Assembly: GCA_002010065.2 (NCBI GenBank)
Contig: MTMD02000002.1
Location: 372,001 to 436,000, forward strand
DNA: 64,000 nucleotides
Source of the DNA: Candidatus Pyrohabitans jungbluthii
GTDB taxonomy: Archaea; Hydrothermarchaeota; Hydrothermarchaeia; Hydrothermarchaeales; BMS3B
Direction of reading: 5' to 3'
Position numbers and translations under genes: made by a program. Below, one piece after another: positions 1 to 64,000 of the stretch. Position 1 is the stretch's first letter; every line of letters starts with the position of its first letter. The notes below the pieces were generated by a model. That model was given only the letters and a program-made list of their open reading frames with translations, did no database searches and was not told the origin of the DNA.

Positions 1-2
1 CC

Positions 3-635
3 AGCTGCAACTTCCGCTGTGGCTTCTGCCATAACCACAAGCTGGTACTCAGCCCTGAGAGCTTTGAGGATGTGCCCTTAGACTATCTCCTTCGCTTCTG
101 GCGGCGCAACCGCGATTTCCTCGACGGGGTGTGCATAACCGGTGGCGAGCCTACGCTGCACAAGGATTTACCCCAGCTATGTGCCACGATTAAGGAGCTT
201 GGGTTGGAGGTGAAGCTGGATACGAACGGCTCCAACCCGGAGATGCTGCGCTCGCTTATCAAAGAAAAGCTTGTTGACTACATCGCCATGGATGTTAAGG
301 CACCTCTGCGCGCCAAGGATTATTCCCGCGTGGCTGGCGTGGATATAAATGGCGAGCTTCGCCGCATAGAAAAGAGCATCGACATTATAATAACCTCCCG
401 CATCGACCACGAGTTCCGCACCACTGTGATTAAGGGTGTGCACGGCGAGGATGAGGTCGAAGCTATAGCGCGCTCTTTGCAGGGTGCGAAGCGCTACGTG
501 CTCCAGAAGTTTGTGCCTCACCTGGCGATGAGCGAAGAGCTTCGCAGGCTGGCGATGTTCAGCGATGAGGAGATGGATGCCCTGGTAGAGGCGGCGAGAC
601 GGTATGTTCCTAATGTGAAGTGGAGGGGGAAGTGA
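3..635 (+). CDS. Radical SAM activating enzyme, NrdG2-like (5' partial)
   Basis: The reading frame is open from the window edge, so the true start lies outside. Near the visible N terminus is the radical SAM cluster motif CNFRCGFC (CxxxCxxC, with the aromatic residue before the last Cys), followed by the SAM-binding GGEP stretch (CITGGEPTLH) and a later DTNG motif. About 210 residues are visible, a near-complete TIM-barrel core. This matches the family of anaerobic ribonucleotide reductase activases and pyruvate-formate-lyase-activating-like proteins (COG1180/NrdG2). The enzyme would use a 4Fe-4S cluster and S-adenosylmethionine to make a glycyl radical on a partner protein. The partner is not in the window, so the substrate is unknown. 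The gene is GC-rich, unlike the next gene downstream. Confidence 0.85.
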   Translation, partial: SCNFRCGFCHNHKLVLSPESFEDVPLDYLLRFWRRNRDFLDGVCITGGEPTLHKDLPQLCATIKELGLEVKLDTNGSNPEMLRSLIKEKLVDYIAMDVKAPLRAKDYSRVAGVDINGELRRIEKSIDIIITSRIDHEFRTTVIKGVHGEDEVEAIARSLQGAKRYVLQKFVPHLAMSEELRRLAMFSDEEMDALVEAARRYVPNVKWRGK

Positions 636-741
636 TAGAAGAAGGATTGAGAAATGGGCCAATTTAGAATAGGAGAGGCGCATCATAAAAAATCGCATTT
701 CATTATTGTAATTTTAGCAGTTGTGTAAAGTTTCAAGGGAT

Positions 742-2499
742 ATGGAAACTAAAAAAATCCAAAATAAGAATAAAAATAAGAAAATTAAGAGGAACATAGT
801 TGAATATCTAAAAAATTTTTGTAATAGGCACAATAAGTTAGTAACCGGAGCTATTGGTTTTGTATTAGGTATCGTACTAACTTCGTATTTATCTCCAATA
901 TTAGCACATATTTTCCCTTCTATTGATAAAGAACCACCAACAATTATTGAGGTTACTCCATTACCAAATTCAAACCTTTTCAATCTATCAGATATAAGAG
1001 TCAAAATTGAGGATAGTGGAGGATCTGGTTTAGACTTAGAGAGTTCTTTCATAAAGTTAACTGGAGCATATTCGGGAGAGATTAATGGTACCAAAATAAG
1101 CAAAGATAAGGTCTTAATTTTTATACCAAGCGAAAAATTAAAACCTGATATGTATACTGCTGAGTTTTTTATTAGAGATAGAGCTGGTAATCTAAAAAAA
1201 GATTTTTCAAGATTTACATTGTTTGAAAAACCAAAACTCAGATTTGACTTTTACGAAATGCCTCACTTATATTCTGAGAATGACGATGTCCATGGAATTA
1301 AATGGAAAGACAGATATATTGCATACAGTTTCGCTATAATAAATGAGGGCGATACAGTATCTTTAGAAGATATTGAAGTGACTTTTGATTTTCCAGGAGT
1401 AATACTAAACTATATTGTTATGGCAAAGACAAGCTGTGTAAATTGTAATATTATAGAAGCTCAATCAACTCCTTCAATAGTTTATGGAGGAAAAACAGAA
1501 ACAAACTTTTCTACATGTCAATTGATTATTGATATTGAAAAACTACCTCCTGGTGGTATCTTTGCGGGCATGATATTCATAGACCCTCAATATACGCCAA
1601 AATCTAATGAAGTAATCACATTTTGTGAATTTGGAAGTAGATATTATGGACATTATTTTTATAAGCAATTAGGGTGGACTCATCAAGGCAGTATTGAAGG
1701 AGAAATAAAGATGAGTCGGGATGCCTGGATAAATAAGGGAATTTTTTTGAGAAATATGGGAATAAAATATAATTTTCCAGAATATGTCAAAAATTCCTTA
1801 AATGCTTTTGATAATGCTATTAAAATCGATAAGAATAGTAGTGTCGCCTGGAATGAAAAAGGCATTTCACTTGCATATTTAGGGAATTTTTCAGGCGCAA
1901 TTCAAGCGTTTAATAAATCTATAAACATAAGTCCTAATTTTGAAAAACCATATTACAACATTGGCCTGATTTATTTTAAACTCAAAAATTGCGATATTGC
2001 AACAAATTATGCAAATAAAGCATTAGAAATCAACCCAAATTACGAAAAAGCGAACGAAATAATAAAAAATTGTGAAAAAGAAAATATAATTGCCCCAAGA
2101 GATATAAAAAATAAAATAAAAGATATAAATGAAAACGAAGGAACAATTATATTTACCACTAGTGACAGCAATTTATTCGAATCTGTTGGAGATATAATAA
2201 TATTTGATTTTCCAGTCGGAAGTTCTAGATTTATATTAAGAAGAGATGCGAATTTTAATTTATTTTTTGAGCATATAAGCATTCAAACAGGTATAAGAGT
2301 AGCTAAGATAAATCTAAGCGAATTTAAAAAGTGTGATAAACTCTTTATTGCACTAACATGGTCAAGAAAGGAAAATAAACTGTCTTTGGGTTGTTTAGGT
2401 GATAGAAAATTGGTCACAGAAAAGGCGATACAAATTGATAATAAAAATCTATTAATAAAAAATTTTTTAGAAGTACAACAATTTTTACAAGTAAAATAA
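742..2499 (+). CDS. Membrane-anchored Ig-like/TPR protein
   Basis: This 585-residue protein has a lysine/asparagine-rich cytoplasmic N terminus and one membrane segment at about residues 40-62. An extracellular beta-rich region follows, with an Ig-like stretch (DKEPPTIIEVTP onward). Three to four tetratricopeptide repeats lie around residues 320-450 (motifs such as AWNEKGISLAYLGN and PYYNIGLIYFKL). The last 130 residues are unrecognised. I chose the ATG at 742 over the in-frame TTG at 721; neither has a strong Shine-Dalgarno site. TPRs mediate protein-protein contacts, but the partner cannot be told. The gene is strikingly AT-rich beside GC-rich neighbours and is followed by a toxin-antitoxin pair, which suggests horizontally acquired DNA. 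Function unknown. Confidence 0.7.
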   Translation: METKKIQNKNKNKKIKRNIVEYLKNFCNRHNKLVTGAIGFVLGIVLTSYLSPILAHIFPSIDKEPPTIIEVTPLPNSNLFNLSDIRVKIEDSGGSGLDLESSFIKLTGAYSGEINGTKISKDKVLIFIPSEKLKPDMYTAEFFIRDRAGNLKKDFSRFTLFEKPKLRFDFYEMPHLYSENDDVHGIKWKDRYIAYSFAIINEGDTVSLEDIEVTFDFPGVILNYIVMAKTSCVNCNIIEAQSTPSIVYGGKTETNFSTCQLIIDIEKLPPGGIFAGMIFIDPQYTPKSNEVITFCEFGSRYYGHYFYKQLGWTHQGSIEGEIKMSRDAWINKGIFLRNMGIKYNFPEYVKNSLNAFDNAIKIDKNSSVAWNEKGISLAYLGNFSGAIQAFNKSINISPNFEKPYYNIGLIYFKLKNCDIATNYANKALEINPNYEKANEIIKNCEKENIIAPRDIKNKIKDINENEGTIIFTTSDSNLFESVGDIIIFDFPVGSSRFILRRDANFNLFFEHISIQTGIRVAKINLSEFKKCDKLFIALTWSRKENKLSLGCLGDRKLVTEKAIQIDNKNLLIKNFLEVQQFLQVK

Positions 2500-2806
2500 A
2501 TAATTTACTATCTTATGAAACAGCCGGGCTCTTTTATCTGATGCCTGGTACTGTCAGAGCTATATTTTTCTTTTCTTTTTCTCCCTGAAGTATAATCAGT
2601 ATCAAAATTGCATTCCCATACAATTTTGTTCTAACACCTCACTTTTTCAATGTGCGCAGAATATCCCTTGCCCTCTGGTTTACTAAGTCCTCTGACCTAA
2701 ACATAATCTTAGTTTAATTTTGGTGTTAAAATTTAAACGCAGTTAAGGAAAAGTCAGGTTCGTCAGACCGGCTATTGAAGTGGTGCCGTAACCTTCTTTA
2801 AGTCGG
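2500..2806. other. Intergenic stretch in AT-rich islet
   Basis: I see no convincing gene here. On the minus strand at 2639..2704 there is a 21-residue reading frame (begins MFRSEDLVNQRARD) that may be a decayed gene remnant. An AT-rich patch near 2710-2740 could hold a promoter for the mntA-hepT pair. No tRNA and no clear repeats were seen. Confidence 0.4.
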
Positions 2807-2833
2807 ATGTTAAAAAAGTTAGATATTATGAGT

Positions 2834-3127
2834 ATGAAAACAAGACAAGAGATAATCAAAAAACTGAGAGAGGAACTTCCTTATCTCAGGGAGAAATTTA
2901 ATGTCAGTAGAATAGCTCTTTTTGGCTCATACGCCAGGGGGGAACAGAGAGAAGGTAGCGATATAGATATTCTGGTAGAGTTTGAGAAACCAGTTGGATT
3001 TATAAAGTTCATAAAGCTTGAAAACTATTTAAGCGAGAAACTCGGGGTAAAGGTTGAGCTTGTAACTCCAGATGCTCTCAAGCCTCTAATAAAGCCTTCT
3101 ATTATCAGGGAGGCTGTTTATGTCTAA
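2834..3127 (+). CDS. mntA: MntA-type nucleotidyltransferase antitoxin
   Basis: A minimal nucleotidyltransferase of about 97 residues. It has the signature GSYARGEQREGSDIDILVEF, that is GS-x10-DxD, where the two Asp bind metal. Family knowledge: MntA antitoxins neutralise HepT by adding AMP to a tyrosine in its RNase site. The partner hepT starts inside the last codons of this gene (8-base overlap), so the two are translationally coupled. The chosen ATG gives the family-like N terminus MKTRQE; in-frame ATGs at 2807 and 2828 are possible alternatives and none has a clear ribosome binding site. The third acidic residue expected on the next beta strand is plausibly in KVELVTPD. Length is normal for the family. 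Confidence 0.88.
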   Translation: MKTRQEIIKKLREELPYLREKFNVSRIALFGSYARGEQREGSDIDILVEFEKPVGFIKFIKLENYLSEKLGVKVELVTPDALKPLIKPSIIREAVYV

Positions 3128-3479
3128 AAAGAGGGACATCAGACTATTTTTAATGGATATAATCGAGGCTATTGAAAATATAATGGAATACACTCATGGA
3201 ATGGACTATGAAGATTTTATTAAGGATAAGAAGACCATGGATGCTGTCATAAGAAACCTTGAAATTGTAGGAGAAGCTGTTAAAAGCATGCCTGAAGAAA
3301 TTAAGAAGGATTATCCCGAGGTTGACTGGAAGGAAATAGCTGGAATGAGAGACAAGTTGATACACGAGTATTTTGGTGTAAGCTATCAGATTGTATGGGA
3401 AACTATAAAAGGAGACCTCCCCGCTTTTGAATACCAGATAGAAAGGATATTGGAAGATATTGCTCAACAAAAAGAATAA
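3120..3479 (+). CDS. hepT: HepT-type HEPN ribonuclease toxin
   Basis: An all-helical HEPN protein of 119 residues. The catalytic motif Rx4HxY is intact as RDKLIHEY: Arg77, His82 and Tyr84. Arg and His form the metal-independent RNase site at a dimer interface. The Tyr is the residue that MntA modifies with AMP in characterised type VII systems. Supporting family features are the N-terminal DIRLFLMDIIEAIENI helix and the RNLEIVGEAVKSMPEE segment. It directly overlaps mntA upstream, the usual antitoxin-toxin order for this pair. It ends an AT-rich islet, which suggests acquisition by transfer. All key residues are present, so the pair is probably functional. Confidence 0.9.
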   Translation: MSKKRDIRLFLMDIIEAIENIMEYTHGMDYEDFIKDKKTMDAVIRNLEIVGEAVKSMPEEIKKDYPEVDWKEIAGMRDKLIHEYFGVSYQIVWETIKGDLPAFEYQIERILEDIAQQKE

Positions 3480-3546
3480 CTCTAAAACTCTTCTCATATT
3501 CTCTAAATAAAACTTCCTATTTCAATGATGGATTTGAATTCCGTGG

Positions 3547-4125
3547 CTATATCCCCTCCCTCACAATAAGCTCATACAACCTCGTAACCCGGTAGTACTT
3601 GTGGTGGGTTCTTGTCTCCTTTTTTGGCTTTGCTCTCCTGTGCTTTCTCTTCAGCACCTTTGCCCTGCAGAGGTCAACAAGCCTTTCCTCTCTCAGAGTT
3701 TCAAGCAGAGCCTTTGTTCTTTCAACTGGAAGGGAGAGAGTCTTCGAAATATGGAGGTGGTTCTCGCATCCCGCTTTCTTAAGAAACTCAAGAAGCTCAA
3801 AGGCTTCCTCTGAATAGCGTTCTTTGAAGTACAGGGCAATTCCCCTCTTCAACAAGCTTCTTAGAAGGTGCTCGCCCTTTCTGCTTAGAGTGAAGTACAG
3901 GTGGTGCTTTCTCACCTCAAGGGTTAGCTTAAATCTCGCCTCACTTTTCTTTATCGCCGAGCCTGAGGAGCGCTCAACAAGGCAAGCTTCTTCAAGACGC
4001 CTTAGAGTGTGCATCACCTCATCCCTCGGAAATTTGAGCCTCTTTGCAATCGCATTTGCGTAGTCTGCATTCGCTCTTCTCAGGTGGATGAGAATATAAA
4101 GCTCCTCAGGCGAAAGCTCAAGCAT
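3547..4125 (-). CDS. Tandem winged-helix regulator (DUF2250-like)
   Basis: The 192-residue protein has two predicted winged-helix units. The first (about residues 5-85) begins LSPEELYILIHLRRAN with a recognition-helix-like RDEVMHTLRRLEEACLVE. The second (about 110-150) contains HISKTLSLPVERTKALLETL. The C terminus is very basic (KRKHRRAKPKKETR), suiting nucleic acid binding. This layout resembles an archaeal family of uncharacterised MarR/ArsR-like regulators. The gene stands alone and no ligand domain is visible, so target genes are unknown. A T-rich stretch about 30 nt upstream of the ATG could be its TATA box. Confidence 0.65.
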   Translation of the reverse strand: MLELSPEELYILIHLRRANADYANAIAKRLKFPRDEVMHTLRRLEEACLVERSSGSAIKKSEARFKLTLEVRKHHLYFTLSRKGEHLLRSLLKRGIALYFKERYSEEAFELLEFLKKAGCENHLHISKTLSLPVERTKALLETLREERLVDLCRAKVLKRKHRRAKPKKETRTHHKYYRVTRLYELIVREGI

Positions 4126-4213
4126 AGAGAAAAGCTCTTTACTCAGCCATAAAAATTTTCAGATTGGTGGATATACTTTTAGAGCTAACAAAAAGAAGAT
4201 GAAGTTTGGAGAT

Positions 4214-4582
4214 TCAACCCCTCTCAACCCTCACCCTGTCCCCATCTTTTGCCTTCTTTAAAACGCTGACATCGCCCGTAATCCTTCCGATGAGATTTAC
4301 TGGCTCAATAGCTCGAGGCTCTCCCGAGACGCTCGCTGGCGTAGGTCCGAAAAATATAGCTATAGCCTTGCCGGCGCACCAGAAGCAGATATTTCCCACT
4401 TCCTGCTCCTGCTTTGCGCCCTCCTCCAGCTCAGCCTCCACAGGGACGTAAAAGTATATCTCATCCCCCCAGCGGTTAACCTCCGACTCAAGGGGCAGGC
4501 TCTGGTACACCTTTTTTGCCGTCGGGGTATCGAAAAGTTCGCCCGTAACTTCAATGCCGTTGATGATTATCTTTACCTTCAC
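4214..4582 (-). CDS. Cyclophilin-like fold protein (DUF369/TM1367 type)
   Basis: 122 residues with the pattern of the cyclophilin-like family known from archaea and Thermotoga. It starts KVKIIINGIEVTGELFDTPT, followed by LPLESEVNRWGDEIYFYVPV, a GNICFWCAGKAIAIFFGPTP core and a C-terminal RITGDVSVLKKAKDGD. The fold resembles peptidyl-prolyl isomerase, but the family lacks the classical active-site residues and its biochemical role is unsettled. The start is a GTG preceded by GAGGAGG at a normal distance. It is a monocistronic gene between two regulators. Confidence 0.8.
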   Translation of the reverse strand: MKVKIIINGIEVTGELFDTPTAKKVYQSLPLESEVNRWGDEIYFYVPVEAELEEGAKQEQEVGNICFWCAGKAIAIFFGPTPASVSGEPRAIEPVNLIGRITGDVSVLKKAKDGDRVRVERG

Positions 4583-4663
4583 CGCAATGCCTCCTCAGCC
4601 CTTTCCAATCTGTATAATATAAACCATCAGATTATAAAGGATACCTAAAATTTAACGGATCCA

Positions 4664-5281
4664 CTAATTCTCCTCAAAGTACTTATTCAGAACCTTTTTC
4701 ATTCCGCGCCGGAGCATGTCAGACGCGGTTGAGATGCTTATGCCGAAGTGTTTTGCTATTGCCCTTATTCCGACCTTCTTCGGAGTGTCGAAGTAGCCGT
4801 TCACCAGCGCATACTCTAAGATTTCCTCCTCCTTCTCAGTAAGAAGCTCCTTCTCGCCCTCAAGCTCGCCTATCCTCTTTATCTCAAAGGAGTAGTTCTT
4901 CTCCTCAAGAATCTGTGCCAGCTTTATCAGCGAGGAGCGCCTGGCGATGATATCCCACTCCACGCCTTCCTCGGTGTGCCTCGCCGACTTTATGAAGCAC
5001 CCCGCCTCGAGGATGCTTCTCGCGGGTATGCACTGGTGCACCGCCAGCGCCGCCTTGGCCTTGGACTCCGAGACCTTATTGATATCCTCCACACTGTCGG
5101 AGTTTATCGCGCTAAGCACCTCGTCAAGGCATGCGTCGGACTCTATCTGGAGGAGACTCTTCACCCCCTCGTTGTCATAGGGCGCAGCGTCGAGAAGCTT
5201 CACCTTTGCCTTGTTAAAGGCACGTACGGCAGCGACAGCGCAGGTTTCGGGCATCCTTATTTTGAGTTTCGCCTCAATCAC
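4664..5281 (-). CDS. Bat-like HTH_10 transcriptional regulator
   Basis: A 205-residue protein whose C-terminal 55 residues form the archaeal HTH_10 domain of the bacterio-opsin activator type (EEEILEYALVNGYFDTPKKV, then IRAIAKHFGISISTASDML). The N-terminal 150 residues look like two alpha/beta sensor units with no recognisable cofactor motif. Such proteins are usually one-component regulators of redox or light-related genes in archaea. Start is GTG at 5281; an AT-rich TATA-like region just upstream and no ribosome binding site suggest a leaderless message. Target unknown. Confidence 0.8.
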   Translation of the reverse strand: MIEAKLKIRMPETCAVAAVRAFNKAKVKLLDAAPYDNEGVKSLLQIESDACLDEVLSAINSDSVEDINKVSESKAKAALAVHQCIPARSILEAGCFIKSARHTEEGVEWDIIARRSSLIKLAQILEEKNYSFEIKRIGELEGEKELLTEKEEEILEYALVNGYFDTPKKVGIRAIAKHFGISISTASDMLRRGMKKVLNKYFEEN

Positions 5282-5384
5282 ATTTTTTTATTAATAAATT
5301 ACCCTCAATAAATATTCCGAACATTTTCGTAAAAAGGGCATAAGTTTTGAAGATGTGGCGAGAGTATGAAAAGGTTTGGATATC

Positions 5385-5693
5385 CTACTGATACTCCCGC
5401 CAGGTGAACTTGCACTTGGTGCAGCGGTAGAAGCGCGTCTCGGCTTCGTCTGCCTTGCGCGTTTGCAGAAGCCACCACTCCGCCTCGAGGTTGCCGCATT
5501 TCGGGCACTCCGCTCGCGTCGTGGGAAGGGTTCTTACCTCCTGCTCTACCACAAGCATCTTATCCTTCTTCTCCTCCTTGCTCACAATCTTGTAGTCGGA
5601 CTCGTTTGCTATTTCAGCCTCTGCACCGCAGCGGGTGCACACCAGCTTCTTGTTCTTCGGCAGCATCAGGCTACCGCACTTATCGCAGAACAT
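5385..5693 (-). CDS. tfs: Transcription elongation factor S (TFS)
   Basis: 102 residues with two zinc ribbons. The N-terminal one has CDKCGSLM and CTRCG. The C-terminal one has CPKCG and CTKC, with the hairpin QTRKADEAETRFYRC carrying the Asp-Glu pair that stimulates RNA cleavage. It rescues backtracked RNA polymerase. Usual hairpins read QTRSADE, so the Lys is a mild departure. The start ATG has a strong GAGGAGG site and overlaps the end of the NUDIX gene by 14 bases. It is the last gene of an operon that also encodes Rpo11 and Csl4. Confidence 0.95.
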   Translation of the reverse strand: MFCDKCGSLMLPKNKKLVCTRCGAEAEIANESDYKIVSKEEKKDKMLVVEQEVRTLPTTRAECPKCGNLEAEWWLLQTRKADEAETRFYRCTKCKFTWREYQ

Positions 5694-6117
5694 ATTGCCT
5701 CCTCTTCATGTAGTCTTTTATTATATCAGCATGGTCGAAGGCAAGGCTCAGCTTTATCGCCTCTTCGAGGGTGAAGAGCCTCGCTTCGGCGGCGTCATCC
5801 TTACCTTTTAACTCGCCCTCACCGCGGGCGATGAAGCAGATGCTCACCACATGCCCTCGGGGGTCGCGCTCTGGCGCTGAGTATACGCCAAGCAATTCCT
5901 TAACGTCAACCTCCAAATTTGTCTCCTCTTTGGCCTCGCGCCTCGCCGCCTCCTCAACACGTTCGCCGCACTCCACAAACCCGCCGGGGAGAGCCCAGGA
6001 GCCCGCGAAGGGCTCATGCTTCCTGCGAATGAGCACTATTTGCTCGCCCACCTCGATTATTATGTCCACCGCGAGCGCTGGCGCCGGTCTAGAGCCGCAG
6101 ACGCAGGGACAGCGCAT
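5680..6117 (-). CDS. NUDIX hydrolase, ADP-ribose pyrophosphatase-like
   Basis: 145 residues with a complete Nudix box: GGFVECGE, then REAKEETNLEV, matching GX5EX7REUXEEXGU except that the Gly after EE is replaced by Thr-Asn. A preceding FAGSWALPGG strand is typical. The N terminus has a short CPCVCG motif that may hold metal or be flexible. The likely reaction is cleavage of a nucleoside diphosphate linked to another group (ADP-ribose or an oxidised nucleotide). The start ATG overlaps the TGA of DUF531 by one base (TGATG); a GTG one codon earlier is possible. Confidence 0.88.
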   Translation of the reverse strand: MRCPCVCGSRPAPALAVDIIIEVGEQIVLIRRKHEPFAGSWALPGGFVECGERVEEAARREAKEETNLEVDVKELLGVYSAPERDPRGHVVSICFIARGEGELKGKDDAAEARLFTLEEAIKLSLAFDHADIIKDYMKRRQYVLR

Positions 6118-6650
6118 CACTCCACCTCCTTGTAGGCATGGAGAAGCGCCGGCAGCATGCCGATTACAGTGCAGGTCTCGAAGGGCACAGCTTTGCCTGA
6201 AAGCTCTAAGTGATGCCTAGCCATGCTCAGCACCTCTTTTGGCAAGCCCCGCCTCCCCAAGCCCATTACCACCAGGAAGGACTTGCCTCGCTTAGCTCGC
6301 GCAGCCAGCTCTCTGGGTGAGATGTGCTTCTCCTGTGCAGGCTTCGACGTTGCTGCCACCACCTCGCCGAGCTGGGGAGGGAACCCACGGCGGGGAAACT
6401 CAAAGATGTTCAGCCTGCCCTTAGATGCGAGTAGCTTCAAGTAGCGTCCGCCTTCGCCTATGGTGGTGTCGCTCGCAAGTTCTTCCACAATGCTTGAGAA
6501 GCTGCCCTCAAAAGGGAAGCCAAAAAGCGCAAGGTTTACCTCAAAGGCATAGCAAACTGGCGCCGCCCTGGCTATGCTTCGCTTGTGGATGTCGTGCAAC
6601 CTCGCAGCATCGTAGCTGTTGTATAACCCCAGGGTTATCCTTCCTCCCAT
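6117..6650 (-). CDS. DUF531 protein, SPOUT-like
   Basis: 177 residues recognised from the archaeal DUF531 family by its N-terminal GLYNSYDAARLHDIHKRS and the NLALFGFPF segment. A C-terminal LVVMGLGRRGLPKEVLSMA loop resembles the knotted cofactor-binding region of SPOUT RNA methylases. The family has no proven reaction; RNA methylation is an inference from fold similarity and from its operon with Csl4, Rpo11 and TFS. It overlaps the upstream RNase III-like gene by 16 bases and the downstream NUDIX gene by one base. Confidence 0.75.
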   Translation of the reverse strand: MGGRITLGLYNSYDAARLHDIHKRSIARAAPVCYAFEVNLALFGFPFEGSFSSIVEELASDTTIGEGGRYLKLLASKGRLNIFEFPRRGFPPQLGEVVAATSKPAQEKHISPRELAARAKRGKSFLVVMGLGRRGLPKEVLSMARHHLELSGKAVPFETCTVIGMLPALLHAYKEVE

Positions 6651-7069
6651 ATTGCATTACCCGCCTGTGCGAGAAGCGCCGCGAAGGCAGCTACCGACGC
6701 TGCTCTGAGTTCTCCCTCACGAGCCCCACGAAGCTTGTCCTCGAGTAAAGCAACGCACTCCTCAAGCGTTAGCGCTCCCTGAAGAAACGCTTGAGCAAGT
6801 AAGCTCTCGGCGAAGTCGCCCAGTTTGTGTTTATCTACCCGCGTGCCCGCACGCTCTCGCAGTCCTGCCTTAACCACAGCCTCCGCGAGAATTGAGTTGG
6901 AAACCTTCCTTCCCACCACCCTGCCAAGCGCCCGCGAAAGCGCGAGGGAGTAGATTAGGTTGGCTATGCTATCGCCAAGCGGAGAAAGCTCAGCAAAGCT
7001 GGTATCAAATCCCAGTACCGGGTAGCTTCTTTTCTTCTCCTTAGCTTTCCAGCTTCTTCTGCAGCTCAT
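6635..7069 (-). CDS. Archaeal RNase III-like domain protein
   Basis: About 144 residues, helical, with the segment SPLGDSIANLIYSLALS and KLGDFAESLLAQAFLQGALT. This matches the stand-alone archaeal ribonuclease III-like family (Ribonuclease_3_2). GDSIANLIY and the later D/E residues would correspond to the catalytic helix, but I cannot confirm a full RNase III signature. I chose the ATG at 7069 because AAGGAG lies just upstream; this gives a 29-base overlap with rpo11. A further upstream ATG at 7084 lacks support. Context with exosome and RNA polymerase genes agrees with a role in RNA processing. Confidence 0.65.
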   Translation of the reverse strand: MSCRRSWKAKEKKRSYPVLGFDTSFAELSPLGDSIANLIYSLALSRALGRVVGRKVSNSILAEAVVKAGLRERAGTRVDKHKLGDFAESLLAQAFLQGALTLEECVALLEDKLRGAREGELRAASVAAFAALLAQAGNAIWEEG

Positions 7070-7526
7070 CAAACTCCTTCGCAACTTCTTTAAGCACCTG
7101 CTTCAGCACAAAGCGAGGTGGCGAGGGAATGCCGTAGTCCAGCTTTTTTGCCTCGCTCACATAGCGTTCGAGTATTGACTTGGCTATGCCCGTCTTCTCA
7201 GCCAGCTCGTCTAAGTCGGCCTTGAGCAGGGCGTTAGCTGTGGTAATCCCCGCCTCCGCAAGCTGCTCCTTCCGCTTTGGGCCTATGCCCGGCACGGCTG
7301 TTATCTCAACCTCCTTCTCACTCTCGCGGGGCACCTCTATCCCAGCTTTAACCTTGAGGTAGACCACGGGCTGAGAGAGCAGCGGATGGGCTATGCGATA
7401 CGACGCAGCCACTACCGCGTCGTTTTGGTTAAGTGCCTGACGCAGCAGATTGCAGAAGGTGTGATCTTCACCTGCGAGCTCAAACTCCAGCTCAGTATCG
7501 TTCTCCCTGATAACCCTTATCTCCAC
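7041..7526 (-). CDS. rpo11: RNA polymerase subunit Rpo11 (L) with inserted helix-hairpin-helix domain
   Basis: The first 62 residues are a normal Rpo11: EFELAGEDHTFCNLLRQAL, then YRIAHPLLSQPVVYLKVKAG. The last 25 (PRFVLKQVLKEVAKEFDEL) are the usual C-terminal dimerisation helix. Between them sits an extra stretch of about 72 residues, with ITAVPGIGPKRKEQLAEAGI followed by LAEKTGIAKSILERYVSEAK: a helix-hairpin-helix pair of the kind that binds DNA. The total of 161 residues compares with roughly 90-100 for ordinary Rpo11. Rpo11 pairs with Rpo3 in the assembly platform of RNA polymerase. The gene lies 11 bases after csl4. No frameshift is needed; the insert is in frame. Confidence 0.9.
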   Translation of the reverse strand: MEIRVIRENDTELEFELAGEDHTFCNLLRQALNQNDAVVAASYRIAHPLLSQPVVYLKVKAGIEVPRESEKEVEITAVPGIGPKRKEQLAEAGITTANALLKADLDELAEKTGIAKSILERYVSEAKKLDYGIPSPPRFVLKQVLKEVAKEFDELQKKLES

Positions 7527-7537
7527 GTCACAACCCC

Positions 7538-8107
7538 CTATATAACTCCCTTGCCATACTCTGTGGAATATTTCCGCGATTCATACCTGCCACAGTTGGG
7601 GCACACTAGCTTATTACCCTCAAGCCTCAGCGCTATGTTGCAGTTGGTGCAGTAAGCTTTGATGGCGCCAAGCGGGCGCTCAACCATAGACAAGGCGATG
7701 GGCACGCGCCTGGTGTTGGTAACCTTGGCAAGAACCACGTCGCCTATCTTGATCTCACGGTCTATGTCCTGTACATAGGTGTTGCGAAGCTGGGAGATGT
7801 GGATAGTGCCGTAAACATTGCCAGGAAGCTCGCGGCGGCTGCGCATAAGGCGTATAAGCTTCACCAAAGCAAACTGCTGCTTTACGTCTATTACCTTGCA
7901 CACCGCGATGTCGCCCACGCGAGGCTCTGGTATGATGTTTGTCTTGGGCTCAACCTCAATCTTACGCTCTTTCATGTCTATCTTGAGCACACCCGTAAGA
8001 GATGCGAATATCCTGCCGCTCTCCTCGTAGGTGCCTTTCCCCGGGATGAACTCCTCGCTGAACCCCAGCTCCTTGCCGGGGACAACAAACTCACCTGCCT
8101 CAACCAT
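7538..8107 (-). CDS. csl4: Exosome RNA-binding subunit Csl4
   Basis: 189 residues with the Csl4 layout: an N-terminal barrel-like segment (FVVPGKELGFSEEFIPGKGT), a central S1 domain (PRVGDIAVCKVIDVKQQFAL through IKIGDVVLAKVTN), and a C-terminal zinc ribbon with CTNC and CPNC. It forms part of the cap on the archaeal exosome and guides RNA into the Rrp41/Rrp42 ring for 3'-5' decay. AAGGAGG precedes the ATG. It overlaps the METTL5 gene by 8 bases, so translation is coupled. Confidence 0.95.
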   Translation of the reverse strand: MVEAGEFVVPGKELGFSEEFIPGKGTYEESGRIFASLTGVLKIDMKERKIEVEPKTNIIPEPRVGDIAVCKVIDVKQQFALVKLIRLMRSRRELPGNVYGTIHISQLRNTYVQDIDREIKIGDVVLAKVTNTRRVPIALSMVERPLGAIKAYCTNCNIALRLEGNKLVCPNCGRYESRKYSTEYGKGVI

Positions 8108-8711
8108 CTCTAAGCCTCCTTATGCGGTATATATCAACCTCTATAAACTTCCTCTCCTTCCTGTGAAAATCATAGCTCCTGGGCAGCTCAAAGCTCACAG
8201 GCATGAGCTCTGCCACCTTACCACCAAGCTCTCGCACATAGCGAAGCACAAAGTCACGGGTCTCGCGCTTGTGAATTGAGTAAACCACAGGCGCAATCTC
8301 GAGGGCCTTCTCAAGGAAAGCCCTATCAGCACCTCTAACATGCACCCCAAAAGGCGGATTCTGAACCACGGTGTCGGCACTCCCGCTTATATCTCTGACG
8401 TCAGCCAGAATAAACTCTATGTTATCAAGAGCAAATTTTTCGGCATTTTTCTTCGCAATAGCTAGGGCTGAGCTGTCGCGGTCAACGCATATCACTAGTC
8501 TCGCGCCTAGAAGCGCGGCGCCTATGCCCAGTCTCCCCGTTCCGCATCCCAGGTCATAGACCACCTTCGTGTGGATGTCTCCTTTTAGATTCGCAAGTAT
8601 GAGAAGCTCCGCTGCAAGGGGGGCTGGCGTAACGTACTGCTCCAGCTCCAGCTTTGGCTCGCGAAAGCCCACGCACCTTTGAAGCATGATTTCAAGCTTT
8701 TTCTTGTCCAC
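8100..8711 (-). CDS. METTL5-family N6-adenine RNA methyltransferase
   Basis: 203 residues. The SAM-binding motif I is YDLGCGTGRLGIGAALLGA, an acidic VICVDRDSSAL follows on strand 2, and the N6-adenine motif is NPPFG. The opening LEQYVTPAPLAAELLI is typical of the archaeal COG2263/METTL5 group, whose eukaryotic members methylate small-subunit rRNA. The rRNA target is inferred by homology only. It starts with GTG at 8711 and no ribosome binding site; a TATA-like GTTTATAAAG lies about 20-25 nt upstream, so the operon message is probably leaderless. First gene of the csl4-rpo11-tfs operon. Confidence 0.9.
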   Translation of the reverse strand: MDKKKLEIMLQRCVGFREPKLELEQYVTPAPLAAELLILANLKGDIHTKVVYDLGCGTGRLGIGAALLGARLVICVDRDSSALAIAKKNAEKFALDNIEFILADVRDISGSADTVVQNPPFGVHVRGADRAFLEKALEIAPVVYSIHKRETRDFVLRYVRELGGKVAELMPVSFELPRSYDFHRKERKFIEVDIYRIRRLRDG

Positions 8712-8727
8712 ACTCTAAACTTGCGCA

Positions 8728-8737
8728 AACTTTATAA
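8728..8737 (-). promoter_or_regulatory. TATA-like box for METTL5-csl4-rpo11-tfs operon
   Basis: GTTTATAAAG on the minus strand is centred about 22 nt before the GTG start, which predicts a leaderless transcript. The intergenic space is shared with the divergent DsrE-like gene. Confidence 0.5.
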
Positions 8738-8790
8738 ACTCTTTATGTTCTAATATGTTCACCACACTAAAACAGAATGGAGGTGCTGCA

Positions 8791-9147
8791 TTGGCGAAGA
8801 TTCTCGTTACCGCTTCCCATGGTACAGACGACCCAAACCGCGCCACTCTCGCATTTCTCGCTGCGAAGGCGGCGAAGGAGAACGGCGATGAGGTGAATGT
8901 CTTTCTAATGAACGACGCAGTGATGCTAGCCAAGAAGGGCGTGGCAGAGCACATTCAGGGCGTTGGATTAGCGCCCTTCCCGGAGCTTCTGGAGGTGCTT
9001 CAGATCCTAGAGGTACCTCTGCTGGTGTGCAAGCCCTGCGCTGAGGCGAGAGGTATAACAAAGGAGGACCTAGTCGAGGGTGCAAGCTTCGCCGGCATGT
9101 ACGATCTCACAAAGCTTGCACGCGAGAGCAGCGTTCTGAGCTTTTAG
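8791..9147 (+). CDS. DsrE/F-like small soluble protein
   Basis: 118 residues starting with TTG, chosen because GGAGGTG lies 7 nt before it; an upstream ATG at 8755 has no site. The sequence KILVTASHGTDDPNRATLAF and the conserved single cysteine segment LVCKPCAEARGI match the DsrE/YchN-like fold. These proteins form oligomers and often handle persulfide sulfur through the conserved Cys. No other sulfur-transfer genes are adjacent, so the pathway is unknown. Divergent from the METTL5 operon. Confidence 0.82.
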   Translation: MAKILVTASHGTDDPNRATLAFLAAKAAKENGDEVNVFLMNDAVMLAKKGVAEHIQGVGLAPFPELLEVLQILEVPLLVCKPCAEARGITKEDLVEGASFAGMYDLTKLARESSVLSF

Positions 9148-9278
9148 CTCCTCTATTTTTTATTTAATCTTGGTTCATACGTCCATATCGTAAATCTATA
9201 AGCAGAATAGTCTGATATAATCATAAGTATGAATGCAATTATTGGACCCATACGTTTTAATTCAAATGCGGAATAGAG

Positions 9279-9554
9279 TTAAATGAAGAAATAAAATGCC
9301 GCAAAAATAAAAAGTGCGAAGAATATTCTGAAATGATAAAATTTATAAATTATTTTTATTTTCTTCATTTTATCTGCAGTATCGGGCTTATCATCCTCTT
9401 CTTCCCCATATATTAAACGCACAATAAGTCTTGCAGGAATGAACAGTAAATAACTTGCAACTATTGCCATAGTAACTTGAAATAAAGGGCTTTCTCCAAT
9501 GAAATCGTCTTGGTAAATGATAAACAATGCAAAATCCAAAATATGCAAAATCAT
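9279..9554 (-). CDS. Small membrane protein of unknown function
   Basis: 91 residues, AT-rich. Hydrophobic segments lie at about 1-15, 27-47 (VTMAIVASYLLFIPARLIVR) and 74-91, separated by an acidic loop EEEDDKPDTADK. No family recognised. Ribosome binding site is weak. It lies just downstream of the methyltransferase gene at 9580 on the same strand, with a 25-base gap, and may share its transcript. Confidence 0.45.
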   Translation of the reverse strand: MILHILDFALFIIYQDDFIGESPLFQVTMAIVASYLLFIPARLIVRLIYGEEEDDKPDTADKMKKIKIIYKFYHFRIFFALFIFAAFYFFI

Positions 9555-9579
9555 TTACCGTCTGGAAAATATCGGACAC

Positions 9580-10146
9580 TCACCTAAGTCTTGGAATAAT
9601 CGCCGGCATCCGGGAGCAGTAGCTCTGGTAAGCCTCGCCGAACTCCTCGCGGAGTCTGCGCTCCTCCATGTAGATGCCAAAGGCGAAGTAGAGCGTTGCG
9701 AGAAGGTAGAGCAGAGCATCAAGGCTACGAATCTCTGGCGAAGCCCAGATGAAGAGTATCGCCCCCAGATACATGGGGTGGCGCACCTTCGCGTAGAGCC
9801 CGGAGGTTACCAGCCTCTTCTGCTCCGGCTTGAGACCGAGAAACTCAGCCGCTCCCGTCTGAATAAGGCTAGCTGCAAGAATTGCTGCACCAGCCAGTTT
9901 AACCAGGAGCAACGCCGCAAAGCCGGCAAGGGAGAGCAGCACAGGCGTTTCTCCACGCTTCATAAGCCAGTAGGCTGCGAAGGGCAGCGCTGTTGGAAAG
10001 CTAAGAATGGTGTAGAGCAGGCGGTACCTAACGCCGCGAGGCTTAAGCACCGCTTCAACCCGCCGCTTGAAGAAATTTGCGGCTGTGAGAGAGTGGACAA
10101 GGGCAAATAGTCCAAACAGCAGGCTCAGCGTTACATAGACGCTCAT
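9580..10146 (-). CDS. Isoprenylcysteine methyltransferase-like membrane methylase (ICMT/PEMT)
   Basis: About 188 residues with five predicted membrane helices. The C-terminal signature is intact: LVTSGLYAKVRHPMYLG, then GIYMEERRLREEFGEAYQSY. In this superfamily RHPxY and the EE pair form the SAM-binding and catalytic region at the membrane face. Substrates in prokaryotes are mostly unknown lipids or small molecules. I start at the ATG at 10146, which lies right after the TAG of the upstream remnant; an in-frame upstream TTG would overlap it. Confidence 0.85.
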   Translation of the reverse strand: MSVYVTLSLLFGLFALVHSLTAANFFKRRVEAVLKPRGVRYRLLYTILSFPTALPFAAYWLMKRGETPVLLSLAGFAALLLVKLAGAAILAASLIQTGAAEFLGLKPEQKRLVTSGLYAKVRHPMYLGAILFIWASPEIRSLDALLYLLATLYFAFGIYMEERRLREEFGEAYQSYCSRMPAIIPRLR

Positions 10147-10147
10147 A

Positions 10148-10330
10148 CTAATCCCTGAAGGCAAAGGTTACGCTGACGCTGGCGGTTATCTCCTCCCCTC
10201 CGGGTAAAATTGGCGTCTGCGCCTTTGCAATGCCCATCTCAGCCCTGGCGATTGTCCTGTTCACCTCTCCCTCACTTGCAAGGCAGCCACCAAAGAAAAG
10301 TAGCAGGAAAAGTATGTAAACAATTTTCAT
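10148..10330 (-). pseudogene. Internally deleted SIMPL-domain (DUF541) lipoprotein remnant
   Basis: The 60-residue frame begins with a lipoprotein signal peptide and lipobox (MKIVYILFLLLFFGGCLA). It then jumps to a stretch matching the end of SIMPL-domain proteins (RAEMGIAKAQTPILPGGEE, then ITASVSVTFAF). Full SIMPL proteins are about 230 residues, so some 170 residues of the middle are missing without a frame break. It may still be translated as a small lipoprotein. Assignment rests on remembered family ends (PIxPGExxVSASVTVxF) and should be checked by search. Confidence 0.5.
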
Positions 10331-10340
10331 ACCGCAAAAC

Positions 10341-13040
10341 TCAGCCCTTTAACGTCGGGAGGAGTATCCTGAAGGTGCTCCCCTTCCCGGGCTCGCTCTC
10401 CACGCTTATCTCACCTCCGTGACGCCTTATTATGCTGTGGCTTACCGCAAGTCCCAAGCCGGTACCGTTCTTCTCCTTTGTTGTGAAGAAGGGGTCAAAA
10501 ATTCGCGACAGGTGCTCCTTCTTTATACCCACCCCAGTGTCGCTTATCTGAATCTCCACGATGCCGTTCCTTTTCCGCGTAGTTATGCGTATCTCTCCTC
10601 CCCGAGGCATAGCGTGGCACGCATTGGTTATAAGGTTCACCAAGACCTGCTGAAGCATCGTCTTATCTCCCGCCACCTTGGGAACCTTCTCAAGCTTCTT
10701 CACTACTCTTACGCGGTGCCTCTCAATTATATTTCCTAAGAAACCCAGCGTCTCCTCAATCGCGGCGTTTATATCCACCTCCTCAAAGTTTACGAAGCCC
10801 TCCCTGGAGAACTCCAGCAGCCCGCGTATTATGTTCGAGGCGCGCTGCACCTGCTGGAGTATCATATCCACATCCTCCTCCTTCGCTTTGCCTGCCTGCA
10901 TGTCCTCCTTTATAAGCTGCGCAAGCAGGTAGATGTTATTCAGCGGGTTGTTGAGCTCATGCGCTATGCCCGCAGCCAGCATGCCCAGCGAAGCAAGCTT
11001 TTCTGAGATTAGAATCTTCTGCTCCATCTGCTTGCGCTGGGTAACGTCGCGAGAAATCGCGAGAACCATCTTCTTCCCGCGGAATTCCATGAGCTTTGCG
11101 CTGACCTCTACCGGATAAGTGGTGCCATCTCTGCGGAGGTGCTCGGACTCAAAGAAGATGCTCTTCTTCTCAAGAAGCTCTTTTATAACATCTGGGAACT
11201 TCTCCCTCCTATCCTCCGGGAGAATATCCTGAATCCTCATTCTAAGAAGCTCTTCCCTGGTGTAGCCGAGGCGCTTTGCACCGGTCCTGTTAACCTCAAG
11301 TATGTTTCCCTCAAAATCATGCAGAAATATGGAATCCAGAGCACTTTCAATAAGAGTGCGATACTTCTCCTCGCTCTCGCGCAGCGCCTCCTCGGCGCGC
11401 TTCCGCTCTATCACAAAAGCAATGTGACTGGCGATGGTCTGGGCCAGCTGGACTTCCTCCTCACTGAAGCGGTGGGGTTTGTTGTAATAACTCATGAACT
11501 TCCCCAGCAGCCGTCCCTGGGACACGAGGGGAATGAACCCCAAGGCGTGGATGCCTTCACCGAGGATCACTGCCCGCAGCGCCTCTAAACCTGGCTCCTC
11601 TGCCACATTGGAGATGAGAATCGGCTGCGGGTTCTTTTCGTTGGGCGACCAAGGCGAATGTCCTTCCACGGCCTTCCTGTAGCCCTCTGAAAGCCCTCGC
11701 CAGGCTTTGAAGCGCATGACACCATCCGGGTCAAACAGCAGGATGGCGGCTCTATCCGCCTTAAGCGTGCGCTGCAGAGCGTTTAATGCTTCTTCGTAAA
11801 TCTCCTCAATAGCCCCTGCCCTGCTGACAGCCTCTGCCATGTGGTAGATAGTCTGGAGCTGGTCCAGGCGGCGATGAAGCTCTTCCTCGGCGCGCTTTCG
11901 CTGGGTGATGTCCCGCATAATCGATATGAAGCCCTTAATCTTTCCCTTATCGTCCTTCAGAGCGGTAGCGGTAAGTTCTACAGGAAACCGCTCCCCGCTC
12001 TTCTTCATCCTCTCCGTCTCAAAGCCGGAGATGTACCCCCTCTCAGAAGCGAGCTTCATGCAGTACTCAACTTCTCCCTCCCTGTCCTCCGGCACGAGCA
12101 CAGAGATGTGCTTCCCTATTATCTCCTCCTCGGAGTAGCCGAAGAGTCTCTCTGCATAGGCGTTCCAGTAGGTTATCCTGCCTTCAAGGTCAATGCAACA
12201 TATAGCCTCGGAGACGTTCTCCAGGATGCTCGCTAGCATCTTCAGTTTTTCCTGCGCCCTCTTGATGTCTGTAATGTCTATGAGATTCCCCTGCACCGCT
12301 GGCTTGCCCTTGTATATTATTGGCACAGAGTAAACTAGGGCATCGCGCACCTCGCCATCCTTGCGCAACCCTTTGAACTCGAAGCGTGCAGCACCCGCCT
12401 CGCCGCGCTGCCTCTTAAGGGACCCCTCGATTACATGGCTGCTCTCCGGTGCTATTAACCTGCGGAAATCCATGCCGATAAGCTCTTCCTTAGAGTAGCC
12501 GGTTATCTCGCACAGCTTCTGGTTGACGAACTTGTAAACACCATCCTGGATTATGTATATGCCGGTGTGGGAGTTCTCCACCAGTGAGCGATACTTCTCT
12601 TCACTCTCGCGTAGTGCCTCCTCGGCGCGCTTCCGCTGGGTGATGTCTCGCATTATTACCTGTATCCCCACCACTTTACCAGCTTTGATGATAGGTCTCC
12701 CTCTAGCCTCAACCCAGAATGTCTCGCCCTTCGCATCCACAACCTGGTACTCCTCGAAGCTCTCTGGTGACATCTTTGTTTCCAATATTTGGGCTATTCT
12801 CTCCCTGAGCTTCTGGTGAAAGCTGGGGTGGATAAACTCCTCTACCCGCCTCCCCACAATCTTATCTCTGCTCAGCCCTATCCTTTCCTCAACGGCGCGG
12901 TTTACCTCCTCTATAACCCCCTCCATGTTAAAAACAAGGATTAAATCATTTGCATTCTCAAATAAATCCCTGTACTTCTGCTCAGATTCTCTAAGTTTTT
13001 CGATGAGCTTTTTCAACTCCTGGCTATCCTCGCAAGCCAT
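10341..13040 (-). CDS. Multi-PAS/GAF sensor histidine kinase
   Basis: 899 residues with no membrane segment. Order: PAS 1 (about 13-138), PAS 2 (143-265), PAS 3 (266-388), GAF (395-552), PAS 4 (555-680), then the kinase core. The phosphoacceptor is His694 in AGIAHELNNPL. The ATPase domain has NLITNACHAM (N box), DTGVGI (G1), FDPFFTTKE (F box) and GTGLGLAV (G2). The PAS units end in the linker repeat DITQRKRAEEALRESEEKYR. It is a cytoplasmic sensor that would phosphorylate a response regulator. No regulator is adjacent; the stand-alone CheY-like protein at 34641 is a possible but unproven partner. Signal unknown. Confidence 0.95.
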   Translation of the reverse strand: MACEDSQELKKLIEKLRESEQKYRDLFENANDLILVFNMEGVIEEVNRAVEERIGLSRDKIVGRRVEEFIHPSFHQKLRERIAQILETKMSPESFEEYQVVDAKGETFWVEARGRPIIKAGKVVGIQVIMRDITQRKRAEEALRESEEKYRSLVENSHTGIYIIQDGVYKFVNQKLCEITGYSKEELIGMDFRRLIAPESSHVIEGSLKRQRGEAGAARFEFKGLRKDGEVRDALVYSVPIIYKGKPAVQGNLIDITDIKRAQEKLKMLASILENVSEAICCIDLEGRITYWNAYAERLFGYSEEEIIGKHISVLVPEDREGEVEYCMKLASERGYISGFETERMKKSGERFPVELTATALKDDKGKIKGFISIMRDITQRKRAEEELHRRLDQLQTIYHMAEAVSRAGAIEEIYEEALNALQRTLKADRAAILLFDPDGVMRFKAWRGLSEGYRKAVEGHSPWSPNEKNPQPILISNVAEEPGLEALRAVILGEGIHALGFIPLVSQGRLLGKFMSYYNKPHRFSEEEVQLAQTIASHIAFVIERKRAEEALRESEEKYRTLIESALDSIFLHDFEGNILEVNRTGAKRLGYTREELLRMRIQDILPEDRREKFPDVIKELLEKKSIFFESEHLRRDGTTYPVEVSAKLMEFRGKKMVLAISRDVTQRKQMEQKILISEKLASLGMLAAGIAHELNNPLNNIYLLAQLIKEDMQAGKAKEEDVDMILQQVQRASNIIRGLLEFSREGFVNFEEVDINAAIEETLGFLGNIIERHRVRVVKKLEKVPKVAGDKTMLQQVLVNLITNACHAMPRGGEIRITTRKRNGIVEIQISDTGVGIKKEHLSRIFDPFFTTKEKNGTGLGLAVSHSIIRRHGGEISVESEPGKGSTFRILLPTLKG

Positions 13041-13061
13041 CGCCCACGCCTATCCAAAAAT

Positions 13062-13643
13062 TTACCTCTCAAGCTTTTTAAATATTAAGTAGTAAAGGCA
13101 CAGGAAGGCAGCGAGGGCGAACACCACGGGGAGGCGCATTTCAAGAGGCATGCCTACACCACCCGGATGAAGCTGCCACGTATCGAGGCTTCGCATGCGC
13201 AGGTATAACGCCAAGTTAACCGCTATGAGGAGCGCAGAAACAGAGGCAAGAAGTCTGCGCTCCTTGAGCGAGTGTAGGAGTAGTAAAAGCAGGAGCATCC
13301 CGTAGCTAAGCGCAAGGAAATAGAAGCGTGGCTCGCTTACAATGAAAGCGCCCCAGGTGGCGCGTTCAAAGAAGTAGATGACCACCAAGTTAGCCAGAGC
13401 GAAGGGTAGTGCGGTTACCGCAAACTTAAAAGAGATTCCTATATACCTCTCCTCTCTTGCGGAGAAAATCCCCAGCAGGGCAGAGATATAAAGAGAGCCC
13501 AGGGAGATGTAAAGCAGAGGCAGGTGCAGGTAGAGCAGTTTGTAGCTCCCTCCCAGGAACTCCTCCTCGGGAGCGAGGTACGCAAGTACAGCTGCTATAC
13601 TCGCGAAAGCAAAGAATGCCACGACACATCGCCTTTCAGCCAT
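13062..13643 (-). CDS. CcmC/CcsA-like heme-handling membrane protein
   Basis: 193 residues with six predicted membrane helices. CcmC-like landmarks are the His in LYLHLPLLYISLG (CcmC: HVP), a loop ATWGAFIVSEPRF that aligns with the tryptophan-rich heme motif WGxWWxWDPR, and a second His in LHPGGVG. The tryptophan motif is eroded, so heme binding may differ. In c-type cytochrome maturation CcmC presents heme at the outer membrane face. It overlaps the end of tgt by 8 bases. A CcmH-like domain occurs at 22145-22903. Confidence 0.72.
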   Translation of the reverse strand: MAERRCVVAFFAFASIAAVLAYLAPEEEFLGGSYKLLYLHLPLLYISLGSLYISALLGIFSAREERYIGISFKFAVTALPFALANLVVIYFFERATWGAFIVSEPRFYFLALSYGMLLLLLLLHSLKERRLLASVSALLIAVNLALYLRMRSLDTWQLHPGGVGMPLEMRLPVVFALAAFLCLYYLIFKKLER

Positions 13644-14751
13644 GCTTAGCCCTCTTGAAGTTTTGCTTGAATTCCTTCAAAAATTCGGCGAACTCGCCCG
13701 CGGCTATCGCCTTTCTCGCTTCGCGCATCAAAGCCTGCATGAAGTGGAGGTTGTGCAGCGTTACCAGGCGCATTCCCAGAGTCTCGCCTGCTCGCATGAG
13801 GTGGCTCACGTAGGCTCTGGTATAGTTGCGGCAGGTGTAGCAGGTGCAGCCCTCTTCAAGCGGCGCAAAGCTGCGCAGGTGCTTTGCCTTGGTGATGCTG
13901 TATTTCCCAGCATGCGTGTAGACTGCACTGTGCCTTGCATTTCGGGTGGGAAATGCGGAGTCGAATATATCCACACCCCGCGCTATAGCTTCGAGCACCT
14001 CAATAGGCGAGCCCAGACCCATGAGATACCGCGGCTTTTCCTCCGGCAGGGCGGAGATGCTCACCTCAAGCATCTCGAGCATTACATCATGAGGTTCGCC
14101 TATGCTAAGCCCGCCTATGCCGTAGCCGTCAAACTCAAGCGCTGCAAGCTGTGCAGCGCTCTCCCGGCGAAGGTCTGCGAAGGTTCCGCCCTGCGCAATT
14201 GCAAAGAGCAGCTGGTCATCGCAGGTGTGCGCAGCTTTGCACGCCCTCGCCCACCGCGTTGTCCTTGCGACGCTCTCTACGTATCGCTCCTTTGCCTCGC
14301 CATATGGCGGGCAGTCGTCCAGCGTCATTGCTATATCGCTCCCAAGAGCTTCCTGCACCGCCACGCAAAGCTCTGGTGTGAACACGTGCCTCGAGTTGTC
14401 AAAGGGGGAGCGAAAGGCTATCCCTCGCTTTGTGAACTCAGGCTTAAACTCTCGGCGCAGGGCTTGGAAGCCTCCTGAGTCGGTGAAGATTACGCGCGGG
14501 AAGTTCATAAATTTGTGAAGCCCTCCAGCGGCGGAGATAACCTCGACGCCAGGCTTGAGGTAGAGCAGCAGCGCGTTGGAAATTATCGCCTCCACGCCGA
14601 GACCGAGGAGCTCTTCGCTTGCTAAGGTTTTGACGCTCGCCTTCGTCGCTACGGGCATGAAGCAAGGTGTAGCTACCACGCCATGCGCTGTGCGCAGCTT
14701 TCCTACCCTTGCCTTTGTGGCTATGTCCTCGCAGGAGATGGAAAAAACCAT
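13636..14751 (-). CDS. tgt: Bacterial-type tRNA-guanine transglycosylase
   Basis: About 371 residues. Bacterial-type TGT features: FTDSGGFQ with the general-base Asp, [18 protein letters not shown], the nucleophile region [14 protein letters not shown], and a C-terminal zinc site CTCYTC plus THNLHF. Archaeal TgtA (ArcTGT) instead has long C-terminal PUA domains, which are absent here. The enzyme swaps G34 of tRNAs for preQ1 or queuine. I start at the ATG at 14751 because a TATA-like box sits about 25 nt upstream and the N terminus then matches the family. Co-transcribed with the CcmC-like gene. Confidence 0.9.
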
Positions 14752-14770
14752 GGTATTTAATTTTGCAGAG

Positions 14771-14780
14771 GATATAAAAA
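14771..14780. promoter_or_regulatory. TATA-like box between tgt and argG
   Basis: GATATAAAAA (reverse TTTTTATATC). On the minus strand it lies about 25 nt before the tgt ATG, suggesting leaderless tgt mRNA. On the plus strand it would start transcription very close to the argG ribosome binding site, so I favour assignment to tgt. Confidence 0.45.
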
Positions 14781-14803
14781 GTTGCTTAGCAGGAGGCATG
14801 GTT

Positions 14804-15979
14804 ATGAAGGCTGTTCTTGCATATTCCGGCGGGCTCGATACAAGCGTTTGTGTGAAGCTGCTTCAGGAGAAGTACGGCTGCGAGGTTATTACTGTTACTG
14901 TGGATGTAGGTTTAGACCAGGAGGAGCTGCATGAGGTTGAGGAAAAAGCCCGCTCACTGGGCGTGGTGGAGCACTATACCATAGATGCGAGGGAGGAGTT
15001 TGCCCGCGATTATATCTTCAGGGCGATAAAGGCAAACGCTAACTACGAAGGCTACCCGTTAAGTACAGCATTAGCTAGGCCCCTTATTGCTGAGAAGGTG
15101 GTGGAAATAGCGAAGCGCGAGGGCGCCGAGGCGTTAGCGCATGGCGCCACCGGCAAGGGCAATGATCAGTTCCGCTTTGAGGCGGTTTTCAGAACCCTCG
15201 CGCCCGAGAAGAGGATAATCGCTCCCATTCGCGAGTTTAACCTCACCCGTAAGGAAAGCATCTCCTACGCAAAGAAGCACGGCATCGCTATACCTGTGGA
15301 CGTGGACAAACCCTACAGCATAGACGAGAACCTGTGGGGCAGGAGCATCGAAGGGGGCGCTCTGGAAGACCCCTCTTTCATACCCCCGGAGGAGATCTAC
15401 GAGTGGACAAAACTGCGCAGGCATGAGCCCGAGCTGGTTGATGTGGAGTTCGCTCAAGGCACGCCGGTGAAGCTGAATGGCAAAGCTCTGCCCCCGGTAG
15501 AGCTTATCATGGAGGCGAACCGCCTCGCTGGCGAGCACGGCGTTGGCAGGATAGACATGATAGAAGATAGAATCCTCGGCTTAAAGGCGAGAGAGAACTA
15601 CGAGTGCCCGGCGGCGGCACTTCTGATCACAGCCCATAAAGCGCTTGAGTCTCTGGTTTTAACCCGTCGGGAGCTTGCGTTTAAGGCGCAGGTGGAAGCG
15701 AAGTGGAGCGAACTGGTTTACTTCGGGCTATGGAATGAACCTCTGCGCCTAGCCCTTGACGCCTTCATCGAGGCAACGCAAGAGCGGGTCTCAGGAAAGG
15801 TGAAGGTAAAGATGCACAACGGCAGCTGCGCCGTGGTTGCAAGGGAGTCTGAGAACGCCCTCTACTCCCTTGAGGCGGTCTCCTTCGACGACAAGAGCAT
15901 AGACCAGCGAAGCGTTGAAGGGATGCTGCGCTACCACTCCCTTCAGGCGGAGATGTACTGGAGGTTACCCAGAGAGTAG
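14804..15979 (+). CDS. argG: Argininosuccinate synthase
   Basis: 391 residues, normal family length. The P-loop-like [10 protein letters not shown] starts the protein. Further signatures are [20 protein letters not shown] and [11 protein letters not shown]. It joins citrulline and aspartate with ATP to make argininosuccinate. AGGAGG stands 7 nt before the chosen ATG; another ATG six bases earlier is too close to the site. The open frame upstream overlaps tgt and is not coding. argH and an M20 deacylase of arginine/lysine type lie at 57-62.7 kb. Confidence 0.97.
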
Positions 15980-15999
15980 CTCTGGATGACAAAGAAGCG

Positions 16000-17052
16000 C
16001 TAACCCTCGCCTTTAACGAAGATACGAATAAACCCAAGAGCAGCGAATATAATCACCGGCCCAAGCAAAATGCCCTTCGCGCCAAGGCTTGCGGTGCCCG
16101 CGATAAAGCCCACGAGGAGAGGCACCACAGACATCCTGCCGGAGAAGCTCGCAACCACAGGGCGGATCACTATATCTGGCAGCACACTAAGGAGCGCAGC
16201 GCAGGTGATGAAGAAGAAGGCCGCCTTGGTCGCGCCATGAGCAAAGTAGAGGTAGCCTGTCATTGGGAGGTACACCATCCATCCGCCCACGATGGGTATC
16301 AAGGTTAGCACACCCGTTAGAGCGCTGAGCAAGCCTGCGAAGGGAAGGGCGAAGGCAGAGTAAACACCGTAGGAGAGCAAACCCGTGAAGAGCGCCGTGA
16401 GAAAGATGCTGTAAACTATCTGCCTGAGCAGGGCATCGAGATATCTGAAGTAAGCAACTATGCGGGCGTCAGCGATGCTGGATGCAAAGCTCTTAATACC
16501 CTCTGCTTTTGCCACGAGGTAGAGAGCTATCAATGCTCCAAGAAAGAACTGGAAGAATGCTCCACCCAGAGCCTTGAAAAGGCCCAGCACGCCCCCAAAG
16601 ACAGCTTGGAGCAGGATTTCGTAGCCCTTGACGCTGGTGAGCAGCTGGGGAATGTCCTTCAGGCTGAGCTTTGCGAGGCTTTCCAATTCCTGCTGAAGCA
16701 CTGCGATGTACCCCTGGGCATTTATACCAACCACCGCTAGTGCCTCCCTCGCCTCCGGTGTGCTCAGCAGGGAGAGCATCTCCACTGCAACCCTGTATAT
16801 TACGTAGAAAAAGAAGATGAATCCTGGAAGGAGCACGAAGATGATTGTGAGCAGCATCGCCAGCCACCTGCGCTTAACCAGCGCTTCAAGGCGTGCCTCT
16901 ATGGGGTAAAGGAGGTAAAATACCACCAGGGAGATGGTCAGCGCAGGATAAATTGGTTTGAGCACGTAGAGCAGAAGCAGAAAGCCGAGGAGGATAAAAC
17001 CTGCGAGAAGGATTCCCTTCACCTGCCTCTGGGTCAGAGCTTCTCCAGCCAC
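16000..17052 (-). CDS. AI-2E family transporter-like permease
   Basis: 350 residues, eight predicted membrane helices in the PF01594 arrangement: two helix pairs at the N terminus, a long soluble-like central region (about residues 100-165), then a C-terminal helix cluster with LTGVLTLIPIVGGWMVYLP, the best conserved family motif. Members move various small solutes or ions; the link to autoinducer-2 holds for few of them. Its start overlaps the upstream pilin-like gene by 19 bases, so they are co-transcribed. Confidence 0.88.
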   Translation of the reverse strand: MAGEALTQRQVKGILLAGFILLGFLLLLYVLKPIYPALTISLVVFYLLYPIEARLEALVKRRWLAMLLTIIFVLLPGFIFFFYVIYRVAVEMLSLLSTPEAREALAVVGINAQGYIAVLQQELESLAKLSLKDIPQLLTSVKGYEILLQAVFGGVLGLFKALGGAFFQFFLGALIALYLVAKAEGIKSFASSIADARIVAYFRYLDALLRQIVYSIFLTALFTGLLSYGVYSAFALPFAGLLSALTGVLTLIPIVGGWMVYLPMTGYLYFAHGATKAAFFFITCAALLSVLPDIVIRPVVASFSGRMSVVPLLVGFIAGTASLGAKGILLGPVIIFAALGFIRIFVKGEG

Positions 17053-17234
17053 TCCTCCACAGCCTCCATTGTCTGGTTGAGGATCATCTCTGTGCTGTTC
17101 ATGAACGCCATACCTGCACTCTTCACAATCTCCGTATATGTCCAGAGTACGACAATTACAATAACAATTATTCCCCCTAGGATAAGTATGTACTCCAGGG
17201 ATGCCTGAGCATCTCTTTCTTCAAGCGGATTCAT
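17034..17234 (-). CDS. Class III signal-peptide pilin-like protein
   Basis: 66 residues. The N terminus (NPLEERDAQASLEYILILGG) is a class III archaeal prepilin signal, with the QASLEY motif immediately before one long hydrophobic helix. Family knowledge: the peptidase EppA/PibD cuts before the Gln, and mature subunits assemble into thin pili. I use the ATG at 17234; an upstream TTG would add three residues. Precedes the AI-2E permease with a short overlap, which is an unusual pairing. Confidence 0.85.
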   Translation of the reverse strand: MNPLEERDAQASLEYILILGGIIVIVIVVLWTYTEIVKSAGMAFMNSTEMILNQTMEAVEEWLEKL

Positions 17235-17329
17235 ATGAAACAATAAGATTATTTAAAGTCTCTTTAAAAAAGCTTTCTGAGTTTATTATTGCAAACAATA
17301 TTTTTCCTTTCTGCAACGACTGGTACATA

Positions 17330-18211
17330 TTAATCCAATCCCACCTCTATATTTAAAAACCCCCTTATAAGGAACCCTATACTAAACGTGAGAGCTGCTA
17401 TTCCAAGGCTAATTAGTGCCATTTCGAAAAATCTTTTCCTGAATGAGATATCTCTTGCGACAGAGATATAAAATGTGAAAATGAAGATGACTAAGATTGC
17501 ATTAAAAATTGTTATGCTCAGGCAGAAGTATAAGTTTGTGAAAATCAGATATGGGAGGATTAAGAATAAAACCGTCAGCACGTAGGTGATGCCGGTATAA
17601 ACCGCCGCCTTAAATGGATTCTGGGCACCGCCTTCAGATTTTACTGACAGGTACTCGGATGCAGCCATTGAGAGGCTTGCGGCTATGCCAGTGATTAGAC
17701 CTGTTACTGCTATAAGTTGTGTATTTTGAAGAGCAAAGGTAAACCCTGCGAGGGCGCCGGTGAGTTCCACCAGGGCGTCGTTAAGGCCAAGAACCATGGA
17801 GCCGATGTATCTCAGCCGCTCCTCATCTATCAGATTTATGAGCTGCCTTTCATGCTCATTTTCATCCTTAATTACGCTCTGCGCCTCCGGCAGAGACTTG
17901 GAGATTTCTTCGTATGTGAGCTGCGCCTGCTTTTCTCCCCTCTCCAGCAGCTTTATCCCAAATGTTATTCCGAATATTTTTGAAATTAAAAAGTACTTCC
18001 AAATCTTCAATTTGTCAGGATTTACATCCATGCGAGTGTGTCTTTTCCAGAAATTATAGTGTTTAAGTTCATCCTGTGATATTCGCTGTAAAATATTTCT
18101 ATTATGAGGGTCTTTTACCGATTGGGATAGTTTTTTATATATAAAATGCTCTGTGATTTCGTTCTTCTGAACCGTCAGCAATTTTTCCCTGTCTGGTGAC
18201 CCTGCCTTCAT
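17330..18211 (-). CDS. Ferritin-like/VIT1 (CCC1) iron or manganese transporter
   Basis: 293 residues. The first about 130 form a rubrerythrin-like four-helix domain with metal ligands in NEITEHFIYKKL, QDELKHYNFWKRH and DENEHERQL. The rest is a VIT1/CCC1 membrane domain of five helices (GSMVLGLNDALVELTGALAG; AASLSMAASEYLSVKSEG). Such fusions (MbfA type) export iron or manganese, with the ferritin domain binding the ion. All ExxH-type ligands appear present. Monocistronic and divergent from the gene at 18272. Confidence 0.9.
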   Translation of the reverse strand: MKAGSPDREKLLTVQKNEITEHFIYKKLSQSVKDPHNRNILQRISQDELKHYNFWKRHTRMDVNPDKLKIWKYFLISKIFGITFGIKLLERGEKQAQLTYEEISKSLPEAQSVIKDENEHERQLINLIDEERLRYIGSMVLGLNDALVELTGALAGFTFALQNTQLIAVTGLITGIAASLSMAASEYLSVKSEGGAQNPFKAAVYTGITYVLTVLFLILPYLIFTNLYFCLSITIFNAILVIFIFTFYISVARDISFRKRFFEMALISLGIAALTFSIGFLIRGFLNIEVGLD

Positions 18212-18271
18212 GCTAAGACCATATTAGCTGCCTGATATTTAACTTCTGTTGTTATCTTACCGGCTTTTTAT

Positions 18272-18535
18272 ATGAGGCTGAAAGGCATCGCCTGCATCTC
18301 CGGGATGTGCAGCGGTGCGACGAGCAGGGTTAAAATTTACTTTGAGGAGAGGGGTAAAACATTCTACTGGGATGAGCTTTTCCCGCGCAGAGTGAAGCGC
18401 TCACCTACGGGGGAGGTTGAGGAGGCTGATGTTAAAAAGGTAATTTCGACGCTGAAGCGCGAGCTTTCAAGGCGCCGCTTCACCAGCGAGGCGTACTACC
18501 TGCGCAAGGCGCTTCATGCACTTACGGGGAGGTAG
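18272..18535 (+). CDS. Small basic protein of unknown function
   Basis: 87 residues, rich in Arg and Lys, with a short N-terminal GIACISGMCSG segment, a strand RVKIYFEERGKTFYWDE, then a helical basic tail. No family recognised. A TATA-like TTTTTATATG overlaps the first ATG, so the real start may be the ATG at 18305, giving 76 residues. Codon use and GC content match the neighbours, supporting it as a real gene. Confidence 0.55.
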   Translation: MRLKGIACISGMCSGATSRVKIYFEERGKTFYWDELFPRRVKRSPTGEVEEADVKKVISTLKRELSRRRFTSEAYYLRKALHALTGR

Positions 18536-18547
18536 CCAAGAAAAGTA

Positions 18548-18553
18548 TTTATA
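18548..18553 (+). promoter_or_regulatory. TATA-like box of the small zinc-ribbon gene
   Basis: TTTATA about 25-30 nt before a purine-rich leader that contains GGAGG at 18578-18582, eight bases before the ATG of the 42-residue protein. Confidence 0.5.
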
Positions 18554-18589
18554 CCACCAACCCCAGTCTTAAAAATTGGAGGTAGTAAT

Positions 18590-18718
18590 ATGGGACAGTA
18601 TTACCACTGTGCAAGGTGTAACAGCATCTTTGAGCACACCGAGGGTGCCTGGGCCAAGTGCCTGAGCTGCGGAGCTATGGCGGTGACCCAGGTAGAGGTC
18701 ACCGGTAGGCACGGCTAA
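18590..18718 (+). CDS. 42-residue zinc-ribbon protein
   Basis: A short gene with its own TATA box and GGAGG ribosome binding site. The protein has two CxxC knuckles (CARC and CLSC) in a rubredoxin/zinc-ribbon spacing, a YYHCARCNSIFEHTEGAWAK front and a Thr/Val-rich end. Such mini zinc ribbons are common in archaea; the role of this one is unknown. Followed by an oligo-T tract at 18729-18744 that probably ends transcription. Confidence 0.8.
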   Translation: MGQYYHCARCNSIFEHTEGAWAKCLSCGAMAVTQVEVTGRHG

Positions 18719-18744
18719 ACCTTTCACCCTCTTTTTTATTTTTG

Positions 18745-18763
18745 TGTTACACCATACGTAACA
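18745..18763 (+). promoter_or_regulatory. Inverted repeat operator candidate before the XRE-ppsA operon
   Basis: TGTTAC, seven bases, GTAACA: a perfect 6-bp inverted repeat with a 19-bp span. It lies immediately upstream of a TATA-like GGTTTATATT (18767-18776), where an archaeal repressor would block TBP/TFB. The first downstream gene encodes an XRE-type DNA-binding protein, so autoregulation is a reasonable inference. Confidence 0.55.
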
Positions 18764-18813
18764 AAAGGTTTATATTGTACTGGGGGTATTCTCTATTTGC
18801 TGTGTGATGTGAC

Positions 18814-19251
18814 ATGACAGTAACGCTTTCCAGGATTGAGGAGGTGTTTGAGAGGCTTGTTGAGGAGATTGGCGGCAGGGTGGTTGCTTCTCCAGAGCCG
18901 GGGAAGTATCTGAAAGAGCTGAGAGAGGGTGCTGGAGTAACCCAGGAGGAGCTTGCTAGGCTCCTCGGCCTGCGCAGAGAGAGCATCTCCAGAATAGAGA
19001 ACGGCACAATAACGCCTACGCTGAGCTATGTGCGCAGGTTTGCCCGGGTGATAGCGGCGCTGAAGATAGTGCGCGAGCTTTTGGCTCAGGAAGAGGCGTC
19101 GATGCTCGCAGGGCAGCGTAGTGCAAGCTTTTCACTACGCCTTCTCAGGCTGTGCTTGGACTTCTCTGCGCAGGAGCTTAAGCAGATCTCTGAGCTTGGG
19201 GTTAGGGGTTATCAACGCACAAAGAAAAAAGCGCTAAGGAGGATAAAATGA
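18814..19251 (+). CDS. XRE-family helix-turn-helix regulator coupled to ppsA
   Basis: 145 residues. Central HTH_3 domain at about 29-85: YLKELREGAGVTQEELARLL, RRESISRIENGTITP. The C-terminal part is helical with a basic end. The stop overlaps the ATG of PEP synthase (ATGA), so the regulator and enzyme are co-translated. This makes it a likely local regulator of ppsA, perhaps through the palindrome at 18745-18763. No ligand-binding domain is recognisable. Confidence 0.9.
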   Translation: MTVTLSRIEEVFERLVEEIGGRVVASPEPGKYLKELREGAGVTQEELARLLGLRRESISRIENGTITPTLSYVRRFARVIAALKIVRELLAQEEASMLAGQRSASFSLRLLRLCLDFSAQELKQISELGVRGYQRTKKKALRRIK

Positions 19252-21518
19252 TGAACATAGCATGGTTTGAAGACCTGGGTAAGGACGACGTAGGTATCGC
19301 CGGTGGTAAAGGCGCAAACCTCGGTGAGCTTGTGAGAGCGGGCTTACCTGTGCCGCCTGGCTTTGTTGTGACTGCGCAGGCGTACTCCTACTTCTTAAAG
19401 GAGAGTGGCCTCGCTGATAAGATAATGGAGATTCTGCGCAGCACCGACGTGGACAACAATGAGGAGCTTACAAAGGCTTCGCAGGAGATACGCGAGCTGA
19501 TAACCTCCTCGCCAATGCCAGAAGCTCTGGCAAAGGAGATACTTGAGAGCTACCGCAAGCTATCGCAGAGGGTGGGCAAAGAGGAGGAGTTCGTCGCCGT
19601 GAGAAGCTCTGCCACGGCTGAAGATTTACCGGGGGCGAGCTTCGCGGGGCAGCAGGAGACCTTTCTAAACGTAAAGGGCGACGAGGTAATAGAGTACGTG
19701 CGCCGGTGCTGGAGTTCGCTGTTCACCCCCCGCGCCATCTTCTACCGTGAGAAAAAGGGCTTCGCCCACGAGCGCGTCGCTATAGCCGTCGTAGTTCAGA
19801 AGATGGTCAACGCAGACAAGGCTGGGGTTATGTTTTCTGTTCATCCCGCAACGGGGGAGAAGGACAAGATTGTGATAGAGGCTGCGTGGGGGCTTGGCGA
19901 GGGTGTGGTCTCGGGCACAGTTACGCCGGACCACTACGTGGTTGACAAGGCAAGCAATAAGCTCCTGCACAAGGAGATTGCAGTGAAGGAGATAATGTTC
20001 ACTAAGGATGAGAAGACGGGCAAGACGGTTAAGGTCAAGCTCTCGCCGGAGCGCGCCAAGGCACAGGTGCTTACCGAGGAAGAGCTTGCCCAGCTTGCTG
20101 AGCTCGGGAAGCGGGTGGAGGAGCACTTCGGCTCACCTCAAGATATTGAGTGGGCGTATGAAGCGGGAGAGCTTTACCTACTGCAGTCGAGGCCCATAAC
20201 TGTGCTCTACGAAAAGGAGGCTGAGGAAGAGGAAGTAAGCGAAGCCAAGGAAGTGCTCGTTAAGGGCCTAGCCGCTAGCCCCGGAATAGGCTCCGGTAAG
20301 GTTAAGGTGATATTCAGCGTGGATGAGCTGGACAAGATAAAGGAGGGCGACGTGCTTGTCACGACAATGACAAACCCGGACATGGTGCCTGCGATGAAGC
20401 GCGCCTCTGCCATAGTCACAGACGAGGGTGGGATGACCTGCCATGCCGCGATCGTCTCGAGAGAGCTTGGCATACCCTGCGTCGTGGGCACAGGTGAGGC
20501 AACAAAGGTGCTTCAGGACGGCATGGAGGTAACCGTCGATGGTACAAGGGGCGTAGTCTACCGCGGGCTAACAAAGGTTAAGGAGGAGAAGCGCGAAGAG
20601 GCTGCGATTGTAGCTACGCCAAAGATTATAACCGCCACTGAAGTAAAGGTGAACATCAGCATACCCGAAGTCGCGCCTAGGGTTGCGCCTATCGCGGACG
20701 GCGTGGGCTTGTTACGCGTGGAGCACCTTATTTTAGGCATAGGGAAGCATCCCATGAAGTTCATCCGCGAGGGCCGGGAGGAGGAGTTGATAGAGAAGAT
20801 TGCAGAGGGTGTGCGCAAGGTGGCGCAGCCCTTCTACCCAAAGCCGGTGTGGTACCGCACCCTCGACGCGCCCACTGACGAATTCCGTGGCTTGGAGGGC
20901 GGCGAAGACGAGCCGGTGGAGCACAACCCCATGCTGGGCTGGCGGGGTGTTCGCCGCGCCATAGACCAGCCGGAGCTTCTTCGGGCTGAGTTTAAGGCGA
21001 TTAAGAAGCTCGTAGACGAGGGCTACAACAACATCGGTGTTATGATACCCCTGGTGCAGCACCCTGAGGAGCTTCGCAGAGCAAAGGAGATCGCCCGCGA
21101 AGTGGGACTTGAGCCCCACCGCGACGTCAAGTTCGGTATAATGGTGGAGATACCTGCAGCGGCGCTTATAATCGAGGAGTTCATCCGCGAGGGCATAGAC
21201 TTCATAAGCTTCGGCACCAACGACCTTACACAGTACACCTTGGCAGTGGATAGAAACAACGAACGCGTGGCGAAGCTCTACACCGAGAAGCACCCCGCTG
21301 TGATGAAGCTCATAGAAATGGTGATCAAAGCGTGCCGCAAGGCTGGCGTCGAGACCAGCATCTGCGGGCAGGCGGGCAGCGATCCAGAAGTGGCGAAGAA
21401 GCTGGTGGAGTTCGGCATCTCCAGCATCTCCGCCAACCCGGATGCGGTGCAGAGCATTCGCGAGATGGTAGCAAGGACAGAGATGAGGCTTCTGCTGGAC
21501 AAGGCACGGGAGGGGTAA
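19248..21518 (+). CDS. ppsA: Phosphoenolpyruvate synthase
   Basis: 756 residues, full length. N-terminal ATP-grasp domain (GGKGANLGELVRAGLPVPPG; AVRSSATAEDLPGASFAGQQ). Swivelling domain with the phospho-His399 in GGMTCHAAIVSREL. C-terminal PEP/pyruvate barrel with SFGTNDLTQYTLAVDR and the catalytic Cys in ICGQAGSDPE. It interconverts pyruvate and PEP using ATP to AMP, the usual entry to gluconeogenesis in archaea. Translationally coupled to the XRE regulator. Confidence 0.97.
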   Translation: MMNIAWFEDLGKDDVGIAGGKGANLGELVRAGLPVPPGFVVTAQAYSYFLKESGLADKIMEILRSTDVDNNEELTKASQEIRELITSSPMPEALAKEILESYRKLSQRVGKEEEFVAVRSSATAEDLPGASFAGQQETFLNVKGDEVIEYVRRCWSSLFTPRAIFYREKKGFAHERVAIAVVVQKMVNADKAGVMFSVHPATGEKDKIVIEAAWGLGEGVVSGTVTPDHYVVDKASNKLLHKEIAVKEIMFTKDEKTGKTVKVKLSPERAKAQVLTEEELAQLAELGKRVEEHFGSPQDIEWAYEAGELYLLQSRPITVLYEKEAEEEEVSEAKEVLVKGLAASPGIGSGKVKVIFSVDELDKIKEGDVLVTTMTNPDMVPAMKRASAIVTDEGGMTCHAAIVSRELGIPCVVGTGEATKVLQDGMEVTVDGTRGVVYRGLTKVKEEKREEAAIVATPKIITATEVKVNISIPEVAPRVAPIADGVGLLRVEHLILGIGKHPMKFIREGREEELIEKIAEGVRKVAQPFYPKPVWYRTLDAPTDEFRGLEGGEDEPVEHNPMLGWRGVRRAIDQPELLRAEFKAIKKLVDEGYNNIGVMIPLVQHPEELRRAKEIAREVGLEPHRDVKFGIMVEIPAAALIIEEFIREGIDFISFGTNDLTQYTLAVDRNNERVAKLYTEKHPAVMKLIEMVIKACRKAGVETSICGQAGSDPEVAKKLVEFGISSISANPDAVQSIREMVARTEMRLLLDKAREG

Positions 21519-21542
21519 CCTCCCTATTTTTTAAATCTTTTT
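21508..21542 (+). terminator. Hairpin plus oligo-T terminator after ppsA
   Basis: GGGAGG-GGTAA-CCTCCC hairpin followed by a T-rich tract. The TAA stop of ppsA lies in the loop, so the hairpin overlaps the end of the gene. Confidence 0.5.
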
Positions 21543-21557
21543 CCTCTGGCGAGGGAC

Positions 21558-22148
21558 ATGCATCGAATTTTCCCAGAGAGGCGGAGCTTCATCGAAGGCT
21601 TGGCGCTGCTCGCCCTCGGAAGCGTTGCAGGTAGCGTGTTCATAACCCTGCTCTACCTCGCACATCCCAAGGCGGCCCCCACTGTGGCTAAAGCCGCAAC
21701 ACAGGTGATTACCACAAAGGTGGAGGTGGTGAAGAGCGCCGGTCTTGGAATGGAGGCAGGCATTTTTTTAGCAAACGTGCTGGCGCTGAGCATAATCCTC
21801 CTGTTCCCCCCTTTTGCATATCGCGTTGAGAGGGACAAGAAGTTCGCCTATTCCACTGTGCCAAAGCTGATGATGGTGCTCATAGGCTTTGAGAGTATCG
21901 GCTTAACCTCACCGCCGCTCTTAGACCTCAAGCTCTACCTGCTCTTCCTCTTCTACCTCTTCCCCCATGGTATACTTGAGTTCAGCTCCATCGCTCTCGC
22001 ATACACCATAGCAAGAGAGGGAGGCTTTTCACGAAGCGCTGGAGCAAGAGCGCTCATTGCCTTTCTGCTTCTCATCCCAGCAGCTTATATAGAGGTGCAC
22101 ATCTCTCTGAGCTTCGCGCTGCAGGCGATGCAGGCGCTCTTCAGCTAG
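21558..22148 (+). CDS. SpoIIM-like (COG1300) membrane protein
   Basis: 196 residues with five predicted membrane helices. The key family motif is FPHGILEFSSIALAYTIA, the PHGxxE sequence of the stage II sporulation M / COG1300 family. In archaea these proteins are often linked to unknown membrane assembly functions. It converges on the next gene with a four-base overlap of stop codons (CTAG). Preceded by the T-rich ppsA terminator, so it probably has its own promoter. Confidence 0.75.
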   Translation: MHRIFPERRSFIEGLALLALGSVAGSVFITLLYLAHPKAAPTVAKAATQVITTKVEVVKSAGLGMEAGIFLANVLALSIILLFPPFAYRVERDKKFAYSTVPKLMMVLIGFESIGLTSPPLLDLKLYLLFLFYLFPHGILEFSSIALAYTIAREGGFSRSAGARALIAFLLLIPAAYIEVHISLSFALQAMQALFS

Positions 22149-22903
22149 TCCACCTGATTCAGCCTTATCCTTACCGTTGCCACAGGGTCAATGGGATCGT
22201 TGGACTGAATGTACACCTCGCGGATAACATAGCCTCGTAGGTCAGGGTGAACAGTGGGGTCGTAGTAAACTTTTAAGATGGCGGTTTCGCCAGGCGCGAG
22301 CTTCGCAGCCAAGCGAGAAGGATTGCTGCCGTCGCCCATATCCATTCCAAACCTCGGTCCCTCGACGCCCTTCACCACAAGCGAAGCGGTGGTGCATCCA
22401 CAGGAGGTGGCTAAGCTGGTGATGACAAGCTCCTTCTTGCCCTCGTTCTTGATGTGGAATATGGTTTCAACCACGCCGCCGCGAACACTAACATTGCCCA
22501 GGTCAGCGCTGACCGGGAACACGCTTATCTGTGGTCTATCTTTGGGTGCGTTTTTGATCAGGTATGCCCTGAACTCGGCTTTTGCAGCCTCATCCCTGAA
22601 GGAGTCCATGCCGTACCGCGCTACATACTTGGTCATCACCTGCATTTTATCCAGGCCGGCGTCGATTAGGCCGTCAGCATAAGCCTTGCGCTCTATCGCA
22701 AGCTCACAGCACTCTGCGCTTATCGGCTCACCGCAGCATGGGCACTGAAAGGTATTGTAAATCTCATCGTAGGCAACCTGAACCCCATTGCTAGAAGGTA
22801 AAGCTGAAAATTTGGCCGCCGCGAGCCCGCTTGCGCCCCCGAGAAGAAAAACCACCGTGAGGAGGGCGGCAAGGTATATTCTATCACCGAGGATTCTTAT
22901 CAT
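22145..22903 (-). CDS. CcmH-like and DUF1573 exported protein
   Basis: 252 residues with an N-terminal membrane anchor. Residues about 45-100 resemble CcmH/NrfF: a CPCCGEPISAECC cysteine cluster followed by helices ending MTKYVARYG. From about 125 a DUF1573 domain begins (FHIKNEGKKELVI, then TSCGCTTASL with the family Cys-Gly-Cys). CcmH-type domains reduce apocytochrome cysteines before heme attachment; DUF1573 is of unknown role but common in surface proteins. Together with the CcmC-like gene this supports a cytochrome c system. ATG at 22903 chosen over a TTG one codon earlier. Confidence 0.75.
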   Translation of the reverse strand: MIRILGDRIYLAALLTVVFLLGGASGLAAAKFSALPSSNGVQVAYDEIYNTFQCPCCGEPISAECCELAIERKAYADGLIDAGLDKMQVMTKYVARYGMDSFRDEAAKAEFRAYLIKNAPKDRPQISVFPVSADLGNVSVRGGVVETIFHIKNEGKKELVITSLATSCGCTTASLVVKGVEGPRFGMDMGDGSNPSRLAAKLAPGETAILKVYYDPTVHPDLRGYVIREVYIQSNDPIDPVATVRIRLNQVD

Positions 22904-22957
22904 CAATAACTCTTTGCCAGTGCCTTTTATTTCCTTTTTCCCAAATCTCTACCAATT

Positions 22958-23488
22958 TTACTCCTGGGTTAATTCCAGGCTGCAGGTGGAGTGAAGTCCA
23001 GATTTAATAAGGTGGTGTCTTGCTGCATAGAGGACTATAAACCCAATGGTATACGCAAGCACATTCACCCCAATGTTGCTTGCCCCCACTTCCCTGAACT
23101 CGTAGGGCAGGAGAATCACTGCCATCAGAATCACAATCAGCGAGACCTCCAGAACCTCGCTCAGAAGGGCACCCATTCGTTTGCAGGCGTATCTGTGGTA
23201 CTGCCTCAGTATCCTGAAAAGCTCCAGCATTATCAGAGAGGTGCCAAAGTGCTGGAAAAATATCTTCTGCTCCTCGACCTTATGGATCGGCGGGTTAAAG
23301 TTGTAGGTGATTATCCAAACATCATAGATGTACCTCAGAAAGTGATAAAGGGAGATGGTTGCGGATGTTCCAACCGCTATCAGCAGGATTATTATAAAGA
23401 GCCTGAAAGGTCTCCTTATATCCTCCTTAACCCCCTTAACAAAGTCAGAGAACACACCTCTAATGACCTTATCAGCATTTTCTTTCAT
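22958..23488 (-). CDS. Four-helix membrane protein, PsiE-like
   Basis: 176 residues: a charged cytoplasmic start, then four predicted membrane helices (about 27-52, 76-92, 112-130, 138-155). The spacing and a LIMLELFRILRQY segment resemble phosphate-starvation-inducible PsiE-like proteins. The resemblance is modest; function is unknown. It may be co-transcribed with the CcmH-like gene 52 bases downstream. Confidence 0.5.
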   Translation of the reverse strand: MKENADKVIRGVFSDFVKGVKEDIRRPFRLFIIILLIAVGTSATISLYHFLRYIYDVWIITYNFNPPIHKVEEQKIFFQHFGTSLIMLELFRILRQYHRYACKRMGALLSEVLEVSLIVILMAVILLPYEFREVGASNIGVNVLAYTIGFIVLYAARHHLIKSGLHSTCSLELTQE

Positions 23489-23562
23489 TTACCCACCCAT
23501 TCTTTAAACTTTTGAAGAAAATTTGCTCATCCATGACATATAAAAATAGCGGGGCAGTAATA

Positions 23563-24813
23563 CTATATTTTGTGCATTTCCCTCCTAATGCCTATGGTCG
23601 ACACAACACCTGCGAAAGCCAGGCTTAGCGACGAGGCGATGGCGGCGCCGGTTATTCCAAAGCCAGGAATGAGGAGGAGGTTGAGAAGCACATCCAGGGT
23701 TGCGGCAGCGCCGAGAATTTTCATTGGTAGCGAGGGCTTGCCCAAGCCCTGAAATATCCCCGAATTCACTGTGAAGAACCCGTAGAAGAAGCTGCCCACC
23801 GTTAGAATCCTGAAGGGGTATGCCGCCTCTGCGTAAGCGGAGCCGAAGAGCAGGGTTATTATCGGCTTGGCGAAAAGCAGGGCTATAGCGGTGGCAACGC
23901 CCAGGATTGGAAAGAGCAGCCTGTAGGACTTCTCCACCTGCGTTCTCAACGCTGCCCTGTCGCTTTTTGCGCTCAGGGCGGCTACGCTCGGGAGCAACGC
24001 TGCGGTGAGCGCCGAGGCGAAGGCTAAGCCGAGCCTTGCGGTGGGCGAAGCAGCGCTGTAGATGCCCACCTCCTGGGGCGGGAGGTAAACGCCGAGCAGG
24101 AGGATGTCCACATAGGCGAGGGCAAAGGCTGCGACGGAAGTCAGGGAGACGGGTATGGAGAAAATGAAAACCCCCTTAAAGGCGGCAAGGCTTCTCCTTG
24201 CGCTGGAGATTCCAAGGCTGCGGAAGAGGAGGTACGCGAGAAGCATCGCTACAGCGAAGCCCAGAGTTGAGCCCAGAATTGCGCTGTTTGCAGTGGCTGA
24301 GATGAACACCACTAGCACGAGGGCAAACGCTATCCTCAGCGCCTGCTGTGCAGCGAGGGTTAAAGAGAGGGTGCCGAACCTTCTCAACCCCTGAAACACA
24401 CCCGAGAGGGCCGCAAGGGCAAAGCCAAAGGGGAGCGCAATAGCTGAGATGCGCAGCGTGGTAACCAGCGAGGGCTCGCGGAAAACTTCAATGGCGAGGG
24501 GCGCTAAAGTAAAGAAAACAGCGCCGAGAAGCACCCCAGCTAGGGTGTAGTAGAGCAGCGAAGAGGCGGCAATTTCATCTCGCCTGCGAAGCTCACCCCT
24601 TGCGTGCTCCTCGGCGATGAACTTGGCCAAGCTGGGCGCTATTCCAGAGGAGGCGAGCACAACCACGAAGAACTGCAGGGGCAGAGCGAGGTTGAGGAGG
24701 CCAAACTCATAGGGGGAGAGCAACCTTCCCATTAAAATGCGGTATACGTAGCTTCCAAAGCGCACCACAAGGTTGCTCAGAGTGAGAGTTAGGCTTGACC
24801 TGAGGAGGCTCAT
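23563..24813 (-). CDS. Polysaccharide flippase, MOP superfamily (Wzx-like)
   Basis: 416 residues, twelve predicted membrane helices. The start (NLVVRFGSYVYRILMGRLLS PYEFGL, read without the gap) is the usual RfbX/Wzx entry: a short helix, then GRLLSPYEFG. It would flip lipid-linked glycans across the membrane, for S-layer or surface glycosylation. No glycosyltransferases are adjacent, so the glycan is unknown. Monocistronic. Confidence 0.85.
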   Translation of the reverse strand: MSLLRSSLTLTLSNLVVRFGSYVYRILMGRLLSPYEFGLLNLALPLQFFVVVLASSGIAPSLAKFIAEEHARGELRRRDEIAASSLLYYTLAGVLLGAVFFTLAPLAIEVFREPSLVTTLRISAIALPFGFALAALSGVFQGLRRFGTLSLTLAAQQALRIAFALVLVVFISATANSAILGSTLGFAVAMLLAYLLFRSLGISSARRSLAAFKGVFIFSIPVSLTSVAAFALAYVDILLLGVYLPPQEVGIYSAASPTARLGLAFASALTAALLPSVAALSAKSDRAALRTQVEKSYRLLFPILGVATAIALLFAKPIITLLFGSAYAEAAYPFRILTVGSFFYGFFTVNSGIFQGLGKPSLPMKILGAAATLDVLLNLLLIPGFGITGAAIASSLSLAFAGVVSTIGIRREMHKI

Positions 24814-24892
24814 CCTTTATGGTATAAGGGGCGTGGATAATAAGGGTTTTGATGGAAACAACAAAGTAGCCACTATATCCTATTATTTTAGA

Positions 24893-24912
24893 AAAGTGGA
24901 CTTCACCACTTT
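24893..24912. repeat. Short inverted repeat
   Basis: AAAGTGG-ACTTCA-CCACTTT, a 7-bp perfect stem with a 6-base loop just past the 3' end of the minus-strand gene at 24921. It could act in transcript ending or stability; no T-run follows closely. Confidence 0.35.
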
Positions 24913-24920
24913 CGGCTGGT

Positions 24921-25322
24921 TTATTTGTTTAATTTTTCGATGTCTAATGGCGGAATTTCTTTATATGGTTTCTTTTCATCTGATTTTTTTATATCTTTTA
25001 CTAATTTGTTATATTCAATAATCTTTGACTGAAGTTCTACGAATTCTGATTGTAGTTTTATTATATCCCTCATCTGGCGGATCTCTTCTGATTTTTTCCA
25101 TCCTTCAATTCCTTTGAAAATTAAATAAATACCAATTATAGCAAATAAGAAATCAAAAAGAAATGCCTGGAAATAATTATTTTCAATCCAAGTATAAATA
25201 GTATTTCCTATAGTATGACCAATTAATACCCACAGATAAAACGAAAGAACAAATAAAGCGATTCCAAGAATAATAATAAATGTATGAAATCTTTTGAAAG
25301 TATCAGAAGGTATGAAATTCAT
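24921..25322 (-). CDS. Two-helix membrane protein with coiled coil
   Basis: 133 residues, AT-rich. Two membrane helices at about 13-36 and 49-70, then a long charged helix (RQMRDIIKLQSEFVELQSKI) predicted to form a coiled coil. No family recognised. The region to the next gene (25323-25530) has no further gene. Confidence 0.55.
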   Translation of the reverse strand: MNFIPSDTFKRFHTFIIILGIALFVLSFYLWVLIGHTIGNTIYTWIENNYFQAFLFDFLFAIIGIYLIFKGIEGWKKSEEIRQMRDIIKLQSEFVELQSKIIEYNKLVKDIKKSDEKKPYKEIPPLDIEKLNK

Positions 25323-25530
25323 TTATTTCAACTCCTATCCCATGCCCCAGCATTTTTAGACTTTTGCTATATTTATGGTAAACCAGTTTTTATATTTTAT
25401 CACTCATATCCAAATCTTTTAAGCAAGTACTGAACAAAAAAGGGGATAAATATGCCCAGATCTGCAAAAAGATCTATGGTTTCTTGGGTCAACAGATAAG
25501 AGGATAAGATAATGCTATATTTGTAGATGT

Positions 25531-26910
25531 CTACTTCCCCATCAGATACTCATGAATCGCCTGCGCAGCACGCTTCCCGGCGCCCATGGCGGCGATTACA
25601 GTCGCCTGCCCGGTGGTTATATCTCCGCCAGCGAAGACCCCCTGCTTGGAGGTGCGCCCCCACTCATCTACAACGATAGTACCTCGCTTGGTGGTTTCAA
25701 TCTCCGGGTGCTTCATCGCTATTATTGGGTTGGGGCTCTGACCTATGGCTATGATTACCGTGTCCGCCTCAACCTCAAACTCAGACCCCTCCACCGGCAC
25801 AGGACTGCGGCGCCCGCTCGCATCTGGCTCGCCGAGCTCGCACCGCAAGCAACGCACCCTGCGAACCTCTCCGCGCTCATCGCCCACAAAGGCTACAGGC
25901 AGGGTGAGGAACATGAACTTAATACCCTCCTCGCGGGCGTGCTCCACCTCCTCCCTGCGGGCGGGCATCTCCTCCTCGCTCCTGCGGTAGATAATCGTAA
26001 CCTCTGCGCCCAGGCGGCGGGCGCAGCGTGCGGCGTCCATGGCTACGTTGCCCGCGCCTATAACAGCTACTTTCTCCCCCACTTTTATCGGGGTGTCGTA
26101 CTCTGGGAAGAGGTATGCCTTCATCAGGTTAACGCGGAAGAGGAACTCGTTGCCAGAGTATATGCCATTCAGATTCTCCCCGGGTATGCCAAGGAAGCGG
26201 GGCAAGCCGGCGCCCGTGCCCAAGAATACGGCGTCGTAGCCGAGCTCAAACAGCTCGTCTATGTCGTAGGTGGCGCCCACCAGCACGTTCGTCTCAATCT
26301 CAACGCCAAGGCTCTTAACGTACTCCACCTCCGCATCAAGCACCTCTCTGGGTAAGCGAAACTCGGGTATGCCATAGGCGAGCACACCTCCTGGCGAATG
26401 CAGCGCTTCAAAGATTGTAACGCTGTGCCCCCGCTCCGCCAGGTAGGCGGCGACAGTTAAGCCTGCGGGCCCTGAGCCCACGACAGCCACGCGCTTGCCG
26501 GTAGGCTCTGCTATTGCCGGCTTCCGCATTCCGCGGGAGCGCTCATAGTCTGCGGCGAAGCGTTCCAGCCTGCCTATCGCTAGGGGCTCAAAGCGCTTGC
26601 CCAGGGTGCACCTCGCCTCGCACTGCTTCTCCTGCGGGCACACTCTACCTGTGATTCCCGGCAGGTAGTTGCTCTCCCGTATAATCGCTATAGCCTTGTC
26701 GAAATCGCCATCGCGAATCGCGCGCACAAAAGAGGGGATGTCTATTCCAACGGGGCAGCCGCTCACGCAGGGTTTATCTTTGCACTGCAGACAGCGCTTT
26801 GCCTCCTGCACCGCTTCCTCCTCGGAGTAACCCAGAGCAACCTCAGCGAAGCTCTTCACCCTCTCCTCAGGGGCAAGTTCCCGCATAGGTACGCGCTTCT
26901 CCCGCTTCAT
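25531..26910 (-). CDS. nfnB: NfnB/SudA-type flavoprotein (glutamate synthase small-subunit family)
   Basis: 459 residues. N-terminal 4Fe-4S binding region: CLQCKDKPCVSGCPVGIDIP and CEARCTLGKRFEPLAIG. FAD site GSGPAGLTVAAYLAERGHSV, NAD(P) site GAGNVAMDAARCARRLGAEV, and a final GGDITTGQATVIAAM loop. With the adjacent alpha subunit it forms NADH-dependent ferredoxin:NADP oxidoreductase, which bifurcates electrons from NADPH to ferredoxin and NAD. Sulfide dehydrogenase is the older name for the archaeal form. ATGA overlap with nfnA. Calling it plain glutamate synthase small chain would be wrong, since no large subunit is present. Confidence 0.9.
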   Translation of the reverse strand: MKREKRVPMRELAPEERVKSFAEVALGYSEEEAVQEAKRCLQCKDKPCVSGCPVGIDIPSFVRAIRDGDFDKAIAIIRESNYLPGITGRVCPQEKQCEARCTLGKRFEPLAIGRLERFAADYERSRGMRKPAIAEPTGKRVAVVGSGPAGLTVAAYLAERGHSVTIFEALHSPGGVLAYGIPEFRLPREVLDAEVEYVKSLGVEIETNVLVGATYDIDELFELGYDAVFLGTGAGLPRFLGIPGENLNGIYSGNEFLFRVNLMKAYLFPEYDTPIKVGEKVAVIGAGNVAMDAARCARRLGAEVTIIYRRSEEEMPARREEVEHAREEGIKFMFLTLPVAFVGDERGEVRRVRCLRCELGEPDASGRRSPVPVEGSEFEVEADTVIIAIGQSPNPIIAMKHPEIETTKRGTIVVDEWGRTSKQGVFAGGDITTGQATVIAAMGAGKRAAQAIHEYLMGK

Positions 26911-27734
26911 GTGCCTTCCTCATACAGCTCGAATGCAAGCCTCTCCTCTTCCTTAAAGAACTCCTGTCTGCGCTGGAGTTCGTCGAAGTCAACCTCAGTG
27001 GCGTCGAACTCTGGACCATCGACGCATGCAAACTTGGTGCTGCCTGCGACGGTAACGCGGCAAGCCCCGCACATGCCGGTGCCGTCCAGCATTATAGCAC
27101 CAAGGCTGGCGGTAGCCTTAATCCCATGCTTCTTTGCAATCTTGCCCACGGTTTTCATCATCTTCGTGGGACCTATAGCCAAGATGTAGTCCACATGGTT
27201 GTGCTTAAGGTACTCACGCAGCGCTGCCACGGCGTAGCCGCGCATGCCCGCGCTGCCGTCGTCCGTCGCTATAATAACTTCATCGCAAAGCCTGCGCATG
27301 CGCTCCTCAAAGATTATATAATCCTTGCTCTTCGCCCCCATTATCACCGTAACCCTATTGCCAGCCTGCTTGAGCGCCCTCACTATGGAGTACAGCGCAC
27401 CCGCGGTGCCCTGTCGGCAGATAGCGACGACGTTACCGTAGCGGCGGATCTCGCTTGGCTTGCCGAGGGGGCCCAAAAGGTCGAGGATAGCGTCGCCCTC
27501 CTTGAGGCTGGCGAGCATCTTGCTCGTTTTGCCCACCTCGTGCACCACCATTGTTAGGGTGCCAGCTTCGCGATCGAAGTCTGAGATGGTCATGGGTATG
27601 CGCTCGCCCTTCTCGTGCACCCTGACAATGACGAACTGCCCTGGCTGAATCTTCTTCGCAATCTGAGGCGAGCGTATGACAAAAAGCTTGTAACCTGGAG
27701 CTAACTCTGCCTTATGAACAATTTCGTGACGCAT
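26907..27734 (-). CDS. nfnA: NfnA/SudB-type ferredoxin-NADP reductase subunit
   Basis: 275 residues. FAD-binding barrel first (about 1-95), then an NAD(P) domain. The C-terminal 2Fe-2S site DGTGMCGACRVTV with a further Cys in FACVDGPEFDA is characteristic of NfnA and of dihydroorotate dehydrogenase electron-transfer subunits; the tail ending in a Glu-rich helix suits NfnA. It lies directly before nfnB, so the pair makes the heterodimer. It supplies NADPH or reduced ferredoxin, consistent with the C1 pathway genes nearby. Confidence 0.9.
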   Translation of the reverse strand: MRHEIVHKAELAPGYKLFVIRSPQIAKKIQPGQFVIVRVHEKGERIPMTISDFDREAGTLTMVVHEVGKTSKMLASLKEGDAILDLLGPLGKPSEIRRYGNVVAICRQGTAGALYSIVRALKQAGNRVTVIMGAKSKDYIIFEERMRRLCDEVIIATDDGSAGMRGYAVAALREYLKHNHVDYILAIGPTKMMKTVGKIAKKHGIKATASLGAIMLDGTGMCGACRVTVAGSTKFACVDGPEFDATEVDFDELQRRQEFFKEEERLAFELYEEGT

Positions 27735-27797
27735 TCTCGCAACCTCAGAGCTAAAGCTAACGCTGAAGCAATGCCTAACGAGGTAAAATTAGTAGGA

Positions 27798-28049
27798 CTA
27801 CTCGCCGCGAAGCGCCTTAAGCTTTTCGCTGCCCACACACTTCTCGGCGTACTCACACCAGTTTATGCACAGGTTTTCACGGGTTTTCCTAACAATGGTG
27901 CCGCACTCCTCACACTCTGCCTCCACTTCGTCTGTCCATATCTCAACCTCGCTCTTGCAGTTGGGGCAGAGCACATACTCCGGCTTGGGGCGCTTTATCT
28001 CCGCACTTCCCGGGCAGCTTGCCTTTATTGCACTAATGTCTTCAGCCAT
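27798..28049 (-). CDS. Cysteine-rich zinc-ribbon protein
   Basis: 83 residues. Motifs in order: ASCPGSAEIKRPKPEY, CPNCKSEVEIWTDE, CEECG, then LCINWCEYAEKCVG. The two CxxC pairs make a zinc ribbon, and the end adds four Cys (CxxxC, C) that could hold a second metal. The pattern recurs in anaerobic archaea and bacteria, but I know no function. It lies 63 bases after nfnA's start region on the same strand, upstream of nfnA, so they may be one transcript. Confidence 0.75.
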   Translation of the reverse strand: MAEDISAIKASCPGSAEIKRPKPEYVLCPNCKSEVEIWTDEVEAECEECGTIVRKTRENLCINWCEYAEKCVGSEKLKALRGE

Positions 28050-28217
28050 GTCTCCTCGGGATTATTTTAAAAATTAACCTTAATTACATTATCGGCGAAA
28101 ATGTTCGATGGCGAAGAGGCAGGCGTTTCCCAGTGAAGTACAGGCTAAACGAAGTTGGGAGCAAGATGTTGAACTCATCAAAGAGATAGATGTAGTCTAC
28201 AACAACGGCTTCAAAGG

Positions 28218-28859
28218 TCAATGGAAAATATACCTCGCCTCAGCAATTTTTTCCACAAACTCAGTCTCGCTGACCTTTCCCTCAATGTTCAGCCTGTCGT
28301 TTATCACAACCTTGGGCACAGAGGTGACCTGGTACTTGACCACAAGCTTCGGAAATTCCAGCGTATCCACAACGTCCACACGGAAGTTTTCATTAAGCAG
28401 GGCGAAGCGGTTTGCTGTGCTTACAACTCCGGGACAATAAGGGCAGGTAGGCGTAGTAAAGATGCGAAGGTGAAAGGGCGAGGTTATCTTTGAGATTCTG
28501 CGCTTTGATTCTTCCTTTAGCTTGGGCGTCCTAAGAGAAGCTTCCACAAGGGTGTCAATGAAGGGCACAACCTCCTGCCCGGAGGGCGTGCCGTAGTAAA
28601 CTATCTTGTAACCATGAATCAGAAGCGCTGGCATGTATGCGATGCGGTGCCTCTTTGCTTCTTTGCTCTCAGGCGTCAAACCCTTAGTAACCTTAATTTT
28701 TGGAGAAAACCCCTGAAGCTCTGCGATAAACTCTTCCATCTCACGGCAGTAGAGGCAGGAAGAGGCGTGGGTAAAAAGCATGAGATGAACCTCCTCCCCA
28801 AGCTCTTTTAGGGCCTTCTCTGCATAGCTTCTCACATGTTCCTCGAACTTATATACCAT
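28218..28859 (-). CDS. Protein disulfide oxidoreductase, two thioredoxin folds
   Basis: 213 residues with two thioredoxin-like units. The first has CLYC in place of CxxC with a cis-Pro stretch IAYMPALLI. The second has CPYC and TSVPKVVIND. This is the glutaredoxin-like PDO of archaea and hyperthermophiles, which makes and reduces disulfides in the cytoplasm or transfers electrons from a thioredoxin reductase. The first active site is CLYC rather than the more usual CEYC/CQYC. Its gene is followed by nothing on the same strand for about 170 bases. Confidence 0.9.
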   Translation of the reverse strand: MVYKFEEHVRSYAEKALKELGEEVHLMLFTHASSCLYCREMEEFIAELQGFSPKIKVTKGLTPESKEAKRHRIAYMPALLIHGYKIVYYGTPSGQEVVPFIDTLVEASLRTPKLKEESKRRISKITSPFHLRIFTTPTCPYCPGVVSTANRFALLNENFRVDVVDTLEFPKLVVKYQVTSVPKVVINDRLNIEGKVSETEFVEKIAEARYIFH

Positions 28860-28871
28860 AACTACCTCCTT

Positions 28872-29000
28872 CTACCTCCTCCCCACCCTGCAAGAGGTAC
28901 ACACACCAGCGACGTAGTGGTGCTCGCAAACTAAGCGACCACACAGCGAACAGGTGAAGCGAGCGGGTTTTCCACAAATGTGACACAAGCCAGCCAGCAT
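28872..29000 (-). CDS. 42-residue zinc-finger protein
   Basis: Small gene with eight Cys/His ligands: CHICGKPARF, TCSLCGRLVCEHH and VCTSC, like a HIT or B-box type zinc finger. GGAGG lies eight bases upstream of the ATG, inside the 3' end of the preceding micro-ORF, so translation may be coupled. Function unknown. Confidence 0.7.
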   Translation of the reverse strand: MLAGLCHICGKPARFTCSLCGRLVCEHHYVAGVCTSCRVGRR

Positions 29001-29001
29001 T

Positions 29002-29064
29002 CTAACCCTCCAAGTGCTCTCCCAGCACCTCTATTGCGGCGCGATACTCCTCGTAACTCTCCAT
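29002..29064 (-). CDS. 20-residue micro-ORF before the zinc-finger gene
   Basis: ATG to TAG, encoding MESYEEYRAAIEVLGEHLEG. Its end carries the ribosome binding site of the zinc-finger gene, which starts two bases after the stop. It may be a leader peptide or a coupled mini-protein. Too short for family assignment. Confidence 0.35.
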   Translation of the reverse strand: MESYEEYRAAIEVLGEHLEG

Positions 29065-29094
29065 GCTTATTGTTCTACCTACGAGAATAAAATA

Positions 29095-30309
29095 TTAACC
29101 CGCGTTATACACCAGACCGAGAACGCGATCGAGGTCGAGGAGAGCATGCCTCACCTCCTTTATTTCATCCTCGCTCAGCCTTGCCTCCCTCATTTCCGTG
29201 ATGAACTCCCAGTAGGCGGAGAGCGCTGTCTCCACATCCAAGTCGTCGTTCATCGCCTGAATAAACCTGCTCCGCATGCGCTGCACCGCGGCGCGTATCT
29301 CGCCCCTAACGCCTCCGCTGCGCTCAGGTGGCATGCTAAGGAGTTCATCAAGCGCTTTAAGCTTTGCCCTCGCCATGTCCAGCTTCTCAAAGGTGAAGTC
29401 AAGATGCCTACGGTAGTGCTCCTGGAGGAGCACCAGGCGAACCTCGCGAGGCGAGTAACCTTTTTTGATAATCTCGCCCAGGGTGTGGTAGTTTCTCAAC
29501 GTCTTTGACATCTTACGCCCATGCCACAGCAGGTGTTTTATGTGCACAAAGAACCTGACATAGGGTTCTCCTGCGATAGCCTCGCACAGCGCAAGGCTGT
29601 TCTCATGGTGGGGGAAGATTAAGTCTTCGCCTCCAGAGGCTATGTCCACGCGCTCACCTAAATAGCGCAGGCTGAGAGCGGCGCATTCCACGTGCCAGCC
29701 AGGGCGCCCCTTACCAAGGTTGCTCTCCCAGCAGACGTCTTCACCGCGCCTGCACGCAACCCACAGAGCGAAGTGCTTAGCCTCGTCGTAATCCTCGCGC
29801 ACCGTTTTTGCTCTCAGGCGATGCTTTGGGGTTTTGCCTGAGAGCCTTCCATAATTCGCCGCCTTAAGCACATTGAAAAACACGTCGTTACTCTCAGCTA
29901 TGAAGGCGTAACCCTTTTCCAGAAGCCTCTCTGCGAGCGTTGCCATTTCAGAGATGTGCTCGCTTGCAAATGGGTAATACTCCGCCCTTTCAATATTCAG
30001 AAGCTCAATATCACGGAAGAATGCGCGGGCGTACTTGCTGGTAATATCCTTCAAGCCTACGCGCTTGCGCTTCGCTCTCTCTATGGTTTTCTCATCCACA
30101 TCGGTGATGTTCATCACATGCACCACGCGGTAGCCAAGGTAGCAAAGCCACCGGCGCAGCAAATCCTGCGCCACAAAGGTGCGGAAGTTACCCACGTGGG
30201 CGTAGTCGTGCACCGTGGGTCCGCAGGTGTACATCCGCACCTCCCCCTCGCGGAAGGTGGTGAAAACTTCCTTTCGTTTAGTTAGAGTGTTGTAGAGCTT
30301 GAACGCCAT
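29095..30309 (-). CDS. cysS: Cysteinyl-tRNA synthetase
   Basis: 404 residues from the ATG at 30309 (KLYNTLTKRKEVF start). Class I signatures: CGPTVHDYAHVGNFRTF with HVGN as HIGH, zinc ligands Cys in the same segment and in WHVECAALS and HHENSLA, and KMSKT in place of KMSKS. It charges tRNA-Cys. It is shorter than typical CysS (about 460) and lacks a long C-terminal anticodon domain. The upstream frame to 30399 overlaps the divergent metV gene and is unlikely to be coding. Confidence 0.95.
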   Translation of the reverse strand: MAFKLYNTLTKRKEVFTTFREGEVRMYTCGPTVHDYAHVGNFRTFVAQDLLRRWLCYLGYRVVHVMNITDVDEKTIERAKRKRVGLKDITSKYARAFFRDIELLNIERAEYYPFASEHISEMATLAERLLEKGYAFIAESNDVFFNVLKAANYGRLSGKTPKHRLRAKTVREDYDEAKHFALWVACRRGEDVCWESNLGKGRPGWHVECAALSLRYLGERVDIASGGEDLIFPHHENSLALCEAIAGEPYVRFFVHIKHLLWHGRKMSKTLRNYHTLGEIIKKGYSPREVRLVLLQEHYRRHLDFTFEKLDMARAKLKALDELLSMPPERSGGVRGEIRAAVQRMRSRFIQAMNDDLDVETALSAYWEFITEMREARLSEDEIKEVRHALLDLDRVLGLVYNAG

Positions 30310-30388
30310 CCTTATAACCCAGCGATTTACCGTCGTAATCAGAAAGTTTATTAATCGCAAGCTTCCTTTTAACCCCTGAGGGAAGCGC

Positions 30389-31099
30389 ATGATTATCACA
30401 AGGCAGAAACCCCTGGAGGAGATAAAGGAGACGCTCTCCCGCTATAAGGGCGTAGCCCTGATAGGCTGCGGGGGCTGCGTCGCTTTCTACCAGACAGGCG
30501 GGACAAAGCAGACCAAGGAGATGGCAGCCAAGCTGAGAGAGGCAGGGGTAAACGTGGTCGCCCTCGGCGTCAGCAACAGGCAGTGCTACCTCTGCGAGGA
30601 AAAGGAAGTCGCCGATCTGAGCGATGCGGAGAGGATAAGAAAAGTTGCCCGAGAGCTTGAGGGCTTCTCCAAGCTTGAAGAGGCGGAGGCGGTGCTCAGC
30701 CTAGCCTGCGGCGTTGGGGTGCAGAACCTGGCGAATATCCTTGACATGCCGGTGCTTCCGGCGCAGAATACCCTGTTTATGGGACGTAGACGCGTGGAGG
30801 GTGACTTTGACCTGGAGCAGTGCATAGGCTGCGGCAACTGCATCCTCGCATTCACCGGCGGAATCTGCCCTGTGACGCGCTGCGCCAAGTCGCTGATGAA
30901 CGGCCCCTGCGGCGGTGTGTTCAACGGCATGTGTGAGGTGAGCAAGAGCAGAGTGAGCGAGCATCCAGTACCCTGTGCGTGGATAGAGATTTACAACAAG
31001 CTTAAAAAGCAGGGTCGCGTTGATGAGATGCGGAAGATACGCCCGCCTAAGGACTTCACCAAGGCGGCGCACATGCGCAAGGTTGCGTGGGGGTTATAG
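30389..31099 (+). CDS. metV: MetV, partner of methylenetetrahydrofolate reductase
   Basis: 236 residues. N-terminal CxGC-type segment (LIGCGGCVAFYQTGG) and CYLC, then the diagnostic C-terminal cysteine cluster CIGCGNCILAFTGGICPVTR followed by CAKSLMNGPCGG. This is the zinc/iron-sulfur subunit found with MetF in acetogens, needed for a stable reductase. Three bases before metF, so co-transcribed. A TATA-like TTTATTAA lies about 35 nt upstream of the ATG, shared by the divergent cysS promoter region. Confidence 0.93.
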   Translation: MIITRQKPLEEIKETLSRYKGVALIGCGGCVAFYQTGGTKQTKEMAAKLREAGVNVVALGVSNRQCYLCEEKEVADLSDAERIRKVARELEGFSKLEEAEAVLSLACGVGVQNLANILDMPVLPAQNTLFMGRRRVEGDFDLEQCIGCGNCILAFTGGICPVTRCAKSLMNGPCGGVFNGMCEVSKSRVSEHPVPCAWIEIYNKLKKQGRVDEMRKIRPPKDFTKAAHMRKVAWGL

Positions 31100-31102
31100 G
31101 CT

Positions 31103-31993
31103 ATGGGAGAGGTGTACAGTAACTTTATGCGCAGCCTGCTGAGCAGTGAGTTTACCATAAGCGGGGAGATAGATCCGCCCAAGGATGCGAACCGCGCTGC
31201 CGTAGAAGAGCAGGTGAAGCACCTGAAGGACCATGTGGTCGCGGCTAACGTCACAGACAACCCCATCGGAGACGTGATAATGAACACCCTTGCACCCTGC
31301 GTGATAATGCAGGAGCTTGGGTTAGAGGCAATTTACCAGGCTACGTGCAGAGATCGCAACAGGATAGCGCTTCAGAGCGACATAATAGGTGCGGCTGCGC
31401 TGGGGATAAAGAATGTGCTCGCTCTCACAGGAGACCATACAAAGATGGGTAACCATCCCCAGGCGAAGCCGGTGTTTGACCTCGATTCTGTGCTGCTCAC
31501 CCAGACACTGCGCAGGCTTCGCGAAGGAGAAAACATGGCTGGCGAGAAGCTGGAGCACCCGCCCAAGGTGCACATAGGTGTGGGGCTAAGCCCTGGCGTT
31601 GAACCCCTGGAGCCTGAGATTATCAAGCTTGAGAAGAAGATCGAAGCAGGCGCAGAATTTGTGCAGACCCAGTGCATATACGATGAGAAGGTGCTGGAGC
31701 GCCTTAAAGAGGCGACGGCGCATCTCGACATTCCCATCCTCCCCGGCATAGCGCCCCTGCGAAGCGTGGGCATGGCAAAGTTCATGCAGGCAAACGTGCC
31801 AGGGATAAGCATCCCCGAGGAGATGCTGGCTAAGCTCGAGAAGAGCAAGGACCTTACAGAGACCGCCATAGATATAGCCGCCGAACTCATTGCCGCGGTT
31901 AAGGACTACGGCTTCCCCGGTGTGCACATAATGCCAGTAGGAATGGACCGCTATGTGGGGGAGATGATCGCTCGCAGCGGGGTGCGCAGGTAA
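31103..31993 (+). CDS. metF: Methylenetetrahydrofolate reductase
   Basis: 296 residues forming the MTHFR TIM barrel: SGEIDPPKDANR, LTGDHTKMGNHPQ, GAEFVQTQCIYD and LPGIAPLRS. It reduces methylene- to methyl-tetrahydrofolate (or a related pterin) in the methyl branch of the Wood-Ljungdahl pathway. The MetV partner and the nearby Nfn genes suggest the acetogen-type complex rather than stand-alone biosynthetic MTHFR. In most methanogens Mer, an unrelated F420 enzyme, does this step. Confidence 0.93.
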   Translation: MGEVYSNFMRSLLSSEFTISGEIDPPKDANRAAVEEQVKHLKDHVVAANVTDNPIGDVIMNTLAPCVIMQELGLEAIYQATCRDRNRIALQSDIIGAAALGIKNVLALTGDHTKMGNHPQAKPVFDLDSVLLTQTLRRLREGENMAGEKLEHPPKVHIGVGLSPGVEPLEPEIIKLEKKIEAGAEFVQTQCIYDEKVLERLKEATAHLDIPILPGIAPLRSVGMAKFMQANVPGISIPEEMLAKLEKSKDLTETAIDIAAELIAAVKDYGFPGVHIMPVGMDRYVGEMIARSGVRR

Positions 31994-32108
31994 GCACCCC
32001 TTTAATTTATTATGACCTCAGCTTGCCTGCGCACGCAAAGGGCAAGGATGTTTATATTAAGGAGAGGAAGATATAACCCTGCCTTCGTTACCTTTTCTTC
32101 CTCGCCCT

Positions 32109-33251
32109 GTGCAGGAGAAGGGAAAGAGCGAGGCTGAGGTTAGGCGCCTTCTCAGGGAGGCGAGGAGGAGAGACTTAACTTACGCTAGCGGGCGCATTTT
32201 AAGCTCAATGTGTACCTCGCCTCTGCCCATCGCTTCCCGGGCTTTCTGCGAGTTTTTGGAGACCAACCTGGGCGATCCTGGCTTGTTCCAGGGTACCAAG
32301 CAGCTCGAGGAGCGCGCTGTTAAAGCGATAGGCTCGCTGCTGGGCAACCCTGAAGCTAAAGGCTTCATAGTGAGCGGGGGCACAGAGGCAAATATAACGG
32401 CACTTTTCGCTGCCCGCGAAGTAGCGAAAGTAGCCAGGCCAGAGGTGGTGCTCCCTTCCACAGCCCACTTCTCCTTCGAGAAGGCAGCGCGAATGCTGGG
32501 CTTGAGGCTGATAAAGGCTGAGGTAGGCGAGGACAACACCGTCGTGGTTGGCGATGTGGAGCGAAAGATAACCCCCAACACTGTCGCCATCGTAGGAATC
32601 GCAGGCAACACGGAGTACGGCGCTGTCGACGACATCGCGGCGCTTTCGGAGATTGCGCTTGAGCACGGGCTTTACCTGCACGTTGACGCCGCCTTCGGGG
32701 GCTTTGTCCTGCCCTTCCTTAAAGAACTGGGCTACCCTGCGCGGGATTTCGACTTTTCTCTCCGCGGGGTGTGCTCAATCACAGTGGACCCCCACAAGAT
32801 GGGCTTAGCCCCTGTACCAAGTGGAAGTGTGCTCTTCCGTGAGGCGAGCTACCTGGAGCTTCTGCAGGTGGAATCGCCCTACCTCACGCAGCCCAGGCAG
32901 TGCACCATTCTGGGTACAAGAAGCGGGGCAAGCGCCGCCGCAGTGTTTGCTGCTCTCACCTATCTCGGCAGGGAAGGGTATCGCAAAGTGGTTAAGGAGT
33001 GCATGGAGGTTACGCAGCTTCTGCGCCAGGGGCTAGAAGAGCTGGGGATGCGCGTACCTGAGCCCTGGATGAATATCTTGGTTTTCGACCATCCGCGAAG
33101 GGAGGAGATCGCCCAAGAATTGCGCAAGCGCGGCTGGGCGATATCGCGAACGCGTCGCGGAGAGATTCGCCTTGTGGTAATGCCCCACGTTAAGAGAGAG
33201 CATGCGGAGCAGTTTCTGCGCGATGTGGGGGAGGTTGTGAAGAAGCTATAG
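32109..33251 (+). CDS. mfnA: MfnA-type PLP decarboxylase
   Basis: 380 residues from a GTG start. Group II PLP decarboxylase: FIVSGGTEANITALFAAR, HVDAAFGGFVLPF and the PLP Lys in TVDPHKMGLAPVPSG. Archaeal members decarboxylate tyrosine for methanofuran, aspartate to beta-alanine for coenzyme A, or both; the substrate cannot be told. A TATA-like GTTTATATTA (32050-32059) lies upstream. No good ribosome binding site was seen at the GTG and no ATG alternative exists within 80 bases. Confidence 0.9.
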   Translation: MQEKGKSEAEVRRLLREARRRDLTYASGRILSSMCTSPLPIASRAFCEFLETNLGDPGLFQGTKQLEERAVKAIGSLLGNPEAKGFIVSGGTEANITALFAAREVAKVARPEVVLPSTAHFSFEKAARMLGLRLIKAEVGEDNTVVVGDVERKITPNTVAIVGIAGNTEYGAVDDIAALSEIALEHGLYLHVDAAFGGFVLPFLKELGYPARDFDFSLRGVCSITVDPHKMGLAPVPSGSVLFREASYLELLQVESPYLTQPRQCTILGTRSGASAAAVFAALTYLGREGYRKVVKECMEVTQLLRQGLEELGMRVPEPWMNILVFDHPRREEIAQELRKRGWAISRTRRGEIRLVVMPHVKREHAEQFLRDVGEVVKKL

Positions 33252-33252
33252 A

Positions 33253-34509
33253 CTACTCGTATATCCCCCGCAGCTCCCTCACTCTAGCCACACGCTCCAC
33301 AGCCAAGAGATAGGCCGCAAGGCGAAGGCTTACGCTCTCTTGCTCTGCCCGCTCCACCACCTCTATAAAGCTTCTGCTCATAACCCTTTCCAGCTCTGCA
33401 TTGAAGCGTTCCTCATCCCAGTAAAAGCCGTTCCTGTTCTGTACCCATTCAAAGTAGCTTCCCGTAACACCGCCAGCGTTGGCTAAAATGTCAGGAACCA
33501 CCAGAATGCTGCGCTCCTCCAGAATCCTGTCCGCTTCTGGCGTAACAGGGCCGTTCGCCCCTTCAACCACCATCTTCGCATTGACATTATCAGCGTTCGC
33601 GCTGGTTATCACCCTCTCAAGGGCAGCGGGCACAAGGATGTCCACCTCCAGCGAGAGAAGCTCCTCATTTGTTATCTCCTTGGCCCCGGGAAATCCCAGC
33701 ACGCTCCCATGCCTGCGCTTGTGCTCCAGCACAGCCTCCGGATCAAGACCGCTCTCCGAAAAAATCCCGCCCTTTGAGTCGCTCACAGCAAGTATGCGAT
33801 ACCCCATCTCGTGCAGGAACTTCGCAGCGTGGTAGCCCACATTACCAAAGCCCTGCACAGCAACGCATTTGCAGCTAAGGTTGAACCTCTCCGCCGCCTC
33901 TTTGGCCACTATCGCCACACCACGCCCTGTAGCCGCCTCCCTCCCAGGCGCGCCGCCTATCTCAACCGGCTTACCCGTAACTACGGCTGGCGTAGGATAG
34001 CCGAGATGTGCAGAGTAGGTGTCCATTATCCACGCCATCACCTGCGCATTGGTGTAAACGTCCGGCGCAGGTATGTCGCGTTCAGGCCCAATAAAGTCCA
34101 TTATTCGCGAGGTGTACGCTCTGGTTAAACGCTCGAGCTCCGCCTGGGAAAGCTCCTTCGGATTGCATACCACGCCACCCTTGGCTCCGCCAAAGGGGAT
34201 ATTCACCACCGCACACTTCCAGGTCATCCACATCGCCAGAGCCTTGACCTCGCCGAGAGTAAGCTCCGGATGGTAGCGGATGCCCCCCTTAAACGGCCCC
34301 CTTGCGTTGTTGTGCTGCACCCGGTAGCCGGTAAAGACACGAATCTCACCGCTGTCTAGGCGCACTGGAACAGATACTTGCACCACGCGCTGCGGCTGCT
34401 TAAGGACCTCGCATATCCCCCTCTCCAGCTGAAGCATGCGACAAGCTTCGGTAAGCTGCCTCACCGCCATTTCGTAGGAGTTGTTACCGCCCATCCTCCT
34501 CTTCCTCAA
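33253..34509 (-). CDS. gdhA: Glutamate dehydrogenase
   Basis: 418 residues. Catalytic Lys region: FKGGIRYHPELTLGEVKALA and the GGAKGGVVCNP motif; NAD(P) site VQGFGNVGYHAAKFL; adjoining GANGPVTPEAD. It converts glutamate and 2-oxoglutarate with ammonia. Hexameric archaeal type by length. Converges with mfnA with one base between the stops. Cofactor preference is not evident. Confidence 0.97.
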   Translation of the reverse strand: MRKRRMGGNNSYEMAVRQLTEACRMLQLERGICEVLKQPQRVVQVSVPVRLDSGEIRVFTGYRVQHNNARGPFKGGIRYHPELTLGEVKALAMWMTWKCAVVNIPFGGAKGGVVCNPKELSQAELERLTRAYTSRIMDFIGPERDIPAPDVYTNAQVMAWIMDTYSAHLGYPTPAVVTGKPVEIGGAPGREAATGRGVAIVAKEAAERFNLSCKCVAVQGFGNVGYHAAKFLHEMGYRILAVSDSKGGIFSESGLDPEAVLEHKRRHGSVLGFPGAKEITNEELLSLEVDILVPAALERVITSANADNVNAKMVVEGANGPVTPEADRILEERSILVVPDILANAGGVTGSYFEWVQNRNGFYWDEERFNAELERVMSRSFIEVVERAEQESVSLRLAAYLLAVERVARVRELRGIYE

Positions 34510-34640
34510 GATTCCACAGTATTTCCTATTTATACCAAGTATCTATGGTCGCAGGAGGTAATAGGAACCCGCTGGTGGTTCCTATACACAGCAAAGTTTT
34601 TATCTTTTGTGGTTTAATAATCCAAGCGAGGAGGGAAGAG

Positions 34641-35018
34641 GTGGAAATACTACTCGTAGACGATGAAAGGGTGACAGGCAGACTGGTAAAGAAACTTCTG
34701 GAGAGGCATGGCTACAGCGTTAAGGTTGTTAATTCAGGCGACGAGGCGCTGGATTTGCTTAAGTCGGGATACAAACCTTCGCTCATCCTCATGGACGTTT
34801 TTATGCCGGAGATGAGCGGAATAGAGGTGAGCAAAAAGATAAAAGCCAACCCTGCCACCACCGGGATACCCCTGCTGCTTTTCACAGTCCTCGGCCTGGT
34901 GCCTGGAATCAGGCATGCAATTAAAGAAAGCGGTGCCGATGACTACGTGGCAAAACCCTTTGAGAAGGACACTCTCCTGGAGAAAATAAGGCACCATCTC
35001 GCTGAAACTACTTCCTGA
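34641..35018 (+). CDS. Stand-alone CheY-like response regulator
   Basis: 125 residues, receiver domain only. Acidic pair in LLVDDERV, phosphoacceptor Asp52 in LILMDVFMPEMSG, conserved Thr in LLLFTVLG and Lys in DDYVAKPFEKD. No output domain, so it acts through a partner. GTG start is preceded by GAGGGAAGAG; the upstream frame is not needed. The hybrid-less histidine kinase at 10341-13040 is a possible phosphodonor, but there is no direct evidence. Overlaps the convergent gene end at 35008. Confidence 0.9.
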   Translation: MEILLVDDERVTGRLVKKLLERHGYSVKVVNSGDEALDLLKSGYKPSLILMDVFMPEMSGIEVSKKIKANPATTGIPLLLFTVLGLVPGIRHAIKESGADDYVAKPFEKDTLLEKIRHHLAETTS

Positions 35019-35439
35019 GAAGCTCTGTGTACTTCTTTAAATTCTTGCTGCTTTCAAAAGCCGAGGAGAGGCTCACAAGATACTCCCCATCCTCACCTGC
35101 GACGATTATCGGCTCCTTCATCATCAAGCTGGCAACGTCAATCTCGTACACACCATCTTTAACCTTAATGTTCCAGATGTCCTCCTCCTTCGGCTTTCTG
35201 GACATCTTCGCCTTAAGCTTCTGCCACCCACTCTTGCGCTTTTCCTCTGCCTCGCGTATTATCTCAGCAAACCTCTTACTCGCCACCCTCCTGAGCTTTT
35301 TCTCCTTGAGCTGAGTAGCTTCGCTAGAGGAGAGCTTCCTGAAATACAGGAACATGCGATTCCCGCATTCACACCCTCTTAAGATTCTTTCGTCGTCCTC
35401 CTGGTAGACTTTCCCGCACCGCGTGCACTTATGGGGCGT
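35008..35439 (-). CDS. Zinc-ribbon protein (COG3364-like) with apparent ACG start
   Basis: The in-frame sequence begins directly after the TAA of DUF2073 with ACG CCC CAT AAG and encodes a full zinc ribbon: HKCTRCGKVY, then GCECGN, followed by a basic helix and the WNIKVKDGVYEIDVASLM domain. Family members begin MPHKCTRCGK, so the first codon here appears to be ACG where ATG is expected. The only in-frame ATG (35355) removes the zinc ribbon. No GTG or TTG exists between. It is thus an unusual start codon, a mutation, or a base error. Operon with DUF2073 and the GTPase. Length 143 residues from ACG. Confidence 0.72.
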   Translation of the reverse strand, partial: TPHKCTRCGKVYQEDDERILRGCECGNRMFLYFRKLSSSEATQLKEKKLRRVASKRFAEIIREAEEKRKSGWQKLKAKMSRKPKEEDIWNIKVKDGVYEIDVASLMMKEPIIVAGEDGEYLVSLSSAFESSKNLKKYTELLRK

Positions 35440-35832
35440 TTACTTCCCCTCCTTCTTCTTTTTCTCCTCCTGCGGGATATCCACCTTCGCGAGCATTGAG
35501 ATATAGTCAGGCTCCCGCTTTATCGCCTCTATCAAACGCGTTGGACCAACGATGGTTATTCCATGCCTTCTGCCAGCGATGTACTCAGCTATCTTCTCGC
35601 GTAGCCCCTTGGCTCTGGAGTCTATGCGGTAAAACTCTATGCCGTGAAATTCCTCGGCGTCTATCTCGCGCATCGTAGCCTCGATAAGCTCCGCCTCTTC
35701 CTGTGGCTCCAGCGCCTCCTCAAGCACCACGATGATGTTCCTCTTAATTTTGTCCAGGATGAAGCTTATCTTCTCGGCGCTGCCCTTCCTCGCAAGGGTT
35801 TCCGCACTGACGAAATCCAGCTGAATCTCCAT
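35440..35832 (-). CDS. DUF2073 protein
   Basis: 130 residues. Archaeal family pattern: KISFILDKIKRNIIVVLEEA, then EAELIEATMREIDAEEFHGI and a C-terminal GITIVGPTRLIEAIKREPD. Function unknown. It sits between a small GTPase and a zinc-ribbon protein, a gene order kept in many euryarchaea, which suggests they act together. Starts ten bases after the GTPase stop; ends directly against the zinc-ribbon gene. Confidence 0.85.
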   Translation of the reverse strand: MEIQLDFVSAETLARKGSAEKISFILDKIKRNIIVVLEEALEPQEEAELIEATMREIDAEEFHGIEFYRIDSRAKGLREKIAEYIAGRRHGITIVGPTRLIEAIKREPDYISMLAKVDIPQEEKKKKEGK

Positions 35833-35841
35833 AGCTCCACC

Positions 35842-36489
35842 TCAGGTAAGGTGCTCCTGAATCGCCTCGTACAGCTTCTCTATGTTCTCCCCCGTGGCGG
35901 CGCTTATGGGCACAACCACATGCTGCGGAAAGGCGTTGGCTATTGAGTCGGGGTTAGCCTCGGGCAGGTCTATCTTGTTTGCTACAATTATCATTGGTAT
36001 CCCCCTCGCTTCCAGATTGCCAATAATCGTAACATTTACCTGAGTATAGGGATCCTGGGTGGAGTCCAGCACCACTAGCACGGCGTCGACGTTATCCAGC
36101 CACTTTATTGCCTCGATTACTCCCTTCGTCGCTTCTCTCGCTCTCGCCTTCGCCTCTTCCTCGCTCATCCCGAAAGCCTTGAAGCTCTTGTAGTCCACCT
36201 GCGTAGCTATTCCCGGCATGTCTACGATGTTCATCTTAAGCTCGCCGTTGTTCGTCGTAACGACGATGTTCTCAATCTTCTGCACATGCCTGGTCTCGTG
36301 GGGCACTTCTGAGACTGTGCCCACCTCCTTACCCAGCCAGTCGAGAGAGATGCGGTTCGCAAGCGTGGTCTTGCCCGCGTTGACTGGTCCATAAAAGCCG
36401 AGCTGTATCTGCTTCTTCCTCTTGAATATCTTCAGAAGTTTCCGGAGGCTCTTTTTGAGCTCGCTTAACATGGTGATACCTCTTTTCAA
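35842..36489 (-). CDS. Era/Obg-like small GTPase
   Basis: 215 residues. G1 [11 protein letters not shown]3 VDMPG, G4 NKID and G5 SAATGEN are all intact. N-terminal basic helix ([18 protein letters not shown]) may bind membrane or RNA. This archaeal GTPase travels with DUF2073 and a zinc-ribbon protein, but its cell role is unknown. First gene of the operon; divergent from nadE, with AT-rich promoter space between. Confidence 0.9.
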
Positions 36490-36535
36490 TAGATTTTTAT
36501 TGTAGATTTATATAGGTTGTGGTAGAGGTGTTTGC

Positions 36536-37339
36536 ATGAGGCTCAACCCGGACGAAGAGGAGCTGGAGCGCGCAAGGCGGGAGATCATTAGCTTTATCCG
36601 TGAGGAGGTGGCTAACGCTGGAGCGCAGGGTGGTGTGGTGGGAATAAGCGGAGGGATAGACTCGGCGCTTACCGCAACTCTGGCAAAAGAAGCGCTGGGC
36701 GATAACCTTCTCGCCTTAATTATGCCTGAGCGCGGGGTTACCAGCGATGCAGATGTGAGGGACGCGAAAGAGCTAGCCTCAAGGCTTGAAATACCCTACC
36801 ACGTGGTGGAGATTTCCCCCGCCGTTGCTGAGGTTATGCGCAGCTTTCCTTTCGACGCATTCCCAGAGGAGCAGCAAAAGCTGGCGGTGGCGAATATTAA
36901 GCCAAGGCTGAGGATGATTAACCTCTACCTGGCAGCGAACCTCAAAAACCTCCTGGTTATAGGCACCGGGAATAAAACCGAGCTTCTTCTTGGCTACTTC
37001 ACAAAGTACGGCGATGGAGGCGTGGACCTCCTGCCAATAGCCGATCTCTACAAGACGCAGGTGCGCGCCCTTGCTAGGCACGTGGGCGTACCCGAGAAGA
37101 TAATCCACAAAACTCCAAGCGCGGGGCTGTGGCGCGGTCAAGCCGACGAGGCTGAGCTGGGAATGAGCTACTCCGAGCTTGATCGAATACTCTATGCGCT
37201 GTACGATGAGGAGCTTTCGCCTTCGCAGGCTGCAGAGAAGCTGAATATAAGCGTGGAGAAGGTGCGCGCCGTCGAAGCGAGGGTTAAGGCGAATGAGCAC
37301 AAGCGCAGAATGCCGAGGATAAAGGAGTTTGAGTGGTAG
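36536..37339 (+). CDS. nadE: NH3-dependent NAD+ synthetase
   Basis: 267 residues. ATP pyrophosphatase motif GISGGIDSALTATLAKE, then GTGNKTELLLGYFTKYGDGG and KTPSAGLWRGQADEAELG. It makes NAD from deamido-NAD, ATP and ammonia; no glutaminase domain is present. TATA-like ATTTATATAG lies about 25 nt before the ATG. It ends ten bases from the minus-strand transglutaminase-like fragment of the polymorphic array. Confidence 0.96.
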   Translation: MRLNPDEEELERARREIISFIREEVANAGAQGGVVGISGGIDSALTATLAKEALGDNLLALIMPERGVTSDADVRDAKELASRLEIPYHVVEISPAVAEVMRSFPFDAFPEEQQKLAVANIKPRLRMINLYLAANLKNLLVIGTGNKTELLLGYFTKYGDGGVDLLPIADLYKTQVRALARHVGVPEKIIHKTPSAGLWRGQADEAELGMSYSELDRILYALYDEELSPSQAAEKLNISVEKVRAVEARVKANEHKRRMPRIKEFEW

Positions 37340-37348
37340 TTTTTGATT

Positions 37349-37703
37349 GGTATCCACTGCTCCGGTGCGTTGCCACAGGCTTGCCTGTTTGTGATGTACC
37401 CACGGTAGCATTCGTCCGAGTACATGCCATATGGTAGCTTTACCTCCACCCATACATGTTCTACGAGGATTTTCTTGTTGGATAACTCAGCCGGTACATA
37501 ATTCTCCCATAATAGTTGTAGGGCTTCTTCCGTTGAGTTGACGCCCAGGACCATCTGCATGTACTCAGGTTCGACTTCTACTGTTCCAATCACAAACCTT
37601 GTTTGATATCCCGATGCCCTTAGTAAATCACTCAATAAGGCAGCCTGGTCGAAGTCGTTGCCTGCTTTCTCCCACATCGTCCACAGCGAGCCCTTCATGT
37701 AGC
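37349..37703 (-). pseudogene. Fragment of transglutaminase-like core (end of cassette array)
   Basis: This segment is a near copy of residues about 327-444 of the 1188-residue protein encoded at 43863-47429: YMKGSLWTMWEKAGNDFDQA, then NKKILVEHVWVEVKLPYGMY and QWIP. Identity is very high at the protein level. It breaks at both ends: upstream homology stops at the Gly-Tyr-Met codons, and downstream at the QWIP codons, beyond which the frame runs into DNA antisense to nadE. No signal peptide or tip is present, so it is a remnant rather than a gene. Confidence 0.85.
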
Positions 37704-37767
37704 CGCCACCTCTATTGCAATGTTAATATATTCATATTATTTTATTTAATTATCTGAAGAAAATCTC

Positions 37768-38238
37768 CTATTTTTCCAATAACCGTATAAAATAGATAGC
37801 TAGACCCATTATTACATAAAAAATACCCAATATTCCCACAATATCCAAATCTTCAGGTTTCAGTCCATATTGTAATGAATCATAAATAAAGAGCAGTGCC
37901 CAAGGAGACATAATAAATAAAAGTAATAATATCACTTTTTTTAATGTCCCGATTGCTTTTTTTACTTCTGGGTTCTCTCTTATGGGCTTTCTATAGTATT
38001 CTTCAAACTCTTCTGGATACTTTCGTGGAAAAATGAATGTTATGAATAACCCAAATAGCACCACAGTAATACCAATAGAAAATGTTAAAATATTATCCCA
38101 CCGATGAGTAAATTCTTCTCCTGTGATTATATGATATGAACTACTGAAAATAATCAAAACCATTAAAAAAACGAATAGAAAATAAGTCATTAAATATTGC
38201 CAGCTGACAAATTTTTCCATTGTTTTCTTTTTAATCAC
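37768..38238 (-). CDS. Small four-helix membrane protein, putative immunity protein 4
   Basis: 156 residues, AT-rich, with predicted membrane helices at about 14-36, 52-70, 97-120 and 132-152. It carries FIFPRKYPEEFEEYY right after helix 2, the motif shared with the three sister proteins at 38506, 40613 and 43281. Start GTG at 38238 has GGGGTGA seven bases upstream and lies three bases after the tip gene at 38242. Position directly after a toxin-tip fragment and strong divergence from the sisters suggest a cognate immunity protein; that function is inferred. Confidence 0.7.
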   Translation of the reverse strand: MIKKKTMEKFVSWQYLMTYFLFVFLMVLIIFSSSYHIITGEEFTHRWDNILTFSIGITVVLFGLFITFIFPRKYPEEFEEYYRKPIRENPEVKKAIGTLKKVILLLLFIMSPWALLFIYDSLQYGLKPEDLDIVGILGIFYVIMGLAIYFIRLLEK

Positions 38239-38241
38239 TTG

Positions 38242-38496
38242 TTAGTCACCCCATCTACCTTTAGCCCATCTTGCCAGTCTATCAATACCTTTAGAGGCAA
38301 GATAGGCGCCACCGATTACCATTGCCCCGGCAGCAATCGCTGGTGCTGTAGCCAAACCAGCTCCTGCAATAGCTCCCATAGCCAGATACGAGCCCACCAC
38401 AACACCGTATTTTCCTGCTCCTGCAACAGCGTCAATAACTGCATTATTATATTGACCATTATCGAGGTCTCTTTTTTGAGGACAGCAGACAGACAT
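38242..38496 (-). CDS. Orphan C-terminal tip fragment (cassette 4)
   Basis: 84 residues. After a short leader (MSVCCPQ) it matches the last part of the tip of cassettes 2 and 3: KRDLDNGQYNNAVIDAVAGA, a glycine/alanine-rich hydrophobic stretch, then ASKGIDRLARWAKG. It has lost the whole core and most of the tip, yet has GGAGG five bases before its ATG. It is followed at once by immunity-like gene 4. It may be expressed as a small membrane-active peptide or be dead. Confidence 0.6.
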   Translation of the reverse strand: MSVCCPQKRDLDNGQYNNAVIDAVAGAGKYGVVVGSYLAMGAIAGAGLATAPAIAAGAMVIGGAYLASKGIDRLARWAKGRWGD

Positions 38497-38505
38497 TTAT
38501 CCTCC

Positions 38506-38985
38506 CTATTTTTCTATTTGATGAATATGATATAACCCCATTCCACAAATCACTGCAACTGCGATAATGTCAAATATTATATATCGGTCAATGTCTTTAA
38601 CCCCTTTTGGTGAAATGAGTAGTACAAATAGCACAAATCCTATGAGAATTAATGGCAGCCCCACCAGCGCTCTTTTTACACCTTTGAAGTCATAATTTTC
38701 TTTTACATGTTTTTTATATAATTCAAAATCTTCTGGGTATCTTTTAGGGAAAATCACGGTAAAAAAAAGTGCAAAAGAGAGAGCTATGACGTACAAAAAG
38801 TATGAGATCGTAGCTCTTATATCTAGCAAATAGTCACCAGTAAAACTATGATATGCCGCAAAAAAGCCGATGGAAAAAATTCCCAATGATATCAGAATTG
38901 GAGAGAGTCGTTTTTCTAATCTGATGAATTTATTTATATCTGATTTAGGATTTCGTTTATTTTTAGTTCTTCTATTTTGCACCAT
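38506..38985 (-). CDS. Small four-helix membrane protein, putative immunity protein 3
   Basis: About 159 residues with a basic N-terminal tail, membrane helices at about 30-50, 62-80, 108-128 and 137-155 (counted from the GTG at 38994), and the family motif VIFPKRYPEDFELYKKHV. The ATG at 38985 is preferred because GGAGTGAT stands upstream. Follows cassette 3 with a gap of under 20 bases. AT-rich, unlike the core-encoding DNA upstream. Immunity role inferred from position and divergence. Confidence 0.7.
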   Translation of the reverse strand: MVQNRRTKNKRNPKSDINKFIRLEKRLSPILISLGIFSIGFFAAYHSFTGDYLLDIRATISYFLYVIALSFALFFTVIFPKRYPEDFELYKKHVKENYDFKGVKRALVGLPLILIGFVLFVLLISPKGVKDIDRYIIFDIIAVAVICGMGLYHIHQIEK

Positions 38986-39002
38986 TTTAATCACTCCATT
39001 AT

Positions 39003-40582
39003 CTAAGACTTAGCCCATTCCGTTGCATAATCAATCCCTTTATCAACGGCATAACTTGCCACTACAACTAATGCTACTGCTGGTAAACTGGATGCAGTTA
39101 TACCTGCCAAAACTGCAATTGCTCCTATTTTTGCAACGCCTGCAGCAATATCAATAGCTGCATTTCTCTTATTTCCTTCTTCAAGGTCCTTTTTTACCTT
39201 TACATATGTGTCATGTATAACTAACCCAGCAGCCAATAATCCAAGTCCTCTCTTTACCCACTTAGCTTTACTGGTGAACGACTCCAGGGACTTTGCTTCG
39301 CTGTATGCCGCCTTAGCTGCGCGGCTGCTTTCTTTAAACTTGGCAAGGTATTCCCTGCCCTTAGGTGTATCTCCATACCTGTTTGCCCACTTCTTGTATG
39401 CTCCTGCCCTACCCCTCTCGGAGAGGTATTCCTTCTTCTTTGCTATCGACTGAGAGTTAGACCTGAACTCTGCAGTAGAGACCATGAAGTCTGCAACACC
39501 CATGCCCAGCTCGTAGTCAGGCGAGGAGGTGTCGATAACCCTGTTGCCGTACCTGCTCAGCCTCCGCTTTAGCGCATCGCCATCGCTTGCCTGGTAGTTC
39601 CTCACGTAGTTTTCTACGCTGTTTGGCTGCCTGGACTCGTAGTACTCCTTCTGGGAGTACGTCTCCCCGCTGCCGCCGTGTATCACATTCCCCAGGTCGT
39701 CGCCGATCATCCAGGCGTTGGCGCCAGTGGTCGGGTCTATAACGAGCCAGCCAACGCCGGTCCAGTTGCCTATAACTAAAGAGCGAGCGGGGACCAAAAC
39801 CTCAAGCCCCTGGTTTACGGCGTTGCGGATCGCCTCTCTGGCGGTAGCAGGTATCTCAAGGGTTTCGATTTTATCGGCGTTGGCAGAGGTGATGCGGTAA
39901 ATCGGCACTCCACCCCTTGCTGCTATCTCGAAGATGTTTACGGTGGAAACGCCTGAGGCGTTGTAGAAGTACTCGAAGGCCTGCTTTTCCCACGATGAAG
40001 AGATACCGCCAGCCATGAGGGCGAAGGCTCTTCTTAAGTCTTTATCGCCCTGGAGGGAGAGCACATTCCTCGCCACGTCGATGTGCGCAAAGCTCGGCTC
40101 TATAGCTGTGGGTATGCTCCCGGCATAGGCGGTTTCAAATTTGTAGCCGAAGACCGCCACCGCCGGCGAGGAGCGCCACCACCTGACGCCCATGCTCTCT
40201 GCGAGCATCTGGTAGTTAAGGTCGCTCATGGAGAAGTAGGTAAGGGCATTTAGGGCAAGGTAGCCACCATAGCTCCTGTCAAGGAGCATGTCACCCAAAT
40301 CAAAGGCTATGGCATAGTAGTTGCCAACCTGTAGTGGAGAGGTCACCACCTCACGCATGTTGGGCGTGGTGATGGTGATTTGAAGCTCCTGCCTCGTGCC
40401 AAAGTGGAGGCGTTACCTATGGCTATGATTATGGAGTCAAACATGAGGATGGGCCTGAAGTCGAGGAGGTAAGCCGGAAGGTCGGTGAGGGAAGCCTGGG
40501 CGTTGACAAGCTCGGCAATGTCTTCATTGGCAGGGACGTAGTCGAGGGTTAGCTGCTTGCCAACGGTCTCCACTGCGGCCAT
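39003..40582 (-). pseudogene. Silent toxin cassette 3: truncated, frameshifted core plus tip
   Basis: Two overlapping frames (40343-40582 and 39003-40358) together match residues about 590-1188 of the full protein. The first ends at GNASTLARG after matching QLTLDYVPAN; the second resumes at SPLQVGNYYAIAFDLGDM. A frameshift near 40405 separates them. The core runs to GANAWMIGDDLGNVIHGGS, then a distinct tip of about 221 residues with GLGLLAAGLV, DLEEGNKRNAAIDIAAGVAK and a C-terminal hydrophobic helix. No signal peptide, so it could be exported only after recombination into the full gene. Confidence 0.8.
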
Positions 40583-40612
40583 CGAGTATCAGCTCCGCTA
40601 AAGTCAAATGGT

Positions 40613-41095
40613 TCATTCTTCTAGTAATTTCTTTAAAAATCTTCGAGCTAGTAATAGCATAATAGTCCCAAAACCAGATTCAATGATAAGTCTGTCGTTT
40701 TTGCTTCCAATTATATCTCTAAAGAAAATATTAAGTATCACCAAAATAATAAAGCCCCCACCTATAATAACTAAAAGGAAATTTATTATTTTTATAGCAT
40801 TTTTGATACCCTCTTGTCCTTCAGGGCTACTTTTAACTAACGATACGTATTTTTTTGTAAGTCTTGGGAATTGCCTTGGAAAGACGAAATTCAAATATAA
40901 TAACAAAATTATCATAAAAATCAAGAAAATTAAAAGTATATTATCCGCCAATTCACTTTCAAATTTGCCGTGCTTGTAAACCTGGTAATTGTAAATTACA
41001 AGAACTAGTAGCCCAATAGTAGGAATAATCGTATTTAGAAAATCAAATAATGGCTCATATTTTTTCAATATCCTCTCTATTTTTTCCTCATTCAT
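40613..41095 (-). CDS. Small four-helix membrane protein, putative immunity protein 2
   Basis: 160 residues; helices at about 20-38, 52-72, 100-122 and 138-154. Motif NFVFPRQFPRLTKKYV after helix 2. Its ATG overlaps the last codons of cassette 2 by 8 bases (ATGAATGA), so translation is coupled to the tip, as expected of toxin and immunity. AT-rich. Function inferred. Confidence 0.72.
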   Translation of the reverse strand: MNEEKIERILKKYEPLFDFLNTIIPTIGLLVLVIYNYQVYKHGKFESELADNILLIFLIFMIILLLYLNFVFPRQFPRLTKKYVSLVKSSPEGQEGIKNAIKIINFLLVIIGGGFIILVILNIFFRDIIGSKNDRLIIESGFGTIMLLLARRFLKKLLEE

Positions 41096-43226
41096 ATCTC
41101 AGTGCTCCATAAATGTCTTTTACACCATCAGCCAGTCCATCAATTATTTTATGTGCAAGATACTCACCTGCAGAAATAGCGGCACCAGCAGCTGGCCCAA
41201 CAGCTTTCCCTACACCTGGTATCTTTTTCACTTTTCTCGCTACCATTATATCTGCATAAAATGCAGCTCCTGTAATAGCTCCTTTAGCAACTCCAGCGCT
41301 AAAATCGACGCCAGCATTGAAATACTTACGTTCTTCTAGGTCAGCTATTACATTATCAGCTGTTTTCTGTGCAATTAAGCCAAGACCTGTGACAGTCAGA
41401 ACTTTATTGAAAACTTTTGCTCCTGTGCTCAACGCACCTTGTGCTCTTGCATTTTTTATTGCTCGGGTAGCTGCTTTTTCAAATTCTATAGCTTTATCTA
41501 TATATTTTTTAAAATCGTCGCCATAACTTCCTGCGATGTCTGCCATCCTTCTGTACTCGATGGCGTTGAGGGTATTGTCCACATAATCTTTAATGCTTGA
41601 GGCGAATCTATAATCCTCCACATAGGACATCGTCTTAAAATATATTCCTCCTCCAAGTAGGACCTCCTCAACAGGCAAATTTATTTGCTGGTCACCTTCG
41701 GGATTTACATCTTTTATCTTTTTGATAGTATTCTCCACTCCTTTTTCTTTCTCCTCTTGAACTCTTTTTTGTTGGTTTTTATTAGATTCGACGGTGCTGA
41801 ATTTTACTGTCTCTTGCCCGTGGTAAATATTTCCACTACCGCCGTTTATTATTGTGCCCAGTTCATCACTGAGCATCCATGCTGATGCTCCTGTAGCTGG
41901 ATCTATAACGAGCCAGCCAACACCTGTCCAGCCGTCACGAGTGATCTGGCGGGAGGGTACATATACTTCATACCCATTATTGACAAAGCTAAAAATTGAC
42001 TCACGTACCTTTTCAGGAAGATCAAGCTGGCTTATGACTTCTATGTTACCTGAGTTGAGATAGTAAATTGGAATTCCATTCTGGTTTGCAATTTCTAAAA
42101 TATTCGCTGTAGAAATTCCAGAGACGTTATAAAATAGCTCAAATATTTTGCTCTCCCAAATTGAAGAAAAACTACCTGCCTGAATAGCAAAAGCAAGTTT
42201 CATATCATTTCTGCCTTGAATTGACAAAATATTTCTAATCACATCAATGTGTGAATATCCTTCTGTTATCGTGGTGGGTATACTAACCACATACTCAATA
42301 TTGAAGGTATGCCCAAAGACTGCTATAGCAGGTGAATTTCTCCACCATCTCACGCCCAAGGCATCTGCGGCAATATCATTGCTGATATCCAACATTCCGA
42401 AGTAGTTGCTTAAGGTGAGGGACATGTAACCACCTATGTTGTGGTCAAGAACCATCGTTCCTCCTTCTATGATGCCTTCGAAGGTTCTATTCCAAAGCCT
42501 TTCTATGTGCTCTGAAGGCATTTTTCCCAGATCAACACCTATAGCGTAGTAATTCCCTACTGTCACCGGAGAAGAAACCACTTCTTTACTATTTGGGGTA
42601 ATTACCGTAATCTGAAGTTCCCCTTCTGCTCCAAACTGAGAAGGTTCACCAACCGCGATTGGAATGGAGTTGAGCATTAAAACAGGCCTAAAGTCGTAGA
42701 GATAGGCAGGGCTTTCATTTAGGAATTCCTGTACATTTGCCAGCTCCGCTATATCGGCATTAGCAGGCACATAATCAAGGGTCAGTTGATTTCCCGCTAA
42801 TATAACGGTGGGAATGTTTATGGAAAGAGTTGTTCTTTGATTTTCAACTACACTGACATTTAAGATGTGAAGGTAGTCGTCCGGAATCTCAGAGTAGCGC
42901 TCAAAGGCAACAAGCGAGTAGGGCAGAGTTCCGGGTATTATATCCGGCTTTACATCCGGCGGCCTGTCAGCGTAGAGTGCCTCTACCTCCTCCTCGGTCA
43001 TGTTCTCCAGCTTGGCACCAACGTTCTCGGCGTACCAAGCGTCGGTGAGGTTCATGAGCTCGCTCACGGCAAGGTCGAGGCCGCTGAAGTTCATGCCTGT
43101 GAAGTAATCCTCGCCGAAGGTGGCGTTCTAAAGGGTTTCGAGGAAGACGCCGGTAAGGTTGTAGTCAATAGCAGCAGCCGGGTAGGGTTTCTTCGGCTTA
43201 TAGGGTACGAAGGCAGGGTCAAGAAG
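41088..43226 (-). pseudogene. Silent toxin cassette 2: core with nonsense codon plus tip
   Basis: Homology to the full protein starts at its residue 445 (LLDPAFVPYKPKKPYPAAAI here) and runs in one frame to 41088, except for an in-frame TAG at 43128-43130. After the TAG an ATG at 43094 opens a 668-residue frame. The core includes IIPGTLPYSLVAFERYSEIP, GVRWWRNSPAIAVFG and ASAWMLSDELGTIINGGS. The tip of about 248 residues then differs from tips 1 and 3, ending with TGLGLIAQKTADNVIADLEE, FSAGVAKGAITG and a second hydrophobic stretch. It lacks a signal peptide and the transglutaminase-like region. Confidence 0.8.
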
Positions 43227-43261
43227 CATCTTCTTAATCACCTAGTTAGGTATTCTTCTCT

Positions 43262-43311
43262 GTCCATAGTACCCTCCTAATCACCTAATTCGATCACCTG
43301 CTCGTCTTTTT
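43262..43311. repeat. 50-bp direct repeat, copy A (end of immunity gene 1)
   Basis: Matches 43848-43897 at 48 of 50 bases. On the minus strand it encodes, in a frame different from immunity gene 1, the end of a second tip (DEQVIELGD stop), then GGAGGGTACT and ATG GAC. It is the scar of a lost tip-immunity pair. Confidence 0.85.
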
Positions 43312-43853
43312 GTATATGAGGCTTGTTCAGCGTCTTCTCTAAAGCCTGCTTTCTTAAACAGGAAATAATCAGCAACTAAAATTACTACTATTAATAGTAG
43401 ACCTACTGAGCGAAGCATATCAGCAGAAACTATCGGCAAACCTTCGGCTAATACTATAAAAAAATTTATTATAGCCACAACTAAGGCAAACGAAATCAAA
43501 AACGCAGTATTTTTTTTATGTTGTCTAAAATTCACACTTTTTTTTCTTTCTTGGACATATAAATAAAACCTCAGTGGATGTTTTTTAGGAAAGAAAAAAT
43601 AAAACCTTATCATGTCAAGAACTCCAATTAATAAAATTATTATTAAAAATTGTAGAAATTCAGGTGGTAAGAAAACTATTTTGCCAAAATGAATATGATA
43701 ATATGCCATAATTATGAAATAACCTGTAACAACTAACCTCCCCAAAAGCTTGTAATTGTAGTAGTTTTCCACCATTTTCTTTGCTTTGGCAAGTTCTTGC
43801 ATGTATTCTTCTTTTGTAACTCCGAATTTTTTCATTATCGCTTTCTCGTCCAT
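43281..43853 (-). CDS. Small four-helix membrane protein, putative immunity protein 1
   Basis: 190 residues. Helices at about 36-54, 66-85, 116-137 and 146-168; motif FFFPKKHPLRFYLYV after helix 2. It starts ten bases after the stop of the full-length toxin-like gene, with GGAGGG as ribosome binding site. It is longer than its sisters (156-162) because its last about 20 residues (ending KRRAGDRIR) read, in another frame, through the duplicated end of a toxin tip. Its natural C terminus was therefore probably altered by recombination. Immunity role inferred. Confidence 0.75.
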   Translation of the reverse strand: MDEKAIMKKFGVTKEEYMQELAKAKKMVENYYNYKLLGRLVVTGYFIIMAYYHIHFGKIVFLPPEFLQFLIIILLIGVLDMIRFYFFFPKKHPLRFYLYVQERKKSVNFRQHKKNTAFLISFALVVAIINFFIVLAEGLPIVSADMLRSVGLLLIVVILVADYFLFKKAGFREDAEQASYTKRRAGDRIR

Positions 43854-43897
43854 AGTACCCTCCTAGTCACCTAATTCAATCACCTGCTCGTCTTTTT
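43848..43897. repeat. 50-bp direct repeat, copy B (tip 1 end/immunity 1 start)
   Basis: The functional copy: codes the last nine residues of tip 1 (DEQVIELGD), the stop, the ribosome binding site and the first codons of immunity gene 1. Copy A lies 586 bp further along. Confidence 0.85.
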
Positions 43898-46800
43898 CTA
43901 CAGGTGGTTTGTCGAGTCTTGTTTTGATATACTCTGTACCTTTCTTAATAGTTTCATCAATAAATAGACTCGCACCTACTGTTACACCGGTTGCTAAAAA
44001 CCCAGAACCAATTTCCGCCACATCCCAAGCTATAGAATTTACGACCCTTACGTAACAAGAAGCCGTATCGACAACGAATTTATCCCACCTTCTATTGGCA
44101 AAATCATCTTCGATGTCAGCGGCGGCTTCGGATGCAACGACTAGGGCTCCTAAGCCTGTAATAGCTTTAGCTGCAGTTTTTTGAGTAACGAGTTTTGTTT
44201 CTTTATCAACCAAAATATCGGAGAGGTCATCCACAACGCTATCAAGGTTCATATATTTCTTCTCGGCTTCTATAGCCTTTTCTATATCTCCCATGTTGAT
44301 ATATCTTGTAACCCATCCCTTAAGCGTCCTGACGGAATTTTTAAGTGCATCTCTGATTCCTCTTATTTCTTCAACTTCCTGTTCGGTTTTCTTCGCTTGA
44401 GTCTTAATACGGTCGTTTACAATACCTCTTCCTATTGCAAATGGTGTCCTAAACCTATCCCAAAGGCTGAGGGAGTCTTCGACATCAGTATTGCCATCGG
44501 TTTCCACTGTACCTATTTCCTTAAGTGCATCATCCACGAACCTCTTTTCTTCCACGGTCAATTGCCTATTCTCCTCAATTGCACGCTGTATTGATTCGAT
44601 CATGGTGTCCCAGACACTTTCCTTTCCGAGATCTGTGAAAAATTCCTCAATATTTTTTTCTTTTGCCTTATCCAGTATCTCATTTAACTCCTGCTTTTCG
44701 GTGCTTCCACCGTTTATAACAGTTCCAAGCTCGTCGGCGATCATCCAAGCATTTGCACCAGTTGCGGGGTCTAAAACAAGCCAGCCATACATCTTTACTT
44801 TCCCTATTCTAATAAAGTTCATCGGCGCAAATACGGTATATCCCTGCTCTACAGCGTTTTTGATACTTCTCTCTATGTTCGGCTCAGAAATGTTTAGCTT
44901 GTCGATATTGTGCTGGTTAATATTGACGATAGGAACACCCAGCTCAGCTGCTCCTTTGAAAAGATTAATCGTAGAAACCCCGGTGGAATTGTAAAGGGTG
45001 TCGAAGAGTACATGCTCCCATGAGGAGGAGATTGCTCCGGCCATGAAGGCGAATTTTTTCTTCTCAGACGAGCTTCCCTGGATTGAGAGAATATTCCTAG
45101 CCAGGTCTATATGTGTATAGCCTGGCTCAATGGTTGTGGGGACACTTCCAAGATAATCGGTATCGAAAGTAACGCCCAATACAGCAACGGATGGGGAAGC
45201 TCTCCACCATCTTACCCCTTGCGCCTCCGCTAAGAGTTGAGAATTTAGGTCTGTCATTTCAAAGTAGCTAAGGAGACTGAGATACATCGACGCCCCGAGG
45301 GCGTGATCTATAAGGAGGTTCCCATTCAGATTTTCATAAATCCCATCTAATGTCCTTGCGGCCTGTTTCTTTATAACTTCAGAGGGCATTTTCCCCAGGT
45401 CAAAGGCCACCGCATAGTAGCCACCCACTTCCAAGGGAGAAGAAACCACATCTAGGTTATTTGGTGTTATTATGCTCACCCTAAGTTCTTGCTTAACTCC
45501 GAAGGAAGAAGCATTCCCCAAAGCGAAGGGTAGAGAATTAACTCTCAGTACAGGTCGATAATCAAGCATATAAGCGGGAATGTCTGTTAGCGACTCTTGA
45601 GAGTTGACGAATTCTGACATCGAGTCATCAGCTGGAATATAGTCAATGGTTATTTGGTTACCTAAAGTGTTTACTGAGGAGATGTTGAAGCTCAATACAG
45701 TTTTTCCTTCTTCAACTATCTCAATTTTAATAAGATGGACGAACTCTGCCGGGATTTTATTGTACCTTTCAGAAACTACTACTGAATATGGTAGGGTTCC
45801 TGGTATTATCTCCGGTCCTGTTTTAGGTGGTTTAGATGCATATAAAGCGTCAAATTCCTCCCATGTTAGATTCTTGTGCAGGAGGCCTATGTTCTCATAG
45901 TACCATTGGTCGCTCTGATTTTTGAGTTCTGCAGTTGAATTTGATATCATGGAAACGGTATCTTTGGAAAATATTGTATAGTCTTCTGTTATTTTAGTGC
46001 TATTGATTATGTACTCGAATAAATTATCTAGATCATAATCCAAGTCAGCAGTCGGATACGGCTCCTTAGGCTTATAGGGTACGAAGGTGGGGTCAAGAGG
46101 TATCCACTGCTCTGGAGCATTACCGCACGCCTCTCTATTTGCAATGTAGCCACGGTAGCATTCGTCCGAGTACATGCCGTAGGGTAGCTTTACCTCTACC
46201 CATACATGTTCTACGAGGATTTTCTTGTTGGATAACTCAGCCGGTACATAATTCTCCCAGAGGAGTTGAAGGGCTTCTTCAGTTGTGTTGACCCCGAGTA
46301 CCTGCATCATGTACTCTGGCTCTACCTCTACCGTTCCAATGACGAAGCGGGTCTGGTATCCCGCCGCCCTGAGCAGGTCGGATAGCAACGCAGCCTGGTC
46401 GAAGTCATTGCCTGCCTTCTCCCACATCGTCCACAGCGAGCCCTTCATGTAACCGTAGTAGGGGGTGTACTCTATTTCGTCCCTCACGTAGGCGTAGATT
46501 TTTGCTGGGTTGTGGTCGAGCTGGGCGGAAAGGTTGGCTATCTCGGGCGGCACAGGAGAAGCAGCGTCTCCCTGCTCCTCGGCGAAGGCGCTGGGCAGGA
46601 GCGTTGTGAGCTTCTCTATGAGTCTGCCGAGCAGGGGCTTCTCTTCCCGCGCTTCGGCGTGCTTCGGCAGCGGCTTTGGCTTCTCCTTGGGGAAGGTGGT
46701 GCGGGGTTTTATGGGCTTGCCCCCGCTGGGCCTGGTGGGAAGCTGCTCCGGTGCTTTAACCTTCACCGCAGGCTTTGCCGGCTTCTCGAGCAGAGGGGTG

Positions 46801-47429
46801 ATATCGCTGAGCAGAGGCTCAACCTGAGCAAGTGCGAGCATCGCCTCGGAGGTGTGGTTGCTCGCGATCTCCTCCCTGAGCCGGGTTAGGGCGGCTGAGA
46901 GGTTCTCAAGGCTGGAGAGGAGCCGCCGGTTTTCCTGCGTCACGAGGGCGACCACTTCTTCATGCTTCTCCAGCTTCTGCCTCGGGATGCGCTTCTTTAC
47001 CTTCTTCAGCTTCTTGGTGACGCTGTCGGCGGAGCTCCTGAACCTCTCGTCCGCCGTGGCGAGCTCGCTTTTTGATTGGTTGAGGACCGTGAGGTAGAAG
47101 TCGACCAACTTAAGCGCATCCTCGGTGTCGCCCTCCTCCAGCTCCATGCGTATGTCCTCGGTGAGCATGCGGAAGAGGGAAAGCTCACCCTTAAATCCCT
47201 GCTTCAGCCGGGAGAGCTCTTTAAGAGCATGAGTGTACTTGCCGCCCAGGGGTTCGAAGGGCGGATCCCTCAAACCGAGGGTTATAAGCATGAGGTTGAT
47301 AGCCTTCCCGAGGGGAGAATCCCCTCTGGGCTGAGAAGCCCCGCCTGGCAGTGCGCCGGCTGCGGCGTAGGCGGCTGGAACAGGGGAGAGGAGCATGAGG
47401 AGTATCATGAAAAGCGCTCTGCCGCTCAT
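43863..47429 (-). CDS. Secreted transglutaminase-like core protein with C-terminal toxin-like tip
   Basis: 1188 residues; the only complete member of the array. Signal peptide 1-24. Helical region about 60-215, Pro/Lys-rich linker 216-265, transglutaminase-like domain about 305-450: KIYAYVRDEIEYTPYYG, GNDFDQAALLSDLLRAAGY, His408 in VEHVWVEV and Asp446 in WIPLDPT. The catalytic Cys is replaced by Asp342, so enzyme activity is doubtful. A beta-rich core follows (500-905) with GVRWWRASPSVAVLG. The pre-tip motif GANAWMIADELGTVINGGS ends near 909, then a tip of 279 residues with a coiled-coil-like middle and two hydrophobic helices (ITGLGALVVASEAA; GSGFLATGVTVGASLF). ATGA overlap with the giant upstream gene; immunity gene 1 follows. 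Confidence 0.8.
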   Translation of the reverse strand: MSGRALFMILLMLLSPVPAAYAAAGALPGGASQPRGDSPLGKAINLMLITLGLRDPPFEPLGGKYTHALKELSRLKQGFKGELSLFRMLTEDIRMELEEGDTEDALKLVDFYLTVLNQSKSELATADERFRSSADSVTKKLKKVKKRIPRQKLEKHEEVVALVTQENRRLLSSLENLSAALTRLREEIASNHTSEAMLALAQVEPLLSDITPLLEKPAKPAVKVKAPEQLPTRPSGGKPIKPRTTFPKEKPKPLPKHAEAREEKPLLGRLIEKLTTLLPSAFAEEQGDAASPVPPEIANLSAQLDHNPAKIYAYVRDEIEYTPYYGYMKGSLWTMWEKAGNDFDQAALLSDLLRAAGYQTRFVIGTVEVEPEYMMQVLGVNTTEEALQLLWENYVPAELSNKKILVEHVWVEVKLPYGMYSDECYRGYIANREACGNAPEQWIPLDPTFVPYKPKEPYPTADLDYDLDNLFEYIINSTKITEDYTIFSKDTVSMISNSTAELKNQSDQWYYENIGLLHKNLTWEEFDALYASKPPKTGPEIIPGTLPYSVVVSERYNKIPAEFVHLIKIEIVEEGKTVLSFNISSVNTLGNQITIDYIPADDSMSEFVNSQESLTDIPAYMLDYRPVLRVNSLPFALGNASSFGVKQELRVSIITPNNLDVVSSPLEVGGYYAVAFDLGKMPSEVIKKQAARTLDGIYENLNGNLLIDHALGASMYLSLLSYFEMTDLNSQLLAEAQGVRWWRASPSVAVLGVTFDTDYLGSVPTTIEPGYTHIDLARNILSIQGSSSEKKKFAFMAGAISSSWEHVLFDTLYNSTGVSTINLFKGAAELGVPIVNINQHNIDKLNISEPNIERSIKNAVEQGYTVFAPMNFIRIGKVKMYGWLVLDPATGANAWMIADELGTVINGGSTEKQELNEILDKAKEKNIEEFFTDLGKESVWDTMIESIQRAIEENRQLTVEEKRFVDDALKEIGTVETDGNTDVEDSLSLWDRFRTPFAIGRGIVNDRIKTQAKKTEQEVEEIRGIRDALKNSVRTLKGWVTRYINMGDIEKAIEAEKKYMNLDSVVDDLSDILVDKETKLVTQKTAAKAITGLGALVVASEAAADIEDDFANRRWDKFVVDTASCYVRVVNSIAWDVAEIGSGFLATGVTVGASLFIDETIKKGTEYIKTRLDKPPVEKDEQVIELGD

Positions 47430-50400
47430 TTCTTACCGCCTCCCTTCTTCGGCTCTATGGTTACATTCGAAACCAGCTCAACGGTCTCGTTCCCCTCAGG
47501 CGAGGAGTAGGTGATGAGCGTTTTGAGCGTGAAGGTGGTGGTCTCGCTCACCTCGGGGTTGAGGAGCACGTACTCCAGGGTTCTGCTGCTTCTTGGTTCG
47601 AGGGCGGTAAAGCTCCAGGTTATGCTGCTGTTCGCGGCGCTGCCGTCGCTGGAGTCTATCACAAACGCCTCCGGTATCTCCTCGGTTACGGTAACGTTCT
47701 CCGCCGACACGCTGCCCGTGCTGGAAATGCGTATGCTCACTCTGGTCTTAGCTGCCTTGCCCTCGTCCTGAGGCTTGAGCTCCTTGGTAGCGCTGAGGGA
47801 GGCGATGCTCTCGCATGCTTCGAGGCTCCACAGGAGAGCACGCTTTGTAATGTTGAGCCACACACTGGCGTTGTAGCCCTCGTAGGAGCTGAGCGCGATA
47901 TCCGGGGCGAAGAAGATGACCCTGCTTCCGTTGTAGTAGGAGAGGGTTAAGGCGGGGTAGCTCTCAGTCTCCTTTGTCGGCAGCATGTCCAGGGCATAGG
48001 CAAGCACCCTGTAGGTGTATTCCGGCTCAATCTTCGCGAGCCATCCCACCGTGGTGAGGTTCGCTCCCACATAGCCAGCGGTAAGGTGGTGCTCCTCCGT
48101 TATGGTCAGATTCCTGGGCTGATACGGCTCGCCCATCGGCAGGCTGCCGAGGTACTTGAAGCCGGCGATGTCTCCAAGGCCGGGATTGGCCTTGAGGGTG
48201 TAGTCGGAGAATATCAGCTCCCTGGTGAGGCTTCCCCGCTCACTCAGCCATGCCTTTATCTCCTCTATTTCGGTGCTATTCAGCTCCCCTTCTTCAGTGC
48301 AGTCGTACTCGCAGTGCCCCATGTTCAGGAGCCACAGCACGGTGTAGTAGCTGCTCCGAAGCTCGTGCATCAGCTCCTGCGTGGTGTTCACCTTCTTCAC
48401 GTAGGCTATCTCTTTAGCGGCTTCGTCGATGAACCACTCGTCGCTGGCATCGCCACTCCAGGCAAGCACCAGGATGGGGATTACTGTTACATTCGCCGAG
48501 GAGGAGTTGTAGTAGGCATAGCCGTCCTCGTCGTAGTAGGTGATGTTCAGGTTAAGGGTTATGTTGCGGATTTCGGGTATGAGCTGCGCCTCTGCAGAGA
48601 AGTTCAGGAGCACGCCATCCTTTGGCGGAAGCTCGAGGCTCCAGGTTACTGTGCCGGTGCTGGCGTTGAAGGATGCGTTTTCCAAGGTGTTCTCCAGCAC
48701 CCTGAGCTCCTCGGGTACTGTCAGGAGAGCGGTAATATTGACTGCGTCGTCGTAGCCGAGGTTGGTGATGTTCACCGCCACCGCAATGCTGTGGCCGCTG
48801 TAGGCTGCGCTGGGTGTGATTATCTCCCCTTTCAGCAGGGGTATCGGCTTGACCAGGAGCGTTTTCTCCACGCTGGAGACGTATGTTCTGCCGTAGTAGT
48901 CGAGGTAGAAGGCCTTCGCTCTGAGGGTGTAGTTTACGGGGTCGAAGCTGTGGATGAAGGGTGTGAGGAAGGTGTAGGCGACGCCTGCGCTTCCTTCGCT
49001 GGTGATGTCGCCCAGCTGCCAGGTTATGGTGGTGGTACCGCCATTGTAGTCGCCGGAGTAGCTAAGGGCGGTGAAGTTCTCCGGCAGAAGTGCGACGAGG
49101 GAGGTGTTGACAGCGGTGTTCTCCCCGGTGTTCCTCACTGTTAGGTTCGCATTTACCACCTTCAGGGCCCTTGTAGCGTAGGTGCTGAGGCTCTCCTCTA
49201 CTACCAGGTGGGGCACCTCAACGACCCTGAAGGATTTGGAGGCGGCCGCAAGGGCGGTGCCGTTCCTCAGCCTTAGAGTGGCATTAAGGAGGTACTCACC
49301 GCTTCCGTTGCGCGGGGTGAAGTAGTTGTGCACGTATTTTACCTCTCCAGGAGCTATTGCCGGGACATTGAGCACCCACCTGCTCAGGGTGGAGTTCCTC
49401 TTCGTCAGCAGGAATTCCACATAGGAGTCTTCTAGGGGCGTGTTCGGGCTGGTGTTGTTTATCTTCACGTAGGAGTCGACGATCTCGCCCAGCCTGTAGA
49501 CACCCCTATCGGTGAACAGGTTCATCTCCGCGCCTATTGCGCTGGCCATCTCGAAGAACGTGGTGGCGTTGGCCAGGGTGACGTTCAGCTCTCCTATGAG
49601 GGTACAAGCAACGGTGTAGTTCCCGGGCGCAAGTAGAGAGGTGTTGTTCAGAGGCAGAGAGAAGCTCAGGTTGCTCGATGGTGGAAGCACCGCTATCTCC
49701 ATGGGCTGCGCAGAAACTCTCGCGCCGGTGGGTGTGTCGATAAACGTGCGCAGGGTGAGGTTGCCCAGCGTCTGGTTGCCGTTGTTGCTCACCGTGCCGA
49801 CAAGCTCTATGGTGTCGTAGGGTGAATATACCCGCCTGCTCGTATTTATGCTGAGGCTCACCACATTCAGAGCTTCCACCTGCAGGGGCGGGAACTCTCT
49901 GACGACGCTGGCTGAGGTTACGCCGTCGACGTAGCTTATTCTCGCCTTTGAGATGTTCCTCTTCTCAAGGGCGGAGAGGACGAAGGAGACGTTGTACAGG
50001 ATGTTTATGGTCTCCCCGTTCTGTATCTCGGGGAATATCCATACAAGGGTGTTGTTGGCTGTATAGTTGGGAGGAGTGATGGGCTCCGCCTCGCCGTAAA
50101 GCACCTCCTCCTCGTAAGTGACGTTTATTCCAGCCAGTAGGTGGGTGCCGTCCAGGATTTCACGTTGATAGTTCATGGCTTCAACCAGCTCCTCATAGCT
50201 GGTGGTGAAGTTGAATAAACCGCTGGTTACACCCGTTACGGAGCCTGTAGTGGTGGAAGGAGTGGTGGGAGCTTCTCCGGGTTCTTCGGCAGCAGGCGGA
50301 GGAGGCTGAGGAATGAACACCGGTATGTAATAGTATACTACGATGGACGCTTCGGCGATATTACCACTGGTGTCAACGGCTCTGACGGTTATCCTGTTTG

Positions 50401-53400
50401 CTCCGTAGCGGAGGGTTAGGGGCTTACCCCAAGAAGTTGTGCCGTCCGCCGGTTCCCAATCTCCGTAATTCAGCCTTACTTTCACCTCCCTAATCCCCCT
50501 GTTGTCCGAGGCATTGCCTTGCAGCACTATACTGCTCGTCTCAAAACTCTGATATGTCTCCGGATATAAAATGGTCACATTGGGCGGAGTAGTATCCGGG
50601 GCACCTCTGATTACGGTGATAGAAGCATTAGCCGCAACACCCAACGTGTTGGTGGCCCTCACCACAATCACATTGGGACCTGGACGGAGGGTTACCACTT
50701 TCTCCCAGTGAGCAGTCCCGGAAGCTGGCTCATACGGCTCACCGTTAACACTCACCTCCACTCTGGAGATTCCTCTCTCATCATATGCAGTGCCATTAAC
50801 CACCACAGTCTCAGTGTAAACCGTTTCGTTGTTCTTTGGATAGGCAATCTCTATAGACGGCTGGATGTATTCCAGGGGATAGCATCCGCCATCGGAGGCG
50901 CAGATTGTACCCGAGGGGCAGAATTCACGTGTTATGCTGTATCCCTTTGGATATGAGGAGGAGAGGATACAAACCACATCATAGGGGTCGGAGTTTGTGT
51001 CCGCTGCAATGCATTCGTCACTCAGCTTAGCATAACAGCCCATATTCTCAGCCAAGCATAGAGCACTGTACTGGTAATTGGCACAGAAAGAAACAGCTTC
51101 TTCGCCATTCTTACCGCATGCTTTGTAGCCAGCAGGACCATACCACCGTTCATTAGTTTGACGCCAGTACTCTAATATAGGTAGTTCGTACTTATTATCA
51201 GAGTGATAATGCTCATAAATGTATTGCCTATAGAAGAAATCGGTGACGCTGCACTCAACACCAACTAAATTGACAGGATATTCTTCTATTTTTTCATAAT
51301 AATCGTAATTTGTTAATAGCCGATAATATTCATACCTACATGGTCCCCTTTTCTTGGTAAATGTATAAATGTTTAAATATCTTGGGGTAGAATAAGCGGG
51401 TATCTCGCCCTCATATGCTTTAACTGATATCATATCGCCGGTATCTGGGGATACCAGCCCAAACATTGAAGCGGGAGCCCAGCATTCTACAATAAAAGTC
51501 TCACCAGCATCAAACACACCATTGTTATTCGGGTCGCTTACAAGCGTGCAGTTCTGACTGCTGTTTTTACTGACCCATGCAGAAGCGCTTTCCTTTACCT
51601 CAAGGTAGTCTCCAATTTTAAGGAATTTAACTCCAATCTTCCACTCCCTCTTGGAGGAATCCAGATTCTTGGCATTTACTTTCACCCTTATCTCCTTCGT
51701 TGGCAGCACAAATATGTCGCCATAATCAATCCATGCGTTCCTGCTGGTATCATATATTTTAAAAGAGACCTCCATGGTCGGTTCTGGGAGATATGGGCAG
51801 TAGCCACCTCTTGCTATGTCAGTGGAGGTGCATTGTAACCCAGAAGCATCGAGGGCAGATCCGCCAAGTGGGTCCGCGCAGTATCTTATTCTGGCGGTAT
51901 TACAGGAGATTTTTCCAAGATAGGTGGTATTCAAAATAAGGTCCACTGCCCCAGAAGAGTGTATAAAACCCTGATTGGAAAATGCGATATTGGATGAGAT
52001 ACTTATGTTTGCTGAGAGGGGGTTGCCATCAGCACACTTATCATCACCCACACCTCCTGTGCCGATTAAAGAAGAAATGTTTCCTTTGCTGGTTATGATG
52101 AGTAAATCGGCAGATATGGCTACTTTTCCGGCATCACCGCCTCTTGCATTCTTATAGCAGCCACAGCTAATTTCGCTGCTAAATCTCCCCCCATTCCCAC
52201 CGTTCGCTGCAATAGAAGTGTTTACTATAACCATGGCTGCCTGAATATCAACCACTCCACCGTTGCCTCCTGGTCCGCCCTGTGCGTCGCCCCTTCCCTT
52301 ACCTCCCCGGGCGCCGTTCACATAAATCGGGAAATTAATGCTCACATTTGTGCCTCTGAGTATCACGCTTCCGCCGTTTCCACCTTTGCCGCCAAAACCG
52401 GTACAGGCATCGTCATCGCTGCTTTCATATCCACTTCCACCCCGTCCGCCAACCGCCTTCAGGTAACCATTGACAGTTATTTCCGAATTGGATTTAATAT
52501 AGATTTTTCCAGCATTTCCGCCGTCTCCACCGTCCCTGCCGAATCCTCCGTTTGCGGTTATGCTACCGCTAACAACTGTTTTATCGGAATTGATAGTTAT
52601 CGTACCTCCAGGACCGGCACTCCCACTATGGCGATACGCATCCCCCGAATTCCCACCTGCAGCAAAAATATCCCTCCTTATATAAACCTCACCAGCATCT
52701 ATACTTATTGAACCTGCTGTTCCTCCACCGCCACCGAAACCATAGCCCTTACCATTTCCGCCATTTCCACCATTTGCAGAGACGACCGAGTTAATTAACA
52801 CTTTTGATGCTTTGAAATAAATCGAACCTCCGCTTCCTCCTCTCCCACCATCCGAATCGGTACCACCACCTCTCCCGCCGTCCCCGCCTCGTGTGGATAG
52901 GGGGGCATACACTCTTATCTCAGTTGCTTTAAAATTAATTAGACCTGCACTACCTCCGGTTCCGCCAGTTCTGTAACTTCCACCTATTCCACCAATTCCA
53001 CCATTCGCGGAAACTGCTCCATAGATGTTAATTTTTTCTGCCTTAACAAAGATTGAACCACCATGCCCACCGCTTCCACCATTCTGCAACCATCCTCCAT
53101 TTCTCCCTCCTCCCCCATTCGCAGAAAGACTTGCACCAGCGTTTATTTGGAAAAGATTGTTCGCATAAAATCTAACATTTCTCGAATTCCTGCCCTCTTT
53201 TGGCACCACTACTGTACCGGTGATGTAGATGTTTGGAGCTTCACAGACGTAGGTTTGGGCATCAAGATTGCATTTTTCTTCAATATCTGCTGCTGAAGAA
53301 ATGTACAAATCAGATTCTAAAGCATAAGAAGAATGGGTAAAGAATATTAAAACGAAAATGCCTAATAAAGAAATTCTCTTAAACCATATGAATGGAATTC

Positions 53401-53428
53401 TTACAATAGGGAGGATTATCTTATTCAT
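47426..53428 (-). CDS. Giant glycine-rich, Ig-like and DUF11/CARDB surface protein
   Basis: 2000 residues. Signal peptide about 1-36. Residues 100-470 hold nine to ten repeats of about 40 residues of the type SANGGxGGxGG then IxIKAxxIxI, typical of a beta-helix or stacked glycine-rich fold. Next a Cys-rich region (about 690-860), two Ig-like repeats (each with RGIxxVxVxxN), a Pro/Thr linker (IPQPPPPAAEEPGEAPTTPS), then CARDB/DUF11 repeats. A GATase1-like segment (WSGDASDEWFIDEA; SERGSLTRELIFSDY) precedes a last DUF11 unit and a basic KKGGGKK end. No C-terminal anchor is seen. GGAGGGGGAG precedes the ATG, which overlaps the upstream gene; its own stop overlaps the next ATG. Likely a cell-surface adhesin or carrier. 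Confidence 0.8.
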   Translation of the reverse strand: MNKIILPIVRIPFIWFKRISLLGIFVLIFFTHSSYALESDLYISSAADIEEKCNLDAQTYVCEAPNIYITGTVVVPKEGRNSRNVRFYANNLFQINAGASLSANGGGGRNGGWLQNGGSGGHGGSIFVKAEKINIYGAVSANGGIGGIGGSYRTGGTGGSAGLINFKATEIRVYAPLSTRGGDGGRGGGTDSDGGRGGSGGSIYFKASKVLINSVVSANGGNGGNGKGYGFGGGGGTAGSISIDAGEVYIRRDIFAAGGNSGDAYRHSGSAGPGGTITINSDKTVVSGSITANGGFGRDGGDGGNAGKIYIKSNSEITVNGYLKAVGGRGGSGYESSDDDACTGFGGKGGNGGSVILRGTNVSINFPIYVNGARGGKGRGDAQGGPGGNGGVVDIQAAMVIVNTSIAANGGNGGRFSSEISCGCYKNARGGDAGKVAISADLLIITSKGNISSLIGTGGVGDDKCADGNPLSANISISSNIAFSNQGFIHSSGAVDLILNTTYLGKISCNTARIRYCADPLGGSALDASGLQCTSTDIARGGYCPYLPEPTMEVSFKIYDTSRNAWIDYGDIFVLPTKEIRVKVNAKNLDSSKREWKIGVKFLKIGDYLEVKESASAWVSKNSSQNCTLVSDPNNNGVFDAGETFIVECWAPASMFGLVSPDTGDMISVKAYEGEIPAYSTPRYLNIYTFTKKRGPCRYEYYRLLTNYDYYEKIEEYPVNLVGVECSVTDFFYRQYIYEHYHSDNKYELPILEYWRQTNERWYGPAGYKACGKNGEEAVSFCANYQYSALCLAENMGCYAKLSDECIAADTNSDPYDVVCILSSSYPKGYSITREFCPSGTICASDGGCYPLEYIQPSIEIAYPKNNETVYTETVVVNGTAYDERGISRVEVSVNGEPYEPASGTAHWEKVVTLRPGPNVIVVRATNTLGVAANASITVIRGAPDTTPPNVTILYPETYQSFETSSIVLQGNASDNRGIREVKVRLNYGDWEPADGTTSWGKPLTLRYGANRITVRAVDTSGNIAEASIVVYYYIPVFIPQPPPPAAEEPGEAPTTPSTTTGSVTGVTSGLFNFTTSYEELVEAMNYQREILDGTHLLAGINVTYEEEVLYGEAEPITPPNYTANNTLVWIFPEIQNGETINILYNVSFVLSALEKRNISKARISYVDGVTSASVVREFPPLQVEALNVVSLSINTSRRVYSPYDTIELVGTVSNNGNQTLGNLTLRTFIDTPTGARVSAQPMEIAVLPPSSNLSFSLPLNNTSLLAPGNYTVACTLIGELNVTLANATTFFEMASAIGAEMNLFTDRGVYRLGEIVDSYVKINNTSPNTPLEDSYVEFLLTKRNSTLSRWVLNVPAIAPGEVKYVHNYFTPRNGSGEYLLNATLRLRNGTALAAASKSFRVVEVPHLVVEESLSTYATRALKVVNANLTVRNTGENTAVNTSLVALLPENFTALSYSGDYNGGTTTITWQLGDITSEGSAGVAYTFLTPFIHSFDPVNYTLRAKAFYLDYYGRTYVSSVEKTLLVKPIPLLKGEIITPSAAYSGHSIAVAVNITNLGYDDAVNITALLTVPEELRVLENTLENASFNASTGTVTWSLELPPKDGVLLNFSAEAQLIPEIRNITLNLNITYYDEDGYAYYNSSSANVTVIPILVLAWSGDASDEWFIDEAAKEIAYVKKVNTTQELMHELRSSYYTVLWLLNMGHCEYDCTEEGELNSTEIEEIKAWLSERGSLTRELIFSDYTLKANPGLGDIAGFKYLGSLPMGEPYQPRNLTITEEHHLTAGYVGANLTTVGWLAKIEPEYTYRVLAYALDMLPTKETESYPALTLSYYNGSRVIFFAPDIALSSYEGYNASVWLNITKRALLWSLEACESIASLSATKELKPQDEGKAAKTRVSIRISSTGSVSAENVTVTEEIPEAFVIDSSDGSAANSSITWSFTALEPRSSRTLEYVLLNPEVSETTTFTLKTLITYSSPEGNETVELVSNVTIEPKKGGGKK

Positions 53429-55502
53429 TCTCCCCCTCCTTAGAGTAAATTATCATATAAACAGGAATCCCATTTTCAGCTGCCCACTCGATAGCGCTCA
53501 GGGGATCGTCATAGCTAGGAGCCCTCACCACAGTGAAGATGTACCAGTTTTTGTCCCCCCTACCGTTTTCCAGTAAGATTTCGACGCTTCTGTTTATCCC
53601 CTCTCCGAGTTTGAGTATCGGTGCTCCTATCGTTATGCTCGAAATTGCACTCAGCGCTGCATCTCTGTCTGTTGATAGATTCAATAAGACTGTGGTGGTG
53701 TTTGAGACAGCGACCACGGCAACTCTGTCTCCCACGGCAAGGGAAGTGACGAAGGAATTCAGAGCGGTTTTCACATCCTCTAAGGCAGAAGTGGAGAGGT
53801 TGGTGCAGTCCACTAAAATAACGACATCTGCCGGGGGCTTGCCAGTTTTGCCCTGGATTGTGACGTTTATGGTGGCAGTGACTCTTCCAGGTGGGAAGGT
53901 TTCTGAGCTTATCCTCCTTTCCACCCTAATCCTAGGCCCGATGGATAGTGCTGAATACGTTGTCCCCCCTTCCACAAGTGCTCCATCTTTATAGACCCTA
54001 GCAATGACCGGGTAGGTTCCGTAGGCAAGGTTTCCGGTATAGAGGGTACCCACCTTAATGTATCCCCTCTTCCCGACGTTGAGGGTGGCGGTGGTGTTGC
54101 TGGACCAGAAGACCGTCTGATTGGGAGATAAAAGTTCAACCTCTATAAAAGCATCGCTGATGTTCCTGTTGCCGATGTTTTCCACATCTAGATAGAAATT
54201 CACCAGCGATTTTATGTCGGCATGGGACGGAATTATCTCCAGCCTGTGAATCCTAACCTTTTGCGTTGGAAGGACGTTCAACTCCGTCTGATTCGCGTGA
54301 ATCACGCGGCCTTCGCCATCTCTAATTTCCACAATCAAGTATGCAGCACCAGGCATGAGATGGTCGGTGACAAAGTAGGAGGAATAGCCCACCACAGAAC
54401 CCGCTGTGAAATCTCGTATGAGCTTGGGTGGGAGAATTTTTACGATTTTCTTTTCCTGAACCACCTTGCCCACAATTATTATATTTTTCTGATTTTCTCC
54501 CAAATTGGAAATCTGGGTAAATAGCGAATATTCCTCACCAGCTGGTATTGAGAAATTCGCAAGGGTGGAGTTGTCTTTTTTTATAATTAGGTTCCCCATC
54601 CTCAGGGCGATGCTCGATTTCAGATACTCCTGCAGGGCAAGCAGGCATTGTGATGTCGTATATGCCCTTCCTGAAGCATCAAGTCCCCAGCTTCCATCAG
54701 GGTTCTGACTATTTATCAGTGCTGTGACAAGATTCTCTTTCTCATCAGCAAAATGGCCATTATAAACTAAGGCTTGTAGAGCATTTGCTAATTCGAGTTC
54801 GCCAGAAAGTGTCCCCAAATTCTCCGAAAGATGAGCTGCGGATTTGTAGCCAGCCTTGTAGGCGTCCTCATTGAATATCAGCTCATTGTCAGTTAAAACG
54901 AAGGATAATTTTCCAAGTGTCTGAGAAGCCAAGGCTGTGTAAAGATTATCTGGCGCAAAAGAGCCATCTTGTTGCTGGATTTTCTCCAAGTAGGCGATTC
55001 CCCTTCGCAGAGAAGTGGAATTTGGGCTGGATTTTTTTAGCGCCTCCAATGCGAGGGAGGTATCAATTATGTTGCTTGAGAAAAACGTTGAATATCCCCA
55101 GCCACCGTCTGAGTTCTGGAAAGAGACCAACGATGAGGCATTTGCCCCAATTAGGAGGACTTTTCGGGAGAGGAAATCAGTCCCCTCTATATTGGCAAAA
55201 GAAATCCAGGATTTGCCATTTTCAATGGTGTCTGAAGCATCTATGTAATCTTGATTCTCAAGGGCTAATATGGCTTCGGCTGTACTCCATGGCAGACCTC
55301 CATCCCAGCTGCCATCGGCATTCTGGTTAAGGACCAACCAAGATGCTCCTTTTTCGATGCTATCCTGGACAGATAACCCAAACACCGGGCTTATGCATAG
55401 TGATAAGACCAGAAAAAGTCCACTGAAATGTAATAATCCCTGTATTATGTTTCCATCTGGAAATTGGCAGGCCAAACCTTTTAGCATGGTCCCTGCATCC
55501 AT
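53421..55502 (-). CDS. Secreted cyclase-toroid repeat and vWA-like protein
   Basis: 693 residues from the ATG at 55502. Signal peptide with a hydrophobic GLFLVLSLCISPVFG. The first 300 residues have repeated QNxDGxW motifs (LNQNADGSWDGG, FQNSDGGWGY, QQQDGSFAPD, SQNPDGSWGLD), the alpha/alpha toroid of prenyltransferase/terpene-cyclase-like proteins. CARDB-like beta domains follow (NIGNRNISDAFIEVELLSP). The last 130 residues resemble a von Willebrand A fold: ADVVILVDCTNLSTS with a degenerate MIDAS, then VGDRVAVVAVSN. It is the first gene of the surface operon and overlaps the giant gene by 8 bases. TATA box just upstream implies a leaderless start; a second ATG five codons on is possible. Confidence 0.8.
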   Translation of the reverse strand: MDAGTMLKGLACQFPDGNIIQGLLHFSGLFLVLSLCISPVFGLSVQDSIEKGASWLVLNQNADGSWDGGLPWSTAEAILALENQDYIDASDTIENGKSWISFANIEGTDFLSRKVLLIGANASSLVSFQNSDGGWGYSTFFSSNIIDTSLALEALKKSSPNSTSLRRGIAYLEKIQQQDGSFAPDNLYTALASQTLGKLSFVLTDNELIFNEDAYKAGYKSAAHLSENLGTLSGELELANALQALVYNGHFADEKENLVTALINSQNPDGSWGLDASGRAYTTSQCLLALQEYLKSSIALRMGNLIIKKDNSTLANFSIPAGEEYSLFTQISNLGENQKNIIIVGKVVQEKKIVKILPPKLIRDFTAGSVVGYSSYFVTDHLMPGAAYLIVEIRDGEGRVIHANQTELNVLPTQKVRIHRLEIIPSHADIKSLVNFYLDVENIGNRNISDAFIEVELLSPNQTVFWSSNTTATLNVGKRGYIKVGTLYTGNLAYGTYPVIARVYKDGALVEGGTTYSALSIGPRIRVERRISSETFPPGRVTATINVTIQGKTGKPPADVVILVDCTNLSTSALEDVKTALNSFVTSLAVGDRVAVVAVSNTTTVLLNLSTDRDAALSAISSITIGAPILKLGEGINRSVEILLENGRGDKNWYIFTVVRAPSYDDPLSAIEWAAENGIPVYMIIYSKEGENE

Positions 55503-55517
55503 TAAATATTTGAAAAA

Positions 55518-55529
55518 TTTTTTATAAAG
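55518..55529 (-). promoter_or_regulatory. TATA-like box of the surface/toxin-like operon
   Basis: CTTTATAAAAAA on the minus strand, centred about 22 nt before the ATG at 55502, in a very AT-rich stretch. Predicts a leaderless or nearly leaderless message for the whole 18-kb operon. Confidence 0.5.
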
Positions 55530-55690
55530 CGCGTATTTTTTAAAACCTATATATAATTTTTTAGAAATTTCTTTCAAATAAAATCGATGATTTGCATTTA
55601 GTAACTTTTTGTTATTGAACACGCCTTCAAAAAATGGCAATGCCTATTTTCATCCCTCATGGCCATAAGTGAAGTATCTCCAAGGTTTAA

Positions 55691-56278
55691 CTATTCAATC
55701 GTCGCATGCCTGGTGCGCATCTCCTCCTCTGTTTTTCCAAGCCTCACCATGAGCTCTACTATTAGCGCATCAAGGAAGATAAGAACTGAAATTTCAAAAA
55801 GTGTGCCGAGGGGTGCGAGAGGATAATGTTCCCCCTTTATCTGGCGCATCACAAAGTCCTTCTCTCCGCGAAGCTTCGTCCTGCCCTCTACCACAACCAC
55901 AATGTCCGCTAACCTCCCTAGGGAAGAGTTGGGATAGGTGGTGATAAGCGCCACCTTTGCGCCTATATTCTTCGCTATTTTTGCAGCGTTCACCACGCTT
56001 GTGGTCTCACCCGAGCCTGAGATGGTTATGAGCAGGTCTTCGCGTTCAATCGCCGGCGTTATAATCTCCCCCACCACAAATACGTTTATACCCAGGTGCA
56101 TGAGGCGCATCGCAAACGCCTTGGCTACGAGCCCACTTCTGCCGGCACCGTACACAAACACCTTCTTAGAAGAGAGTATCGCATCAATGAGGGCCTCCAC
56201 CTCTTCCTCACCCAGCCCTTCAGCCACATCCTCTACATGCTTCGTTATAGTAAAAATCGCCTCCTTCAGAACTTCCAT
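55691..56278 (-). CDS. hxlB: 6-phospho-3-hexuloisomerase
   Basis: 195 residues, SIS domain: VFVYGAGRSGLVAKAFAMRL, TISGSGETTSVVNAA, the catalytic His/Glu region RQIKGEHYPLAPLGTLFE and the end EEEMRTRHATIE. It interconverts hexulose-6-phosphate and fructose-6-phosphate in the ribulose monophosphate pathway, which archaea use to make ribose phosphate or fix formaldehyde. The partner synthase is not adjacent. Monocistronic. Confidence 0.95.
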   Translation of the reverse strand: MEVLKEAIFTITKHVEDVAEGLGEEEVEALIDAILSSKKVFVYGAGRSGLVAKAFAMRLMHLGINVFVVGEIITPAIEREDLLITISGSGETTSVVNAAKIAKNIGAKVALITTYPNSSLGRLADIVVVVEGRTKLRGEKDFVMRQIKGEHYPLAPLGTLFEISVLIFLDALIVELMVRLGKTEEEMRTRHATIE

Positions 56279-56350
56279 GCATGCAAGTTGCGTTTCGCCA
56301 TATAAATTTTTTCCGGGCGAAAGGTTACATTGTTAAGATTGTCTTATAAT

Positions 56351-56484
56351 ATGGCTCGGCCAAACCGGAGGGCGTGAGAAGCATGATCGCCCTTGACTTA
56401 GCCGAGCTACAGGGCTGCAGAGCAATCCTCGCTCTCGCGCTTGGGTGAGCAAGCATGATCCCAAGTCGGTTAGCGGGGGGACAT
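56351..56484 (+). ncRNA. Double-hairpin H/ACA guide RNA (pseudouridylation)
   Basis: Hairpin 1: lower stem 56353-56360 with 56401-56408, left pocket 56361-56368, upper stem ending in a kink loop (TGA...TGAT, tandem G.A pairs at 56376-56377 and 56385-56386), right pocket 56394-56400, box ACA at 56409-56411. Hairpin 2: lower stem 56426-56432 with 56473-56479, left pocket 56433-56439, upper stem 56440-56445 with 56460-56465 and the same TGA...TGAT kink loop, right pocket 56466-56472, ACA at 56481-56483. In both, the distance from upper stem to ACA is 15 bases, as in known archaeal guides that bind L7Ae, Cbf5, Nop10 and Gar1. Targets not assigned. Confidence 0.82.
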
Positions 56485-56820
56485 CTGCAGCCCTTTCTAC
56501 AACTGAGTTAAATTGGAGGTGGCTGTCAATACACTTTGCCCTTGGCTTGGTCGGACTCATTTTAGTGTTGATTCATGCCTGTTTCCCCTTTGAATTCAGG
56601 TATATGACCTAAAGGTGGCGGTCTTGGAGTGGATCCACCTACCTCATGCTCTTAACTGTTGCCAGCAGCTTCCTGAGACCTCCAAAGGAGGCTTGACGCA
56701 TAGATGAGGGCATAGTTCAGGCACTGGCGCACGCACATATGCAGTTTGCTGTGCTCTTCTTCACCACCCTCCTGCACATCCTCTTTTCCCTTGGAGAGGA
56801 TTGAATAGCCAATCACCGTA
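56485..56820. other. Non-coding stretch after the H/ACA RNA
   Basis: No convincing protein gene. Short inverted repeats are present (AGGTGG...CCACCT near 56614-56640 and CCTCC-AAA-GGAGG near 56680), and the start CTGCAGCCC can pair with the segment before hairpin 2. A minus-strand TATA-like TATATAAA at about 56825-56832 could drive an RNA leftwards. It may hold another structured RNA that I could not identify; no match to SRP RNA or RNase P RNA motifs was found. Confidence 0.35.
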
Positions 56821-56821
56821 A

Positions 56822-56831
56822 AATTTATATA
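56822..56831 (+). promoter_or_regulatory. TATA-like box of candidate small RNA
   Basis: AATTTATATA about 27 nt before a long hairpin that starts at 56855. It is nearly palindromic, so the minus strand could also be served. Confidence 0.4.
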
Positions 56832-56853
56832 TGCGGATTGCATGATGGAAAAA

Positions 56854-56934
56854 TGCCCTTGGAGTGTTAGATCTGCTTTTTCTTCTAATCTCCAAGGGCC
56901 CCCCTCCCCAACACCTCCCTCCCCCCTTTTTTGT
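56854..56934 (+). ncRNA. Candidate hairpin RNA upstream of argH
   Basis: A 10-bp perfect stem (56855-56864 GCCCTTGGAG with 56890-56899 CTCCAAGGGC) is extended inside by TTAGA/TCTAA. Then comes a C-rich single-stranded tail ending in a T-run at 56927-56934. A TATA-like box sits at the right distance before the hairpin. No reading frame. It could be a free small RNA or a leader element for argH, though argH seems to have its own TATA box. Confidence 0.5.
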
Positions 56935-56960
56935 TATACCGCATGTTGGCTGGTATGCAT

Positions 56961-56970
56961 TTTTATATCA
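56961..56970 (+). promoter_or_regulatory. TATA-like box of argH operon
   Basis: TTTTATATCA about 30 nt upstream of the argH ATG, following a T-run that ends the preceding candidate RNA. GGTGGT lies before the ATG as a weak ribosome binding site. Confidence 0.5.
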
Positions 56971-56998
56971 GCACAGGCAATTTTCTAGTGGTGGTTAA

Positions 56999-58471
56999 AT
57001 GCTCAGGGAAGGTCGCCTTGGAAAAAGCGTTGACGCTGAGTTTGCACGCTACACATCTTCGCTAGCCTTTGACAGGAATATCCTCGAATATGACATCCTG
57101 GGGAGTATGGCTCATGCGCTTATGCTTGGGAGGAGGGGAATTATCCAAGAGGAGGAGATGAAGAGAATTTTAGCCGGGCTGCTCAAAATTTACAGGAGCA
57201 GAAGCGTTAGCCTCGACCACGCGCTTGAGGATGTGCACGTTGCTGTGGAGGCGAGGCTCTTCGAGGAGATTGGCGAGACCGCGGGAAAGCTGCACACCGC
57301 TCGGTCGCGAAATGATCAAGTCGCTTTAGACCTGCGCATGCTTGCCCGCGACAGAATAAACCGCATCTCCCGCGCCTTGCTTGCCCTTGAGGAGGTGCTG
57401 CTTAAGATTTCAGGGGAGAATAAGGAGACGCCTATGCCAGGCTATACGCATCTTCAGCGTGCTCAACCAACCACGCTGGCGCATCATATGTTAGCGCACT
57501 TCTGGAGCTTTGCGAGAGACCTTGAGAGGCTGGAGGACGCCTACAGGAGGGTTAACCTCAGCCCCCTCGGGGCGTGCGCTCTCGCGGGGACGAGCTTCCC
57601 CATAGATCGCACTGAGGTGGCTCGCCTTCTAGGCTTCTCCGGCATAGTGGAGAACTCTCAGGACGCGGTCGCCTCGCGCGACTTTCTGTTGGAACCACTT
57701 TCAGCGCTTGCGATTCTCGCAGTTAACCTGAGCCGCCTTGCGGAGGAACTTATCCTGTGGAGTACCGCCGAGTTCGGCTTCGTGGAGCTAAGCGATGAGC
57801 TTTCCTCGACCTCCAGCATAATGCCCCAAAAGAAGAACCCAGACGCTCTGGAGATAATGCGCGCCCGTGTAGCGCGCGCTATAGGAAATCTCACCTCAGC
57901 TTTTGCGCTTGTTAAAGCCCTTCCCCTCGCCTACAACCGTGACCTTCAGGAGCTTTCGCCTGTTGCTCTTGACTCCTTTGAGATTCTTGAAGCCTCTGTC
58001 TCTATGCTCAGCAGGATTTTAAGCACTGCTGAATTTAAGCACGAGAGGATGCGCGCCACCTGTGAGGGCGACTTTCTCACCGCGACTGAGCTTGCGGACT
58101 ATCTTGTGAGGGAGAAAGGCTTAGCCTTCAGAACAGCCCATCGCATCGTGGGCAGACTCGTGGCGGGGGCTGTTAAAGCGGGCATTTCTCCTGACAAGAT
58201 TACTCCAGAGATGCTCGACGATGCAGCGCTTGAGGTAATCGGAAAACCTCTGGGGTTAAGCAAAGAGGAACTGGAGTGCTGCTTGTCGCTGGAGAAGAGC
58301 ATCGCCGGCAAGCGTTCAACTGGAGCGCCCTCTCCACCTGCTGTGGAGGAGTCCATAAGTAGAGGCGAAGCTAAGCTGGCTGAATTCAGGGCAAGGCTCG
58401 AGGATAGGGAGCGGAAGGTTAAAGAAGCCTTCGAGGCACTCTTGAAAGAGGTAGAGAGGCTCGCGGGGTAG
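56999..58471 (+). CDS. argH: Argininosuccinate lyase
   Basis: 490 residues. Fumarase-superfamily signature SSIMPQKKNPD with the loop Ser, plus HTARSRNDQVALDLRM and GYTHLQRAQPTTLAHH carrying the catalytic His. It splits argininosuccinate to arginine and fumarate, the step after argG (14804). First gene of an operon with gatD, gatE, an M20 deacylase and glmS; gaps are 4-10 bases or overlaps. Normal length, intact motifs. Confidence 0.97.
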   Translation: MLREGRLGKSVDAEFARYTSSLAFDRNILEYDILGSMAHALMLGRRGIIQEEEMKRILAGLLKIYRSRSVSLDHALEDVHVAVEARLFEEIGETAGKLHTARSRNDQVALDLRMLARDRINRISRALLALEEVLLKISGENKETPMPGYTHLQRAQPTTLAHHMLAHFWSFARDLERLEDAYRRVNLSPLGACALAGTSFPIDRTEVARLLGFSGIVENSQDAVASRDFLLEPLSALAILAVNLSRLAEELILWSTAEFGFVELSDELSSTSSIMPQKKNPDALEIMRARVARAIGNLTSAFALVKALPLAYNRDLQELSPVALDSFEILEASVSMLSRILSTAEFKHERMRATCEGDFLTATELADYLVREKGLAFRTAHRIVGRLVAGAVKAGISPDKITPEMLDDAALEVIGKPLGLSKEELECCLSLEKSIAGKRSTGAPSPPAVEESISRGEAKLAEFRARLEDRERKVKEAFEALLKEVERLAG

Positions 58472-58475
58472 TGGC

Positions 58476-59762
58476 ATGTATAGAGGCGAAGCTGCAAAGG
58501 TGCTTGGTGAAGCTAGGGTTGGCGACAGGATACGCGTGCTCAAGGGCGGTAGGAGCTACGAGGGCATTTTAATGCCCAGGAGCGAACTCGGAGATGATAG
58601 GCATGTGGTCATAAAGCTGGACAACGGCTACAATATAGGCGTAGAGGTTAGCAACGCTAGGGTGGAGAGGCTCGCCCCCGCGGAAGAGCCTTATTCGCGA
58701 GCCTTCCCAGAGCCAGAGTTTTCGCCAGAGAAGCCAGAGATAACCATCCTGGGCACAGGAGGAACAATAGCTTCGAAGATAGACTACAAAACGGGAGCGG
58801 TGCACCCCTCCTTCACCGCCGCTGAGATTATAAACGCCGTACCCGAGCTTGCTGATGTGGCGAGGGTGAAGACAAAGCTTCTCTTCAACATCCTCAGCGA
58901 GAACATGACGCCGGAGCACTGGAAGAAGATTGCTAGCGAGGTTGCCAAGGAGCTTAACGGCGACGCCTATGGCGTGGTAGTGGCTCATGGCACTGACACC
59001 ATGAGCTTCACGGCGAGCGCTCTCGCATTCATGCTCAAAAACCTTACTAAACCTGTGATATTCGTTGGCTCGCAGCGCTCCAGCGACAGACCGAGCAGCG
59101 ACGCAGCGCTGAACCTAATCGCCGCCGCAAAGGTGGCATGTAGTGAGCTTGCGGAGGTGGTTGTGGTTATGCATGCGCAGAGCAGCGACACCACCTGCGC
59201 AATACACAGGGCGACGAAGGTCAGGAAGATGCACTCCTCGCGCAGAGATGCCTTCAAGAGCATAAACGCTTTACCTTTGGGTGAGGTTGGCGAGGATGTG
59301 AGGCTCTTCGGGAGCTATAGAAGGCGAAGTGAGGGCGAGGTTTACGCTGACACCCGCCTGGAAGAGCGCGTTGCTCTGTTTAAGGTTTACCCAGGTGTGA
59401 GCGAGGAGCTTCTGGAGTACTGCGTGGATAGGTACAAGGGGATAGTGCTGGAAGGTACCGGCTTGGGGCACGTGCCAGAGAATCTGCTGCCAGCGATTGA
59501 GCGCGCTCGCGAGGAAGGTGTTGCTGTGGTGATGACCACCACCACGCTCTACGGCAGGGTAGACATGAAAGTATACTCCACGGGAAGGAGGCTTTTAAAC
59601 CTTGGCGTAATCCCGGGCGAGGACATGCTTCCCGAGGTGGCGTACGTCAAGCTCATGCACGTGCTTGGGATAACCCAGAACTACGAAGAGGTTCGTGGGC
59701 TAATGCTGCGCAGCCTCGCCGGCGAAATTACAGAGCGCAGCTTGGCGGATGCCTTCTACTGA
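58476..59762 (+). CDS. gatD: Glu-tRNA(Gln) amidotransferase subunit D
   Basis: 428 residues. N-terminal GatD barrel (about 1-80), then the asparaginase-like domain: ILGTGGTIASKIDYKTGAV with the first Thr nucleophile, VVAHGTDTMSFTASAL with the Thr-Asp pair, and Lys in KMHSSRRDAF. It frees ammonia from glutamine (or asparagine) for GatE, which amidates Glu-tRNA(Gln). GatD is an archaeal hallmark. Only four bases after argH. Confidence 0.97.
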   Translation: MYRGEAAKVLGEARVGDRIRVLKGGRSYEGILMPRSELGDDRHVVIKLDNGYNIGVEVSNARVERLAPAEEPYSRAFPEPEFSPEKPEITILGTGGTIASKIDYKTGAVHPSFTAAEIINAVPELADVARVKTKLLFNILSENMTPEHWKKIASEVAKELNGDAYGVVVAHGTDTMSFTASALAFMLKNLTKPVIFVGSQRSSDRPSSDAALNLIAAAKVACSELAEVVVVMHAQSSDTTCAIHRATKVRKMHSSRRDAFKSINALPLGEVGEDVRLFGSYRRRSEGEVYADTRLEERVALFKVYPGVSEELLEYCVDRYKGIVLEGTGLGHVPENLLPAIERAREEGVAVVMTTTTLYGRVDMKVYSTGRRLLNLGVIPGEDMLPEVAYVKLMHVLGITQNYEEVRGLMLRSLAGEITERSLADAFY

Positions 59763-59771
59763 GGTGGAGCT

Positions 59772-61661
59772 ATGGAAGGGCTAAGGGTAGGGTTTGAAAT
59801 ACACCAGCAACTGGCTACGAGAAAGCTTTTCTGCAACTGTGAGAGTGAGCTTCGGGAAGAGGAGCCTGAACTGAAAATTCTCCGCCGCCTGAGACCGACG
59901 CAGAGCGAGCTGGGCGAGATTGACCGCGCTGCTTTAGAGGAGTACCTGAAGGGGAGGTGCTACGAATACGAGGTGCCTGGCGACGTTTCTTGCCTAGTGG
60001 AGATGGACGAGGAGCCGCCGCACAACGTTAATATCGACGCCGTCAAGGCCGCGCTTGAGGTTGCTCTCCTCCTTAACGCCCAGCCTGTTGATGAAATCCA
60101 CTTCATGCGCAAGATTGTGATAGACGGGAGCAACACATCTGGTTTTCAGCGCACTGCAGTAATAGCCATGGACGGCTATGTGAAAACCGCCAAAGGGAAG
60201 GTGCGCATTCCTACTATCTGCCTTGAGGAGGAGGCTGCGAGAAAGATACGCGAGGAGGGGAGTAAGACAGTGTACCGCCTCGATCGCCTGGGTATACCGC
60301 TGATAGAGATAAGCACCTCTCCGGATATAACCTCTCCCGAAGAGGCACGGGAGGTTGCGCTTAAGATAGGCGAGATTCTCCGTGCCACAGGTAAGGTTAA
60401 GCGCGGCATAGGTACGATACGCCAGGATATAAACGTCTCCATCGCTGGTGGAGCGAGAGTTGAGATTAAGGGTGTGCAGGACTTAAACCTGATACCCAAG
60501 ATAATTGAGAAGGAGGCGGAGAGGCAGAGGAAGCTTATAGAAATTGCGCAGGAGCTGAAAAGGCGCGGGGTTGAGGAAGTCCATCTCGAGTTTTCGCCTG
60601 TTGATGTCTCAGAAATCTTCGCTTCCACGGAGTCAAAGCTGGTGGCGAAGGTGATGAAGAGAGGCGGAGTCGTTCTCGCCGTGAAGCTGCCCGGCTTTAG
60701 GGGTTTGATTGGCGGTGCAAAGGAGGAGCCCCGTCTGGGAAGTGAGCTTGCCCAGTACGCGCGTATAAAGGCAGGGGTTGGCGGGATATTCCACTCCGAC
60801 GAGCTTCCAAGCTATGGCATCTCCGCCAGCGAGGTTGAAGCTGTAGCGGATAAGCTGAGTCTGTCTGAGATTGACGCCTTTGTGCTCGTGGCTGAGGAGC
60901 GGGAGAAGGCGCTTAAAGCTCTGCAAGCTGTGCTGGAGCGCGCAAAGCTTGCGCTGAAAGGCGTACCTGAGGAGACGCGTGTGGCGCAGAGCGACGCCAC
61001 GACGCGCTACATGCGCCCCTTACCCGGGGCGGCGAGGATGTACCCCGAGACAGACCTGGCACCCTTTGTTGTTGATGAGAAGCTTATCGCCGAGCTCCGA
61101 GCCTCGCTGCCCGAGCTGTACGAGGAGAAAATCGCGAGATTTCTGAAGCAGTACAACCTGAGCCAGGAGCTTGCAACACAGGTGGTTAAAAGTGAGCGTG
61201 CACAGCTATTCGAGGAGCTGGTCGCGAGCGGTGCTTCTCCTAAGCTTGTGGCGACGACGCTTGTTTCCACGCTTCGGGAGCTTCGCCGCGAGGGCTACGC
61301 GGTGGAAAATATAAAGGATGAGAGATTCAGGGAGATGTTTGCCCTTGTGGCTGAGCAGAAGCTTGCGAAGGAGGCTATTCCCGAGGTTATTAAAGCGCTG
61401 AGCAGGACACCTGAGAGGAGTTGTGAGGAGATACTGGCAGAGCTTGGGCTAAAGGGCTTTTCAGAAGCGGATGTACGTGGGCTGGTGAGGAGGGTTATAA
61501 AGGAGAGGGCAGAGTTTGTGAGAGAGCGCGGTGAGGGCGCAGTGAAGCCACTCATGGGCGTGCTTATGAAGGAGCTGCGCGGCAGGGTGGAGGGTAGGGT
61601 GGTGATGAAAATCCTCGAGGAAGAGCTGAGGGGTTACCTGAAGGATGGCTTCCAAGGTTAG
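59772..61661 (+). CDS. gatE: Glu-tRNA(Gln) amidotransferase subunit E
   Basis: 629 residues. Begins GLRVGFEIHQQLATRKLFCNC, then the kinase-like cradle (IDGSNTSGFQRTAVIAMDGY; GIGTIRQDINVSI), an AspRS-like GAD insertion (about 285-400), and helical plus YqeY-like tail domains. It phosphorylates Glu on tRNA and adds ammonia from GatD. GGTGGAGC precedes the ATG. The last 17 bases overlap the next gene. Confidence 0.97.
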   Translation: MEGLRVGFEIHQQLATRKLFCNCESELREEEPELKILRRLRPTQSELGEIDRAALEEYLKGRCYEYEVPGDVSCLVEMDEEPPHNVNIDAVKAALEVALLLNAQPVDEIHFMRKIVIDGSNTSGFQRTAVIAMDGYVKTAKGKVRIPTICLEEEAARKIREEGSKTVYRLDRLGIPLIEISTSPDITSPEEAREVALKIGEILRATGKVKRGIGTIRQDINVSIAGGARVEIKGVQDLNLIPKIIEKEAERQRKLIEIAQELKRRGVEEVHLEFSPVDVSEIFASTESKLVAKVMKRGGVVLAVKLPGFRGLIGGAKEEPRLGSELAQYARIKAGVGGIFHSDELPSYGISASEVEAVADKLSLSEIDAFVLVAEEREKALKALQAVLERAKLALKGVPEETRVAQSDATTRYMRPLPGAARMYPETDLAPFVVDEKLIAELRASLPELYEEKIARFLKQYNLSQELATQVVKSERAQLFEELVASGASPKLVATTLVSTLRELRREGYAVENIKDERFREMFALVAEQKLAKEAIPEVIKALSRTPERSCEEILAELGLKGFSEADVRGLVRRVIKERAEFVRERGEGAVKPLMGVLMKELRGRVEGRVVMKILEEELRGYLKDGFQG

Positions 61662-62706
61662 GGTTAAGGATAGGTTAAGGAAGCTGCTGGAAACGCGAAG
61701 CGAGAGTGGTGGCGAGGGCGAGGTCAGAGAGCTTCTGAAGGAGTGGCTGGAGGACGACGCCGGGCTACATACACAGGTGGACAGCGAGGGCAACCTTATT
61801 GCAGGGCGAGACGAGGGCAGAGGCAAAGCGGTGGTGCTCAATGGACACATGGACACTGTGCCAGGCTACTACGGCGTCGCCGAGGAGGGTGACATCCTCC
61901 TTGCAAGGGGAGCGGTGGACATGAAGGCTGGTTTAGCAGGCATAGTGGAAGCTCTGAAGGAGCTTCGTAACGGGGAGCTGAAGTACAACGTTGAGGTGCA
62001 CTTCGTCGTAAAGGAAGAGGCGCCGCAACCTTCGGGTACCTCTGTGCTCGCGAAGCGCTGCAGAGCAAGCCTGGCAATAGTTGCGGAGCCCACCAGTCTT
62101 GAGCTCTACCTGGGGCAGCGGGGCAGGGTTACCATGGAGGTGAGCGTCCGCGGCAGGGCGGCGCATGCAAGCAGGGCTGAGAAGGGGATAAATGCGATTT
62201 ACAAAGCTATCGACGCTATAGAGAGGCTTCGTCTCTTACCACTGCCAGAGCACCCGGTGGTGGGTAAAGCCAGCCTCGAGATTACGGCTATAGAGGCAGG
62301 GGTGGCTGCAAATGTGGTGCCTGAGGTGTGCACCTTTACCATAGACAGGAGGCTAACCCTTGGGGAGACTCCCGAGGAGACGATGAAGCAGGTTCACAGG
62401 GCGCTGGCAGGTATGGAGTACACCGCCAGGCTTATAAATGGCGACACCTTTTCCAAACCCTTTCTCGTGGATGAAGATGAGCCCCTCGTTAGGGAGCTTT
62501 CCGGCGCGATTTCGCGGCGACGTGAGCTGCGCTACGGTGTTAGCAGGGCTACTACCGACGCCTCCTACTACCACAGCGCAGGCATACCTGCGGTGATCTT
62601 TGGTCCCGGCGATCCATCGCTTGCCCACACAAGAGAGGAGCGAATAGATATAAATGAGGTTGTTGAGTTTGCGGATATAATTGTTGATTTCCTGAGGTTA
62701 TGCTGA
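61645..62706 (+). CDS. M20 deacylase, LysK/ArgE/DapE-like
   Basis: 353 residues. Metal-site motifs: LNGHMDTVP, GAVDMKAGLAGIVEAL, the catalytic Glu pair in VVKEEAPQPSG, and a final His in PSLAHTREERID. The short length and arginine operon context suggest the [LysW]-ornithine/lysine hydrolase LysK, which releases the amino acid from carrier LysW; acetylornithine deacetylase or DapE are alternatives. No lysW gene is visible in the window. It overlaps gatE by 17 bases and ends in TGATG with glmS. Confidence 0.85.
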   Translation: MASKVRVKDRLRKLLETRSESGGEGEVRELLKEWLEDDAGLHTQVDSEGNLIAGRDEGRGKAVVLNGHMDTVPGYYGVAEEGDILLARGAVDMKAGLAGIVEALKELRNGELKYNVEVHFVVKEEAPQPSGTSVLAKRCRASLAIVAEPTSLELYLGQRGRVTMEVSVRGRAAHASRAEKGINAIYKAIDAIERLRLLPLPEHPVVGKASLEITAIEAGVAANVVPEVCTFTIDRRLTLGETPEETMKQVHRALAGMEYTARLINGDTFSKPFLVDEDEPLVRELSGAISRRRELRYGVSRATTDASYYHSAGIPAVIFGPGDPSLAHTREERIDINEVVEFADIIVDFLRLC

Positions 62707-64000
62707 TGTGCGGGATAGTTGGCTACGTAGGCAAGAGAAACGCTGGCAAAGTGATATTTCAGGGCTTAAAGCGCTTGGAATACAGAGGTTACGACTCCTG
62801 CGGCATCGCGAGCATAGATGGCGAGCTAATGGTAAAGAAAGACGTGGGCATGATAGATGAGATTGAGCGCAGGCTCAGGCTGAGCGACATTAAGGGCAGC
62901 ATTGGAGTAGGTCACACGCGCTGGGCGACCCATGGAGGCGTGACTAGGGATAACGCCCACCCCCACTTAGACTGCAAAGGTGAGATTGCTGTAGTGCACA
63001 ATGGAATAATCTCCAACCATGAGGAGCTTAGGAAGCGCCTCGAGGCGAAGGGGCACGTTTTTGCTTCAGAGACAGACACCGAGGTTGTACCCCACCTTAT
63101 CGAAGAGTATTACACCACCAGCCTCGAGGAGGCGGTGCGGCGAGCGCTGTCAGATGTGGAGGGAACCTACGCCCTGCTGGTTATCTCTACGAGGGAGCCG
63201 GAAAAGATAATCGCTGCCCGCAGGGAGTCTCCGCTGGTGCTGGGAGTAGGCGAGGGCGAGATGTTCGTTGCTTCTGATATATTTTCCTTTCTGAAGCACA
63301 CGCGCACAGCTTTGCCCTTGGACGATGGGGAGTACGCTGTTATCACCGCCCACGGCTACGTGGTCAAAGAGCTTGCGACAGGTAAGGAGAAGCGCAAGCA
63401 GGTTATAAACGTGGACTGGAGCGATGAGGAGGCGAGGAAGGAAGGTTATGCTCATTTTATGTTAAAAGAGATTCACGAGCAGCCTCGCACAGTGGCAAGC
63501 GCTCTTAATATATACCACGAGGACGTTGAAAAGCTTGCGGAGATGATAGACGCCACTGAAAGGGTTTACATCACAGGCGCTGGCACGAGTTTGCACGCCG
63601 CAATGGTGGCTGAGTACTGGTTTGCGAGCCTGGCTGAGAAGGTGGTCATCGCCATCGATTCTTCTGAGCTGAAAAACAAGGGCGTGGTGGATGAGAACAC
63701 CCTTGTGATTGGCATAACCCAGAGCGGGGAGACCTACGACACCCTGGCAGCGCTGCGCTACGCCAAGCAGAGGCAAGCGCGTACCGCGGCGATAGTGAAC
63801 GTAATAGGCTCCACCGCCACTAGGTTAGTGGACCACGTGCTCATGCAGGGCTCTGGAATAGAAATCGCCGTGTGCGCCACCAAGACCTACACCTCGCAGC
63901 TAACGCTTCTCCTTCGCGTTGCCCTTGAGCTTGCTGAGAGACGTGGCAGAGATGTGAGCAGACTTAAAGAAGAGCTTCAGAGGCTTCCTGAGAAGATGAG
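62706..64000 (+). CDS. glmS: Glutamine-fructose-6-phosphate aminotransferase (3' partial)
   Basis: Begins MCGIVGYVGKRNAG, with Cys2 as the Ntn glutaminase nucleophile, then GHTRWATHGGVTRDNAHPH and VHNGIISNHEEL. After about residue 245 two SIS domains start: ITGAGTSLHAAMVAEYWFA and ITQSGETYDTLAAL. 431 residues are in the window and the frame is open at the edge; full GlmS is about 600. It makes glucosamine-6-phosphate for UDP-sugar and surface glycan synthesis. Its ATG overlaps the stop of the M20 gene. Confidence 0.97.
   Translation, partial: MCGIVGYVGKRNAGKVIFQGLKRLEYRGYDSCGIASIDGELMVKKDVGMIDEIERRLRLSDIKGSIGVGHTRWATHGGVTRDNAHPHLDCKGEIAVVHNGIISNHEELRKRLEAKGHVFASETDTEVVPHLIEEYYTTSLEEAVRRALSDVEGTYALLVISTREPEKIIAARRESPLVLGVGEGEMFVASDIFSFLKHTRTALPLDDGEYAVITAHGYVVKELATGKEKRKQVINVDWSDEEARKEGYAHFMLKEIHEQPRTVASALNIYHEDVEKLAEMIDATERVYITGAGTSLHAAMVAEYWFASLAEKVVIAIDSSELKNKGVVDENTLVIGITQSGETYDTLAALRYAKQRQARTAAIVNVIGSTATRLVDHVLMQGSGIEIAVCATKTYTSQLTLLLRVALELAERRGRDVSRLKEELQRLPEKM

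What the first reader, a model, noticed from the sequence alone, without database searches (positions are those of the whole stretch)
7041..7526. RNA polymerase subunit Rpo11 with an inserted helix-hairpin-helix domain
Rpo11 is a compact subunit of under 100 residues. Here about 72 residues with PGIGPKRKEQLAEAGI and TGIAKSILERYVSE are inserted in frame between the core strands and the last helix. Both halves of Rpo11 look normal. The insert could give the assembly platform an extra nucleic acid contact, comparable in idea to the bacterial alpha C-terminal domain, though at a different place.
Basis: partly seen in the sequence, partly recalled or inferred. Interest (0 to 1): 0.66.

Follow-up and report, generated by a model that had tools for sequence, protein, structure and literature searches.

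The report
RNA polymerase subunit with inserted domain
In one whole phylum of deep-sea archaea (Hydrothermarchaeota), a small, normally compact scaffold subunit of RNA polymerase carries an inserted domain of a type that usually grips DNA or RNA; bacteria carry a distantly similar domain on the matching subunit, but at a different place.

Summary
The ORF at 7041-7526 (minus strand, GTG start, 161 aa) is a genuine Rpo11. A 71-residue insert (residues 67-137) sits between the last core strand and the C-terminal helix and holds a Pfam HHH_5 domain (E 8e-11). Removing it in silico restores the full Rpo11 profile match (63.5 to 72.4 bits; profile 1-49 becomes 1-74). The AlphaFold model is confident (pLDDT 91).

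It is neither a local oddity nor an artefact. All 22 Hydrothermarchaeota genomes with a detectable rpo11 have the elongated form as their only copy. dN/dS of the insert is about 0.04-0.19. None of about 371 other archaeal genomes shows a match spanning it. In two deep families (3 genomes) the insert persists without the hairpin motif and is predicted to be rigid.

The nearest relatives of the domain are C-terminal HHH domains of ribosomal proteins eL13 and uL10 in the same phylum, not bacterial alpha-CTD.

Most likely it is a tethered accessory contact module on the assembly platform, probably touching nucleic acid. That function is inferred; near-neutral charge and loss of the hairpin in the deep families argue for caution. 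I found no published description in the open-access library.

The parts
7041..7526 (-). rpo11 (rpoL) gene, 161 aa, GTG start, with inserted HHH domain
   Evidence: synteny
7329..7526 (-). Rpo11 core, residues 1-66 (strands 2-8, 12-18, 38-44, 54-59; helix 22-34; GEDHTFCN motif)
   Evidence: PF13656 E 1.5e-17; AlphaFold model
7116..7328 (-). insert, residues 67-137, not found in the other archaeal Rpo11 surveyed
   Evidence: alignments; survey; excision test
7143..7307 (-). HHH_5 domain, residues 74-128 (two HhH motifs; helices 83-91, 97-102, 105-112, 116-126)
   Evidence: PF14520 E 8.1e-11; model; aligns with RadA N-terminal domain 2zuc_A, rmsd 1.5 over 54 columns
7275..7289 (-). first hairpin GIGPK, residues 80-84; G-hydrophobic-G kept in all 19 members of the window's order with rpo11, lost in three genomes of two other families
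7179..7193 (-). second hairpin TGIAK, residues 112-116
7131..7145 (-). KLDYG motif (residues 128-132) between HHH domain and C-helix, conserved in much of the order, not seen in the eL13/uL10 HHH relatives
7047..7121 (-). C-terminal Rpo11 helix, residues 136-160
   Evidence: model; excision test
7538..8107 (-). csl4 (exosome RNA-binding protein), immediately upstream; conserved neighbour
   Evidence: NF034126 E 5.9e-56
6635..7018 (-). RNase III-like gene (PF11469) immediately downstream; conserved neighbour in most of the phylum

Best explanation
This is the sole Rpo11 subunit of a Hydrothermarchaeota RNA polymerase. It pairs with Rpo3 through its intact core and C-terminal helix. In an ancestor of the phylum, an HHH domain of the same subfamily as the C-terminal domains of ribosomal proteins eL13 and uL10 came to lie in the loop between the last core strand and the C-terminal helix. 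In the window's order the domain is a small folded module held by two linkers on the outside of the assembly platform. There it most likely adds a weak, sequence-independent contact to nucleic acid near the polymerase (upstream or flanking DNA, or nascent RNA), as alpha-CTD does in bacteria but from another attachment point. In two deep-branching families it is a rigid hairpin-less helical block, probably with a structural or protein-contact role. Shown: identity, position, phylum-wide presence, purifying selection, confident predicted fold, relation to eL13/uL10 HHH. Inferred: assembly with Rpo3, exposure, nucleic-acid contact, and which nucleic acid.
For: Pfam and excision tests. Elongated form in 22 of 22 phylum genomes with rpo11, single copy each. 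Bits 145-246 in the phylum against at most 82 in about 371 other archaeal genomes, those matches essentially confined to the Rpo11 core. Purifying selection on the insert (omega about 0.04-0.19, core about 0.09-0.25). Synteny methyltransferase-csl4-rpo11-RNase III-like. AlphaFold pLDDT 90.7, lower at linker 61-70 (76). Foldseek: archaeal Rpo11 chains, plant Pol IV/V Rpb11 aligned across the insert with target TM 0.72-0.80, and RadA N-terminal domains for the HHH part. HHH subfamily shared with eL13 and uL10. Normal-length Rpo3 partner gene. alpha-CTD has two HhH motifs on a flexible linker facing upstream DNA (PMC5101437).
Against: Net charge of the insert is near neutral (-3 to +6). The hairpin is lost in three genomes of two families although the insert is kept. 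HHH domains also serve protein-protein contacts. No solved RNA polymerase structure of this phylum came up in the searches, and the position of the insert on the whole enzyme was not modelled.
Confidence: 0.5

Rival explanations
1. The insert is mainly a protein docking or assembly-stabilising element: it contacts neighbouring subunits or a phylum-specific factor, and the HhH motifs are inherited structure rather than a working nucleic-acid site.
For: Near-neutral charge; in two deep families the hairpin is gone yet the insert is kept and the whole chain is predicted as one confident unit (pLDDT 95.5, pTM 0.83); the KLDYG linker is conserved beyond what a passive tether needs.
Against: The G-hydrophobic-G hairpin is kept in all 19 genomes of the window's order, as expected for a working HhH site.
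Confidence: 0.3
2. The domain contacts RNA or the ribosome rather than DNA: the same HHH subfamily sits on eL13 and uL10, so it may help coordinate transcription with ribosome assembly or translation.
For: Closest relatives of the insert are HHH domains of eL13 (up to 56 percent identity) and uL10 (55 percent) of the same phylum, well apart from RadA and Hel308.
Against: Shared ancestry does not mean a shared ligand; only six phylum genomes with HHH-bearing eL13 and one with HHH-bearing uL10 were found, so co-occurrence is not general.
Confidence: 0.15
3. A recent gene fusion, intein or assembly artefact without function.
For: None beyond the unusual architecture.
Against: Present in 22 genomes of 9 families, including a 1.92 Mb contig of Ca. 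Hydrothermarchaeum profundi; purifying selection; no intein-type length or domain.
Confidence: 0.01

Closest known systems
Canonical archaeal Rpo11 / RpoL (e.g. Thermococcus kodakarensis 4qjv, 4qiw; Sulfolobus/Saccharolobus 2pa8, 2waq)
   Same: Core fold, GEDHTF motif, C-terminal helix, single copy, csl4 neighbourhood
   Different: About 85-113 aa in the homologues read here, with no domain between last strand and C-helix; here 71 residues inserted
Bacterial RNA polymerase alpha C-terminal domain (PF03118)
   Same: Small HhH-type domain attached by linker to the homologous assembly-platform subunit
   Different: alpha-CTD follows the last NTD helix on a one-ended linker; here the domain is inserted before the last helix and held at both ends. 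Sequence is closer to eL13/uL10/RadA HHH. DNA binding untested.
RadA/Rad51 N-terminal HhH domain (HHH_5, PF14520)
   Same: Fold and two HhH motifs (2zuc_A rmsd 1.5 over 54 columns)
   Different: About 26-36 percent identity; different host protein
C-terminal HHH domains of ribosomal proteins eL13 and uL10 in Hydrothermarchaeota
   Same: Same HHH subfamily, 44-56 percent identity
   Different: Appended at the C-terminus of ribosomal proteins, not inserted in an RNA polymerase subunit
Ferredoxin-like domain of Rpo3 (PMC5300874)
   Same: Lineage-specific extra domain on the alpha-like heterodimer
   Different: Other subunit, Fe-S fold, role in assembly

Membership tests
Archaeal Rpo11 (RpoL) | RNA_pol_L_2 dimerisation domain above gathering score | tested here: met
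   63.5 bits against cut-off 27; 72.4 bits over profile 1-74 when the insert is removed
Archaeal Rpo11 (RpoL) | Only Rpo11 of the genome, in the csl4 neighbourhood | tested here: met
   single match per genome; csl4 upstream in nearly all loci compared
Archaeal Rpo11 (RpoL) | Score over the cut-off of an NCBIfam Rpo11 equivalog | tested here: not met
   62.5 bits against cut-off 73 for the best model, because the insert interrupts the match. This is a length criterion of those models, not a feature of fold or orthology
Archaeal Rpo11 (RpoL) | Physical heterodimer with Rpo3 in the polymerase | not testable with these tools
   no structure or proteomics; a normal-length Rpo3 gene is present
HHH_5 helix-hairpin-helix domain | Pfam HHH_5 above gathering score with two HhH motifs | tested here: met
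   42.7 bits against cut-off 27, profile 3-57 of 57; 16 of 18 aligned members match at E up to 1
HHH_5 helix-hairpin-helix domain | Binds nucleic acid | not testable with these tools
   only hairpin conservation and charge could be computed
Bacterial alpha-CTD | Match to PF03118 | tested here: not met
   not reported for the window protein at E up to 1; 2 of 18 members match, best E 0.0022
Bacterial alpha-CTD | Located C-terminal to the dimerisation domain on a one-ended flexible linker | tested here: not met
   inserted before the last helix
Bacterial alpha-CTD | Contacts upstream promoter DNA and activators | not testable with these tools
   needs biochemistry
Intein | Splicing-domain length and Hint-type domain | tested here: not met
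   71-residue HHH domain, no Hint match at E up to 1

The most novel reading that the evidence does not exclude
Hydrothermarchaeota evolved an archaeal counterpart of the alpha-CTD: an HHH module on the alpha-homologous platform that touches upstream DNA and recruits regulators, reached independently from a domain of the same broad HhH type, and present as a rigid hairpin-less element in two deep families.
Probability: 0.22. Interest if true: 0.85.

Novelty: new variant of a known kind. Interest (0 to 1): 0.6.

Why it matters
Rpo11/Rpb11 is among the most conserved small subunits of cellular RNA polymerases, and no accessory nucleic-acid-type domain on it turned up in the papers searched. A domain fixed across a whole phylum means the archaeal polymerase platform can gain extra modules as the bacterial one did. 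It offers a natural test of whether HhH modules on the alpha-like platform are repeatedly useful, links polymerase evolution to an HHH subfamily also placed on ribosomal proteins, and gives a simple marker trait for Hydrothermarchaeota.

Tried and rejected
Intein, frameshift or assembly artefact: rejected by distribution, open frame in every genome, dN/dS and domain content. A second, uninserted Rpo11 in the genome: none. True absence of the gene in G011: no rpo11 match and only sub-threshold csl4 matches, so the operon is probably missing from that fragmented assembly. Membership of the alpha-CTD family: not met. Direction of domain transfer between eL13 and Rpo11: about 60 columns could not resolve it. 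An alignment of the whole phylum gave no stretch conserved enough for a collection scan; a narrower one worked. A related protein in phage records: none. Papers on Rpo11 with helix-hairpin-helix, or on Hydrothermarchaeota with RNA polymerase subunits: nothing describing this.

Full report
Observation. The ORF at 7041-7526 on the minus strand encodes 161 residues from a GTG start. Pfam finds the Rpo11 dimerisation domain at residues 12-62, matching only profile positions 1-49 of 75, and an HHH_5 domain at residues 74-128 that covers profile 3-57 of 57. Aligned with 26 uninserted archaeal Rpo11 proteins, the insert falls between residue 66 and residue 138, just before the C-terminal helix. Removing it in silico extends the Rpo11 match to profile 1-74 and raises the score from 63.5 to 72.4 bits; in Ca. 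Hydrothermarchaeum profundi from 74.6 to 83.9. Both halves are therefore genuine Rpo11.

Distribution. The window lies in a genome of the small phylum Hydrothermarchaeota: named relatives include Candidatus Pyrohabitans sp. JdFR-17 (91 percent identical protein) and Candidatus Hydrothermarchaeum profundi JdFR-18. Of 23 phylum genomes held, 22 have an Rpo11 match, each a single copy and each elongated; the proteins aligned are 145-164 aa, and one further record has a possible longer N-terminus. The exception, G011, has no rpo11 match and only sub-threshold csl4 matches, so the locus is probably missing from that assembly. Across the phylum plus about 371 other archaeal genomes, a profile of the elongated protein scores 145-246 bits in the phylum and at most 82 elsewhere; outside the phylum the listed matches cover essentially the Rpo11 core, a few running on only through stop codons (the list is cut below about 55 bits, but full-length matches would rank first). 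The insert is thus a shared derived trait of the phylum. Gene order methyltransferase - csl4 - rpo11 - RNase III-like is conserved through most of the phylum and partly in other archaea.

Selection. Pairwise Nei-Gojobori estimates within two genera give dN/dS of about 0.04-0.19 for the insert and 0.09-0.25 for the core, so the insert is maintained as protein.

Structure. AlphaFold2 on a 40-sequence alignment gives pLDDT 90.7 and pTM 0.67: a normal Rpo11 sheet and helix, a lower-confidence linker (61-70, about 76), an HHH domain with helices 83-91, 97-102, 105-112 and 116-126, then a 25-residue C-helix. Foldseek returns archaeal Rpo11 chains first, plant Pol IV/V Rpb11 chains aligned across the insert (target TM 0.72-0.80), and RadA N-terminal domains for the HHH part. 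The lower pTM with high pLDDT suggests, but does not prove, variable orientation of the two parts.

Deep variants. In three genomes of two other families of the class (f9, f10) the insert is shorter (52-56 against 67-71 residues) and lacks the G-hydrophobic-G hairpin. The prediction for one of them is more confident as a whole (pLDDT 95.5, pTM 0.83), with the insert helices leading closely into the C-helix (fold search). Either the nucleic-acid-type hairpin was lost there, or the working contact arose later in the other order; this was not resolved.

Origin of the domain. Within the phylum the closest relatives of the insert are the C-terminal HHH domains of eL13 (Pyrohabitans, Hydrothermarchaeum and one more genus; 44-56 percent) and, in one genome, of uL10 (55 percent); RadA and Hel308 HHH domains are more distant. 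A tree of 60 columns separates the Rpo11/eL13/uL10 group from RadA/Hel308 (support 97/97) but does not resolve who gave the domain to whom. eL13 of some other archaeal genomes also aligns through the C-terminal part, in degenerate form, so an eL13-type donor is plausible.

Mechanism. In bacteria, alpha-CTDs with two HhH motifs are tethered to the homologous platform and contact upstream DNA and activators (PMC5101437; PMC13374769). The Hydrothermarchaeota insert is comparable in size, fold type and host subunit but sits before the last helix and is held at both ends. I consider an accessory nucleic-acid contact most likely in the window's order. Hairpin conservation supports it; near-neutral charge, the hairpin-less variants and the ribosomal relatives keep protein docking and RNA contact open. 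None of this was tested experimentally, and the place of the insert on the whole enzyme was not modelled.

Known or new. No paper in the searched open-access library describes an HHH domain in Rpo11 or this trait in Hydrothermarchaeota; most subscription journals were not searchable. I file it as a new variant of a known kind: a real Rpo11 with a phylum-specific inserted domain.

Noticed in passing
L032 4942-5352 (own genome G000:C5): Ribosomal protein eL13 carries a C-terminal HHH_5 domain 53-56 percent identical to the Rpo11 insert; found in six phylum genomes, with a degenerate counterpart in some other archaea.
   Followed up: partly
L037 1780-2943 (G014): Ribosomal stalk protein uL10 ends in an HHH_5 domain of the same subfamily (PF14520 E 5.3e-9).
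   Followed up: partly
L021, L022, L023 rpo11: Hairpin-less, shorter version of the insert in two deep families of the class, predicted to be rigid.
   Followed up: partly
window 7047-7112: Codons 139-160 of rpo11 show few or no synonymous differences in several pairs (Ks 0.00-0.37 against about 0.33-1.4 elsewhere in the gene); perhaps a signal for the downstream gene, or chance in 22 codons.
   Followed up: no
G011 (same order): rpo11 not found and csl4 only below threshold in this genome listed as 93 percent complete; probably an assembly gap.
   Followed up: partly
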